Source: Jaapia argillacea MUCL 33604
Lineage: Eukaryota; Basidiomycota; Agaricomycetes; Jaapiales; Jaapiaceae
Assembly (NCBI GenBank): GCA_000697665.1
Contig: KL197771.1
Coordinates: forward strand, 62,594-126,593
Direction of reading: 5' to 3'
Length of the DNA stretch: 64,000 nucleotides
Shown: one piece after another, positions 1-64,000 of the stretch
Layout: every line of letters starts with the position of its first letter
Numbering within the stretch: the stretch's first letter is position 1
Program-made: the position numbers and the translations under genes
The notes under the pieces: model-generated
What the model was told of the DNA's origin: nothing
Databases searched by the model: none
The model's input: the letters and a program-made list of their open reading frames with translations, nothing else

Positions 1-991
1 CTGATAGTTTTGTCCGTCATAGAAAGCTGACGAAAGTCAGGGAGGGTTGTTGATCCTCGAGTCCAGGGATTTCGGGCGGCGTCAAGCCCGAGGGTGCCTT
101 GGTTCTAGTTAGCGAAGATTGATGCCGCATAGCTTGGTCCTTGGGCCATACCCGTAATATCCTTACAGGTATTCTTATAATATGTTATTTCGACACAGAT
201 AAGTGGTATATTTCGAGACATAGTTTCAATTCTGCCGTGTGGCCGGGGCACTTAGCAATACTCGAGGTATAATTAAACTATCTAGTCAGCCGTGCTCCGC
301 GCCACAGGCATTCAAATTTGGATGGCCAACAATATGTCCGTGGGGTTTACCCTCACCCGTCTGCAGTGTGAGCGTCAAAACCCCGCATCCTACTATATAT
401 CCAGCGTGCCACCAAAGTGATCCCACCATGAGTTTGTAGGCTGGGACAATAGTTTGCACGAAAAAGGTGACTTACAGTTTCTAGCAAGCCCCTCGCCCTT
501 GTTATTCTCGCCCTCGCTGGGCTTCACTCCGTTGGAGCTAAGAATCAGACTCTAGATATCCCCACCTCCCCAAAGAGGGAGGCCTAGTCTTTGTACAATT
601 TACCTTCTTCTTTTGGCAAGACGTTCCCATTCCGATCGGTTCTGCTGCTGTCTCGTCGAGCATTCGGTCCAGTGAATTATGCAGTGTATTCGCTGAGCTG
701 TAAATCGTAACCCTTGATGCAATCTGAAAGTTTCGCAGGTTTGATTTGAGATCAGTTTCGTGCATCCAATAGTCTGAACGTTTGATACAAATGAGTCAGA
801 GACCAGTGCCGCTACTATCATCGTAGTACGTTGTTGTGTCTACTGACGACTCGAGTGTACCTCAAGCATATTGTCCACAGTGTTCAAAGGGAGATTCAGG
901 TGTAGGTTTTTAACCATCATGCTCCGTCATGATTATCACGATCTAAATGTAAGTGTATATATCAACTCCTGTGGGGCGAGAATGAAATGGT
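1..991. other. Intergenic, no gene seen
   Basis: Only short overlapping frames on both strands are present. I see no splice-linked coding pattern, RNA gene or repeat unit that I can support. Confidence 0.5.
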
Positions 992-999
992 GTGGTAGA

Positions 1000-1276
1000 T
1001 ATCAAATATTGCAGGGTCCGGATTCGAAAGATCCCCTCTGCTAAATGCGAATGCGATACTACTGAGGAGACGGTCCATCACTTTTTATTCGATTGCCCGT
1101 TGTACCGACGGGAGCGGTGGAAAATGGAGAGAAGGATAGGACGGGATGCGAAGGACTTGAAATACCTACTGGGAACGAAAGAAGGCATGGTGGAGACACT
1201 TTTATTTGTGGGAGACACTGGGAGATTGCACAGACAATTCGGTGATGTTCACCTTTCTATTCCAATGGATGATTAA
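1000..1276 (+). pseudogene. LINE (non-LTR retrotransposon) reverse-transcriptase C-terminal fragment
   Basis: The translated frame reads RIRKIPSAKCECDTTEETVH followed by HFLFDCPLYRRER. This is the C-x-C ... E-T-x-x-H-x-L-F-x-C-P-x-Y pattern of the zinc-binding region that closes the reverse transcriptase/RNase H polyprotein of fungal LINE elements (zf-RVT type). About 90 residues remain, ending at a stop at 1276. Neither the polymerase domain nor the endonuclease is recognisable upstream, so this is a 5'-truncated relic, the usual result of aborted target-primed reverse transcription. I see no poly(A) tail or target duplication downstream. The motif call is fairly safe; the left boundary is approximate. 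Confidence 0.6.
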
Positions 1277-1965
1277 GGATATCTCAAAACATGTTGCTCG
1301 GCAGATCATCTGGAGCTAGGATACATCACGCGGTGAGGTTTCGAGTTGCTCTAATAGACCACTTGGATGGGTATCCACTGCAGAAACATTTAGATGCTCC
1401 AACCCTCAATCGCTGCATATTCCCAAAACCACACATACACCACCGCTTGCGCTCGAGGGGCTCGGATTCTCTTAGGGGAGGAAGTGGAGAGTTTACTTAC
1501 TTTCTCAATCCTGTCTAGCGTTCCCCCCACTCGTGCAAGATCGCTTCGGCGACCAAGCACTTAATAGCCGAATTACCACAACACGAGTACGCATACACAC
1601 CGAGCGACTGGGAACGCATGCTCCACACGTAGGAGCCAGCCGTGGTATCCCTGGGGGGCTTTGCCTGAAGGGGAGAGCGCATGGAAGCTCGGGGCGCAGG
1701 AGTAAATGGGTGGAGGCCCATATTATGCTACATATTGTAAAGTCTAACATGGGGTGACCTGACGGACAATAAATTGGACAAGAAAAAAAATATTGCAGGG
1801 TATCAAAATGACGAAAGATGACTCTTACTAGAAATACTTGAATTGCTTGACATATAACACCAAATACGCTACAAGTAGCTCAGGGAATACCTATTTGGTC
1901 GACAAGAGAAAGAAGAAGAGAATGAGCGCAAATAAAGACAAAAATAGTGTTACAGGAAACCCACG
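1277..1965. other. Intergenic, no gene seen
   Basis: No coding pattern or repeat I can support. The 3' part is A-rich and probably holds the 3' untranslated region of the minus-strand gene ending at 1966. Confidence 0.4.
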
Positions 1966-4233
1966 TCATTGGAATGGCTTGATGCGATGATGATGCGCAG
2001 ATATAGATTTAAACTTCTTCTTTGCATCATCCCACCTCTCCTTTCCAGCATAATCACTGAGGAGATCCAGTGCCCACTGGCGCTCGTAGTGCATACCTAA
2101 GTCAATTCCTGAGACGCAGCGCTGATCGGATGCAGCCTTTAGAGGCTTGGCCTGGAGGACGCAAACAACGCCAACTGACTGCCACCTCTTATTAACACCC
2201 TTTTGTCTCCTGCCCGTCTCCTTCATATGGTCCAAGTAGTAAGGATCCAGTGTTGTGGTGTGCAAATCGGAATCAGACCGCCAGAATGTCATACAAGGCG
2301 TGGAGATCCTCACGCACACCTGAAGATTCTGATGTCAAACCATGTCGTCCGTAAAGGGGGCCAAATCAACTTACTCGGAACTTCGGAATGACCATCGCAG
2401 AGGCATATGGGGTACTGACGTTGGGGTTTTGCTCGAGCGTTAGAGCCGCCGAGAATCCCATGTCGTTGGCATCAATATGTAACCCTGAGATATACCCAAC
2501 TCCAGCGAATTGTGTGCAAGCGGTTCCTCCAGGCCCGCGAGGAGCGGATGCATTGCAAGTCGTGGCTTTCCATGCAAGCACAAGGTTGGGCCAGATTGCC
2601 TCCATCACTGTGTGGCAATGCCAGGCGGCATCTACGCATCAACCTTTGAGACTTGGATATTAAGCAAGAGTATAGGCACCGTACCGGAGGTCGCCAAATG
2701 AACCGCCTCTCTCTCGTGGGCTTGCTTTAGCTCTTCTTCGTTAGATGGTAGGTGGGCGTAGTCGTAGAGGTAGGCACTAGATATCTTGTCCTTGGATGCC
2801 GCCGACTTGGTGAGCCGACGGTTCGCTGGTTTCCATTCAGCAAGGTGTTGTTCCTTGCGTAGGATCTTTGAACCGCCTGCCCCAATCAACGTCCCTTTGC
2901 ATTTGCCGTTACCCCGAGCGGTTATAGGACCTCGCAGTCGAGACGCCGTCCTTATTTGCTCTGCATTTTCCCTACATAACTTCTGGCCGTCCTCAGACTT
3001 GGTATATATATTGTAGGCCGCGACGCAGACCTGTCAAAGTTGGTCAAATTTTTGACAGCATTTGGCTCGCCGCGGAATCGCAGACTCACGACATGGTCGA
3101 TATCAACTTCATCAAGAGATGCGGGCGCCCACTTCGGGTCTTGTAAGCCAGGATGGGACTGGCTTGACTTTTTCACCTTGGATCTATCCACGACGATGTG
3201 GAGCTGGGGCTCTTCACCTTTGGGTTCTACTGTTGTGAGGTCTTCGATATTGACGACGCTGATCTTGTGTGGTATACTTGCGCCGTCTGGTATGACCGTG
3301 TCTTTGTGAAGTTTTCTGTCAGCATGGAGGAGCCGATGAAGCGATTGTTTCCTACCAAGCATCACGAAATTACCGACAGGTATATCCGTCCTGTATTCAT
3401 TAACCCAATGCACGTGTATGTTTTGGAGACATTTCTTGGAAATCCGTGAAATGAATTTTTTGGTGTGCTTGCGCTGAATGGTAAGTTTGTACAGGGAACT
3501 CGCATAGCTGAACTGGTCTCCGCGATCTACGAGAGTCTTGATGAAGATCGAAAAGAGATTCTCGCATTCGACCTGTTTGAGAACGTAAGAAATAGAGAGC
3601 TGCCAATACAATGGATCCCACCTTTGTCCTTGGTTTAGGCGCTGTTCCTGGTAGTGCCCTGGAAGCGATGTTAAGAGCAAAATCCATCGCATTGAGAAAG
3701 CCTTCCCGTAGATAGGTGATGCTGCCGTCAGGATTAAAATATACATCTGCCAGGTGCTGGTCAAGCCAGATCAGACATTGGAGCGCAATCAATCTTGAGG
3801 AGCTGTTGCCCTGGGCTAGTTCCCTCTTGACGAATCTCTCAGTGTGATGAAGGTGGCTTGTACCTGCTTTGCCTTTGAGTCGACTTCATTCAACGGTGAG
3901 ATCGTGTTGCAGGGAGCAAAAGAAAAAGGTTCTCACTCCGTACGGTGGAGGCGAGTTATGTAGGCGTCGGTTGGGTTGTGAATCAAGTGACTCGCGGAGT
4001 TGTGACCCCGCAATGTATCCAGGGCTTGGACGACCATCGAATAGACTCTCTCGTGGTGGTTGTCGCTGTTGATTGCTTCCATTACCTTCAGGCAACGGAA
4101 ACGTTAGCAACACTGTTGCATAGACAGGACGCGAAGCGCTTACATGCTTCAGTAACCGATCCACATTACTGTGCTCTTTGACGCTACGCGGAGCCTTTCC
4201 AGGTTTTGAAGTGTCTTTAGGCATGACGTCCAA
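1966..4233 (-). CDS. Multi-exon protein with C-terminal 2-oxoglutarate/Fe(II) dioxygenase-like fold (possible TET/JBP relative)
   Basis: Reading from 4233 down, the exons can be linked as about 4233-4144, 4085-3944, 3872 onward, a long block to about 3090, 3030-2645, 2608-2390 and 2325-1966. The internal junction near 3700-3780 and the one near 2640 are uncertain. The N-terminal 400 or so residues match nothing I know. Near the C-terminus there is GLHIDANDMGFSAALTLE, an H-x-D motif with a following Asp. About 50 residues later come FWRSDSDLHTTT (candidate distal His) and RWQSVGVV (candidate 2-oxoglutarate-binding Arg). That order and spacing fit a double-stranded beta-helix dioxygenase. Basidiomycetes carry expanded TET/JBP-type dioxygenases linked to KDZ transposons, and a KDZ element lies 12 kb away, but assignment to that subfamily is inference. 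No frameshift is required, so the gene may be active. Confidence 0.5.
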
Positions 4234-5821
4234 TGTTACTTCTTGGAGGTCAAATGGGATTGTCAGAGAGCGATCTTGTCGTTGGAAGATTATGATTGGG
4301 GGGAACGACAGGAGGACGACTCACCAGTGGACAGATAGTGCCCAGCTACAGACGCTCGACACAAATGATCAGTTGTGAAGATAATCGAAGCCAAAAAGGT
4401 TGAAGAACACGGTTTGGATGGAGAAGATACTGTGAAAGAGGGGAGACAGTGAGTTGGATTCCAGGAATACCCAAGAAAGATTATGGATTATTAACAACCG
4501 TGAGACGTTGGAGAACAATAAGGACGTGAAGTGAAGAATGTCGAGGGCAAAGATTGAAAAGAGTGTCGAAGAAATGAGAGGAGACAAGAGGAGAGACCAG
4601 GAGTTGGCTCTCGGAGACTGAAGTAAAAATCGTGGATAACGACCCAGAGAGAGTAACGCTAAAGGTAGAGGGGATGTTGGAGTGGTTGGGTGGAAAAGAG
4701 ACGATGTTCGCCTATATCGGAACTTGAATTCGACATTTGCCGTTATGTAATGGGATATTCTATTCGGCGCCCCAGGCCTGGAAATCGTGTTTCGGGAGGG
4801 TGTTTCAGAGGTATGGAGCCCCCAAATTTAGTGAGAGAAAAGTTAATTCTGATCCACTTTTTCGCAATATTTGACTTTGATGCGACTCATTCCAGCCATT
4901 GTGAGAGCCACGCTCCACTACAACGACACATTACACAACCTACCTATCAGTCGCGGCGAGCCACCAACCAAATATTGCACAGCCAAAGGCTGCTACTTAA
5001 CTCGGAATTACCTTGCCCTCAAGTTCAACGGAACTGCCATCCTCTCTCTCCAAATCATGACGAATTACTTCACCGATACACCCACCCAGGACCTTACCAG
5101 CTTCACGTTCGTCACCCCGCCCACTCTCGAGCGTGGTCTCCGTCTGATCAACCAGCTACCATCACTTTCATAGCTACAGATTGGGGCGCAGAAATGAATA
5201 TAGATCGCCTTCCTAGGAAGTCGGGCGTGAGAGAGCGCTGATTGAAAATTTGATGCTCCGGAGAGGTGCGCCTTCCTAGGAAGTCACCCTCAAGCGAGCG
5301 CTGATTAAAAAATTTCCGACTCCCGGCTTCATTGGACGTCAGGCTCGGAGACGCAATCTAATTTCCTTGAGGTTTGTGTATATCGCTGGGACGTCATGCT
5401 TCCGCGAGCACGGACTAAAAATTGACCCCTCGTGGAGAGATGAGGTTCTCTTTCCTGGAGACGACGTGCCACACTCAAGACCGCTACACAAAGTATGAGT
5501 GAGTACTATTGTGGCCCCACTTGTGAACCATTAACTTGCAGCTCGTTCCATTGGTTGGGCACCCCCTATATAAATTCACGGTTATGCCAACATAGTGTAC
5601 AAACATTGTCGTGAAGTTTAATTATGAAAAGAGGGCGTGGTTGTGGAATGGGAAGTCAAAAGGCCTTTTGGTGTCAGTGACTGGACCTCCCAGATTCTAC
5701 GTATCCCATCACCTCATTCTATCGGGAGTGGATACAGCTCAAAAAGATGCCCGAAAAAATTTCTCCGACGTCCTACGACTGGAAGGTATGGATGGACGAG
5801 ACGTCTGGCAAATCTGCGTCA
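4234..5821. other. Intergenic with degenerate dispersed repeat
   Basis: No convincing gene. At about 5205-5330 two degenerate copies of a short unit occur, each holding a CCTTCCTAGGAAGTC-like core followed by GAGCGCTGATTNAAAAATTT. Related units recur at 40.86-41.0, 49.02-49.23, 55.6-55.7 and 56.35-56.6 kb. A TATATAAA box lies at 5567-5574, with no clear gene after it. A 100-codon open frame at 4871-5173 has no recognisable feature. Confidence 0.4.
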
Positions 5822-7507
5822 CGAATCGTGACTTGTCGCCTGCTTGAGTCACGGATGGTCACACGTGGTCCAGATGCCGCACACGACACCATTTGCCTGT
5901 TGTCGCCTCGGCCGATGCTCACTTATCGAAGAAAAACAGGATTTACGAAGAAGCCTGAGTGGGTCGACGTAGTTGTCAATGCCAGAGATTAAAAAAAGGG
6001 GAGAAAGCAAATATACCTTCTGGCACACAAATCAGCCCTGAGTCAAGAAACAACAAATAAGCAAGTCTTTGAGAGGCGTCCTCGCATTTCCCAGAAGCCA
6101 GACTTCACCTTCTTGACACCTACTCACCGTGCATCCGACACGGGACTCGGTGTACGCCCACCTGGGACGCTCTGAGGGTTGTGATGTCCCTAAATACCCA
6201 AGTATCACTCTCTCAACACTTGCTCACCGTGCATCTGACACGGGACTCGGTGTACGCCCACCCGGGATGCTCTGAGGGTTGTGATGTCCATCAATACCCA
6301 GGTATCGCTTTCTCAACACCTGCTCACTGTGCATCTGACACAGGACTCGGTGTATGTCCATCTGGGACACGCTGAGGAGGGTGATGTCACTCGAATAATC
6401 GGAATCTGTGCCCAACCACCCACTATGAGCATAGAGGTGATTTAGCAACCAGATGACACGATATGGGAGCACCCAGGTATTACTTTCTCAACACCTGTTC
6501 ACTGTGCATCTGACACAGGACTCGGTGTACGCCCATCTGAGACATGCTGAGAAGGGTGATATCACTCGAATAATCGGGATCTGTGCCCAACCACCCACTA
6601 TGTGATTTAGCAACCAGATAGAACGACCTTGGAGTAAGTGCGGATCATGCAGCCTGCGGTGAGAACCAAGACAAATATTCATTTGTCAGTTGAAAATAAC
6701 GACTCATGGGCTATCTATCGGGGAGATTTGTATAATATTAGCGACGCGTAACCCAGAAAATGGTTGGAAAGCGAGAAAAGGGCTGAGAACGCACCTGGAA
6801 AGTCTGAAAACGCGAAGACTGAACGTCGACAGCCCCCGGACGCAGTGGGGACATGGCTGATGGCGAGTAGGCTTGTAACCGAGCCTGAACGAAGCAGAAA
6901 GCAAGGCGGGGGAGGTGGCATAGAGATGCGACATGGGTTGAGGGGCTGCCGAGAGTTGCACTCAAGGGAGCTGGAAAATATGCAAAGAGGAGAAAGCCAA
7001 CAAACGCTTCAAACGCCGTGAGAATTAGAGTGGATAAAACGAGCCTAAGCGAACTTGTTCATCCCGCCATCTCGACATTCGTGCAGCTGGTGGTGACGTC
7101 ACGGTCCAGACCCTGGTTCATTTCGGTCGTCCGTCCGAGTCTGTGCTTGTCGAGCCCCTCCTTCAACCCGTACCATCTGTCATCTCCCTGGAGTGCAACT
7201 CCTGGCAGATCTGCTGCGTCTCTCTTGGCTCGATACCAAATCCGGGCACATTCCACTATGAGGAGTAAACTCACTCAGGCTGAGCGAGAAAACAACTTCA
7301 GATCCAGCGAGTAACTCATTCAGAAGAAGTGGGTTTGGATGAAGGCCATGTGAGAAAGACACCTCCGACCGTGGGTGAGTCACTCGCTGAAACGACGAGT
7401 GAGTAACTCATTCCTTTCTAACCATGTCCCTCACTTCCTTGCCAGTACGGTACTCATTCGATGTGAGGGTCCAAGTCGCGTGAGGTAACGTAGCGAGGGT
7501 CTTTTGC
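5822..7507. repeat. Long dispersed repeat, copy 1 (about 1.6 kb, near-identical to 42.7-44.4 kb)
   Basis: From about 5945 to 7507 the sequence matches 42804-44364 almost base for base, at an offset of 36859 (36857 after a 2-bp indel near 7377). I noticed only a handful of substitutions. From 5822 to about 5945 the match is poorer, and copy 2 carries an extra kilobase there. The unit has no credible coding sequence. It holds a 100-bp tandem repeat at its 5' end and GAGTGAGTAACTCATTC-like motifs near 7300-7420. Fragments of the same family occur at 51.32-51.42 and 53.09-53.22 kb. It is probably a non-autonomous transposon or a transposon derivative. I could not find its own terminal repeats. 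Confidence 0.85.
6124..6600. repeat. Tandem array of about 100-bp units inside the long repeat
   Basis: Units beginning TCACYGTGCATCYGACAC start at 6124, 6224 and 6324, with an exact period of 100. A fourth starts near 6499 after an insertion of about 75 bp. Each contains GGACTCGGTGTAYGYCCA and ends with CAGGTATYRCTTTCTCAACA. Units 3 and 4 share a second block, CGAATAATCGGRATCTGTGC. The same array is at 42983-43459. Confidence 0.85.
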
Positions 7508-7699
7508 TGTGAGGTCGTCGTAACCAGGGTCTTCATATCTTTACAATCATACACTTGCACCTGTACACGGACCCCACTTGCTTTGATACTCAGCCGATAA
7601 TGCCATCTCACGCATCGAGTCATCCCAACCTGAGCTAGTTGGGATCCTCAAATGAATGAATTACTGGGCTGTTAAAGCTAAAACGGTCCTGGGTGGCCA

Positions 7700-7750
7700 C
7701 ATCAGGGAAAACTCGATTCGACAATTGGATCAAATTGGAGCTTATTAGGA
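7700..7750 (+). repeat. Left terminal inverted repeat of the Plavaka element
   Basis: It starts CATCAGGGAAAA, then CTCGATTCGACAATTGGATC. It aligns without gaps to the reverse complement of 14224-14274, with about 38 of 51 matches including the first 12 bases. Confidence 0.8.
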
Positions 7751-7876
7751 TTACTTATGTCTAACGGCTGCTAAGAAATGCCAATGATCGGACCGAACTA
7801 CTTATGCAGTCTCAGTCTCTTCGTGCAATTCAAGAACGAGAATGGTGTGTGAAGTACATTCATGTGTCTCCAGAAG

Positions 7877-10800
7877 CTAGAAGACCGTCACGAAAGCATG
7901 TGAATCCATGTAATTATCTACATAAAAATCTTCGGCTTCTTCGAGGACGCTACTCTGTGTCCACTCTCTAGAAACTGTAGGTCCAAACTTTGGGAACAGA
8001 AGGATACTTCGACGAATGTTGGCGACCGGTATGATGGCCGCGACACGTACCCCGTCCTTGTATGTTCGAGAGACCTTGTACATCAAGTGGTTCGGCTCCG
8101 GTGACTTGAAGGTGGAAAACCACTCGACGTACGCGAGGTATCCAACATCTTCGTGTCCATTGGGAAAGAGTGATTGGAGGTCAGTGGGTCGGAGACGAAA
8201 CACAACCCGGACTTGAGCGACACGACGGCCTAGCTCAAAGAGGTCAGAACAAGCTCCAAGTCTGGGAAGGATCGCAGATGACTGACCTTCGATACCAATT
8301 GTGGAGGATGTCTCATCACCAAGATCAACAAGCACAGTATCAAATCGCGCGGGAATGGGGCGACCCCGCTTATCCTTTCGGACTCGATGAATATGAACAA
8401 CATCCATGATGTCAGGGGCATTGGCGAAATCGTGAGGGTCTGGGTTCCATAGCTTGATTTTGTGGTAGATGGGTATAGACCGAAACGGAATGAAGATGTT
8501 TGCGGCGGCGCGCTTGGTTTGAGCTGCGGAATACGATGGATTTCGACGACGAGCAACGAACATTGAGAGGGCATTGCGAAAGTCCACTGCCCCGTAGTCA
8601 TTCGCAAGATCGTCGAAGTTAACAGCGGGGCATGACGGGTTGCGTGTCATCTGGATGTGTTGGTGCTCGACCTTGTTGAGAGTTTGGGCGAGAACGGAAG
8701 GGCACCCAGCCTTTCTCCATTTGACGAAACTCTCGTGGCGGTGGATTTTCTCTTTCCGTTCTAGCCACAAGGTCATTTGAGGGTACTCTTCCTTCCTATT
8801 CGTCGACACATACGCATCCTTGGCAAAATCGATGTGGAGACGTTCGGTGGCTTCAGTATTGTAGTTGTCGGTCGTCCCAAAAAGCTCAATGGAAGTCCGG
8901 TAATGCTGCGCATTGTGCAGTTTCGGGAGGTTGAAGTGGGCTCGAATACCAAGATCGATGAAAACATCCTTATTGAGATGGAATTCTGACAGGGATTCGT
9001 CGAGCCGGTCTAAAGTACGCGCATTGTGACTTGGGTACTGAGCGATATAGAGATAATCGAGCAGGGACCGAACAGCCCTGACGAGACGGGTGGTGGACTG
9101 GTTATCGGGAAGGCGAAGGTCGACAATAAGGCCAAGTAGAATCCGGCACATGTCCTTGTGTTCCTTTCCGGAAACACGGGAAAGTGTTGTAATCCCTTTG
9201 GAAAAGTGTCGAATATTGTGGTTGGGAGGCATTCGTCGACATCGAGCGTCGATTTCGCTCGCCCCGAAGGCAGAAGTCAGCCACGTGAGTAGATGCTTGA
9301 TTAAACCTTGGTAGAGCTGATGGAGGATGTCGGGAGTGATGGACTGAAACACATCGGCGTAAGGGAGATCTTCCCAGAAAGGATGAAAGACCGGTTCAAT
9401 CCCGGCGTCGGCACATGCACGAGCAAACACCATAGGATCTTCGTCGTCGATCTTGTCCAACGCCTCCAACACCTCAACAAAATCCCGGGCCTCATAAAGC
9501 ACACCATCACCCAGCGCTTCATGCGGGACATGGCAAGTTGGACACTCTCCATTCTTGGTACATGTTACAAGTAGCTGTTCGGGATAGTCGCCGACATACA
9601 CTGCGAAGATGGGGTGGCAACGCCGAGTAACGCCGTCGCCGCTGGTCATGTGTACACCTGTGATGCCAGCCTCCTTCAAAGGTGCCAAAACTCGACGCAT
9701 GCACGCATGAAAGAGGTTTGCTAGTGCGCGACGACGAGCTGCCTTATTTGTCATGTGCTCCAATCGTGTTGTGGGGAGGTATGCGAGTAGGATTTGTCCT
9801 CGCCGAGAGGGCTTGCGTCGCACTTCCTTGGGTAGATTTCCGATGGTTATGTAGACAGGATAAGCAGTCTTGTTCCGGAAGAGGGTGAGCTGGGTCTTGT
9901 CGGAGGAAATGATGATAGGCAAAATCGTAGCACCAGGAGATTCCTTCTCAATTGCCACCTGGAATAGAGATAAGTTGAGTCCGGGTACTCAATAGCCTGG
10001 AATTTGGATTGTCGACAAACCTGTGTGCTCCACCACCACTTTCCGGTATGCATATCATGGTAGAGCCTATCTGTCTTGTCTTCGTCAAGATAATGCCGTT
10101 CAGGGGAGAATACAAGAACAGGCGAAAAGTCAGGCTCGCCCCACAGTGCTTTAACACATTCGATCACGTCTCGGAAGTAAACATCAAAGGTTTCACCCGC
10201 GATGACTATCTCCTCGCGTTTGAAATGTGGACGACCTGGAAGCTGTTCGTCGACAATCTTGTTCAGTTCCCGAGAGTTCTTGTATGATAATCCAAGAAGC
10301 TGAGAGAGCTAAACAACCACCGATCAACGAACGCACAACAATGAGGCCAGATAATGACTTACCCCTTCGATACCCAGCAACTCCGTAAAGGCAGTGGAGC
10401 CTGCGCCACGAAGCTTCCCCCATTTTGCCACGTCCCAGTCGGTCTTTGAGGTAAAAGGTGCATAGATATTATTCTGGTCTCCTCCACCAAGCGATCGTTG
10501 ATACTTGAGATAAGTTGAGCTAGCAGCATCTTTCTCGACAACAGCTCCCGCACGCCCTCCAAAACGGACAACGAATGGTCGCACTGCAGGGCGCTGCTCG
10601 GATTGGCGGCGTTCCTCACGATTCGGGGGTGGTTCATGGTCTTCTTCCATAGGCGCAGGTGGCGAATGTGATGGCAGTGAATGCGAAGGTGGTGAATGTG
10701 AATGCGAAGGTGGTGAATGTGAATGCGAAGGTGGTGAATGTGAATGCGAAGGTGGTGAATGTGAATGCGAAGGTGGTGGCTCCCAGCCTGGGGCATCATC

Positions 10801-11169
10801 CTCATCAATGTTCCCCGGTAGCTCATTTGGGTCACATTCGGAGTCACTGTCGGACTCTTCGTAGTTCCCTTGTGGATATTCTCGGGACCCTTCAGGCCCT
10901 GAATGATCCTCTGGATCACCTTGCCAGTTAAAATCCTCCTCTCGATAATTATCCCCGAAAAAATCCCCTTGAAATCAGAGTGGTGAACCCATATCCTGCT
11001 CATCTTCATCATCATGGTAAGTCGGCTGTGTAAGACCAGGCATATGAGACTCGAATGCGTCCCGTATTGCAACACAACGGACATCCTTGGTGGTGGCGAG
11101 ATGATGAGAATATCCACTGTGAGTGAAATATTGGGCACAGCCCGGACAAGGGGTGTTGCGTATGGACAT
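7877..11169 (-). pseudogene. Plavaka transposase (one in-frame stop, otherwise full length)
   Basis: Three exons (11169-10363, 10308-10021, 9958-7877) join in frame to about 1058 codons. In order: an N-terminal zinc-finger-like CPGCAQYFTHSGYSHHL segment (residues about 8-25); an acidic linker; a HSHSPPS heptad repeat; then the transposase. The transposase shows GLSYKNSRELNKIVDEQLPG, YHDMHTGKWWWSTQ, ILPIIISSDKTQLTLFRNKT and GECPTC, hallmarks of the Plavaka family. The reaction would be cut-and-paste DNA transposition in the nucleus. Codon 65 is TGA (10975-10977) and lies in the disordered linker between finger and core. The rest is open, so this is a young inactivation, or the zinc finger is lost and translation begins downstream. 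Start ATG 11169 was chosen because it opens the finger. The partner gene DUF6532 starts 196 bp away on the other strand. Confidence 0.88.
10682..10775. repeat. 21-bp tandem repeat encoding HSHSPPS
   Basis: Just over four copies of a 21-bp unit (TGCGAAGGTGGTGAATGTGAA on one strand). The frame is kept because the unit is a multiple of three. It makes the disordered linker of the transposase and is likely to vary in length between alleles. Confidence 0.85.
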
Positions 11170-11364
11170 GGGAAAGGAGTTGGGCGAATCTGAGGGAGAG
11201 TCGCACAAAAACATTGGACTTCGTGCCGGACCTTGACTCGTCCGGCGGTCCAAGCGGAGTGCCCGCAAATCGGCTCGGAGTAGGATGACAAAATGAACGC
11301 CGCGCCAGCATGGCCTTGTCCGTTCACCTCGTCCCATTGCTCCCTCCTCATAATTGTTTCGCTC
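11170..11364. promoter_or_regulatory. Shared divergent promoter region of the Plavaka element
   Basis: The 195 bp between the divergent ATGs of the transposase (11169, minus) and the DUF6532 gene (11365, plus) must hold both promoters and 5' leaders. I see no obvious TATA box. Assignment is by position only. Confidence 0.45.
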
Positions 11365-13930
11365 ATGTCACGCAATACTCGGTCCAAGAAAATCGCTGAG
11401 AACAGCAATGCCCAAGCCAAGGAGGACGCAAAGAAATTGATGTACAAGGAGCGTGGCCAAAAAGCTGCAGCAACGCGGAAGGCAAATGCTATGGCCAAAA
11501 CCCAACCAGGTGAGTTTCATCATCGACTAAAATCGGGCTATGGACAGTAAAGCTTTGGCGTACCGATTCACAACCGCTAGCGCCAGCAGTAGCCGAGCCA
11601 CAAGGTCAAGCTGAGATGCATGATGTGGGTCAAGTTAAGCCAACAAATAGTTCTATGGGTGAGTTAGATGCTTGCTATCTCTTCGTCTTGGGGATTCACG
11701 CGATGGTCAACAGTTGAGGACGAAGCGACTCGCAAGCGCGCGTTATCTTCGGTCGTCACTGCTCAGCAGGGCAAACGTCTCAAATCAGGTAATGGCCTTC
11801 CCACGACTGTTTGTTGGCACTCACAAAGTATCCAGACAGAGACAAGCTGGTCGAGGAGGCTAACAAATCAGATGAGAAGGGGAATCAGAAGCGTCGTAAG
11901 TGTCATGAGTGGCGCGATAAGGATGATATTGACTGAAGGACAGGACATGGACCAGCCCGAATCCTTTCGGATAGCGAACTTGATGCGCCTCCAGTCGAAT
12001 CATCCCGCAAATCAAGCCAGCTAAAAAAGGGTGAGTGTCTTCAACTTGAATCAAATGGCAAATTTGTTACTCACCTGTTAATTGGAAAGGGGGGTCTGAT
12101 AAATCTGGTAAAGATGTCTTGGACGTTGATGAAGGCTCCTTCAACGAGGAGGGTGAGGATGCAGAAGTGGGGTTCGTGGGATCGGAGAACGAAGAGGAGA
12201 GGGATGCGCGAGAAGCTGAAATTCCCGAGCAAGCCGATGATTGGTTGTACGAGAGTGGAGTCAAGCCCTCAAAACGCCAAGAAAAGTTAGATTTTGAGGT
12301 CAGCCTAAGATGCTCGGTGAAATACTCTTGCTGACTGTGAGCATTGTTCGTAGAGGCCTTACTTCCCCCAAACTAATCCCAGGACGACAACTCCTGCCTC
12401 CAAACTTCCGTTGCCAGTGCGCATCGGCAGCAAGTCTACTCCTCGGCAAACCCCAGCAACACCGTCAGCTAAGCCTCCTCGCCATCGGAGGAACCGTTCC
12501 AGTGTGGATGTCAAGGTGCACCCCGTTACTATCCCTGTTGCTAGTCGGCACACTCCATCAATTGCGAGCAAATCCTCCACACATCCCCCACCAGACAGTT
12601 GCCCACGCCAGACTGCACGTGGTACAAGTGTGGCCCAGCTTGATGATGTGTCGGATGTTGACGACAACAAGGGGCTTGGTTTTACTTTGAAGGTGTGCCA
12701 TGCTATCACAACTGGCCAGTTTCATGTCCTGAGTGCCCTTCTTTCCTCGAGACGGAGATGAGCTGCGATGAAGACGTCAAGATAGGTATTATGGCCGCTG
12801 TAAATTCAAGTGTCCCAAACTATGCCGATCTGAAGCTAGGAGAAACGGGCAAGATTAATCTCGGTCAGCAGTCTGAGGAAGTACAGGACGTGATGCGAAG
12901 GTCGATCCCGCGATTGTTGCTGGAGGCTTGCTTCGAAAACACATTCCCTATCAAGAAGGAGCTTACAAACCTCACTACAGATATTTTGCTACACGTTGCG
13001 CATGAAATTGGCTACACGGAAATTGTCAATCGGTTGAATCAGAGGGCGGAAAGTGCTGAGGTGAAAAAATACCGAAGGAGATTTGCATCTGTTGTACGTG
13101 GTATTTCGATATCGTTCGAGTTAATATTGGCATCACCTCTGATCCTCCTTTATAGCCCGAATCCCGTTTCACCCTCGCTCGCGGTGATTTGAAGGATACA
13201 GCATCGAAATGTGTTGCTTCCTACCATGCCCTACCAAGTGACCGCGACAGCTGCGAGAAGCGGGTTGAGACTCTCAAGGCACGCAGCCCCCAATACCCCT
13301 TCATTTTCCCTGAGGGCCGCAATGTAGGCTACCCACTCCGAGGTTTTCTTTCGAGTGGATGTAACATTTCACTTTGCAGGGCAAGGGCCTCCTTCGTGAC
13401 AAGCCATTCCTTCACCCCATGATCATCTACGTTCTTCGAGAAGGTTTCTTTGGTGATGATTCCATTGTCGCTAACTTCCCCGGTGCATTCATCCCAAAGA
13501 AAGGTGCCGATCCAGAAGTCCCACCGCCCATGCTTGCGTTAGTAGCAACTGCGGTGCGTTCGCTTCTTCCAGGGCAGCTCCACGCATACTTACTTTTCTC
13601 CTCCCCCCGCCACAGGTTTTCGCGGCCCTGGATGAATGGACGTCTGGCACTCACACAACAATCAAGTTCGAGGCTAACAAGTATGCCAGTATATACCAAG
13701 ATCATATCCACACCCGTTCCGATCTCGAAGAGCTGCCAGCTACGGCTGGTACTTACCACCCCCTGATGGCTAAGATCTTCGCTGATGCTCAGTAAGATCC
13801 CACATCCTTTCCCTCCTTACGGTTGCTGACGTCCATCTACAGGTGTGGCTGTCGTCCAGTAGCTCGTGTCCGTCCAGCGTCTGAAATGATTCAACATATC
13901 AATCTTGAGGATGACAGTGATGAGGAGTAG
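11365..13930 (+). CDS. DUF6532 domain protein, second gene of the Plavaka element
   Basis: Twelve exons join in frame (11365-11509, 11548-11658, 11714-11788, 11836-11895, 11944-12030, 12090-12298, 12354-12692, about 12758-13093, 13156-13323, 13380-13553, 13616-13791, 13843-13930) to about 655 residues. The exon starting near 12758 is the least certain. The N-terminal half is basic or acidic low-complexity sequence (KSTPRQTPATPSAKPPRHRR; DVDEGSFNEEGEDAE), as in a nuclear protein. The C-terminal half carries the DUF6532 pattern: FLHPMIIYVLREGFF, then PPPMLALVATAVFAALDEW, then an N-K-Y-x-x-x-Y-x-x-H stretch and YHPLMAKIFADAQ. The domain is widespread in Agaricomycetes; its function is unknown. 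Inference: a DNA- or transposase-binding cofactor, like the accessory protein of plant CACTA elements. No disabling change seen. Confidence 0.85.
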
Positions 13931-14223
13931 TGTAGTCTCAGGCTCTCGGGTGCATCCCCATCTCGATTGTGTTTCGTTCAACTCTGTGTCATTCGTTTAC
14001 ACGTAATATGATCTGCTGCCTAATGCTCCTAACGCTACCTGGCAGCCTGAATATCACCTGAAAATGAATCTCCAACGAAATGAAAATATCCTCTTACCAA
14101 CGACCAACGGGTTGACTCTTAACGATAATTAGTCGATAATTGGTGACCAGCCCATCGCCAGCCTGGCGCAGGATTATTTTGGACTTAACTAAAATCTGAT
14201 AATTGGTGCCAAAGGCTAATTAG

Positions 14224-14274
14224 TTCTTATTAGAGACAATTTTATCTTATTATCGAATAGGCTTTTCCCTGATG
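14224..14274 (-). repeat. Right terminal inverted repeat of the Plavaka element
   Basis: Its reverse complement begins CATCAGGGAAAAGCCTATTC and matches the left end. Just inside, the octamer-plus motif GATAATTGGTG occurs twice (about 14134 and 14188). These may be subterminal transposase-binding repeats. Confidence 0.8.
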
Positions 14275-14276
14275 CA

Positions 14277-15834
14277 ACACACAGTTAACCAGGATGCACG
14301 TCATTGCACCGAAATGTTTCACAAAATACTCCAGAGACCATGGAGTCTGTAAACAACACGACACATCCTGGATGACGATGGGAATGTCAACGACAGACCG
14401 CTGGACAGCGAACGAAGAGGCACAGATGGATCTTACACTACGCGAGGTGAAACAGAAAGGACACACCGAAAAATCCTGCAATTATACTGACAAGTGAGCA
14501 GAAGAAGTATAGTTATGACATATCATGAAGACGCACAACGATAGACTTCACGCAGCGGCACAAACGCCAGTTGAGCAACGAAATACGAACCAAGGGCACA
14601 AGGACTCAGACAGGATTGACGTGGCAGTATAGCACGAGACAGACACGCCGAGACTGTTGCTATTGGAGAGAGCGGGCGAAAGTTGGACTGAGCGTTGACG
14701 TAACCCCACTGATCGGTCCGAGGGTGACAGCGATAGCGAGGCAAATGCAGAGTTCTCACTGCGCACTCTGAACTGACCAGCAAGAAGCGAAAAATACCGT
14801 TTGGCGCATTCAGTCTGTCGACGTCGTTCGTCGGTTACTGCACGTCACCAACCAGCTTCAAAAAAATGTTCCCAAATCAATAAGGGAACTATGACGTGAG
14901 GTGGCCGTCACAACGTCTGCTCTTTTGTATTGAACGTGTTCATTTCCCCTCGCCAGAACCCTCCTTTGAGTTGGGGATTTCGCTATATAAGGCGCAAGGC
15001 CGCATGCGCGGCACGACCCGCTACATTTTGCCAGACACCGGAGTTGTAGAGAAACATGAAGCAGGTTGTCGTCGGTAATGATATTGTACAAAGATTGGTA
15101 CAGGTCAAGTACAGGTTGTTACGAAAAAGCAGCAGTCGAAGAGCTCGGACGGTCAGAGGCTCGTCTCACGTCGCTTCTACCACGTCCCTTACATAGCCTC
15201 ACTATCCAACCATTGCTTGAGCCCTTGACGACACTATCGCAACCTGTCTCGTCAACCTCGAAGTCTTTCATCCACACCCATAGTCTCGGAATGAATCCCA
15301 CAACTTAATCTCTGAGTCGAGTGTCTTCGACTCCCGACAATTTCCAGGCAGACTCGGCGACAATGGCATCTGACGAAGGTGATTGCTAGCGGATAGCGAG
15401 ATGGCTGTCGGGCAAATATGGCGCTCATACGGATGATCAAGACATACCTCAATGACCTTTGAGCAGGAAATGCAAAACACTACCACACTGGCATGTCACA
15501 ACTGTATTTAGATGCCGCATATGAACAATTCGAGTCTATTCCGGTCCGTGTCGCATCTTGGTCGCGGCATCAAGTGCTGCGCATGTAAGTCCGTACTTGT
15601 TAGCATAGTCATTACCTGACAACAAATCTTGATTGGAATCGGGAATATATGTTCGCGATTGAGTTTCCAAGGCAGATTTCTTTGGATTACCTCTTTGAAG
15701 CCCCAAAATCCTCAAATAAACCCCCAATGAATCGAAATAAATTCAGAGAAAAATTCAGTTGTAGTTATGTGTTTGTTTTGGAGTGGCCAAACCAAGTGGG
15801 AGAAGTTTGTAAGTGATGGGGTGTGTTTAGGGCT
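14277..15834. other. Intergenic between the two transposons
   Basis: No gene I can support. A TATATAA box at 14984-14990 precedes a GC palindrome-like stretch (CCGCATGCGCGG), but no convincing reading frame follows. Around 15736-15757 there is a fragment (ATAAATTCAGAGAAAAATTC) of the AT-rich repeat seen at 22.5-23.3 kb. Confidence 0.4.
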
Positions 15835-15842
15835 GGTTCACC
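15835..15842. repeat. Target site duplication, left (GGTTCACC)
   Basis: GGTTCACC directly abuts the left end of the KDZ element. The identical octamer abuts the right end at 21994-22001. Confidence 0.8.
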
Positions 15843-15883
15843 GAGAATGTCCGACCCGCGGGGACTTTTGCCATATAGCAATT
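15843..15883 (+). repeat. Left terminal inverted repeat of the KDZ element
   Basis: It begins GAGAATGTCC and contains GCGGGGACT at 15858-15866 and CCATATAGCAATT. It is the inverted counterpart of 21953-21993. Confidence 0.75.
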
Positions 15884-16322
15884 GCCACATGTAAAGCAGC
15901 AAAGCAGAAAACTAGTGTTCTGCTAGATTGACTCTCCTAAGAAATTTGCTATTGCGACTATCTGGTGGATTTCTATGTCCCTCTTGGGCTCTAGTAATTT
16001 GCTCGTCCTTCAATATAGTAGTTTCCTCCAAGCGACTTGTGGGAATTTACTATTTTACGACGACACTTCCCGAGTCCCGATGACTTCAGGCTTGCATAAC
16101 GCGTTTTGCCAATGTCTCCCACCACCCTCATCATCACTGTGCACGTCCTCCTCCCCTCTGAGCAGTCTTCCTAGGCAGCACGAGGTTGGATAGGTCTGCT
16201 CTTTCGGATGGGTTTCGCGTTGCCCTTACACGCCATCTCAACGCCTTTGACATGCGGCCTTCTCATGGCCTCCCTGGACATCAAATAAGTCGAAGGCCGT
16301 TTCAAAGCACATCCTCCTACCA

Positions 16323-18518
16323 ATGGCTTCCGCACTCCTCCAGGCCTTGAGCTCTTGCCCGGAAATACTGGATACCTTGTCGCTTCACAAAATCTATCTA
16401 TTTCTCAGTCTCGTTCAACAGCTACGCCCCCGCATTGGTCGAGGGATCGCACCCCACGTTCCTGAACCTCCTTTGATTCTTGAAGACGACGTGGCAGGAT
16501 TTTTGGGGAGTGTACTGGGTGTTAATCAGACTATTGTCTCGAGATGTTGGGAGACCTTTCGTGTGTATGCCTGGGATGCAACGGGCTGGGGGGCTGATGG
16601 CCTCTTGGGGAACCCAGCTAATCTGGAGCTCTTTCTCCACCATGGTCTTCTCTATAACATTGGTGTGTCCATGCTTTTGTCCGACCTTTGAATCCTCAGC
16701 CTTACCGCCCTTCTCAGGCTTTCATGACCTTGAACCCCCAACTCGAATATGCATGGACCCGCGCTGCATACGTCCAGATGGCGCCCAGCCCGAGCTTGTG
16801 GAACGACGTTGCCACCCTGTCACCCTCTTTACGTGTGACGTTGGTGCCGTTCCAGTTTGGTCAAACTCTTTATACTGTCGTGGTGAGTCGTTATTGCTTG
16901 GGCATGGCTGTGGGTGTTCTAAACGTGATTACCTCAGGCTGTAGGACACGTTATCACCACAATTATTATGTCCACGACAGTGCAACCCAACGCACATACT
17001 ACCCTGGCATCCCTTCCATCCTACAGGGATCAAAACGTTTCTACTTTGAGGCATTGCTTTGCGAACGATTTCGCAACATGATGGTTTGCTCCTGGTGAGT
17101 CTATACATTGGATGTCATTGGGTTTTGACCCCCACTCACAACCATTGTGATAGGACTTCGGCAACAAATTGTGCAAGGATCTACAACCTTGAGACCCCAA
17201 ATGCAAGCTCACGACCTCAAATTCGGTGGCCTATCAGCCTGAAGATGGACTGCGAGAATGTTTGGGACGCGTTCTTCATGTACAGCCTGCTGAAGGATCA
17301 CCACGAGCAAGGAGCTGGTCTCACTCTCGAACACAAGGTCTCGTCTCATGCCGCTCGTCTTTTTCCTGCGCTTGAGACTCGGAACAAGGCGATGGTGGGA
17401 CCGGGCCAGCCTCGATGGAGCCATGCTTGTGACCTCTGTTGTGAGATGCGAACCACGCCCGATGGTGAGACATGTAAGTTATCTGTCAGATTTGTCTCTC
17501 TTATTTGGTTCTTATCCTTGACTCGGTGTAGGGGCCCTTCGTGCTGTTGTGACAGATGGCGTAACCCTCGGTCATCCATGCTGTCGTGTTCATGATTGCA
17601 AGACACCCCTTGAAAGCCAGCGGGATACATATTGTCCCCATCATGATGCTTTAAAGAAAAAGTGCGCTGTTGATACATGTGTCAACGAAATTGAAGCCGG
17701 CTTTCAGACATGCCCCCTCCCCGATCATCGCACACTTGAGGATAATCATCGAGAACAAAACCGCGCGATGTTTCAACTGAAGCGACGGCTCGAGAACCTG
17801 AAAATCTCCCAGACGGAAGATTCTCTTCGAACAGAGGATGGAGGCACGGTTGCAGGAGACGAGCTCGATGATGTTCAGTGTGAGGGCAAGCCGGAAGAGG
17901 GTAACCGGAAGTATCGAGCCCAATTTGGGCGGAGACGAACACATAACGAAGAGCTATGTGTTGCAACATGTGGAGTTATCCTTGGTCGCGCGACATTTTT
18001 CGGGTCGGAGGGTCCAAATGGTGTTCGAGTAAGTTCGAACCCATCTTCCATGTGATAGGATGCTCATTTCTTTGCAGGTCTTTCATCGAACTTTGTTCCC
18101 CACTCCACAATCATTGCCTGGGTGCATATTTCACGACAATAATTGCAATGTGAAGAAGGTTCTTGAATCTTTACGCGATGATTATTTCTGGAGGTGCGCT
18201 CTACCAGTGGATGTCTTTCATATGAAGACCAAGCACAAGGAATCTGATCAATACTGCAATTCCCGGTGTAATCCTGCAAACTGGCCAAGCCTGATGACTG
18301 TCGATGGGAAGTGGCGTTTCAACTCGTCTGCTGCAGAGATCACGAACGCATGGTTTGGAGGATTCCAGTCGATTGTACGAGAGATGCGAGTTGAGAGATA
18401 TAACTTTTTTCTTGACGAAATGATCAAGATACGCAATGAATTGATTGTGGAGGATCTCGAACAGAAGGGTGCTCGTCCATATAATATTCCTCGTGCTGTA
18501 TTACTTGGATCTACATAG
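16323..18518 (+). CDS. KDZ transposase family protein with CxC5 and CxC6 cysteine clusters
   Basis: Six exons (16323-16662, 16718-16882, 16938-17094, 17154-17473, 17532-18028, 18078-18518) with GT-AG introns of 49-59 nt give 639 residues with no disruption. Order: a helical N-terminus; the CxC5 region from about residue 115 (TRICMDPRCIR, SLYCRGCRTRYHHNYYV); the CxC6 region from about 335 (TLGHPCCRVHDCKTPL, YCPHH, KCAVDTC); and the C-terminal KDZ-like part. The last contains IFHDNNC, PVDVFHMKTKHK, and SSAAEITNAWFGGFQ. Asp513, Asp538 and Glu580 are candidate catalytic acids, by motif only. The clusters probably bind zinc and DNA ends. The protein would carry out transposition of the enclosing element. 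Start ATG chosen because it opens the conserved N-terminal helix; nothing upstream is in frame. Confidence 0.85.
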
Positions 18519-18698
18519 TCAACTAGTTGCTAGTACGGGATATCATGTTTGTAAAGTCATTAAGGAGGAACTAGTCAAGAAGGAATGGACGTGTAGGCAT
18601 TATCACCATAGAGGGGGGAGTAAAGGTAGAGAGCATGAATATACGTGAACAATCGGTGATGGGATGGAACAATAGTGTGTGGTAAAGGAAGGGTGCGG

Positions 18699-21389
18699 TT
18701 AATCATCAATAATTATAATGTCAGAGTCCTCTGTGAGGCGAACAGGGCTCTCCTCGAGCTTCACTGCAGCCTTGGTGGGTTCAACGATGTGGTCATCCTC
18801 ATCATCAGGGAACATGATAAAACCATATGTGTCACTAGCCTTCTTCGTCTTGATCGCCTGGTCCCGCAACAGGTTAAGGTCTGCTTGGATAAGTAGGATG
18901 GCGACCTCTGGGACTAAGACTCGGTTGACAAAAATATTGCCAGGTACGTGTATTGGCTGGGGTTCTGAGCGATTATTACGGCCAATGTACCTGATACCAT
19001 TTGTCTTGAGGTCAGGAAAGGCTTCGAGAAGGGATAGATAGATGGTTTGATATCCCTTCGGCCCATAACTAGAGGGGGTCATTCGGAAATTGAGAACGTA
19101 ATGATCTAGGAATTGGTGAAAAAACGTACTATCCAACACCAATGCTCTTCATCACTCCATATTCGCCATTGAGATAGAAGGTCTGCATGGTGCCGTCCTC
19201 CTTAACACTCTCCTCAAGCTTCTGAAAGTACGAATTGGTGTCTGGATCATGCACAATGTGCGAGAGTGTGGGGAGAAGGCTCTTGATACGCGACGGAATT
19301 TGAGAAAGGTTGATATCTGTAGGCCAGTGTTCCCGCGATGCCTGAGCGGCAACTGAACTCTCGAATCGATGTCGTTCACAATGCTGTGCAGCGGCGGTGG
19401 CGGGGATGATTCGGAGATGATCTTTATTTCGTGTGATTGCGAGATCAGGAGCTGGGGTGCTGCGAGCCTTGAGTTCATCACATTGGTCGCGGAGACATTG
19501 AGAAGGCCTGAGGGGATAGATTTCGTCGCAGAAGGGGCAGAGAAGTCGAGAGTCGAGAGCCATGAACCCATCATCCGATGAATCCGATGAATCATAGTCA
19601 TCATCAACAATCACACGGCTCATTGGCTTTGTAACCGCGTGGGGCATCTCTTCATCTGTTACGGTCGCCGGAGGATCCAGAGAGGGAGCAAGAACAGGTG
19701 CCTGTTGCCCAGACTCGATGTCCTTGAAAGCGGCCACGAATTCAGGCCATTTCCCATCTTCACTCGCTTCAAGACGTTTGAATTTGGAAATGAGGTCTTT
19801 TCCAAGAGTTTTGGCACGGCCATACACTCCCCAGTGGACAGAAAAGGTGGACTGGACGAACCGAGCACCGTCAAAGGCAGCGCAGAAGGCGTTGGGAATG
19901 CGGAGTTTCCCCTTGGAACGTTGGGCCAAAAGAAGATCCATCTTCTCAAAACCTGCGAGAATGTATGCGGCAGAGTATGATGTGGGCCAGATTGAAACAA
20001 GGTCTCCCTTCCGAGAGCGCCGCTTCCGTGACTGAAGTATAGTTGTTCGAGAGCTTCCTTCGACAAATGAAGGAGGAGCATCGCGCTCCTCAACCTTCGG
20101 GAGAAATTGAGAAATCGTAGACGGTAACTCGTCGTCACTTTCGGAGTCCAAAGTCAAGTCGATGATGTTATCTTTTCGGCGACGTTTTGGAAGTGGTTCA
20201 GAAATTTGAGTTTCGTCGTTGGGAACACTAATTGAATCGCAGGGCCATTCTCGTTTCTGGCGAGTGGAGGATGACGATAAAGGACTGCGCCCTGCACGGC
20301 CTTTGCCCTTCCCAGGGATGGGCCCATGCTTCCGGATATAAGTGTCCAGCCCAGGGCATTCGGAGTCACTAAGATGTGGACCTTGTAATCCAGATGGTAA
20401 TGCCCGGTAAAGGAGAATGTCGCCCTTGGCAACTGTTCGTGACGTAGCTCTCGTATGTCGCTCCCAGCCGGCATCGTAAGCCTCGAGGTAGATCTGATCG
20501 TTGAGGAGCCCAAACGAGTCAGAGATGGCGGGGTAGTGGGAGAGCGAGAACTTGGGGAAATGTTCAACGTCGACCGGAAATGTTACCGCCGGTTCGTTAG
20601 GCTAACCAGAATTATCAGCTTTGCTTGATTCGCACTCGCACTCGCCACACCGAAATAGCTGACCTTTGACCAATACATTATCTTGACCTGGATCTTTGTT
20701 GCGAGCTCAGAAGCACGTTGCTTCTTGTTAATCACCGAATCTTGCTTGGACGATGCTAATTGGTGTTGCTGTAACCACTCTGGACTGACATTTTGCCACA
20801 TACTTGCAAGGGGAGCCGCATGATGGGTTGATGGAGCTGTGAGTGGCTGGCTCGAGGACGACGTCGTCTGCGGTACAAGGGGTTGTTGTTGTATGCCCGA
20901 TCCTAACGGGGATGCAGTTCTGGTTGACGCCGCAGACAATCCACTACTGGAAGGCGAGATGACGTGGCGCTCCGTGGGCATGGTATGGCCATGTTGTTTG
21001 CTCAGTCGCGTCGAAAGAGCAGCGATGTCAGTTGGGTGAACACCTGTGGCGACTCGTTTCGCCAACAGCTCTTGGACAACGGCCGTCGAAAGTCGATGTT
21101 TATTGTATGCGCAGGCGCGTTGAGGTATTCCGGCTGCGATCTGCGACTTCACCAAGCTCTGGCAACAGGAAATACACTGCTTTCCGGAACATTGAGTACT
21201 GCCCTTCGTCCTCGTGCCCCCCTTAGTGACGCATGTCACCGTTGCACAATGAACGGCAGCGGCGGATCTCGTAGACGTCGACAGTGATGGCGTCGTACTT
21301 GGTTCAGATAGGAGTTGAGCATGTGGGGGGTTACGGGGTTGGTGTGATACGACGTGGTTTGTGTTAGGTAGATTTGCGAGGTCGTCCAT
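18699..21389 (-). CDS. RTC4-like domain protein, cargo gene of the KDZ element
   Basis: Three exons (21389-20688, 20601-19130, 19068-18699) join in frame to 847 residues. The N-terminus has a cysteine cluster (CATVTC, CSGKQCISCCQ, then C-x4-H; residues about 48-95). A middle segment includes a basic, nuclear-localisation-like EPLPKRRRKDN. Near residue 500 is CPFCDEIYPLRPSQC. The C-terminal part carries the RTC4 signature GVGYYGPKGYQTI. The intron 19069-19129 splits that signature, and removing it restores it exactly. The protein ends in a short acidic DIIIIDD tail. RTC4 in yeast is linked to telomere capping; what the domain does in basidiomycete elements is not known to me. Its place inside the terminal repeats makes it a transposon protein rather than a host telomere gene. 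Confidence 0.8.
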
Positions 21390-21952
21390 AGATAGCCGTC
21401 CTGATATAAGCGCCTTGACTATCTGCGGCGCTATGTCGTTGTGTAAAACGTCTGTGAGGAATAGAACGTAACGACACCACCGATTGGTGCACTGTCAGAA
21501 TGAGTTCAGTCAATGCAGAGGGGAACGGTCAACAATCGGACATACCGTGCGGTGTATACGGTTCCTGTTCAACGAGTTTCCTGTGCCCTTGTTGACGGAG
21601 GGCGGATTCAGCTGATTATGACACCGAGGGCACGAATTCAAAGCAGAATAGAGGAGCATATAAATATTAGAGCACCATGGGCATGCTGAGGTGAATATAC
21701 GATAGGGTAACAAAGAGGAGAGAGGAGAGAGGAGAGAGGAGATCGTCACTCGTGCCAAGTCATAATTTTTTTTGACACTCCGAGACAACCAGAGGGAAAG
21801 CGGCGGACCAAACAGCCAAATCGAAGACAGACTTGGGATAATATAGCATTTTTCCAGATTATTAGAGGGCGCTGAAGGCAGCGTCGCGCCAGGATGTTGA
21901 CGCAGCAATCTAGCAATTTAGCAGCTTGCCGGTTTGCCACATTGCTACCGTA

Positions 21953-21993
21953 AATTGCCATATGGGGGCAGTCCCCGCCAGCCGTACTTTTTG
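21953..21993 (-). repeat. Right terminal inverted repeat of the KDZ element
   Basis: The reverse complement begins CAAAAAGTACGGCTGGCGGG, aligning to the left end. It is followed immediately by GGTTCACC. Confidence 0.75.
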
Positions 21994-22001
21994 GGTTCAC
22001 C
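21994..22001. repeat. Target site duplication, right (GGTTCACC)
   Basis: Identical to the octamer at 15835-15842. Confidence 0.8.
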
Positions 22002-23355
22002 ACAAATTCTATGCTTTCTTCTTTGACGGGCGCTATCGGACAAAATGTGCTTATTTTGCCCGCCGGAGCAGCTCTGTATTGATTTGCCTTGCTTCAAATC
22101 ATGGTGAATAGCATTCCATCGACTCAACTCAACGGGAAATGATTGGTCTTGGTGAAAAGCCTGCTGCGGACAAAGGCCAAGCAGTTCTATCTAGGTCGAG
22201 TTAACTGCCCACTCAATTCGAATCAGTTCCATTCAGCTTCGTTTTCTTAAAGGAAATTTTGTTAACTTGGTTCCAACTGCCAAACTGGTTTGAGCCAAGG
22301 CTACGAAATCCCTGGGAGCCCTTGTATAACCATCCTTGGACAAACCTCATCAACCAGAGTTGTTTTGCAACGGTTTGAACTACCTAGGACTCGGTCAAAA
22401 CGACGGTAGCCGGTTCTAGCTCAACATTGCACACTCAGGTTAATTTTGTCCAATACGGTCCGTCATATTCTTCCCACCTTTTCAAGCCTCTTCCAGTTGG
22501 ATGTTGACTTGAATAAATCAAGGAAAATCAAAATAATTTCAGAGATAATTTCAGAAGCAGTTCTGTATGGTTTTGATTGACTATATCAAGTTTGAGGCTT
22601 TGTGGAAGAAATGGCATGAGTTTTGGACATACTGTACCATTTCGATCAATTCAACAAACTCGGGACTTTTTGATTTCTCCGACAAATCTCAGAAAACCCG
22701 AAAAATCGAAATTAAATTATTCCAGGGGTTAGGAGGAATCGGCTGTGACGCGTGGCTGTCGAATTGATCGAAATGGTACAGTAATATTTTGCTTTTCTTC
22801 TGCTTTAGAGCTTTAAGAGACCCAAATAAATTTGGAGAAACTCAGGGAAAATACCAGGGCCTTTTCTAAGTGGTCTGGAGGATCAAGGTAAGTTCTACCA
22901 CAATATGTTGCTTCTTCTTTTCTGCTTTGGAGCTCAGAGAGACATGGATAAATTCAGAAAATTCAGAGAAAATTACAAGAACAGTAGTCTTTGGATATCT
23001 CTAAATAACCTGAATGCCAGAGTTTCTAAGGTGAATGCCCCCTTTTTGCCCATTTGAAGCCTAACAAACCATGAGTAAATTGCAGTTAATTGAGAGAAAA
23101 TAACAAGGGTAGCTCTCTGTGGGTTTTTAGCTATGTAACATATTTGTTCTATATATAGAGACAAAGCACCTAGAATGATCCTTACTACACAGATGTGCGA
23201 CTTTGCAAGCCTTGGCAAGCAATGGAGCACTTGCACTACACATAGGCTGCCATAAAAAAGTCATCAGTAAATCAGAATCAATGGAGAGAAATTCTAAGAA
23301 AGGTCTTCATTGGTGGAGCTTGCAACACCGGATTATCAAGGCAGCCTCGAAAAGT
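22002..23355. repeat. Intergenic; degenerate tandem repeat of about 145 bp units (22.49-23.33 kb)
   Basis: No gene. From about 22490 on, an AT-rich unit recurs roughly every 130-175 bp (near 22500, 22660, 22805, 22950, 23085 and 23260). The better pair reads GCTTTAGAGCTTTAAGAGAC ... GGAGAAACTCAGGGAAAATA and GCTTTGGAGCTCAGAGAGAC ... CAGAGAAAATTACAAG. Copies are strongly diverged, so the array is old. Related fragments lie at 15.74 and 35.81 kb. Confidence 0.5.
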
Positions 23356-24486
23356 TTAGCTTAGTCAGCTGAGCGAGTGTGCCGTATTTGGTCGTGGGCA
23401 CCCCGTGAGAAAAACATAACCATGAGCATCCCGTGGAAAGAAAACATAGCTGCGCGTGGTGATGTCGGCAATGTCCGAGCTTCGTGTTTGGCCTCACCAT
23501 CCCCGACTTTCGGGTTACCTCGATGTTGCCTCCAAAATTCAAAGGCCCTGCTTCCATCCTGCAGATAATATATTGTATATTTTGAACCACAATCTGGAAC
23601 ATCCTGACATTCCCAAGTATCCCTCAACTCACAGCATGTCCTGGCCAACTCAGCCTCAGTTTCTCAAAGGTCAAACTTGTTCCCCTTGCTCTTTTCCCCC
23701 TCTTTCCCCCTTCTTCTTCCCTTTCCTCCCTGCACCCTGCTGTTTTATCCATTCCATTCCCCTTCATCTTTCCAACCACTAACCCTCTCTTCTCCTCCTC
23801 CCAACTTCCTCCCTCCCTACCTTGATGCTGTTTGTTCTGTTCCTGTCCCCTTCACCCTTATCAATCACCAATCCATTGCCCCTCTACGCCTCTATTCCAA
23901 GAACACTCCCTACCTTCCCCCCTCTATCCTACCTTCCTACCTTCCCCCCTTCCTCATTCCAACCCCTCCTTCTCACTCCCCCCTCTTCCTTACTCCCCCC
24001 TTCATCCTCCCCTCTTCCTCCCTCCATACATCCCCACCTTTATTTTCCCCTCCCTCCCTCTGCCCACCTCTCTTTTCCTGTTCCCACTCCCCCTTTCCCT
24101 TCCCACCTCCTCCTTTCCCTTCCCACCTCCCCCTCTTCTCTCCCCACCTCCCCCTCTTTTCACCTCCCCCTCCCCCTCCCCACTTCTCCCCCTCCCTTTC
24201 TGCTTCCCTACTCTGACTTATTTCCCTCCTACTTTCCTAATTTTCTGATCTTCTCCATCTCATTTTCTCTCCTTGCTTCTACTTTTTTCTTGTCCCTTCA
24301 ACTTCTCCCTCAGATTTGTTTTGAACTTATTACTTGGGATGTATTTACCTCTTTTGTGATGATCGCTGGTCCTCACATATGATAGATCAAGTATCCAAAG
24401 GAAAATCCATGGCCATCAGCCCTAACATAATGGCTTGAATGCCAAGCTCCACCAAAATGAGGGTTCACCCTCATAAAATACATAGT
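23356..24486. mobile_element. Non-autonomous element, long form (shares both ends with 34605-34785)
   Basis: The left end reads TAGCTTAGTCAGCTGAGCGA and the right end holds ATGAGGGTTCACCCTCATAA AATACATA. The same two end sequences occur, in the same order, at 34605 and about 34750-34780 with far less between them. The right-end motif contains a perfect 8-bp stem, ATGAGGGT/ACCCTCAT, around TC. There is no coding capacity apart from a pyrimidine tract. True ends and a target duplication were not established. Confidence 0.45.
23675..24245. repeat. Polypyrimidine (C/T) tract
   Basis: About 570 bp are almost purely C and T on the plus strand (CCTCCCCCTCTTTTCACCTC and similar). This opens long spurious frames rich in Pro, Ser, Leu and Phe. 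It may form triplex (H-DNA) structures. It lies inside the 23.36-24.49 kb element. Confidence 0.85.
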
Positions 24487-24868
24487 TTGGTTTGAGGGAT
24501 TGAAACATGTTTCTGTATTCCCATGTATAATAAGAGTGAGTGCCTGGAAAATTTCTGATCAAATAATACTAATATACAGACGTACGACTTTGCAAGTGTT
24601 AGTGAGCAATGGAGCTTCCACACTGAAATGCATAACTTTTAACCCTTGACAAACAATGAAGCTCCCCAATTGTTCTCAAATATTCTCCAATGTTCTGATT
24701 TTCTGAGCCTCTGAAAAGTCATAAAAAATCCAAGATTGTGCCACTTTGGTCAAAATCATACAGTACCTGTTTGCTCTGATGGATGCTCTGATTAAGCATC
24801 ACATTTCCAGCTAACACTAAACATTGCACTCCCAACTAAGATTAAGCATTGCATTACCCCCCATGGTT
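24487..24868. other. Intergenic, AT-rich
   Basis: No gene seen. There is some internal near-repetition (ATTAAGCATT-CATT at 24793 and 24841). Confidence 0.4.
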
Positions 24869-25430
24869 GCCACGGGTCCCGACACTCGTCCTATCAATAG
24901 TTAATGGGAGGACGTTCTTTGTAGTTGTTTGCTTCCCTCAAATTGGTCAGCATTCAGAATTAGTCAGCATTTAGAATTAGTCAGCAACCAACCTCCCTTT
25001 AGAGGACGAGACGGGTCGCGGAGTGACCCGCCGATGGACTTCCTTACTCACGCCTCCCCCGTGGTGCCACGGGTCCAAACAGCTAGTCAATAGTTAATGG
25101 GAAGACAATTCTTTGTAGTTGTTTGCCTTCTCTTAAATTAGTCAGCTTTAGTCAGCAACCCTCCCTCCCTTTAGAGAACGACGAGACGGGTCGCGGAGCG
25201 ACCCGCCGATGGACTTAGTTACTCACGTCTCCCCCCGTGGTGCCACGGGTCCAAACAGCTAGTTAACTATTGATGGGAGGATGTGTTTGACGTTGTTTTG
25301 AAATTAGTCAGCGGAGAGAATTAGTCAGCTTTATGTCAGCAACCAACTTCCCTTTATAGAACGAGACGGGTCGCGATGGACTTAGTTACTCACGCCTCTC
25401 CCCGTGCCCTGGGTCCAAACAGCCACTTAT
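24869..25430. repeat. Tandem repeat of three 164-197 bp units, each with a GC-rich hairpin
   Basis: Units start with GCCACGGGTCC at 24869, 25066 and 25242, with a degenerate fourth start at 25406. Each carries several TTAGTCAGC motifs, CCCTTTAGAGAACGAGACGG, and (units 1 and 2) a hairpin CGGGTCGC-GGA-GCGACCCG at 25012-25030 and 25187-25205. Unit 3 has lost the right arm of the stem. The array ends about 340 bp before the start codon of the 881-codon gene. It could be that gene's upstream control region or the subterminal repeats of an element carrying it. Confidence 0.8.
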
Positions 25431-25769
25431 TGAGATAATGGACGAGATAATGGACGTTCCGACTGGAGCCTTACATAATTTGTGCCTGACCTCAATAGGA
25501 CCAATCGAACACCTGTATTGTCATCACCAAGATCGATTCTCATTCCTCCCGTTCTGAACAATTGCGATTGTTTTTACGATTGCATCACGGTACATAGTCT
25601 CCCTACCTCCTCTAGGACACCGTCTAAACATTCCTACCAGATTCGATTTGAGTTCCGCCCTTGCCTCTTTCAATTTAATTCGACCCCCCGCTCAAGGTTA
25701 GCTTTCTGTGCCACCCACCCTCTTCGACTTCGTTCACCCCTCGTTAGCAAATTCCAGTTTCAAAAAACC

Positions 25770-28467
25770 ATGTCTCAGCTACTTCGCTGGTGCTATGTCG
25801 ACTTGCATGGTCGAGTTTTTATGTCTCCAAATACAACACAACCCCCTCCGGAAGTTGACTTAAACCTCTTCCCCACCCATAATTGGGGATTCCGCGCATT
25901 GGCTGAGGCACGACTCTCATCCAATATCTTCCCAATGCTGCCTTTTTTGTTTAAGCGACCCCTCCGCCATGGCCCACTGTTTGCTAGGCTCAATTATCGC
26001 TACGACGAGATACCCATCATCTTCGAAGACGGCGGTTGGTGTCTGGAGCCATTGATTCGGGACTCGTGGTGGGTCCTCGAAACTATGTTACGGCGTCTCG
26101 TGGAGGTCGCTGCAGGAGCTTCGGGAAGGCGGACTTTCCCACTGGAATCATCCCGCCCGAATCATCCTTCGGAGGGAGGTTATGGGCAGCACTTCCTGAG
26201 GCAGGCTGAAGCACGCAACGCTTGCGCTGCTTGCATCCATAGCTTCGATCTCCTGATTGCCAATGCATCCATGTATTTGGCTTCTTGCAGCAGAGACTCT
26301 TGCACCTGGAGAGAGGAGATGACAAGATACGATGCCAACTATGCTGATTTGCTGTGCTCATCACCCATCAATCGATGGGAACCTAACACTCGGGTCGGTG
26401 TGGTTGTTAACTTGCAAGATTGCAAGTGGCTCCGTAATCTGCCCACACTCTACCATTGCAACATCCCCATCTGGTGTTGCTGGGGTCACATTGACAATAT
26501 CATTGCACCACGGGAAGATTTAGATTTTCTAAACCCCCCTCCTTCTCAAGTCGAGGTGGATCAGGCAATCCACCGTATAACTCTCCCAACCCCCGCACCC
26601 CTCCGTCGTTCCATTCATGATCCTCTCCCTGGAGAGACTTTTTCCGATTTCTTTGCAAGGCGCAGAACTCGCTCTGAGGAGCGTATTGCGGCACCTGGAG
26701 GCGAAGGTCTCCGCGCAAGGATGACCAATAGTTTGTCGTTTCAGGAGCCTGAGAAGTCAGGAGCTAGGGTCTTCCGGTGGGAGGAGGAGGATGAAGGGGT
26801 CCTCGTCAGGGTGCCCGTTCCGCCGAAGGAAGTTCCAGGCATATTGAGTCGCACCAGGACGACTCACCTCGTCTATGACCCCTACACGAATCAGTGGGAT
26901 ATATGTCCTCCTTTAGATCCAATCCCTTCTCCTCGTGACACTCCAAGCCGAGACCGAACACCGTCTCCGCATCCTGCCCCTTTAGACGTTGTTCAGACCT
27001 CACCAGGTTATCGGTCACCGAACTCGCCACACCCACCATGCCCTTCTACACCACGTGGCTTGGACCCCGAAATCATGGGACGTCACTTTACAAAGCGGCC
27101 AGACAAACGACTGATTGCAGCTGACTTCGCTCGTATCGGCAGCCGTCTTGTTGCGTCGACGCCAGCCTCCGTCGCATCCACGCCTCACTTCGATTCCATT
27201 GAGACCAACCTTTATCAGCGATATGGTTTTGATATCCAGGCAAACCTACCAAGCCCACCTGCTTTGGTCACCTCTGGTTCTTCCAATGCGTCCCACACTT
27301 CCAGCGGAGCTCAGGGGCGCAGCTGGAAGACCATCGAGCGGATATTTGGCTATGAAGTAAAGAACTTTGTGATTCCAAACCTCGACGCCCCGCCAGCCAG
27401 CTCAATTCAGGTTATTTCTAGTTTCCTCGATCATCTGCTTCAGGTCTCCGACACCGACATTCCCTATTCCCAATCTGACTTAGACGTGGGCGCACTTGAT
27501 CCATTTGGTGTTGAAATGGGGGGGCTCACCAGCTCCCGCATTGAACCTGTGGTTCGAGTTCGTTTCCCTGTCCGATCAGCCAGAAATGCAGGAGAGACCA
27601 AGCCTCTCCCCCTGAAGGCCATATTCGTGTTCACTTGGCCTTTGGATGATGGAGAACCTGTTGAACCTTGGGTTCTCATTTTTGAGAACCCTGTCACTGT
27701 CATCCAATGCCTCCGTGCTCTCGGAACCCTTGCTTCTCCTCGCGATATTGCCCTTTGGCTCGTCCAAAGAGGGATACCTTTTCGAACTGGTCTCCCTGTA
27801 TCCTCTAATATAGGAATACCTCCGTCATACCCATACTCCCCTGTTCTCGGTCTCGGTTGGCGACCCGGCCGTTATATCCCCACTGTCACCAACGACTACG
27901 CTACATATGAGCTCGCAAGGGACGAATTTCTCTCTCGACAACCTCACGCTCGAGCTGCCCTGCTGAAAGGCGGTATCGTCTGGAGGCTCGCTCTCCATGC
28001 GCTGGACTTTGACCATGTACTTGACGGTCCTTCTCGCAGAGTGTTTTCAATTGGTAGCGGTTACCGCAACCCGAGCACTGGCGAATCTTGGTGGGATGAT
28101 GACATCACAGAGGGGGAAATGATGTTAATCTGTGGGGTATACTTTATTGGAACCTGTAAGTCGTCTGTCTTTCCCAACCCATCAACCACGGCTTACAAAG
28201 TATTCAGCCTGGAAACAAGACTCACAGATGTCTTGGTGGCCCAAACAAAGTAGCTGGGAAACCAGCTCCTTCAACACCGGGTTTTGGAGTCCTGCGGCCG
28301 AGAGTTGGTTCCAAAAGCGATTAAAGGAGATTAGGGATGGTGCCGCCAAGGTCAAGAGTGCAGGGGAGTGGGCAACGGCCTTGTCGGTCTGCAAGCAGAC
28401 CCCCAAGGTTCGCCATAGAAATGAGTTGATACACTGGGAGTATCTCAATCACATCCCTCCCTCATGA
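25770..28467 (+). CDS. Large protein of unknown function, 881 residues
   Basis: Two exons (25770-28155, 28208-28467) with a 52-nt intron GTAAGT...TTCAG. The ATG at 25770 is the first in-frame ATG; the frame is open upstream by chance. No domain I can name. Visible features are tryptophan-rich blocks in the N-terminal third (NLQDCKWLRNLPTLYHCNIP followed by IWCCWG), a Pro/Ser/Arg-rich disordered middle (residues about 370-480), and an aromatic C-terminus (SWWPKQSSWETSSFNTGFWS). No transmembrane or signal segment is apparent. The NIPIW-x-WG type motif reminds me of a multicopy basidiomycete protein family found near transposable elements, but I cannot name it with confidence. The coding frame is undamaged, which argues for recent function. 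It lies between repeat-rich tracts. Confidence 0.75.
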
Positions 28468-30018
28468 TCCACCTTAACCGCCGGCTCTCTTTGTCCTCCC
28501 ATCTTCCATCAATTTTTGTTCACGTCTTCCAACTATTAGGCTTCCATATTTTCGTACTTTGCACCTCGTCGTCCCCGCATGCTTGGATAATCAGTGTATC
28601 AACACATTTACAGTAATTGATGGATGTCTGTCCCATCTCCTTCGCGATTTCAAAGTTCGAATCCTGCTAATGCTCCCACGGCTGAAAAACATCAGGTATC
28701 TCTCTCTTATTGAAGTATCCCTCATTGCTCAACCGGGTAATCAACAGACTTCATCCCTCCCGTGACTATTAACACCTTGCAGGAGACTCCCGTCCGCCGA
28801 GTACAACGCATGCGCCCTCGTCATATCATGCGTGCTCACCATTGTCAACCAATGGTTGGATTCAGTCGATTGAATAACTCGACACTGATACGTAGTCTGC
28901 AGAGACAATCAATATCTATATAGATCCAAATCAACCGGTATGTAAGGTTCCCTTACCACGCGTCTCGCTGGTGTTTGCCATGATTGCCTTATATGTCGTT
29001 TTCCCCCCTTTGTTGCGTCTCAGTCTGCTACGACGCAACAAAGGTATGTCTCGTTTCTTATATACAATCTCCTGTACTTATCAGTCTGCTACGACGCAAC
29101 AAAGCGTGTTACTATCAGGCTGCGTGATTAGTTCGGTACTCGACCAAGTCGAGTTCCACGGTAAGTGAAGGTTGTCCATGCTTCTCACTTTTTCACCTTT
29201 CAGGAGGCCGGATCCCGTGTTCTTTGCTAGAACGGGGGCCACTTAGGATTGATTCGTGTATCCTACCTCCTATTTTCCTGGACCTACAATATTTCTCCTC
29301 TCTTGTACTACAATTATATGGGTACACCGCTGTATAGGACCGTACGCTGGATGGTTCAGATATCCATTGGATGTTGGTAAATCATTCGTAAGGCCAATAA
29401 AGAGGATGAGGAGTGCAACTGGTTACCCAGGAGTCGGAGGGTATGTCTGGTAAACCACTCTCAGTGTACTATTCCCAATATTCATCGCTGAAAACTAGGA
29501 TTTGAACGAGAGGGTTTTTGATTAAGAACTTGCTCGGACATTGTGTAGGAATGTTAAGGGAATGTGGGACTAGTAGTGTAAACCATCTAAACGACGCAGG
29601 AACCAGAGGGTGCATCAAGATAGCATCGTTACCCCGGTAATGCAAGACATTCTTGCATTGCCTGCCGTTCCTACCAAGTTTCGCCAATCCGAAAGGGGAC
29701 CTCCACCACACCCTCATCTACTAGATATCACTGGTAACCACCGATAAATCCTGGTGATAACCGGAAATTTCTGGGAAAACCCAGCAAGACCTGATAGAAG
29801 CTGGAGAATATTGGCTATTTGGGTCTCATCTTTAATTTTGTCCAATAAGGTCCACCATAGTTTCCTGTCCAACGTTTGACTTCAACGTCTTCGACCTTCG
29901 TCTATCTTCGATTTCAAAGTTTCAACGTCGATTCTACGTGCCACCCATCATACTGGCGACCTACCTGCCTACCTGAAGCCATACTCATCCTTCTTCATCA
30001 CCCTCTGGGTCCGATTTC
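28468..30018. other. Intergenic, with an inverted and a direct repeat near 29.0 kb
   Basis: No gene I can support. An inverted repeat has arms CTTTGTTGCGTC (29009-29020) and GACGCAACAAAG (29032-29043). The right arm with its left flank (CAGTCTGCTACGACGCAACA) is repeated directly at 29021 and 29082. The rest is unremarkable. Confidence 0.5.
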
Positions 30019-30164
30019 ATGGAGGTCAGGCTGATTCAGTTCGGAAGAGAGGGCATTGGATTGGAGTTGGATTGGTATCACTTAGCCAGTATGTCTTCTT
30101 ATCTCATCTTTGAATTTATAACTACTATGAGCCTCATCTCTCAGGTCCATGCAACCACAGATCC

Positions 30165-30415
30165 CTATTCAAACCCCTTCACCCCTCCTCAACCCACCTA
30201 TGCACCACCACTCCTACCCCTACCCCCACCATCCTCATCCTCCTTCCAATCATCATTCACTGTATTATTCTCCTTATCTTCCTCCCCCTCCTTCTCCCCA
30301 TTCATCATCCTCCTCCTCCCCCTCCTCCTGCCTCCTTCCCTTTCCTCCTTCCTTCCCTTCCCTCCCTCCATCTGTCCTTCATTCCCATTTCACCCCCTTT
30401 CTCTCCAAAGCCAGA
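30165..30415. repeat. Second polypyrimidine tract
   Basis: About 250 bp of C/T-rich plus-strand sequence (CCTCCTCCCCCTCCTCCTGC), of the same type as 23675-24245. Frames across it are composition artefacts. Confidence 0.75.
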
Positions 30416-30450
30416 TAGAGTAGTATAGATAGTGCTTTTATTATCAATAA

Positions 30451-30798
30451 TTACATACTATAAATGTTACATGCTACGAAGACCATCCAAAGAGGTCGAG
30501 GACGGGACTTAGATAAATTTCCAGTACGCGGAAATGGCGCGCGTGAAATATTGTGCGAATGAACCGTCATAGGCAGCTTCTCATGTGCGCTGTGTTGTTT
30601 TGTTAGCGTAGGGAACAAGGAAGCGGGGGTAATTATGATTAGTTGCCCAGTTGGGGCTGTCTTCTCTTCCTTCGTCACGAGTTGTTCCTCCATTGCTTTG
30701 TCTGCGCTTGTCTTGTTGGATGCCTCCCTACTTTCCTTGGCATTGCGGAAGAGGCCCGCGAACTGTGGTTGACTTGCGAGCTCCGGAAAGAGGGACAA
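30451..30798 (-). other. Open frame of 115 codons, possible terminal exon or separate small gene
   Basis: The frame is uninterrupted and has a varied composition (QPQFAGLFRNAKESREASNK at its start), unlike the neighbouring pyrimidine artefacts. It lies just downstream of the minus-strand gene at 30888-33575 and could be a further exon of it. I could not fix a splice pair. Function unknown. Confidence 0.25.
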
Positions 30799-30887
30799 TA
30801 AAAATGGAATTAAAAAAGGTGTAATTTAGTGACTCCATATGTTGGGGTATTCTCAATTCTCAACCCACCATCTATTCCTAACCCTGG

Positions 30888-33575
30888 TCAATCACTATCC
30901 TCATATTCTTCGGCCAGAGGATGGCGCAAGGTAACTTGGCCCGCACTCCTGAAGAATCGGCAGTTCATTGCTATCTCCACTGAGGTATCGTCAGACGTAT
31001 TGGGGAGGTCAATCCAACCCCTCTTTGCCTTCCCAGATCGCCAGATTCTGTCGCCAGGAGCGGTGGGTGCCCACCACAGTTTGTTAAATTCCCCCCTCAA
31101 AGCCTTCCTAACCTTGATGACATCGCTTCCGGATAGCCGATCCAACATTTTCCCCTACAGGTGGTAGTAGAGGCACGCCCGATAGTTTTGTAGCTTTCCG
31201 TCCGACTGGATGGACTGGGGAAATAGCCTATCAAAGATGGAATCCCATCGGTCGGGGGAGAATACTTGGTATTTTATACGTTTGAATATCGAGCCCATGT
31301 CGTAGGTCTTCAGCACGGAGATGTTAGAGTTTAGCCTCTCTTCCGACGATAGGAAAATGTGGCTTCCATCTATGCGGAGTCGTTTGTTCGGTGCAATTGT
31401 CATGATATCTGGCACGAATTGCGCCCAGATGGAGTCCAGTGTCTCGTCGATGTCGATGTCTGACTCCTCCTGTACGGACTCTGCATCATCACCATCATTA
31501 CCAGCAGGTTTCTCCAATGGGCGCATTACAACTCCCCGGTTAGCCAACATGAGGCACAACCTGTCGCCAGCGGAAGGCTCCTCAGTGCGGTAGACGGTCA
31601 CGTCGGGCGTCACCTTGGTGAGTTTGTTGTTGATTCGAACGCCGCAGGAACGAGAGCCACATTCCGAATCCTTGATCCCTCCAGCAGTGCCCCCAAGCTT
31701 CTCGAACGCGCACATGAGTTCTCCCTTACTCTTCACGCCGTATAGCTTCCAAAGAGCACCTAGGTCGGGGGCACGATCTATATCCGCTTTGAATCGTGGC
31801 AATCTGTATGCATCCGTGTTGTCATCCACAACTATGCCATTGATGAAGTAGGCGCCACGATCCCACACTTGGGCGTGGGGATCTTCCACGTCGCCAACAT
31901 GTAAAGAGAATGCCCGGGCTAGTTCAATCGTCTCTGGGCTGTCTTCACCCTGCCGAAATACAAGGCCGTTGAGCATCCAAATGGCCAACGCTCCGAGTGC
32001 CAGTGATTGTTTCCACATACGGCTCTCAGGGCTAGAATCCTTGAGGGATGTGAAGACGTAGTTGAGGGCAGCGACTCTGTAGTATCTGAAGCTCCTGAAT
32101 CGACAATGTCAGGAGAGCTAACCAGGAGATCAAACTGAATCGGAACTCACCACCAAGTGTTTATGGGAAGGATGCTTACAGCGTCCATCAGAAAGGTCGG
32201 CTCCAAGTCATTCAAGTGCACTCTCGAGGTCTTCAACGTGGATCTGACTTCAAGCCTTGCGCATCCCGGGTTTCCTTCGACAGCACAAACACCATAGACC
32301 TGGCTGATCGTTAGGACGTGCTTCAACAACGCTTCCACCTTGTCCGGAAACAAATCCGATGGTCGGTGACGAGTGAAGGCCCCTTGGTGAAGCTGGTACG
32401 TCGCACACTTGTCGGTAGTGTAGGCTTGAACGTAAACCACCCCGTCCAAGTCTCCAGCTGATTTTACCTCCACCCTGAACCCAGCAAAATCTCTCAATAA
32501 CGCCACCCGATCAACATCAAATCGAGAACCATTCACCAATTTGTCCACCGCATTCATTGTGCAGCTCGGAAGACAAGCGCTCAACAGTTGATGGTGAGCC
32601 GTCTCAAGCCACTGTACCACGTGGTCCTGACAGCTCACTTCTAGCCCCACGTCGATCCACCACTCGTCCTCATGGATCATACCCGTGTCCAAGAAATGAC
32701 ACAGCTCGTCCAGCGTCTCATTCCTCTCCTCTAACTCCGTCCCGTCATGATCCGAGCACCCCTTTGTTCCCCGAACCTCGTGGACATAGAAACTGTCCCT
32801 GAACTCGGGAATGTCATCCATCCTCTCCCTGAGCTCCTCGTTGAAGATCGCAAGGTGAGGAACTGATATATCCTGAGCACCAAAGTGGAGCTTCCCCTGC
32901 CTGTCTTGAGCCAGCTTGAACCCAGCTTCGTAGCTAGCCGGCCATCGTGACAGGGCATCAGGCACGGCAACCTTGACTGCCTCCCTGATACACTCGTTAT
33001 AGAGGCGCGCCAATAGATTCTGCGAAAGCTTTTGCACCCTCCCCTTTTGATACATGCGCAGGAAGAAGATTCTGACCAGCGCTCGGCCAACCTTCCCAAG
33101 GGCGACGTTGGGAATGAGATGTATGGAAACCATGTGAGAGCGGGTCTACAGCATTTTTCAATCAGTCGGAACATGGGATGAAGATCAAGTGACTCACATC
33201 CATGTTCGACAACTCTGCCATCAAATGATTGGTCTTGCTCAGCGTATCTTGGAACGATGGTATGGGGTAGACAGCCATGGGAGCCTTGAACGGGAAGTTT
33301 GTAGTCATTCCGATTAATGAATCATAGTCCCGAGTGACGGTAACACGATCAAAGTCGACAGGCTGATGGCCCAAGCGAGGATTGAGAGTCGCGCGCTTCA
33401 GGATTACGGTTTCTTCCCCGTCCTCGGTATCAACCTCCAATTCTTCAAACCTGCCTGAGAGGACAAATTTCACAAAATCGTCGATGTCTTCTGTGACAAG
33501 CTGTGCTGCTTGGGCATTAAACTGGTCCATGGATAGCTGGACAAGGGGGAGTGTTTCATCTGGGAAAGGCAGCAT
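30888..33575 (-). pseudogene. Large gene of unknown function with an in-frame stop near the 3' end
   Basis: Exons 33575-33198, 33145-32151 and 32094 onward join in frame with introns of 52 and 56 nt. The first 770 residues are open up to TAG at 31155-31157. The same frame then stays open for a further 88 codons to TGA at 30888. The sequence after the TAG (FNKLWWAPTAPGDRIWRSGK) looks like a continuation of the protein, with the LxWxP...D-x-x-W pattern I associate with a multicopy basidiomycete family of unknown role. So the TAG probably replaced a sense codon. Alternatively the gene ends at 31155 and the rest is a relic. The N-terminus is acidic; one clear motif is LFPQSIQSDGKLQNYRACLY before the stop. 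No catalytic motif recognised. ATG 33575 is the first in frame. Confidence 0.6.
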
Positions 33576-34604
33576 GCTTCTGGTCGACAGCAAGATATGC
33601 CTGTTAACTGGAAATTAGGCAGGGGAACAGCAGGGACGGTGATTGAAGACGGTGGAGGGAGCAGTTCTTATATACCCTTCCTACCCGCTTTCCTCGCTAC
33701 GGCCAGATCGACTTGACCAAAATGGATAATGATGTAATAATACTCTGCTACTTCCAGCATGTTGACCCACTGTCAGGCTGCCCATTGATGTCAGTTCGCG
33801 ACTCACTCACTATTTCATGGACAAGCGTGGAACTAAGTGGGTTCTAGTCACGGTATTAGTCTGGTAAACAAGCATGAGCTGCCGTGCAATTGTTTATTGT
33901 ATTTTATGTTCCGGCAAGCAATGATACGGCGATGAGCGAGAGTTTTAAGGCTACACGGTCGTCTATACGCCCATGTCATTTCCCGCATCTGCACCCCGAT
34001 TCATGGATGGAGGTGTATTATGTGGGTGATCAAAACCTCCCCTGATTTTCTTTTGATCGAAGCGACTTATCAGGCAAGTGAATGGAGGGTGAGGACACCA
34101 GATAACGACCAGTGGAAGCTGAACCTGAGTGCTGCTGAGATATGGAGTGAGCTATCAATATAGCGAACAGAGATCGAATACTTACTTTTGGTGACGGGCA
34201 GAACTCAAGTCTCCAGAGTATGAGACAGGGCATTGATAAGGATGGCGTCGAGTCGCCGCGGCGGAATGATGGTTGCGTGAGACCTGGTTTAAGCCATCGG
34301 CCTTAGTCGGGAGAATGGAACGGCTGGCGGAGGTTACGGCCTGTGAGGAGTTGAACTCCTCAGAGGTTGGTGGGTTGAGAATGAGGACGACCCGAGCGGG
34401 TTTGGATTATGACGTCACCATGGGATTTTCCACAACTTCTGACTCGATTTATCCACACACTTCTCACAGCTAATTGTTCGCTCCCTTCGTCGCTCAGCTC
34501 CCTTGAGTGCAACTCTTGGCATCAACGTCACTGCAAAGCTTCATTGGCTGTCAAAAGACCGCTTTGTCCTTGCAGGGATGTATACAGGGAGGCCTTAAAT
34601 CCCG
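33576..34604. other. Intergenic; contains one copy of a conserved palindrome
   Basis: No gene seen. GAGGAGTTGAACTCCTC at 34345-34361 lies within a stretch of about 34 bp that recurs, inverted, at 55.95 kb and in shorter form at 53.26 kb. Confidence 0.45.
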
Positions 34605-34785
34605 TAGCTTAGTCATCTGAGCGAGTGTGGTTGTATTTGTGCACGAGCTATGCGTGAGAACGAGCAATGCATGAGAACAACATACGAACTGGGAGTGCTG
34701 TCGCACCGAAAATAACAATTAATATTGCATGAACTAGCTAGCTCCACCATAATGAGGGTTCACCCTCATAAAATACATAATTTGA
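34605..34785. mobile_element. Non-autonomous element, short (deletion) form
   Basis: It begins TAGCTTAGTCATCTGAGCGA and ends with the ATGAGGGTTCACCCTCATAA motif, followed by AATACATA. Both are shared with the long form at 23356-24486, but only about 180 bp long. It looks like an internally deleted derivative of the same family. Confidence 0.4.
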
Positions 34786-35099
34786 ACATGAGGAGGGTAT
34801 GAATCTGGGTGCGAGAGAAGAGTTGGAGTATGTGGAGGATGATTTGGCCAACACTAGGATGGATAGGCTGAGGACGAGAAGATAGACTGTCAGCATGCAT
34901 GGGACGAGATATACGAATTAACCCCCAGGGTGAAGGATCTGAAGGGTGGTTGTTGATTGTTAAATTACAGTTGTCACTATACCCGACTTTTGACCCGATC
35001 ATCAAACATCACGATCTATTGCTGGTTTATAAATGCAACAAACGACTGCCCAGAACTGTGCGTTTATCCTTCGCACGGCGAGTTTTTCCTGGTCACCGT

Positions 35100-35670
35100 A
35101 TTGGATCAGGCCCCTGAGCAAACCTCCCTATGTCGGGGTGCGTCTTTGCAAACACTGGACATCATCGTCACGAATGCTATCACTTGTTTTCTGGTCCCGG
35201 GTTTGCAACTCTCTTCGATTTGAAACTCCCAGGGTAGTTTCTCCCAATATTCTTTCTGTCGTTATGAATGAAGTCCGGTTCGTTGAAACTACTGGCCTGC
35301 CATCCAGGGAAGGCAGTGCCGATGAAATCGACAGTAAGTAATTTGTAATAACATCTGCTCCGTTCAAGATGGCGGATGGTTGGGGTGCTGTCTGGAGAAG
35401 GCAGCACTAATGTGCTGACAGCAGTTGCTAGAAGCGACGTGTGGGCATGCCTGCCATGCCATCCTCGGAAGGCAGTGCCAATCGACAACACTTGGTATCC
35501 TCAATTTGAAATACTTGCAGTCCGTTCGTTCAATATGGTGACCATAGGACCTGCCATCTGGGGAAGGCCGCCCTGATGGGATCAACTCGGTACCCTCATT
35601 ATGAATGACGTCGAGTTGAGGACATGTAGCCCACTGGTGGAGAATTCTCCAGAGAATTCGCGTCAAGCGA
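35100..35670. repeat. Dispersed copies of the about 90-bp satellite unit, inverted relative to the right-end array
   Basis: Several blocks of the type CTGCCATCCAGGGAAGGCAG appear at about 35.29, 35.38, 35.45 and 35.55 kb, with intervening GTTGAT/GTCGATT stretches. These are reverse complements of the GCTGCCTTCC...GGCAGGC units of 60.7-63.5 kb. No gene seen. Confidence 0.55.
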
Positions 35671-35894
35671 TCTTTCCCAGAAATGCAACTCCCGTATCAT
35701 CGCCGACACGATTTCTGTCAAGCCTAACACACTTTTCGGGGATGGATTTGGGACCCCTGGGCTTCATGTCCATTTGAAAAGTATTTGGATACAAATTAGT
35801 TATCAATAAATGGGTTTTTTTTGGAGAAACTCAGGTTCACACATAGGGGCTGGCGGCAAGTTTTCAATTCATTCGAAGTACATGATATATATGT

Positions 35895-36115
35895 GGGTTG
35901 AGTGGGGTGATGATGAGATGTGGGTGGGAGAGGAGGCAGTGAGCTTGGGGGAGGAGGATGAGGATGTGGTGGTGGTGGGGGTGGGTGGGAGGAAGAGTTG
36001 GAAAATATTGGAGAACTGGAAGGGTTACACGGAGAGTGAAATAGGGAGAAAAAGAGGGGGAGGGCTACAGGTAAGAAGGGGGGGAGGGGAGAAGAGGGGA
36101 GGATGGGGACAGATC
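35895..36115. repeat. Polypurine (G/A) tract
   Basis: About 220 bp of G/A-rich plus-strand sequence (GGGGGAGGAGGATGAGGATG), the strand complement of the two pyrimidine tracts further left. Confidence 0.7.
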
Positions 36116-37285
36116 CAAGTGAGTGGACACACCTACGAGACTGAGGTGGCTCCATCCCTACGACTGGTCCAAACGTGCTCACGTGCTCGGTAGAGTGCCC
36201 GAGCGCACCATTTGGTCGCTGCTGCTGTTGGAGGTCTGGTGTGCGGCGGGCGGGCATGCCGCGAGATATGTGGCGACGAGGATGGCGTTGACGGGCGCAA
36301 CGAGCGAGAGGTCGAGGCGAGGGTGACGGGCAAAGGCACAGGCAAAGGCAAAGGGCGACGAGGCGACGAAGACGAAGAGAACCAAGTGAGCATGGCAAGA
36401 AGCTGATGACGAGGACGTCGAGATGTGATGATGGCGAGAAAGAGATTTGCCATTTATGGGAAGGGCGGAGATCTGGAGGGAGATGCCGAGCGCCTGTAGC
36501 GCGGGAAATTCTCTGGAGGAGTTCTCCAGAGAATTCTCTCCCAGTAGGTTATTCTTTCTGGTCGAGTTGGTTCAAGGCGAGCCTGCCATCCGGGGAAGGC
36601 AGCTTCAAGGATCCCAGAACTGCTTATGATCCAGAGCAAAATGAGGAGAGGATTTCAGGAAATATGGCAGAATTGCCGAGATTTATGCAATAGATAGGTT
36701 ATAGAAACCGGTTCTTGTCCTGGCATTGAAACGTACTTGCACTTAAAGAGCGCAGGGCTTGAATCAACTCCTAATAACATATGTCATTTTACGACAAGCC
36801 AATGTCCTTGAAGTTAAGTTGATGGATATGCGGTGCCGGAAGGTGAAACTCAGACGTACGAGCGTTAAAATAGTTACTTTGACTCAAAATACACTAAAAA
36901 AATGTAGGTACATCTTCTATAGTACATGTTGGTGTACTTTGATACCTAAGAACACAACCTCATCTCACCGACATCCAGAACGGCGAGTCAACGAACCTGG
37001 GAGCGCAAAAGTGGAAACCAAGGGATGGAACTCGCACGAAAGATGGCAGTTCGTCCGTTCATCGTAGACAGCTGCGGCCCCTTCATTTCTGGTCGCCGTA
37101 GCTTGGAAGGTGAGGATGGTTCACAGAATATTTTAACTTCTGTCTGGGGTGTTATTCGCCGAGCAGGCGAGGAGAGTGGTTTCAACTTCCGACAGTCACA
37201 GGCATATAAGCCTTCGCTTTACACCCTCCTTAGCAAATCATCCCCAACACTTCACACCCAGCATCACCCACCTCCACCCCTTTCC
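36116..37285. other. Intergenic; contains a 12-bp-arm inverted repeat
   Basis: No supported gene. AATTCTCTGGAG (36507-36518) and CTCCAGAGAATT (36524-36535) form a perfect stem with a 5-nt loop. The CTCCAGAGAATT arm recurs at 35646-35657 and 60619-60630 beside satellite units. Low-complexity GGCAAAGGCAAAGGGCGACG at about 36330-36380 also recurs near 60.4 kb. Confidence 0.45.
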
Positions 37286-38027
37286 ATGGGAGTTGCTGTT
37301 GGATCTCCTCGATCACAATTATCGGATGGCGGTGTTAGTAGGAGCACGACGATACAGCCATCGTCTCCATCGTCCACCAAAGTTGCATGGGGATCGAGCA
37401 CAAATTCCACCGGTGCGTCGGACTCGGAAGGATCGGATGGTGGAGACCGCACTTGCGTTGAAGTCGCGATGGAAGATGGAGACGTGAGCTCTGATGAGGG
37501 ATTAGATGTGGGGATATGGAAGGCTGCTGCTCTAAGGGCCGAAGGAGTACGTTCTACTTCGATTCATCTCTGTGCCAGCCACCAAGGGGCCTCTTTTCTA
37601 ACCCATCTTGTTCGTTCAGGAAGTGTACGAGTTGGAATGTAAAGTCAAGGAGATGGACAAGAAGGCTTGCCAGATGAGAGGAGATATCGAGAGGCTGCAT
37701 GCAAAGGTGTCCAAAGGGACCCAGGCGAGAAACAAGCTTCGGGCCTTTGTCGCTGAACTTGAGGAACAGGTGGAAGGGCTCGAGGGGCGTGCAGGGACAC
37801 TTCAAGAGGAGGTGCATAAGCTGCAGGACGCATTGGATGACGCGAGAAACTGGAATTCAAAGCTCGAAGACATCTTGGCCGAGGAGACTTCTGAGTGCCA
37901 CAGGGCTCAAGCTGAGGCTGGGAAGTTGGCGACGCTAGTTGGCCTGCTTGGAGGTGATGTGGCTTGCGACGAGGGCGGCGCAAATGGTGATGTGATAACG
38001 TCGGTTGATGAAGGGGTCGTTGCCTGA
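37286..38027 (+). CDS. Coiled-coil protein A, 222 residues
   Basis: Two exons (37286-37546, 37620-38027) with a GTACGT intron. Residues 1-87 are Ser/Thr/acidic and end in GIWKAAALRAEG, just before the intron. From residue 88 on, the protein is one long heptad-like coiled coil (VYELECKVKEMDKKACQMRG and EELEEQVEGLEGR-type repeats), closing with an acidic tail. No catalytic domain. The layout (disordered acidic head, W-K-x-x-A-L-R-x-E-G motif, intron, coiled coil) matches the genes at 56858-57593, 39972-40612 and 54108-54754. The total length equals that of the 56.9-kb gene. Likely role: homo- or heterodimerisation. Function unknown. Gene B follows 350 bp downstream on the same strand. Confidence 0.65.
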
Positions 38028-38378
38028 CATCTACCTTTTTCACCATGTGTTTCGCGTTTCCAGTACTTAGTTTCATCAACTTTGCACGGTCCATGTATGA
38101 TACCATCTATGACATACTTCCTCGGTCTCTACATGGGATCCGACTCATTGCATTCTCATCGGTCTTTCTTCCACATTCCACGACCCCGTGTTGGAAAATC
38201 TATTTACACGTGTTGTACAATACGTCCTGGGATACTTGGATGATTTTGAGGAATCCTCTCTATGCTTGCGGCTTGGCCCATGATGGCGCGGCCAAATTGA
38301 ACTCCGAAGATGGGCTGGTATATATTACGCCATTGCTGTGGTGTCTCTCTTTCTTCATCTCCAATTCGTCGCCTATCC

Positions 38379-39335
38379 ATGTCTCTTGCCTCTGCCAATA
38401 CTCCGTTGCTTGAGGACACTCCATCTACTTTAATAAATCCTTCTAAGTCAGCAAGAGGAGGTCTTAGTGTGAGTATTACATTCATGTGTGTTACTCCTCA
38501 CTAAACAGCGTAGCTGGACGATGAGGGGTTGGCGATGGAAGAATGTTTGGCTGCGTACAATGAAATGTACGTGGAGCAGACATTGAAGACCAGAGATTTG
38601 GAGATCGCAAGGCGTAAGGTGAGGATAGGCCAGTTGGAGGACATGGTGAGAGAGCTGGAGGAAGACATGGAAGAACTACAGGAAACTATCGAGGAACTGA
38701 GGTTTGAACCTCAAGCAGTTGTGCGTCATCTATTCCAGCGTGCAAGACAATAGGCATTTGCACCGCTCCTTTCTCACCAAGCCTTACAGGTGGCGAACGA
38801 GTTGAGGGAAGCAGTGTCGTGCAAGATGTGTAGGAAGGTGATGTGGGAACCTTACATGTAAGCCCTGCCCCGTCTGATAACCGACGTACACATGACTGGC
38901 GACTCGTTTGCATTTAGCCTGCCAAATTGTGGTGATACTATGTGTGGAAGCTGTATCCAGAGCCATTTTCGGGAGCTCCTGGCAATCCACGTCTTTAAAC
39001 AGCCGGACTACGTTTTGATCCCTGATCAAATTCGGACCAATATTCACTACTTACACCACCCTTCAAATGATTCCCGGGGAGTGGCGAATGCCTTGAAGGC
39101 GCGTCTGGCAGTCCACTTGGGGAGTGAACCACACCCAGACTATACTTGTCCACAATGCGATTGCTGGGTGGACGGCGAGAAGGTCGGTGGTAGACCGATA
39201 AGCAATTTGGTCCTCATCGAGGTGGTGAGCAGAGTTGGCTCGATTGCAGGTTGGCGCCGGCCAAGAAGGAAGATCAATGGTGGTGGTGTTGGAAAAGGTC
39301 CCTGGGAGGAATTTTGGACCAGTCTCTTGGACTAG
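38379..39335 (+). CDS. Coiled-coil RING-like protein B, 259 residues
   Basis: Four exons (38379-38468, 38514-38717, 38790-38857, 38918-39335). Exon 1 encodes a Ser/Thr-rich head. Exon 2 is a coiled coil (IGQLEDMVRELEEDMEELQE). The 68-nt exon 3 holds the first zinc pair (AVSCKMCRKVMWEPY). Exon 4 starts with LPNCGDTMCGSC...HF, and later has YTCPQC. Together these give a RING-type pattern with a long insert between the central cysteines and the last C-P-x-C pair. RING proteins of this form are usually E3 ubiquitin or SUMO ligases; that is inference from the fold. Its paralogue at 58366-59311 shares exon 3 and 4 lengths exactly (68 and 418 nt). No disruption. Confidence 0.7.
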
Positions 39336-39971
39336 GTTAGTAGGGCTAGGAGGTTTTGCGGAGTATTGCTCGTACTGTTGCCTAGATATTTGACCGAAGC
39401 TGCCTACATACTACACGACATCCCAAGCTGGCTTCGGTTCTTCCCGCAATTGGAGATTTTTAGGTTCATACCGAACATCCCACCAATATCCTCCAAAGAT
39501 GGTGAAATTACAATGTTCCTTCTATGTTTGGCCGTTTGGGCGTCGATTGTTTGTGTGGTAGCCGTGAAATCCTGGCTGCCAATCTGTGATTGTGGATAGT
39601 CACTTGTGTTCAATACTCTGTCCCTGCATTGATACATGATGTTTCCTGATGGCAGTCCGTCGTCCGCTCCCGTCTGACTTCCCTGATCACCGCATTAACA
39701 AACTGGTCAAGCCTCTCGTCTCACCATAACCTATCCTCTCCAGAAATATTTCAAGTGCCGCTTGTGTTTGCATGTACTTAAGCTGAGTAGATTCCTTGCC
39801 TATCATCACCACTTTTTGTCTCCTCCTCAGCTTGTGTGGCGGATGCAATCTATGGTTGAGAACGACGCTAAACCGTTACGCCGTCGAGACACACCTTTCC
39901 CCAAACCACTCAGTTGTTGTGCTGCCTGCCCTCACACTCCAGAAGGACCACCCTCCGCGCTCCCCAATCCA

Positions 39972-40612
39972 ATGTCTTCATCTGTCGCTACGACACATGA
40001 AGCGATCCGGGTATCAAAACCTCATTCTTCCGATGGCGTTGGGTGCATCGACGAACTCCAGGATGTCAGCGATGACGACGAGGAGTATATCTTGCAGGTC
40101 GCATCTTCAAAGGCTCTTATTTTGACCATCAACGATGTTGTAGCAAGAGACCTCGATGGTTGGAAATCTGAAGTCGAGAGGCTAAACGAAGTGAGCTTCG
40201 ACATTGATCGTTTATGTTTCGTCTTGGGCCTTGCTAACGTGACTTCGTCCAGGAAGCGGTCAAACTCCACGCCAATGTCGACGAGATGAAGAAGAATGTG
40301 GGCCGGGTTACCGATGTCTTGGGAGGGTTGAGAGCAGCGATGAAAAAGCTGAGGGAAGACAGAGGCATCTTGAATGGACGTGTTCAAGATCTACAGGAGT
40401 CTCTGGACACTTTGAGTGAGACTATGGCAACTGAGATTGAGACCGGGAAGGCACTCAGACAGCTGCTAGACGCGGCAAAGGATGAACTCGCAGATGAGAA
40501 GGAGGAGAAGAAAAGGGTTGCACATTGGCTGGATAAGGAAAGGGTGGCGTGTCAAGGAAGATGGGACGAGGTGGGGAGATTGCAGTGTTTAGTGAAGGAA
40601 GGTGGTGCATAA
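39972..40612 (+). CDS. Coiled-coil protein C, 192 residues
   Basis: Two exons (39972-40190, 40253-40612). The first encodes an acidic head with ELQDVSDDDEEYI and ends GWKSEVERLNE. The second encodes a coiled coil (VQDLQESLDTLSETMATEIE) that ends RWDEVGRLQCLV. The paralogue at 54108-54754 has the same 219-nt first exon and the same 62-nt intron length, and is highly similar throughout (for example a shared TGKALR-x-x-LD-x-AKDELADEK stretch). An upstream in-frame extension exists; the start at 39972 was chosen because both paralogues keep MSSSV there. Function unknown; probably a partner of the neighbouring coiled-coil RING proteins. Confidence 0.7.
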
Positions 40613-41160
40613 TTATCCGTTAGATAGAAGCATCTTGCTATCACATTGCGCTTTCGACCTAACAATCCCACCTGTCTCCCGCTTCGCCGCATCTCTTCCT
40701 ACACAGAAATTGGTAGAATAGCCTTCACTGTAAAAGTCACACTTTTTATGCAACGACGGTACACATCGTGTCAGGGCTCACACGGGCTAGACATATGACA
40801 TCTAAGGAAGGCATCACGATATATCTCCACCTCACCATAAATTCCTCGAAGTTCCCATGTGAGGTCTGACACCCCGGGAAGGCAACTATCTAGCTTCTCG
40901 ACAGATCACTGAGGCCTGACGTCCTCGGAAGGCGACCTACATCTGCGTGGGTGACCGAAATGTGTATCGACTGCCTGTTCAAGCCTGACGTCATAAGAAG
41001 ACGACATACATGAACTGGAGGTATCATTGGGTTCTGCTCAGAAAGTTCCGGCGTCAGCTCTTCGTCATCCGTGCAGCAACCATCACCGGTACCGAATTGA
41101 AGTCAGGCTCAAAAGGGACGGGCGGTCGGGCAACTAGTGCTTACACGATCCATATGAGTG
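40613..41160. other. Intergenic with degenerate dispersed repeat
   Basis: No gene. Three loose copies of a unit with a GCCTGACGTC-x5-GGAAGGCGAC-like core occur at about 40.86-41.0 kb. They are related to units at 5.2, 49.0 and 56.4 kb. Confidence 0.4.
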
Positions 41161-41219
41161 AGTGTCAGATATGAGACATTCTGTGAATGTTTGTACTGAC
41201 CTTCTCACCTATTTGTTAG

Positions 41220-41642
41220 CCTTCAACCACGAGATCCCTGATTCTGTCACGAAAGGTTGGGATGGGGCAATCAAGAGGGCGAAGAAGGGCCTTCCTGAAC
41301 CGGAGTCAAAAGTTGATCTCTCTGGCGTCCCAGCGCTTTTCGTGGCCGACGAACAAGATCCTGATGAGGCACCACTCACTCCGATACACCCACGCCCACG
41401 CCCAGCTTACCGCAGTGCCCCGGTCGCGGTCGTCGGTTTTGGATTTTGACAGTAAAGGGAAGGGTAAACCTCCTGCGACTGAGGAGGCATTGAGCGAAGG
41501 TGAAGCCAGTGGCGGGTCGGAGTCATCTGGTGATGAGTGTACTGGGTCGGGGATTGAGGGAGATGAAGCGAACGAGTCGGATAGCAGTGAGTCGGGTGGC
41601 GACGTCCCGCGGAGTGTTACTCCGAAGACTTCAGGGACCTAA
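41220..41642 (+). pseudogene. Gene fragment with a Ser/Glu/Gly-rich tail, frame broken near 41440
   Basis: An open stretch (AFNHEIPDSVTKGWDGAIKR; then DLSGVPALFVADEQDPDEAP) runs to about 41440. The reading then continues best in another frame as a Ser/Glu/Gly-rich tail (SGGSESSGDECTGSGIEGDE) to the stop at 41642. The 17-nt gap that would have to be spliced is too short for an intron, so I take it as a frameshift. No domain recognised. Its 3' end coincides with the start of the long repeat, copy 2. Confidence 0.35.
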
Positions 41643-44364
41643 TCGTGACTTGTCACCTGCTTGAGTCGCGAATGGTCATATATACTGTGCAAAAAATGTG
41701 GATTTACGCAAGTTGCATGTTTTGATGGAAGTGGAAGTTGGTCTCGCGCAAGTGGTATGAAGTCTGGAAGTGAGAGGCTGACATGTAGGTTAGATTTGTG
41801 CAGGTTGGTAATTAGGACAAGTGATTTTCTCAACCCCCGCAGGTTGCCAAAGTAAGCTCTCGGTGAATCGGTGTGCCATTAAATGCTATTGCAGTTCTCA
41901 GCTAGGGTGGTTCGATGGCCAACGGCTCAATCCCCTACGATTCTACTAATCAAAACACTTCGATGCCATTGAATGGGTTCCACGAGACCTTGGGCACGAT
42001 CAGAAGCAAAGGAGGGGTAGTCTTAACGCTCAAAGGGATAAGTATGCGGTAATTCGAGGACGAGCACTGAAACACCTGGCATAGGGCCAGGACCAACCAC
42101 ACCACACACGAGACTGTTCATTATCCTCCAAGTCTCATCGTTTCGGAGGGCCTGACAGACCACTGGGACGGCCGCACAGTACTTCACCAGTGGCAATGGC
42201 TTAACTCGGAATTAATGTTGTTGCGTGCACCAGGCACGTGGAGCGTGAGGTCTTGAGGTAGCCGGTTGGGATACTCTGGTTAACGCACGGACTGTGGCAG
42301 TGAGGATATATCTGAGACTCCTCCAATGGTGCCCTAGAACATTTATATTGTGAATGGTCAGAGAGAGCTACTGCTCACTGGACGTGATAAGATTATAGTG
42401 TGGCTGATAAGATAACCAAAGGACTCGCTCCGATGCTCCGTGAGTGCGCCAAAGGCCAAACTTGAGGGCTTCATACCAGTAGAAATGATCATCTTGAGCA
42501 TTGCTGCAGCGACCTGCAGCGGCAACAAACTTGTGTGAACATAAACATGAATGAATCGAGGACTTGTCCTGTCCAAAACACTGGACTTGCTTGGAATGGG
42601 TGGCCAAAACTAACTTCGACATGTCAAAAATTTTACCACTTGTTGCAATTCTCTCGCTTGCAGCTGACTAGTTCCTGCAATACGTCCCAACTTACAAGAC
42701 TGAATTTTTGATCGTCCAGATGTCGCACATGACAACATTTGCCCGGTCGTCGCCTCGGCCGATGCTCACTTGTCGATGAAGTTCGGAGAACAAAACAAGA
42801 TTTACGAAGAAGCCTGAGTGGGTCGACGTAGTTGTCAATGCCAGAGATTAAACAAAGGGGAGAAAGCAAATATACCTTCTGGCACACAAATCAACCCTGA
42901 GTCAAGAAACAACAAATAAGCAAGTCTTTGAGAGGCGTCCTCGCATTTCCCAGAAGCCAGACTTCACCTTCTTGACACCTACTCACCGTGCATCCGACAC
43001 GGGACTCGGTGTACGCCCACCTGGGACGCTCTGAGGGTTGTGATGTCCCTAAATACCCAAGTATCACTCTCTCAACACTTGCTCACCGTGCATCTGACAC
43101 GGGACTCGGTGTACGCCCACCCGGGATGCTCTGAGGGTTGTGATGTCCATCAATACCCAGGTATCGCTTTCTCAACACCTGCTCACTGTGCATCTGACAC
43201 AGGACTCGGTGTATGTCCATCTGGGACACGCTGAGGAGGGTGATGTCACTCGAATAATCGGAATCTGTGCCCAACCACCCACTATGAGCATAGAGGTGAT
43301 TTAGCAACCAGATGACACGATATGGGAGCACCCAGGTATTACTTTCTCAACACCTGTTCACTGTGCATCTGACACAGGACTCGGTGTACGCCCATCTGAG
43401 ACATGCTGAGAAGGGTGATATCACTCGAATAATCGGGATCTGTGCCCAACCACCCACTATGTGATTTAGCAACCAGATAGAACGACCTTGGAGTAAGTGC
43501 GGATCATGCAGCCTGCGGTGAGAACCAAGACAAATATTCATTTGTCAGTTGAAAATAACGACTCATGGGCTATCTATCGGGGAGATTTGTATAATATTAG
43601 CGACGCGTAACCCAGAAAATGGTTGGAAAGCGAGAAAAGGGCTGAGAACGCACCTGGAAAGTCTGAAAACGCGAAGACTGAACGTCGACAGCCCCCGGAC
43701 GCAGTGGGGACATGGCTGATGGCGAGTAGGCTTGTAACCGAGCCTGAACGAAGCAGAAAGCAAGGCGGGGGAGGTGGCATAGAGATGCGACATGGGTTGA
43801 GGGGCTGCCGAGAGTTGCACTCAAGGGAGCTGGAAAATATGCAAAGAGGAGAAAGCCAACAAACGCTTCAAACGCCGTGAGAATTAGAGTGGATAAAACG
43901 AGCCTAAGCGAACTTGTTCATCCCGCCATCTCGACATTCGTGCAGCTGGTGGTGACGTCACGGTCCAGACCCTGGTTCATTTCGGTCGTCCGTCCGAGTC
44001 TGTGCTTGTCGAGCCCCTCCTTCAACCCGTACCATCTGTCATCTCCCTGGAGTGCAACTCCTGGCAGATCTGCTGCGTCTCTCTTGGCTCGATACCAAAT
44101 CCGGGCACATTCCACTATGAGGAGTAAACTCACTCAGGCTGAGCGAGAAAACAACTTCAGATCCAGTGAGTAACTCATTCAGAAGAAGTGGGTTTGGATG
44201 AAGGCCATGTGAGAAAGACACCTCCGACCGTGGGTGTCACTCGCTGAAACGACGAGTGAGTAACTCATTCCTTTCTAACCATGTCCCTCACTTCCTTGCC
44301 AGTACGGTACTCATTCGATGTGAGGGTCCAAGTCGCGTGAGGTAACGTAGCGAGGGTCTTTTGC
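41640..44364. repeat. Long dispersed repeat, copy 2, interrupted by about 1 kb
   Basis: 41641-41681 matches 5824-5864 and 42714-44364 matches about 5866-7507. So the two halves of the repeat are separated here by about 1030 bp absent from copy 1. From 42804 rightward it is almost identical to copy 1, including the 100-bp tandem array (42983-43459). It ends at GTCTTTTGCT, where the hAT relic begins. Confidence 0.8.
41682..42713. other. Insertion of about 1.03 kb within repeat copy 2
   Basis: This stretch has no counterpart in copy 1. It has no open frame of note. I did not find convincing terminal inverted repeats or a target duplication, so I cannot say what inserted, or whether copy 1 lost it. 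Confidence 0.5.
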
Positions 44365-45540
44365 TCAGGTAGGGAGTGACATGGGTCATCCGGGACCCAA
44401 CCGTAACAAACCCGTGGATAAATTCAAACTCCGTTGTCCGACGGATGTTCATCCACCCCTCCTGCAGGTTATCCGTGGGTGTGGCGTGACGTGGGTTTAG
44501 TGCACCGGAAGGGTGTGTTGCTGTGGTACTCTTTGACCGTAGGATGCGGGGTGTAACGAAACACAAAGATCATCATTATGTAGAAGGTGGATATACTGTA
44601 TAATAAGAAACTCTCTTCGCTGCAAATCACCAGCCATAACCTTCTCAATCACCTCCGCAGCAGCCACCATGCCAGGAAAGAGTGGTGTCTCATCCCAAGA
44701 GCCCAACGCCATCCCCGCACGGAATGTTTGATTGGCCAAGTTGTGCTGCATGAAGTTTTGGCCACGTCGTCCCTCAGAGAAGAATCGTTCTGCATCCACA
44801 GAGGTCGCTATAAGATGAATGAGAACAACATAACAGCCATACAATTCATAGGAACATACCTGGTGCAGAGCAAAAGTCACTTCCCATCATCGAGAGCGCG
44901 GGAGTGACACCCTCCTGAAGGGACACCTCCGAGGCTCTGTATTGCGGAGGTGGGGATGGGTGAGTCATTCAAATATGTACTGATGTCGTCAGGAATTCGG
45001 GCGGGCGTTGGTGCCACTGGTCGAAGCCATCGAGATAGGGGCTGTGAAATGTCAGCTAGACGTCACGTAACTTCGACGAGACGCCGACTTACCTGGCTCG
45101 AAGTGCTTGCAGTCAGTTTTGGGCTTGATGGGGAAACAGCGCAGGATTTATATGATTCATCCAACGGTTAACAACGAGGTGGCAAACAGCCCCGACCTCT
45201 TCTTCACTCCAACCCCACTTGCGAAACCAGTCAAGTTTCTTGTCAGGAGACATTGCTATGAAGGGGTATGAGTATACGACGAGACCACTAGTGGGATAAA
45301 CACCAAGTCACCGATCGAGATTCCATATCTCGCAATCTCCAGCTTCAAGAAGCAGGCCTGCATGAGCGGCAAAGCGGATGACGTTAGGTACGGGATCGGA
45401 AGATTCTCGCACTTGAGTCAACAAGTCCTCAGTTTCTTCGAGAAGTTCAATGACATTCGCAATGAGAGGGAGCTCTTTTCGGGAGAACGCCTCTGTTGGT
45501 CCGAGGAAAATCCATCAGAAGTCAATTAAACTGAGGTAGT
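44365..45540 (-). pseudogene. hAT-family transposase relic (C-terminal half)
   Basis: Minus-strand fragments in changing frames read, in order, LIANVIELLEETEDLLTQVR, VPNVIRFAAHAGLLLLEA, IAMSPDKKLDWFRKWGWSEE, DDISTYLNDSPIPTSAIQSL and ATSVDAERFFSEGRRGQNFM followed by LANQTFRAGMALGSW. These are the successive conserved blocks of hAT transposases, the last being the C-terminal dimerisation domain. Stops and frameshifts separate several blocks and the N-terminal zinc-finger half is missing, so it is dead. The likely right-hand terminus in element orientation is CAGGTAGGGAGTGACATGGG at about 44366, beginning exactly where the homology between the two long repeat copies stops. The other end was not found. 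Confidence 0.75.
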
Positions 45541-45609
45541 ACTGGTGGGCAAGAGGTCCTTACTGCCAGCAAGTCTTTCAATTCACCAGCGAGTGGTAGT
45601 GAATTAACT

Positions 45610-46141
45610 TCATGTGACCTCCAAAAAGAAAGCCACGGCTCGACGAACGTTGAGTTCTACAGCTCCTTTCACATCCGCTAGATCTCCGTTCAACTTCTCA
45701 TTCTCCTCCTGCAAATCACCCAGTTTGCTCTCCACTTCTCGCTTCTCCGCCTGTATTTCAGCGTAAGCCTCGTGGAGCGAGGCCCCAATGTTCTTCTCGA
45801 TCCGAAGCGTCCTCTCCGTCTCCTGAAATTTCCTCCGCACCTCTTGGAACTCCTCCATGTCAACGGTCTCCTTTAACGCGTCAGAGGTGGGATCCCACTC
45901 AAGATAAATGGCTCACCTCTGCCCACTGCTACATTTCCGACTTTCGCCGATGTTGTCCTCTGAATGAACATCCATTGGCAAACGTTTAATCAAGTAAATA
46001 TGATGAAAATCCTTACTTCCTCACAGGAGCCTCGTTTGGTGGTGCTGTATGGTTGTCATCATCGACGTGTTTCTTCCGCTTGCCTTTGATCACAGGAGAA
46101 GACGACGGAGATGTCTGAATGGAGGACTTTAGAGGGTTCAT
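45610..46141 (-). CDS. Coiled-coil protein D, probably lacking its RING exons
   Basis: The start ATG at 46141 opens a basic/acidic head (SPVIKGKRKKHVDDDNHTAP). After one or two small exons near 45.95-46.0 kb whose borders are uncertain, the last exon (about 45870-45610) is a coiled coil (ETERTLRIEKNIGASLHEAY; EKREVESKLGDLQEENEKLN) ending at a stop at 45610. Its size and make-up resemble the coiled-coil exon that precedes the RING exons in genes B and E, but no cysteine-bearing exon follows. The hAT relic begins within about 70 bp. It may be truncated by that insertion. It is divergent to gene E, with starts 588 bp apart. Confidence 0.5.
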
Positions 46142-46728
46142 GTAGCCAGTCGTCTCAGAGCTCCTTCGACCTGCGGTACTTCATTGGGAGCGTGTTGGAG
46201 TAAAGTAACCGAAGAAATCACAGAAACCAGCAAGACCGCAATGAGCAGATGTGGGGAGTGACTCCTCGCACGTGCACTAACGGTGCCAAGATGAAAGTTT
46301 GATGGTCACTGAAGCGACGGTAGCAGCCCAGTGCTAACCAATCGGTGGGGTCTCCGTAAAGCTTCCGACTAATTCATCCGGTCGTGACGACTCCGAGTGT
46401 TGAGACCTGTTGGGTTATTACTGGGAGTCACTCCGACTAGAAATTCCTGCTAGTTTCATTCGCTCGACCCGAATTCGTTCTGCTAGCCCCAAACCAGTTT
46501 TTCAACGCTACCTGGAGTCACTCCGGGTAGAATCTCCTCGTCTTGCTTGCAATACTGTCCTCCAACGCTCTTCCAAGTTCTGCCCAGGTGTCCCAAGTCA
46601 CCCCATACAAAAGCTCGTTCGTCTTATAGTTGGTTTTATCCTTGCAATTTCCTGACACACCTTTCAAAGCTACTTATCTCACTCCTGGTAGAATATCTCC
46701 CCCCGTTCGACTCCTGCTCGACATCGAC
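46142..46728. promoter_or_regulatory. Intergenic region between divergent genes D and E
   Basis: 587 bp between the two start codons. It contains a threefold near-repeat of the form TACTGGGAGTCACTCCGACT / TACCTGGAGTCACTCCGGGT / TACTTATCTCACTCCTGGTA, each followed by AGAATNTCC or AGAAATTCC, at about 46420, 46510 and 46670. These look like diverged copies of one unit and might be regulatory or simple duplications. Confidence 0.35.
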
Positions 46729-48181
46729 ATGGCTACCCAGCTCCGACGGTCATTGCGTTTGTCTACCAGAAAAACTGAACCAGCCTCGAATCGTAGGGTG
46801 AGGTCTACCCCGGAGTCGGAAGAATACAAACCACGGCGAAGCCTGAAGCAAATAAGCGCCAAGAAGGCCGCGATGGTGGTACGTGTATAACATTCAATCT
46901 CTCGCCATCGTTTAACCGACACGGGATCGTTGATCTTGCGTTGATAAAGAGCCGAAGGAAGAAGGGCGGCAAAAGTGACGATGATGGTGACTATAAACCC
47001 GGTCCCGCCAGGCGAACACGAAGATCGAAGAAGGGTTCGTCTGTTGTGAGTACGACGTCTGCTCTGCTCAGGAGCATTGGTTTCCCTGACATTATCTGAA
47101 TTGTTTGTCTTGAAAAGCGGCCAGCCGGATCTGGGAATGTAGATGGACTTGGAGACTCAGGTCCCTCTGTGCGGGGTGTTACAGCTCAGGAGGTTGGGTA
47201 CCTCCAGCGCCAGGTGGAGACGCTGGGTGGTGATGTTGAGAGGTTGACTAGCGAAGCTGAACATCTACGGAAAGAGGTGACTTCGATGTGTTCGCAGCGG
47301 GACGCTGCGACCACAGGTATTGGGATTCGGGACAACGCTATTGCGCACCTAGAGAAGACGATTAGGGAAAAGGATGTCATCCTTTCTTACTACACGAAAT
47401 TGGCCAAAGACAGGGAGAAAACAATCCAGGAGAATGTCGCGGATTCGAAGGGACATGCAGAGTCGCTGAAGCAACTGGAGAAGAGCGTTGAGACACGAGT
47501 GAGATTGCAGGTTAGTCCGTAGAATTTTGCTATCAGCCTCTGCTATTGGCCTCTGAAGTAACGTGGTCCCAATATTAGATGAAGGACGACTTGTCTGAGA
47601 TCGTGAAGTGTAACCGATGCGAGGACTTCAACGTCGATTTATATCTGTATGTGGCATGGGACTGGCGATTTAGTTACCTGCACTCACGTGCGTTCCCCTA
47701 CAGAATGCCAACATGCAAGGATATAGTTTGCTGCAGATGTCTTGAGCTGTCGCTAAAGGAGGCATTGGAGGCTTATCAGCTAGAAGATCCTTCGTATCAA
47801 TGCGTTCCCGAAGCATTGAAGGAAAAGGGGGTATATATCATTAATCCCCACCTCAATCCTGCTCTGACCGAAGAGGCGAGGTCATTGGTGTCAATCACTA
47901 TTGCCTCTCCAGCCCCATCATACTTTTGCCCCACATGCAACACAAGGTTCAGTGGGTGGCAGAAGCATGACAGACCACTCAGGCTCACCTCCATAGGTCG
48001 TCTCTTGGGCCATATTGCTTCGTTGGACAGGCCTGGAAATCCTGAGGAGCCTAGGGAAGGAATAGACTTGGATGGTTATTGGTTCTTTGTCGGTGTGTTG
48101 AATGAAACGGCGAAGAAGCATGTCAAAGGAGAAGGATATGACATGGTAGATGAATGGATTAAAGTTGAGGAAGAGCGTTGA
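46729..48181 (+). CDS. Coiled-coil RING-like protein E, 394 residues
   Basis: Five exons (46729-46878, 46950-47045, 47118-47510, 47579-47646, 47704-48181). Exons 1-2 encode a strongly basic head (QLRRSLRLSTRKTEP; PARRTRRSKKGSS) fit for nucleic-acid or nuclear binding. Exon 3 is coiled coil (LQRQVETLGGDVERLTSEAE). The 68-nt exon 4 carries the first zinc pair (EIVKCNRCEDFN). Exon 5 begins MPTCKDIVCCRC and later has YFCPTC. The 68-nt exon is the same size and phase as in genes B and B', showing common descent despite low sequence identity. RING-type ligase activity is inferred, not shown. No disruption seen. The longest and most complete member of the family here. Confidence 0.7.
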
Positions 48182-49830
48182 AGATGATGCCCATCTTGCC
48201 ATGTTTTTCTCCCTCTCATTCACTGCTTTCGTTTCCTTGTCTTTTGTCTCTTAGCATGCCAGTGGTTAATTATTTGATTCGGTCAGTCACTGTATACCGA
48301 GGCGTTTTTATTGCGAACATAAATTTTATTGTACTGAGAATTAGCGACGCGGATCTCATGGCAAATGATTTGTCGCTGGTTTAATATCTGACGGCGAGAG
48401 TCGACCAAGCATAACTTGTCGGCAATTGTAAATAGTGTATTCGTATCAAGCCTTATGCTGCTGACTTCTCGTATGGACTCTCGTATGTTCATTGTGCTCT
48501 TGCTCTCGTAGAATACGGCATGTGATTATTGCATATCCTTGTACTCTATATAAGGTTCGGAGGGATCCACAACGGGTCATCAATTTTTGACCCATGTTGT
48601 CGGATTGATCTTGACTGTTTGGAAGCCGACCTCAGTCGGCTACCGTGAATCAGACAAGCGAAACAGGAACGCGCTACTTATATTGTGCGGCAACAGAATG
48701 AGATGGGGTATACAGGTCCATAGTCGTGTACATACCTATATTGCGTGGTAACAGAATGAAGAACGCAATATAGGGAAATCGAACATGAACGTCCAGGCGG
48801 CATAGCCGAGATGGTAAGCCAGGCCGCTTCCACCATTCCACTAGTCGTGAAAGATCGAGGAACAAGATGCTTCCTTCCTTCCCAAATAACCATACTTCCC
48901 ATCGTCCGGCGACAAAGTATGGAAGGGTAGGGGCTGTACTATACTTGCCAGAATGGGTTTTTTGATAGACCAGCAGAAACGAGTCCATTCCCGAATGGGA
49001 CCGCGGATTTGGATGCAGATGCGAATCGCCTTCCAAGGACGTCAGATGTGAGCGAGTGCTGATTCAAAATATGGATGTCTCGTGGAGAGAGGTGCCTTCT
49101 TGGGACGTCAGGCTCGGGTTGGGCTCGGGTATGCAATCAATGTAGATCGCCATCCCAGGGCGTCAGGCTTTCCCGAGCACGAACTAAATATTTGGGCCCT
49201 CGTGGAGAGTTGCAAGCTTCCTTCCTAGGGCATGCCACTCTCAAGACCGTTACAGAAAGTATCTATAATACGATCCCAAATGATGACCAAGAAAGCCACC
49301 TCACAAATTTGTCACAAACGAACCACCCACTGCAGACGGGTGAGGATCAACCCCACGGACATATTGGGTGACTTCCCGTAAGATATTGCAGCTCGTCGAG
49401 GATTTCTAAACACATTGATACCGGTCACAGTCTGATACGTGAGGTCGAATAAAGAAAGGCGTAGGGAAAAGAAGTTGAATGTGGTCTAAGCGAGGCATGT
49501 GGGACAACGTCAGGTCTAGAAAGGGGGTCCCCCCCCTTCGAAATGTCATAGACGGTTTTGCTACAAATGACCAGGCTGCAGACCCTTACGGGAAGTCATC
49601 CATTGTTGGCATAGGCATCAAGCTTTCCCTGACATTCTTCGGGTGCTTTTTTTGTTTAGGCCAGTCATATTGCTTGAGGCAGCATATGCCTCTGGCACAC
49701 GGGTAGTGGCTAGTAACAACACAACAGATATGGCTTTGCGTATCTACGACAACACGTCGGAACATGACACAAGCAGGCGACCAACACCTAACACTTGATA
49801 GATTCTGTGCATACGATGACCCTTCGACTC
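48182..49830. other. Intergenic with degenerate dispersed repeat at 49.02-49.23 kb
   Basis: No gene. A TATATAA box (about 48547) has no convincing frame after it. At 49.02-49.23 kb there are three units of the GCCTTCCNAGGACGTCAG ... GAGCGAGTGCTGATTNAAAA type, also seen at 5.2 kb. Confidence 0.45.
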
Positions 49831-50482
49831 TTACACCCTCCCCCTTCGGAGACGACGAGCCAAAGCGAGGTCCTTGGGTTGGCTAGAATAGGTCAGGAAA
49901 TTTGACTGAAAGATAAGAAGAAAGGATAAGAGACGGACATTGTGACACGCTTCGCATGAATGGCAGCGAGGTTGGTATCCTCGAAGAGGGAAATGAGGTA
50001 CGACTCCGATGCCTCCTGAAGGGCGGCAACGGCAGACGACTGGAACCTCAAATCGGTCTACTCCCAACAAAAAGACGACACCAAGGTGATCTAACCGACG
50101 ATCAAGGACGGTGATGGTGACGAACCTTGAACTCTTGTGCAATCTCACGAACGAGACGTTGGAAAGGAAGTTTTCTAATGAGAAGGTCGGTGGATTTCTG
50201 ATAGCGTCTGATCTCGCGGAGGGCGACGGTGCCGGGGCGGAAACGATGAGGTTTCTTGACTCCACCTGCGGTGTCCTAATACACGGTCGAGAGGGTACAT
50301 GATGAAGCGGATTGGAGACAAGTCGAGAAGACTAACCTGCACAGTCTTGCGCGCGATCTTGGCGGCGAGCAGACGACAATGACCAAGGTCGGTTCGAGCA
50401 CACTTTTAAGGATGTGACATACCTGGTGGCGGGGAGCTTTACCACCAACGCTTTTACGAGCGGTACTCTTCGTGCGAGCCAT
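49831..50482 (-). CDS. H3: Divergent histone H3, five exons, abnormal acceptor before exon 2
   Basis: Exons 50482-50423, 50369-50337, 50275-50126, 50057-49939 and 49882-49831 join in frame to 137 residues covering the whole H3 fold ([60 protein letters not shown]). Loop 1 has canonical length, so it is not CENP-A. The tail starts [20 protein letters not shown]4, K9, K14, K23 and K27 are kept, but Q5 is Ser, T11 is Val and K18 is His. After K27 the sequence is TVQDTAGG, with one extra residue. Cys110 is Ala. Before exon 2 the expected AG reads TG (50370-50371). The nearest AG downstream would delete Leu-Ala-Ala-Lys (20-23). It is either a decaying duplicate or a real variant. Confidence 0.85.
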
Positions 50483-53089
50483 TGGGAATGCTTGGGGTTG
50501 AAGAATGTGGTGGTGGTGGTTGAGGGTCAAGAAATGAGTGAATCCAACTGACATGGCCGAATGCCTTTTATAGGATGGAAATTGGCGTCATGTGATCATC
50601 AGGGAACCAGCAGCGAGGATTGATATCCTATGTCTGGAATTGACTCGGGTATCAGACTTCGAGGTCAAGCTCTGATGCTGTGGGGAGAAAGTAGTAACTC
50701 CCCGAGGTGGAAAGTCGAGCAAGACAGCGATGTAAGCCAAACTCAGAGTCTAGAAAGGGGTCGTGGGCCCGAAAATCAAGCTCATAGGGCTCCGACGTCG
50801 CGTTGGTAGTTGGAGGGACATCTTGAGTGAATTCCAAGGCCCGTGGTGAACGAATTTTAGACCGAAGGGCCGAGGGGGGGGGGGAAGTGAAGCGGCGTAG
50901 CAGTCGCCTGGTGAGCAAGTAACGGGATTGAAATGCGGACAAATGCTGGCAATTACCAGCCATGGTCCTGAGTTGATGGCTCTCACTTACTCCATGGCTC
51001 GGAGAACTTACCACGAGAGATGTCAACAAAAAGAAAGGAATCCAAGGAAAGCGAGAGGGAGGGGGTGGTGCTGAAATGCCTCTATATCGTCAGCTGTTTC
51101 GACGAGACGAGGGCATCAAGCCTCAGGGGAAAGATTTCGGCAGTATTGTGGCCGATTTCTGTTTTTGTTGACGGCGCCCTGTGGTAAATTAGACAAATTA
51201 GACTCGAAACATAAGGGGTCAACCACGGTGAAAACTGACTCACTATCCTCGAGCTCATGTTTGTGCTCGTTGGGATATGAGGGCCCTCGTACACTTCATT
51301 TGGGACAGATGTGACGTGTGTGAAGACTGAAGGTCGACAGCCTCCAGACGGCGGGGTGTGTGTATACGGTGAAAGACTCGGAGTGGGGACATAGCTGATG
51401 GCGAAGTAGCATAAACAAAGAAAAAGCTGATCCTGTTATTTACCTTTGCTGCAGTTGCATATCCTACTCTTCAGTGTGTGGTCGTGGCTATGAAGGATGT
51501 GCAGCCGCAGCAAAGGTGGACAAAAAGATCACCTCTTCCTTTGTCTATGCTGTCGTGCCAATGCTTTGGATTTGCGTTGGGATATGCGAAGCCTACTTAC
51601 TTATCCGTGCGTCGAATTACGCATTTGGTCAGATGTGGTAAATTCTGAGTTTAAGCATTGGCTGTGGGATCTCGTCAAACTCGTTATCACGTTCAGACCA
51701 AGTTGTCGACTTTATTCCTGCCTCCCTCAACAAATTGAGGCATTGGTAAGGATCGTATTTAAGATAATCTATCAGCTCACAGCGGGGTCTGTTTAAGGTG
51801 TGCAAGGCCTGCTTGAGCGATGAATTCGTATATTTACCAAGAATTGGTCTTGTCACCCCTCGTAATCAGCACGGCGTACACCCTCTTGCGTGGATGTACT
51901 ATCACTCAGGGAGTTCTTCACCAAGAAGTGATGTTTTCCCAGTCCCTCCGTCAGTTTCCCGTGTATGGGTTTCGGTTCAACGGAAACCTATGCAAATATG
52001 ATGTTCTACAAGCTCTACTAAGATTGTCTGGAAATGTGGACAGGGAGCCCATCGGCAGCGAAATACTGACCTCGGCAGGATTCTCGTTACACTAGTATAG
52101 TTCTTCACCAAGCCGTCACACGCGGGTCACCGTCCCTTGGTCTCGCGACAACCGTAAAAGGTAACCAATAGACCTCAGATGGCGCATGGGAAAATGGGCG
52201 GACATTGAATGCGTCACGCTCGGTGGCTGGCCTGGTGAAGATTGCCCTTCATCCCATCCGCCGGGCAGCTTCCGCACGGCAGGCCGCCAATCGGATGGTG
52301 CCAGTGTGTACAGTATTGCAGTGAACAATAATTTCCTGTATCTCAGCCTGATCGAGCAAGCTAAGCCCAGAGGATCTCACAAATACTCGATTTTTCACAA
52401 GGGTGTATGCAAATATTTTTGCTTCCTGTATTTCAATATAATGGAATTTTATTACTCTGAGTACATAGAAACTTCAGGGAGTAGCTAAGGGTGCTATATA
52501 ACAAGTATTGAAGGAGTCAGTTGAGTGTGGAAGGTGCAAGCAGCGACATAGTGGTTGGTGAAGGTTGATACGGCTGGTGAAGAACTCCCTGAGTGATAGT
52601 AAGGACAGTGTAAGGAGAGGTCATGAGTCACCATGGGAATGCTTGGTTGTAAGTTGGACAGGGATGTTTCTCGTATATTGAGGTGAACTTGAAGTAGTTC
52701 GGGTTTGTTGGGTTTGGCAGCACTGAATGTTGAACCACGAACTATCAACCCATCGCAAACAGCCCAAGACGGTTGACGAGATTTCGATGAAGGCAGAGCC
52801 GCTGAGGTGCGAAACAAAATGGAATCAACAATGGCCACCACATCCAATAGGTATGTATCAATAAAAATTTTAGAGTACACTGCTCAGCCTCACGTACGTG
52901 GATATCATTCGGGCGTTTCGTGGGGCAAAGGTACGGGATACCCTGGCATTTTATATGCACGGAGGGGAATGTAGTTCTAGATCCGAGACATGAAGACAAT
53001 AGCCAAGAGCGAGGACAAAAGGTCCCCAGATGTCACTTGGTTGAAGAGACAATAGCATGTCTCAGATGAGAAATATACGAGAAATCGAG
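50483..53089. other. Intergenic, no gene supported
   Basis: Several open frames of 60-130 codons lack any motif, good splice links or consistent composition. 51323-51420 is a diverged fragment of the long repeat (matches about 6815-6870). A direct repeat with CACTATCACTCAGGGAGTTC at 51897 and its inverted counterpart near 52580 marks another diverged repeat pair. Confidence 0.4.
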
Positions 53090-53215
53090 GAGAAAGCCAA
53101 CAAACGCCGCGAGAATTAGAGTGGGCGAACTTGATCATCCCACCATCTCGACATTCGTCTGGCGTTGCTGGTGGCGTCACAGTCCAGATCCCCGGTTCAT
53201 TCCGGTCGTCGCAAC
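53090..53215 (+). repeat. Fragment of the long dispersed repeat
   Basis: GAGGAGAAAGCCAACAAACG through CATCTCGACATTCGT to GGTTCATTCCGGTCGTC corresponds to 6989-7135 in copy 1, with a short internal deletion and scattered substitutions. It is older than the two long copies. Confidence 0.7.
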
Positions 53216-53256
53216 ATTGCAACAAGCGCTGCGCTCAGCACCCGCACACAACCTCT

Positions 53257-53273
53257 GAGGAGTTCAACTCCTC
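53257..53273. repeat. Conserved palindrome GAGGAGTT-C-AACTCCTC
   Basis: It recurs with flanks CCTCT and AC at 55957-55973 and, inverted, at 34345-34361. It may be an end or a folding signal of a short element. Confidence 0.55.
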
Positions 53274-54107
53274 ACAAGTCTTTGCCATCCTCAATTGCTC
53301 GTGCGCGACTGAAGGTGTCATTATCGGTGGCCCTTTCACGCCCCAAGTAGTCTCACTTTTGGTAGGTTTCGGCAGCAAATATCCCCGAGATGTTGCATCT
53401 GACTCTGTATTAACTGAGGTCCGTCCTTGCCCACACGACGTCAATATCGAAGCCATCGCATCATTCTTTCATTCATTTCATTGTCTTCTCCCAGGTCAGT
53501 TCCCCTCTAGTCTATCGGTGTGCTTCGCGTGAACTCCTCGTGTTGACCACGCCCGTATCGCACTCGCCCTCGACCCACCTTTGACTTACAAGTTTGATTC
53601 ATATTCCACCATCGCTGATAAGCCATCGTCCGAATATCTTTACATCTTTCCTCTGTCCAAACTCGTCCTTATTATCGGGCAGGCATCTCTCCTGCGATAG
53701 AACACTCTGGTCATTGTATTTGTAGATATCCTGCTTGCAGGTGCCCACTACTGCATCCAGCCTCATTTCTCGAAAAGGGAGGACGGCTTTATCCAGGAGA
53801 TTTGGTGAGAACCAATCCCATTGGTTCGGTCGCGGTGCGACGTCAGAACCAACCGGCCAGTAAACACATTGACAGCTCGGAGATTCATGATCCTGGAACT
53901 TCCAACCTGACTGAACATTTGATAGGTTGAGAACTTTCAGAGCTTAATAGACTTATACAGGACGTTTTCTAAGAATTCAGCCTTCACCGGCAGTCCACGA
54001 AAAACCTGGTCTTCCTTGTAGAGATGTGGGTCAACGGCGAGGGATGGGAATGCCAAGGAAAGGACGAAATCCCAGAGTCACAAAAAATACTTCCATCCCA
54101 GGGAGAG
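53274..54107. other. Intergenic, no gene seen
   Basis: Frames at 53131-53532 overlap the repeat fragment and are not supported. The right part is probably the 3' flank of the coiled-coil gene C'. Confidence 0.4.
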
Positions 54108-54754
54108 TTATGTGCTTCGCCCCGATTCCTCCACCAAATGCTGCATTCTCTCCACTTCATCCCATCTTTCTTGACACTCGACCCTCTCCGTATCCAGCCG
54201 ATGCGAGACCCTTTCCTTCTCCTCCTTTTCGTCCGCGAGCTCATCCTTCGCGGTGTCTAGCTGCTCTCTGAGAGCCTTCCCGGTCTCAACTTCAGTTGCC
54301 ATGGTCCCTTTCAAAGTGTCCAAAAGCTCCTCCAAGTCTTGAAGACGTTGTTTTAAGACTTCTTTCACTTGCCTCAACCTCTGCCCAGTCGCTCTCAACT
54401 TCCCTAAGTCATCTGTGACCCGACGTACATCCTTCTTCACCTTAACGCAGTCTATGCGGAGTGTGACCGCTTCCTGGACAGAGTCGGAGTCAGCAAGGCC
54501 CATAACGAAACATAAGCAACAAATGTCGAGCTCACTCCATTTAACCTCGTGACTTCAGACTTCCAGTACTCCATATCTTTTACTACAACATCGTTAATGG
54601 CCGTAACGAGCGCCTCTGCAGATGCCAGCTGCAGAGCATGCTGCTCATCGTCGTCGCTGATATCCTGGGGTTCGTGAATGTCCCTAACGCCACTGAAAGG
54701 ATGTGGTTCTGAAGTCGGAGGCCACCGATGTGTGGGAGGGACAGATGAAGACAT
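54108..54754 (-). CDS. Coiled-coil protein C', 194 residues (paralogue of C)
   Basis: Two exons (54754-54536, 54473-54108) separated by a 62-nt intron. The first exon is 219 nt and the intron 62 nt, both identical in length to gene C. The head reads MSSSVPPTHR and HEPQDISDDDEQHALQLASA, ending MEYWKSEVTRLNG. The coiled coil contains LEELLDTLKGTMATEVETGK and ends RWDEVERMQHLVEE. It is clearly a duplicate of gene C, in inverted orientation 14 kb away, and still fully open, so both copies may be under selection. Function unknown. Confidence 0.7.
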
Positions 54755-56857
54755 TGGATCAGGGAACACAGTGGGTGGTCCTTCGGCGGTGTAAAGGGGG
54801 AGAACTAGATATGTGAGTAAGTTGGGGAAGGATATGTCTTGGCAAGATTGCGGCTTTGCTTGGGTCCAGACCATATGGTTTATGAGCCTTGGATGTCGTA
54901 ATAAATAGTGGGGTTTGAGTTGGAGAAATGCAATGGCGATGAGATGCAAGGGAAATCCTCAGCTCAAGTACTCACAATTTCGAGCGGCATCTATGATATA
55001 AACGGCAGTTTGTGACAGACAAAGTAACGGTAGCAAACCACACGCTCAAACCTTCAATCTCCTCCGACCCCTTACACGAACCGTTTCATCTTGAATTTTT
55101 TACCTCAAGTGTCTCCTTGAACCCCTCTGTGACATGTCCGCGAGGTTTGAGCCAGGGAAGCATTCAATCTGACACCGCATTTCGCCACACACCAAAGACA
55201 AACCACGTGGCTTATGTCCCGTCGTGGGCCATCTCGACACTGAAGGACCATCCAGGGAACAAGATGATCTTCAAGACTGCCACCCTTCATCGAGTCCACT
55301 CCAACTACCGACTGACGTCACACTATCTGTATTCTGGGTCCATCATTGCTTGGTCTTTGTGAACGAATTTCATCGTACGTCCGGAAGACAAGCCAGCAGT
55401 GAGAACTTTAGACAGCTTGGAAAACTCCAACTACGCTACGAGTAGGTAATAAGTTGGCCGACAAGAGACAGGATTACGGTGGAGGGAGAGGTGCAAAAGT
55501 GGCTTCGAAGAACGTTGGGCTTGACGCCTCAAAGAGAAATGGAGGATGCATTCCAGGGGCTAGGTAGGTCAGGCTTGAAGTTTGGAGCTGATTCGATTGC
55601 CGATTGGAACAGCGAAGTCAGGCTTGAGCGATTCTGGGTAGAATTGTTAAACTTCTCGAAGAGATACTGTTTGCCTTCCTAGGATGTCAATCAGTTTTCA
55701 GAGTTTCACAAGTGCATATACTTCCTTTTCCCTACACCTTTGCTCAGATTATCCGGTCTTGCGTATCAGACTGTGACCTTCCGTCACCGTTATCAATTAG
55801 TTTTTTGGAAATCGCGAAGGAGATTTCGAGCAGCCGACTCGAGCCGCAGTCTTCTACGTGAAGCCACGTGGGCGGACCCAGTTCCATAATCGTTTGGTCT
55901 TTGGTTAACGAATTTCCCACGCAGATGTTGACTCTTAACCCCGCCCCCCAACCTCTGAGGAGTTCAACTCCTCACAGGCCATCAATTCTTTTAACTCGGT
56001 GTCGAACTCTGCGGTCTTGGCACGTACAATCCCTCCAACTGAGGCTCATGGCTGGGAAGTGAACAACCCGGTCATCCTTTTGCGTGAAGGTACAGCATTG
56101 ACATAGCTGGTGCTGGTAGCTCTGAACCCACGTACTCTTGCTTTGGTAAGTTTCTCGTACCAATAGATCCTAGTTCTGACGCCGCAGTTATTCTACCGCA
56201 GAGAAGTGACGGCCACCGGTACCACCCCTTAACGCTCTGGCAAGGCAAGTCGTCATCTGGTGTTCAGTGATCCTCTATTGTTAGTAGAACCTGTGTACGC
56301 CGCCTTTCCCGGCCGCCAGAGCTAATCAGGCAATACACAATTTGACCTCTCAGAGATTAACGCCAGTCGCCTTCCTCAAATGTCTGATGCGAGCAAGGAT
56401 TTGATAAGTTAAGAGCCGTGACAACGTTCAGATGTTCACGCAGGTCGTTTTCTTATGACGCCAGGTTTGAGCGGGCAGTCGATAAACAATTCGGTCACCG
56501 CGTAGATGTAGGCTGCCTTCCCGGGGCGTCAGACCTGAACAAACGCTGGATAAGTTGGGAACTTTGAGGACCTCGCCGTGATGTGCGGATATATTGTGTT
56601 GCCTTCCATTGATGTCACATGTCTAGCCTGAGTGAGCCGTGTCACGATGTGTGCAATCAAAAAGGTAACCTTTACAGCAAAGACCTTCCTCCTGATTTCT
56701 CTGAACTCAATCGTGGGTGTGGTAACTACAATAGCCTCAAGAAATGAAGATGGAAGATTCGCCTATTTTCAAATGAAGGATGTGTCATTAGTGGCGTTGG
56801 GAGGGGATACGGTGAACCGGGATGCAGGTTGAATCGCTAAGTTGAAAGAGCAATGGA
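54755..56857. other. Intergenic; dispersed repeats and the palindrome at 55957
   Basis: No gene supported. Diverged GGATGTCA/GACGCCAGG...GAGCGGGCAGTCGATAAAC-type repeat units occur at 55.6-55.7 and 56.34-56.64 kb. 55957-55973 is the GAGGAGTTCAACTCCTC palindrome. Confidence 0.4.
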
Positions 56858-57593
56858 CTACTTTCGAAGCTTCTCCACCAACTTGACTAGCCTAGCAACT
56901 TCATCCCATCCCACTTGGCCACCTGCCTTCTCATTTTCCAACTCCTTTTGGAGCACTCCCGTCCTCACTTTCTCGATCACCAGGTCGTCATTCGCTTGGG
57001 AAAGCTCCTTCTGGGCCTCGTCCACTATCTCCTCCAAGTCCTGCACGCGACTGAATAGATCCAGAATCAACTCCCTACTCTTCTTTTTCAATGCCACCAT
57101 CTTCTTGACAGAATCTTTGAGTTCATCTACCTCTTTCTGCTTCTTCTTAAAATCGACGTTGATGTTGTGGATGTCCTGTATGGAGTCAAGTGGCGGTCAG
57201 ATATGTGTTCAGAAGCAATGGGCAACAACACGAACTACTTACGCCCTCCAACCTTAACGCCTGAGACTTCCACACCGATATCTCTTTTTGAAGCATCTTT
57301 TCCATAGCAATAACAGCTGGGTCGATCGCTGGTACGGTGACACCCTCTGCATTCATGAAGTAATCCTCGCTTATCTCGAATGGGTCGTCGGCCCTTCCTG
57401 CACCAGTCACATACGACAATCGTGCAATGTCGACGGTCCGAGGTGCGGGGAGAATTCGAGGAGGACGGAAAGCAGAAGGCGAGATTGGTTCGGTGGAGGC
57501 TCTGCTGTCATCATCGAATGTACCCACTACAGTCAGCCCCGTCGTGGTGGAGTCGTGGTGCGTGGTGCACTGCATAGGTGAGTCGCTGAGCAT
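56858..57593 (-). CDS. Coiled-coil protein A', 222 residues
   Basis: Two exons (57593-57243, 57175-56858) with a 67-nt intron. The head contains DDPFEISEDYFMNAEG and ends ISVWKSQALRLEG right at the intron, the same motif and position as in A, C and C'. Exon 2 is coiled coil (IHNINVDFKKKQKEVDELKD; RVQDLEEIVDEAQKELSQAN), ending GWDEVARLVKLVEKL, which matches the C-type ending. Total length equals gene A. Start 57593 is one of two close Met codons (the other is 57575). No disruption. Confidence 0.65.
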
Positions 57594-58365
57594 GAGGAGC
57601 GTTTGAGCCGCAAGGAAGGGATTTGGGTCAAGCAGAGGGACATAAGCCACTTTAAGTAGGGTCGGGTTGTGGCGGCACTTGAAAATGCAAGTGCGTGGTC
57701 CTGCATGTCGTTGGTTCGGTATCATGGACTAACTAAGGTGAGCTTCGGCAAGCACATTGCTTTGTCTGCGAGAACTCATGTTATCGCCTATCATCTCGCC
57801 GATAACTCAACAGCCACGGACCCTTTTTCATGACTCCCAATGAGATGCCATCCGAACAATGTACATGAAGATATGGTTCATTGTCGAATCTCGTTTCATC
57901 TCCTCCTCTCTTGCGGCCTTTTCGTCGACTCACATATTGCGTACTTGGGTTTCAATCTTTTGAACCAAAGGAGTAGACATCCTGACGGTTCAATATTCGT
58001 ATCCACGACAGTGTGGTTCAAATTCGATCACGTTTCGACGGGGAGGGACCTCAGGAGACATAGCAACGACGTGTCAGGTATCACCTTTCGATCGAAAAAG
58101 GAAGAAGATAAAATGTGAGACTCCGCATATCTCAATCGGTGAGTAGGTGAGGTGTTATAAGATGGCCAAAAATGAAAGAAACATTGTGAATCCACGATGT
58201 TTGGAAGACATTGTCAGGATATTCGGAGGTAAAAAACTGAACATCTCAAGTTGTGAGAAGAACCGAAGCCAGTTTAGAATATCCTGTGGCACGTAGGTAG
58301 CTACAACGATATACGTAACCGCAGGAGCAATACTCTGCAAAACTTCTGAACCCATCCCTACAAAC
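57594..58365. other. Intergenic, no gene seen
   Basis: Probably holds the promoter of A' and the 3' flank of B'. The stretch 58190-58365 resembles the 3' flank of gene B (39336-39590, inverted), so the duplication includes downstream sequence. Confidence 0.45.
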
Positions 58366-59311
58366 CTAGTCCAAGAGACTGGTCCAAAATTCCTCCCAAG
58401 GACGTTTCCCAACACCACCATCATTGACCTGCACCCTTGGCCGACGCCAGCCTGCAATCAAGCCAACTCTGCTCACAACCTCGGTTAGGACCAAATCCGT
58501 CATTGGTCTGCCATCGACATTCTCGCCGTCCACCCTCCAGCCGCATTGTGGACAAGTATAGTCTGGGTGTGGTTCGCTCCACAAGTGGGCTGCTAGATCC
58601 GCTTTCAAGGCCTTGGTCACCCCCCGGAAATCATTCGAAGGATGATGTAAGTGGTAGATATTGGTCCGAATTCGATGAGGGATCAAAACATAGTCAGGCT
58701 GTTTGAATACGTGCGCTGCCAGGAGCTTTCGAAAATGGCGCAGGATACAGCTTCCGCACATAGTATCACCACAATTTGGCAGGCTTAAATGCAAATGAGT
58801 CGCCAGTCATGTGTATGCCGATTATCAGACTGGGTGGGGCTTACATGTAAGGTTCCCACATCACCTTCCGACACATGTTGCACGACACTGCTTCCCTCAA
58901 CTTGTTCGCCACCTGTAAGGCTTGGTAAGAAAGCAGCGACGCAAATGCGCAATGTCTTGTACGCTGGAACAGATTACGCATGACTGCTTGAGGTTCATAC
59001 TTCAGTTCCTTGATAGTTTCTTGTAGTTTTCCCATATCTTCCTGCAACCCTCTCACCGTGTCCTCCAACCGACTGATCCTCACCTTATGCATCGCAATCT
59101 CCATATCTCTGTTCTTCAATGTCTCCTCCATCTGCATTCCATTGTACGCAGCCAAACATCATCCAGCTACTGCTTAGTCAGGAGTAACATACATGAATAT
59201 AATACTCACAGCATCAGGACCGCCTCCTGCTGACTTAGAAGATTGGTCAGGATCTATTGAAGTAGATGTAATGTCTCCGAGCAACATCGTGTTGACAGAG
59301 GGGAGAGACAT
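58366..59311 (-). pseudogene. Coiled-coil RING-like protein B', frameshifted near its start
   Basis: Exons 59311-59210, 59166-58985, 58912-58845 and 58783-58366 correspond one to one to gene B (B: 90, 204, 68, 418 nt; B': 102, 182, 68, 418 nt). Exon 2 is 22 nt shorter because bases matching B positions about 38523-38544 are missing just after the splice site. That shifts the frame between exon 1 and the coiled coil. From an internal Met (MQMEETLKNRDMEI) the rest is open, including AVSCNMCRKVMWEPY, LPNCGDTMCGSC and YTCPQC. So it is either an N-terminally shortened protein or an early pseudogene. Confidence 0.65.
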
Positions 59312-60680
59312 GGAGAGGTGATGAACTGGAGATGAAGCGAGAGAGGCACCACAGCAATGGTGGGATATATACCCACGGAGTTCAATTTGGCTGAGCCACC
59401 GTGGGGAAGCTGCAAGCGGAGAGGGGATTCAAAATCATCCAAACAATTTCAGCACTGCGTATAAGAAATTCAGGAAATACGCCAGAGTTGCCGAGATCTA
59501 GGCAATAGATAGGATACATAAATCGGGGCCGAGTTCTTGTTGTGGCCTTGAGACGTAGTTGCATTTGAGGAGCACAGGCTACAAGGTCTCAAGTGACTCC
59601 TAGTAACTTGTAACATTTTACAAAAACCAAAGGTCCTTGAAGTGAAGTTGATGAGCCATATGCGGTTTTAACATAGTTATTCTGATTTCCGTGCTTCAGA
59701 TGCTTCTACGCTAAAATATGTAGATATGTCTTCCACAGTACCTACTGGTGTACTCTGATACCTAACAACCCAACCCAACGCCATGTCTCACACAACAACA
59801 GCGGCGAGGCCACAAACCTGACAACGCATAAGGAGGAACCAAGGGATGGAACCCCCTTCCCTCCATACTCGCTTCCCGGACTTTTTGCTCGTACCGTAGA
59901 GTAGCCAGTCATACCTTTCTGTACTTCAATTTTGAAATAGATTGGTAAAGAAGTTAATATAATTTCTCACATGGAAAGCTACGCTTGCTGGTGATTACGT
60001 TCCTGCTACAACTGGCCATACAGCTTTTGTTGTTCACTTCAACAAGAAGCCCACTCATTCGAATCCACTCTCACCACAACCAATTTTCTGTACGGCCAAG
60101 AAGGACCGTGAGTGCGAGATAACCGTAGAATGTGGTTTTATGAGAGGATACTATCGAGTTGTAAGTGCTCTTATCGCATACGTAAATCAGTTACTGGCTC
60201 ACAAAATCTTAGACTGCGCTGGATGTCCAGTACCATCGTTATCAAACCATGACGCCCATATCGTCAACATATCGTTTGACGAACTTCAAGACAGCCATTG
60301 GTTTATTCTCACTCGGAATGGTGACAGGGAGAGTGAGAGGAGGCGAAAAAAATAGGGACAGGAATCAAGGTAACACAGGGGGAGGGCGAAGGGGCAGCGA
60401 CGAGCGAGACAACAAAGGCGAGGGTGACAAAGACGACGAGAGAAAAGCGAGCATGGCGAATGCACTTCTCCATTAGTTATATTCTTCCCGTTCTCCAAGG
60501 TGTGTTAGACTGGACAGAAATGTCGTCTGCGATGTTACGAGAGTTGCTTTTCTGGCCAAAATTGTTTGGCGCGGCAGTTTGGTGGACCCCGGGGCCTACA
60601 ATTCTTCCCTGGAGACTTCTCCAGAGAATTATCTGAGAGAAGGGGAGAATTTCTCTCCCAGGGAGCGACATACCCCCCAA
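59312..60680. other. Intergenic; low-complexity and repeat fragments
   Basis: No gene supported. 60300-60440 is A/G-rich and resembles 36.30-36.40 kb. CTCCAGAGAATT at 60619-60630 is shared with 35.65 and 36.52 kb. The shared order (purine-rich stretch, CTCCAGAGAATT, satellite units) suggests one larger duplicated repeat. Confidence 0.4.
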
Positions 60681-60689
60681 AGAGCAGTA

Positions 60690-63460
60690 CTGAGTCAATT
60701 CTCTCAGGGCTGCCTTCCCTGGATGGCAGACCCACAGATCACTATATGGTATAGGGCCAGATCTTACCGGCAATGACTGTCGGAGCCGCCTTCCATGGGT
60801 GATATGGTCACTCATCGCTTGTAGTAACTTCAGTGCATTAGTGCCACCTGTCTCAGATGGCTGGCCCCGGGTCAACATCTGGAACAGACTGAATATCATT
60901 CAAAATGACTGTACTAAGTTGAATCCAACAGGGCTGCCTTCCTCGGACAGCAGACCCACTGGTCGCCATCATGAACGGACCCGACGTCATTTGAAACCAC
61001 TATACTAAGTTGAGTCCAGCAGTGCTCCCTTCCTCGGATGGCAGGCTCACTGGTCACCATCTTGGACAGGCCGGATGTCGTCAAAATGACTGTAGTGAGT
61101 TGAGTCCAGCATCTTGAACAGACGCGACGTCATTTGCAATCACTATACTAAGTTGAGTCCCGTAGTGCTGCCTTCCTGGGATGGCAGGCTCACTGGTCAC
61201 CATCGTGAACAGACTAGATGTCATTCAAAATGATGGTAGTGAGTTGATTCCAGCAGGGCTGCCTTCCTTGGATGGCAGGCTCACTGGTCTGTTGGAATAT
61301 GAAATGGCTGCGAACGTTCGGGAGCTCGAGGCTACGGAACGCCGTTGTCGGGAGTGAGCCGGAACTAGTATAGCGGTATATAATGACTGTAGTTACTTGT
61401 TGTACCTCACGCATTTGCACTTGGGCCCTATGCCAAATGCGATGTTCTACCGATTATTTGAACATGGTCACCGTCTTGAACAGACCAGATGTCATTCAAA
61501 ACGATGGTAGTGAGTCGATTCCAGCAGGGCTGCCTTCCTCGGATGGCAGGCTCACTGGTCACCATCTTGAACTAGTTGGATGTCATCGAAATGACTGTAG
61601 TGAGTTGAGTCCGGCGGCGCTGCCTTCCTAGGACAGCAGGCCCACCATTCACACTCCTAAACAGACCAGATGTTATTTAAAATGACGGTAGTGAGTCCAG
61701 TCCAGCAGGGCTGCCTTCCTTGGATGGCAGGCTCACTGGTCACCATCTTGAACTAGTTGGATGTCATCGAAATGACTGTAGTGAGTTGAGTGCAGCAGCA
61801 CTGCCTTCCTAGGACAGCAGGCCTGCCAGTTGCCATCTTCGGATGCTGTTCAAAATAATTGTACTAAGTTGAGTCCGGCGGCGCTGCCTTCCTAGGACAG
61901 CAGGCCCACCAGTCACCATCGTAAACAAACCGGATGTTATTCGGAATGATGGTGGTGAGCAGTAGTGAGTCCAGTCCAGAGCAGGGTTGCCTTCCTCAGA
62001 CAGCAGGCCCACCGGTCACCATCTTAGGATGTCATCCAGAATGACCATACTGAGTTGAGTCTGACAGGGCTGCCTTCTGCGGACAGCAGGCGCACTGGTC
62101 ACCATGCTAAACAGACTGGATGTCGTCCAAAATGAATGTACTGAGTTCAATCCAGCAGTGCTGTCTTCCTCAGACAGCAGGCCCACCGGCCACCATCTTC
62201 AAAGGGCCGAACATCATTTAACATGACTCCACTAAGTTGACGCAAGCAGTGCTGCCTTCCTCGGACGACGGCTGGCCCACTGGTCATCAATGTCATTCAA
62301 AACTTGAATGACTACACTAAGTTAAGGAAGTTGAGTAGAGCAGCTGCGCCTTCCACAGACAGCAGGCCCGTTGTCACCACCTTAAAGAGACCAGATCCAG
62401 TAGGCTCAATATCATTCAGAATGACTATACTAAGCCAAGTCCTGCAGCGCTGCCTTCTTAGGACAGCAGGCCCACCAGTCACCGTCTTAAGCAGACCGGG
62501 TGTCATCCAGAAGGACCATACTGAGTTGAGTCCAACAGGGCTGCCTTCCGAGGACAGCAGGCGCACTGTTCAACATGCCTAACAGACTGGACGTTGTCCA
62601 AAATGAATGGACTAAGTTCAATCCAGCAGTGCTGTCTTTCTCAGACAGCTTCAAAAAGCTGGACATCATTGAACCGTTGGAATCGGAAATTGATATTGCA
62701 AGTGTCGGGAGCTCGAGGCTACAGGACGCCGCCTCGAAAGTGAGTCATAGCTGGATGGGGATTGAGTAATAATCTTTGTATCTCGTAGATGTACCTCACG
62801 CATTTACAAACAGTTCGTTCTACTTTAGCTAAACGCGGGAACTGTGTACCGTTTGTTCCAACACGAACATGACTCTACAAAGTTAAGGCAAGCAGCCTGA
62901 GCACTGCCTTCCTGAGACAAGAGTTGGCCCACTCGTCATCAATGTCATTCAAAACTTGAATGACTGCACTAAGTTGAGTCCAGCAGCGCTGCCTTCCATG
63001 GACAGCAGGCCCGCTGTCACCATCTTAAACAGACCGGATCCCGTAGGCCCACCGTCCACATCATAAACAGACTGGATGTGATTTAGAATGACTAAACTAG
63101 TTGAGTCCGGTGGCGCTGCCTTCCTAGGACAGCAGGCCCACAAGTCACTGTCTTGAACAGACTGGTGTCATTCAGAAGGACCATACTGAGTTGAGTTCAA
63201 CAGGGCTGCATTCCTCAGATGGCAGGCCCATCATTCACCATCTTAAACAACCTGGACATCAATCAAACCAACGCTACTCAGTTGAGCCCAGTAGTGCAGC
63301 CTTCCTTGGAGAGCAGGCCCACCCATTGCCATCTTGAACAGGCTGCACTTAGCTTACAATTCCTACCAAGTTCATGGTATTGGTGCTACCTTCCCACATT
63401 GGCAGGCCCTTTGGCACTGTACTAAGTTTGGTGCAGTAGCATTGTCTTTCATGATCCAGC
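60690..63460. repeat. Satellite-like array of about 90-bp units
   Basis: More than 20 diverged units are arranged head to tail. The core GCTGCCTTCCTNGGANRGCAGGC recurs at about 60934, 61025, 61168, 61260, 61530, 61620, 61711, 61801, 61883, 61988, 62070, 62160, 62250, 62346, 62449, 62539, 62630, 62990, 63117, 63207 and 63299. The usual step is 83-104 bp. Between cores lie CACTGGTCACCATCTTGAAC and ATGTCATTCAAAATGACTGT-like segments and AGTTGAGTCCAGCAG. No gene is present. Short frames across it are artefacts. Confidence 0.85.
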
Positions 63461-63497
63461 CCCACCTGGTGCCAAGCAGTTGCATTTAAGGCATAAG

Positions 63498-63594
63498 CCC
63501 TAGGGTTAGGGCTGCTATACAAGGCATTGGTACTGGGGTTAGGGTTTAGTTTACCTAGAGCTTACCTAGTATCCCTCTCAACAGAGCTAACCCT
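63498..63594. repeat. Short TTAGGG-like telomere motifs
   Basis: CCCTAGGGTTAGGG at 63498-63511, GGGGTTAGGGTTTAG at 63535-63549 and CTAACCCT at 63587-63594. Each is one to two copies of the fungal telomere repeat TTAGGG. They sit directly beside the satellite array. Far too short for a telomere, and the sequence continues beyond. Confidence 0.45.
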
Positions 63595-64000
63595 CAAGGA
63601 CGGGAAGGGTAAACTTCATCAGATCGATGTAGGGAGGTCACGTGGCGATCACGTGACCTGTTAAAAGCTAAGGTTAAGGTTTCCTTAATAAGGAACGTCA
63701 TGTGATGCTATTACGTAAGCGGGTATTAAACCCGAACACGTGATCGGTAGTTTTAAAGAACGGATCATTTATAGTTCGGCCCGGTGTTCAATAAGAAGCG
63801 GTTCCGGGACTTCTGGTCTGGATCGTCGGGATGTTCCGTAACTCGGCCTAGAACCCTGTCGGGCCTTGAGACCTGTGTCGCTTCGGCGTCATGCGCCTCC
63901 CTTCCTTCGGGCGGGTCAAGCTTCGGCTAGTAATTGTCGTGCAGGAGGACTTCTCGATGGGCTTAATTCGGATCGGATTGGTACTAGGGCTGCCTTATTT
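63595..64000. other. Palindrome-rich sequence, possibly start of an LTR or other element
   Basis: GGTCACGTG (63636-63644) and CACGTGACC (63650-63658) form a 9-bp stem. CCTTA-A-TAAGG and CGGGT-ATTAA-ACCCG follow within 80 bp. The composition is distinct from the satellite. No coding frame. It resembles the regulatory part of a retrotransposon LTR, but without its partner I cannot confirm this. Confidence 0.25.

Follow-up and report, generated by a model that had tools for sequence, protein, structure and literature searches.

Analysis of a window of 64,000 nucleotides from Jaapia argillacea MUCL 33604 (contig KL197771.1, positions 62,594 to 126,593) revealed at positions 15835-22001 a DNA transposon together with its flanking duplications, the element proper occupying 15843-21993 (6,151 bp). 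As the overall explanation we moderately favor an intact-looking two-gene CxC5/CxC6 transposon whose accessory gene 2 would dock chromatin. Its identity as such an element and its long-term partnership with RTC4 are, taken jointly, nearly certain; the further step that gene 2 may act as a chromatin-docking cofactor, read from sequence, is put forward tentatively. The analysis provides, to the base, an apparently intact two-gene element of a transposase family recognised chiefly through its cysteine clusters.

Borders and Ends of the Element

An 8-bp target site duplication, GGTTCACC, flanks the element in two perfectly matching copies (left, 15835-15842; right, 21994-22001). Its 41-bp terminal inverted repeats (left, 15843-15883, plus strand; right, 21953-21993, minus strand) are imperfect, with 29 of 41 ungapped positions identical. 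Aligned locally, the 118-bp ends scored 66.5, compared to a maximum of 47.0 among 500 random window pairs. When exact 8-mer pairs accompanied by inverted ends were sought, the pair of this element reached 17, the runner-up 7. The preliminary description had delimited the element to the base at 15835-22001, with 41-bp inverted ends and a perfect 8-bp duplication. Duplication and borders hold exactly, but these coordinates include the duplications and the inverted ends, though present, are imperfect.

The invaded repeat has two paralogous empty sites (C8:283405-283470 and C1:3136715-3136780). In both, the flanks are joined over one 8-mer, GGCTGGCC, identical to GGTTCACC at 5 of 8 positions, and this single 8-mer at the junction supports the borders of the element. 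The left end reads GAGAA in the window element (locus C63) and in the delimited elements C52, C40a, C13, C28, and C4, and GAGGA in C8; a terminal TG closes all seven. No motif common to the seven target site duplications was seen by eye.

The Transposase Gene and Its Possible Relation to KDZ

Gene 1, the transposase gene (16323-18518, plus strand), encodes 639 aa in six exons (16323-16662, 16718-16882, 16938-17094, 17154-17473, 17532-18028, and 18078-18518). Its intron phases (1,1,2,1,0) recur in C52, C40a, C13, C28, C9, C14, and C57. The protein contains a CxC5 cysteine cluster (residues 114-233; 16662-17190 across introns; Pfam PF18718, 1.2e-38) and a CxC6 cluster (residues 334-398; 17549-17743; PF18721, 1.8e-25), both far beyond the Pfam cut-off, followed by a KDZ-like core (residues 470-639; 17957-18515, one intron inside). 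In this core D513-x2-C516, D538-x2-H541, and E580 are conserved and may have catalytic roles; upstream of it, D336 is a candidate first acidic residue. Gene 2, the accessory gene (18699-21389, minus strand), is convergent to gene 1 and encodes 855 aa in three exons (20664-21389, 19130-20601, and 18699-19068). After splicing both genes are open with a single terminal stop each and GT-AG introns, confirming at 639 and 855 aa the earlier claim of exactly two convergent genes open throughout; the profile search proposed with it matched CxC5, CxC6, and RTC4 on the spliced proteins.

The Pfam KDZ profile (PF18758) did not match gene 1 at E thresholds of 1 and 10, and at the latter threshold it missed all eight CxC5/6 cores scanned. 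Direct profile comparison of gene 1 with KDZ gave an hhalign probability of 27-37%, and its core scored 33.4 against KDZ, the best of 50 column shuffles reaching 22.7. The protein at C13:749k is intermediate: it reached 25.2 bits with Pfam KDZ, below the cut-off of 26.6, and matched the CxC5/6 core with 89% probability (2e-6), a match made without shuffle control. These profile comparisons suggest that gene 1 is a divergent KDZ-type transposase. The former label of KDZ element is correct only in a wide sense: gene 1 has the CxC-type cysteine clusters of KDZ transposases, and the Pfam KDZ domain is unmatched.

Alternatively, CxC5/CxC6 proteins might be unrelated to KDZ and constitute a transposase superfamily of their own, with duplications of 8 bp. 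The failure of Pfam KDZ on all eight cores is in line with this, as is the location of the 41 Pfam-KDZ clusters of the genome, the nearest being 34 kb from a CxC5 locus; for Pleurotus, the same separation is described in PMC7641404. Nevertheless, the D-x2-C, H, and E positions common to the gene 1 core and KDZ, the profile match exceeding the shuffles, and the existence of C13:749k make a separate origin unlikely. Viral contigs scanned with the gene 1 core contained no relative.

The Accessory Protein

The first intron of gene 2 has three donors that keep the frame open (860, 855, or 847 aa), of which the middle one was taken. The N-terminal cysteine cluster (21093-21251, minus strand; C-x4-C ... 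C-x4-C-x2-CC ... C ... H) is present in C63, C52, C40a, C13, C28, and C9; an HMM of six rows found no cluster in C8 or C4, where it was seen by eye only. A SUMO-interacting-like motif, IIDLT (20152-20166, minus strand), followed by an acidic/serine stretch, lies in the linker ahead of the second core segment, M2 (19705-20004, minus strand, placed by alignment). M2 is common to elements lacking RTC4: an HMM built from six RTC4-bearing elements, its rows including C28 and C9, detected the RTC4-less C4 (7.2e-10) and C8 (1.1e-8) among 4,191 frames. A search with the constant part of gene 2 recovered C52, C40a, C13, C1, and C4 (0.013) and missed C8, C28, and C9. The gene-2-like frame on C1 (C1:3193599-3194525) has no CxC5 or RTC4 match nearby.

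The RTC4 domain (residues 699-819; 18810-19233, minus strand; Pfam PF14474, 5.5e-13, 49.6 bits, cut-off 23.7) follows a cysteine-bearing part that starts near residue 592 (19554). The intron at 19069-19129 cuts the domain, as had been proposed. At its extreme C-terminus gene 2 ends in IIIIDD (18702-18719, minus strand), with similar termini in C52, C40a, C9, and C13; such ends (IIIIDD, IVIDD, IIEIDD, IIIDDD, and IEID) close five of the six RTC4-bearing gene-2 models, the decayed C14 being left out. Strict SUMO-interacting patterns occurred six times in five of nine gene-2 models, compared to about 0.94 expected from composition, and were absent from C52, C28, C4, and C14 as well as from the solo RTC4 gene C48; taken singly, only C63 was rarer than 5% in shuffles. 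Structure predictions made with no alignment (pLDDT 48.4 for the gene-2 core segment, 37.8 for the last exon of gene 1) were too poor for searching, and neither the RTC4 module nor the C4 tail had a credible match in PDB sequence searches.

Other Copies in the Genome

Seven of the 14 CxC5 loci (C63, C52, C40a, C13, C28, C8, and C4) could be delimited by an 8-bp duplication and inverted ends, and all seven contain a convergent gene 2. The RTC4 domain is present in five of them; C8 and C4 have the end pattern of the other elements and a recognisable gene 2 core, and no RTC4 domain. RTC4 had been described as a fixed partner, which finds no support in that wording. These two elements are a distant form of the case named beforehand as refuting it, though not a clean one, since their transposase frames are broken. 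Gene 1 of C52 has one stop and one frame shift. In C9 and C14 RTC4 adjoins the transposase, the ends were not accepted, and C14 is decayed. The remaining five loci (C57, C17, C10, C20, and C40b) showed neither accepted ends nor a gene-2 core within upstream stretches of about 1.1 to 1.5 kb and downstream stretches of 5.4 to 6.9 kb (less for one locus). The end pair of C40b, with a score of 10 over 14 bp equal to that of C40a, spans 2.5 kb without a GAGRA end and was rejected; the C40a pair was accepted because its ends fit those of the other elements.

The tail of the C4 protein resembles an alpha-kinase (Pfam PF02816), scoring 20.5 bits in the last frame and 16.4 in a hand-spliced model. Both values are below the cut-off of 21.3, and a genome search with the family gave C10:1124k, not C4, so we treat this as resemblance only. 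As M2 is kept in two RTC4-less elements, one of them with this alpha-kinase-like tail, gene 2 is an accessory protein of modular build whose C-terminus is exchangeable.

Partnership of RTC4 and the Transposase

Of nine RTC4 matches in the genome, seven are convergent to a CxC5 gene, against an expectation of 0.0026 per gene for CxC5, and none lies near a Pfam-KDZ gene. TET/JBP matches behave the opposite way, 19 of 26 being near a KDZ gene and none of the 26 within 4 kb of a CxC5 locus. Together with the five of seven delimited elements, this bears out the earlier claim that the RTC4 gene travels with the transposase. Between C63 and C52, dN/dS was 0.07 for gene 1, 0.13 for gene 2, and 0.10 for the RTC4 part (bootstrap 0.02-0.17); these values are rough because dS, at 1.4-1.9, is near saturation. 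The RTC4 part is under purifying selection. A gene-1 tree of 12 rows, from which C40b and C20 were left out as too fragmentary, requires four changes of the RTC4 label, and no starred branch forces more than one; it is compatible both with a single gain followed by losses and with several separate gains.

The RTC4 gene could also be a passenger, a host gene captured once and without a role in transposition. A solo RTC4-like gene (C48) indeed exists, two delimited elements do without RTC4, and a branch separates the element RTC4 rows from two solo genes, albeit weakly (74% of bootstrap trees). Purifying selection across a near-saturated dS and the persistence of RTC4 at seven CxC5 loci that have diverged, including the decayed C14, make a passenger improbable.

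We give somewhat more weight, while still considering it rather unlikely, to RTC4 as an anti-silencing factor like TET/JBP that would keep the element expressed, e.g., by drawing off SUMO-dependent heterochromatin proteins. RTC4-less elements have persisted and RTC4 is not known to have an enzymatic motif, both of which argue against such a role. It is consistent with the partition of TET with KDZ and RTC4 with CxC5, with the CpG decay of C14 (of the 154 CpG bases in C9, 62 read TpG/CpA in C14, compared to 20 of 605 other C/G), and with the accessory genes of other fungal transposons, which likewise adjoin the transposase (PMC12730594).

The preliminary description had also considered that RTC4 directs insertion, which would mean steering to telomeres or subtelomeres. 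What points there is the name of the yeast protein, its genetic link to telomere maintenance (PMC6162548), and the C28 copy at 0.9 kb from a contig end. However, the eight other CxC5 loci where a gene 2 is recognised (C63, C52, C40a, C13, C9, C14, C8, and C4) are some 42 to 710 kb away from contig ends, and the duplications show no telomere-like motif by eye. Four tandem TTAGGG repeats were found nowhere in the assembly, so contig ends are a weak yardstick for telomeres. Telomere steering is highly improbable; PMC6162548 describes what yeast Rtc4 does as unclear, and the label "telomere-associated" is drawn from the yeast name.

Proposed Mechanism

We propose that the window element is an apparently intact DNA transposon of the cut-and-paste type, from a branch of the KDZ group that stands apart and bears CxC5/CxC6. 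Gene 1, with its zinc clusters and a putative divergent KDZ-type DDE core, would be the transposase, recognising the GAGAA...TTTTG ends and producing the 8-bp duplications. Gene 2 consists of a core found in 7/7 delimited elements, the N-terminal cysteine cluster, and a C-terminal part with RTC4 in 5/7; core and cluster may bind element DNA or the transposase. The RTC4 module, accompanied in some copies by SUMO-interacting-like motifs, might then tether the complex to chromatin or repair proteins of the host, assisting insertion, end handling, or escape from silencing. RTC4 would occupy, in this genome, the place that TET/JBP has in Pfam-KDZ elements.

The split of accessory genes within one genome, TET with KDZ and RTC4 with CxC5/6, makes it testable whether transposons choose chromatin partners and what RTC4 does. 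Copy numbers of fungal RTC4, for example the 45 and 15 copies given for two rusts in PMC9370660, may partly count transposons. A bolder version, about as doubtful as a separate superfamily, is that each KDZ branch has an anti-silencing or chromatin partner of its own: TET/JBP for Pfam-KDZ, and for CxC5/CxC6 a SUMO-reading modular protein with an exchangeable C-terminal effector (RTC4, alpha-kinase-like, or none). If this were true, the RTC4 genes of such fungal genomes would belong mostly to transposons, and RTC4 would be a chromatin module linked to SUMO, not a telomere protein.

Comparison With Known Systems

The pairing of KDZ (Kyakuja-Dileera-Zisupton) transposons with TET/JBP genes was reportedly described by Iyer and colleagues in 2014. 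Like the pairs of KDZ and TET/JBP (PMC12730594), the window element is a fungal DNA transposon whose second gene may be linked to chromatin, and its gene 1 core has the D-x2-C, H, and E of the KDZ core. Zisupton and a Dileera element also have 8-bp duplications, whereas two Kyakuja families have 7-bp duplications and no inverted ends. Unlike in the KDZ-TET/JBP pairs, gene 1 is unmatched by Pfam KDZ and the partner is RTC4, in no case TET.

The insert breaking MSH4 in Pleurotus ostreatus (6,792 bp; PMC7641404) is of similar size, encodes a CxC5/CxC6 protein (739 aa), and adjoins no Pfam-type KDZ gene. Its authors tied it to a Copia retrotransposon, and the words "inverted repeat" and "target site" are absent from their main text. 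The CxC5/CxC6 protein is probably the transposase of the Pleurotus CxC5/CxC6 insertions, which would explain why these seemed to have none. In IS3EU elements with TET and alpha-kinase genes (PMC12730594) the second gene is likewise opposite to the transposase, and the alpha-kinase recalls the tail of C4; IS3EU differs in its 6-bp duplications and TAYGG ends, compared to 8 bp and GAGRA here. Yeast Rtc4 (PF14474) has the RTC4 domain too, but is a host gene, whereas here RTC4 is the C-terminal part of a protein that a transposon encodes and that has a cysteine cluster and a core in addition. The long conservation of this second gene with its RTC4 domain suggests that this branch of transposons has a chromatin-related helper of its own.

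Borders of the Element and Evidence for Insertion

The searched genome comprises 43.7 Mb in 95 contigs, and the window lies within contig C63. Both copies of the 8-bp duplication GGTTCACC and the inverted ends of the element (15843–21993, 6,151 bp) were found again in the window sequence where the preliminary description had placed them, and both genes are open as it had claimed; spliced, the transposase candidate (gene 1) has 639 aa and the convergent gene 2 has 855 aa. The terminal inverted repeats are imperfect (identity at 29 of 41 positions), and the alignment of the 118-bp end pair scored 66.5, compared to a maximum of 47.0 among 500 random pairs of window stretches. The flanks belong to a dispersed repeat, and when each flank was searched against the genome, several of the paralogous places found were common to both. 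At the two empty sites that were read, on contigs C8 and C1, the left flank joins the right across one 8-mer, GGCTGGCC, which occupies the position of GGTTCACC and differs from it in 3 of 8 bases, as may be compatible with a diverged repeat copy. The single 8-mer at these sites therefore supports an origin of the window element by insertion with 8-bp duplication.

Just right of the element, a smaller second insert of the same repeat (22022–22467) lies between TTCTTC copies and has inverted ends; possibly it is a miniature element flanked by 6-bp duplications, and stretches related to the region 22016–22473 occur at C7:772592 and C63:62161. In a large open frame at 7880–9988, the transposase domain of Plavaka (1.6e-91) is found together with DUF6830; the genome is rich in KDZ, TET and Plavaka genes, which suggests a mushroom-type fungus.

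Gene 1 and Its Relation to KDZ

Pfam searches detected CxC5 and CxC6 in gene 1 and no KDZ domain, and none of eight CxC5/6 cores matched KDZ even when E values up to 10 were allowed. Pfam KDZ is abundant in the genome (71 hits, 41 clusters), the cluster closest to any CxC5 locus being 34 kb away. For profile comparison, nine same-genome KDZ stretches of 12 fetched were used; two near-copies were dropped, and the remaining stretch was kept apart as an intermediate. Against this profile the whole alignment gave 27% (0.00068) and the gene-1 core 37% (0.00035) with a score of 33.4; the highest of 50 column shuffles was 22.7, and reversal of the profile gave 17.4. The intermediate, a protein at C13:749k, scored 25.2 bits against Pfam KDZ, slightly below the cut-off of 26.6, and matched the CxC5/6 core at 89% (2e-6), a figure without shuffle control. 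Gene-1 core and KDZ have D513-x2-C516, H541 and E580 in common, which are putative catalytic residues; D513 is replaced by N in one decayed copy (C17). From these comparisons we conclude that gene 1 probably encodes a divergent KDZ-type transposase.

Related Elements and the RTC4 Partnership

Genome-wide, Pfam CxC5 gave at least 23 exon hits at at least 14 loci, here named by contig. When 14 loci were scanned for perfectly matching 8-mer pairs adjoining inverted ends, elements of 5.3 to 6.4 kb could be delimited at seven: the window element (C63), C52, C40a, C13, C28, C8 and C4. Their best pairs scored 10 to 33, and the second-best pairs 4 to 7; the seven duplications all differ, and the ends are alike, with GAGRA on the transposase side and TG on the other. 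Only C63 and C28 are free of stops and frame shifts in both gene models. The same scan yielded no accepted end pair at C9, C14, C57, C17, C40b, C20 and C10; the top pair at C40b (score 10) was rejected, as it spans 2.5 kb and lacks the GAGRA end. At C14:469000–469600 a CxC6 match lies within an open frame whose reported length is 3,307 aa, possibly a copy that has been fused or adopted by the host.

Pfam RTC4 had nine hits, eight of which reached or exceeded the cut-off, C28 staying under it (21.9 bits). Seven were convergent with a CxC5 gene within 4 kb (C63, C52, C40a, C13, C28, C9 and C14), those at C48 and C38 were solo, and no hit had a Pfam-KDZ cluster within 4 kb. Of the 26 TET/JBP hits (17 above cut-off), 19 had a KDZ cluster and none a CxC5 locus nearby. 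The solo domain at C38:169345–170483 follows the acidic sequence LIIDFEDDDEEL and has no CxC5 match nearby. Gene 2 with RTC4 might be a mere passenger; this reading is disfavored by low dN/dS between C63 and C52 (0.13 for gene 2, 0.10 for the RTC4 part, bootstrap 0.02–0.17; gene 1, 0.07), obtained at dS of 1.4 to 1.9, near saturation. No description of an RTC4-bearing transposon was found in the literature searched on KDZ, RTC4 and cysteine clusters; Iyer 2014, outside this coverage, may mention one.

Possible Role of Gene 2

Strict SUMO-interacting patterns known from the literature occurred six times in five of nine gene-2 models (shuffle expectation 0.07 to 0.16 per model); taken singly, C63 alone was rarer than 5% in shuffles, and none was found in C52, C28, C4, C14 or the solo gene C48. 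Inspection by eye showed weaker forms in C52 (INLTLDSDSDDD) and C40a (IEIDLSLDSDSD), and the C-termini are alike (C63 IIIIDD, C52 IVIDD, C40a IIEIDD, C9 IIIDDD, C13 IEID; C28 unlike). Because related rows are not independent, this evidence is only suggestive of SUMO-interacting-like motifs.

Structure, partner, selection and modularity are established for the element. As to its role, the gene-2 core and N-terminal cysteine cluster would bind DNA or the transposase, and RTC4 with the SUMO-like part would contact host chromatin. Of the 154 CpG bases of C9, 62 are TpG or CpA in its sister copy C14, compared with 20 changes among the other 605 C and G bases, a CpG decay of C14 that fits methylation-based silencing. 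That gene 2 is an anti-silencing factor is nearly as likely as the cofactor role. Telomere targeting by RTC4 found no support in the present analysis.

Elements Without RTC4

RTC4 had been proposed as a fixed partner; it is absent from the C8 and C4 elements and so is not universal. In C8, gene 2 stops after the second core segment, ~340 bp before the gene-1 end. An HMM of this segment, built from six RTC4-bearing rows, matched C4 (7.2e-10) and C8 (1.1e-8) in a search of 4,191 frames, where no unrelated frame did better than 0.59; nothing was found at C57, C17, C10, C20, C40b, C48 and C38. The cysteine cluster, clear in six elements, was seen in C8 and C4 by eye only, and the assignment of the same gene 2 to these two rests on the second core segment. 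As gene-1 frames are broken in both (C8, two stops and one shift; C4, one stop), secondary loss of RTC4 by decay is possible, and the tree is compatible with this and with alternatives. A gene-2-like frame of 433 aa at C1:3193599–3194525 matched both core segments, neither CxC5 nor RTC4 being hit in its neighborhood, and may be a solo or adopted copy.

In C4, gene 2 also lacks RTC4, and its tail resembles the end of an alpha-kinase, with 20.5 bits in one frame and 16.4 in a hand-spliced model, both below the cut-off of 21.3; a genome search with the alpha-kinase family matched one other gene and not C4. The resemblance deserves attention, because IS3EU elements of rusts, according to PMC12730594, also carry an alpha-kinase gene, in opposite orientation to the transposase.
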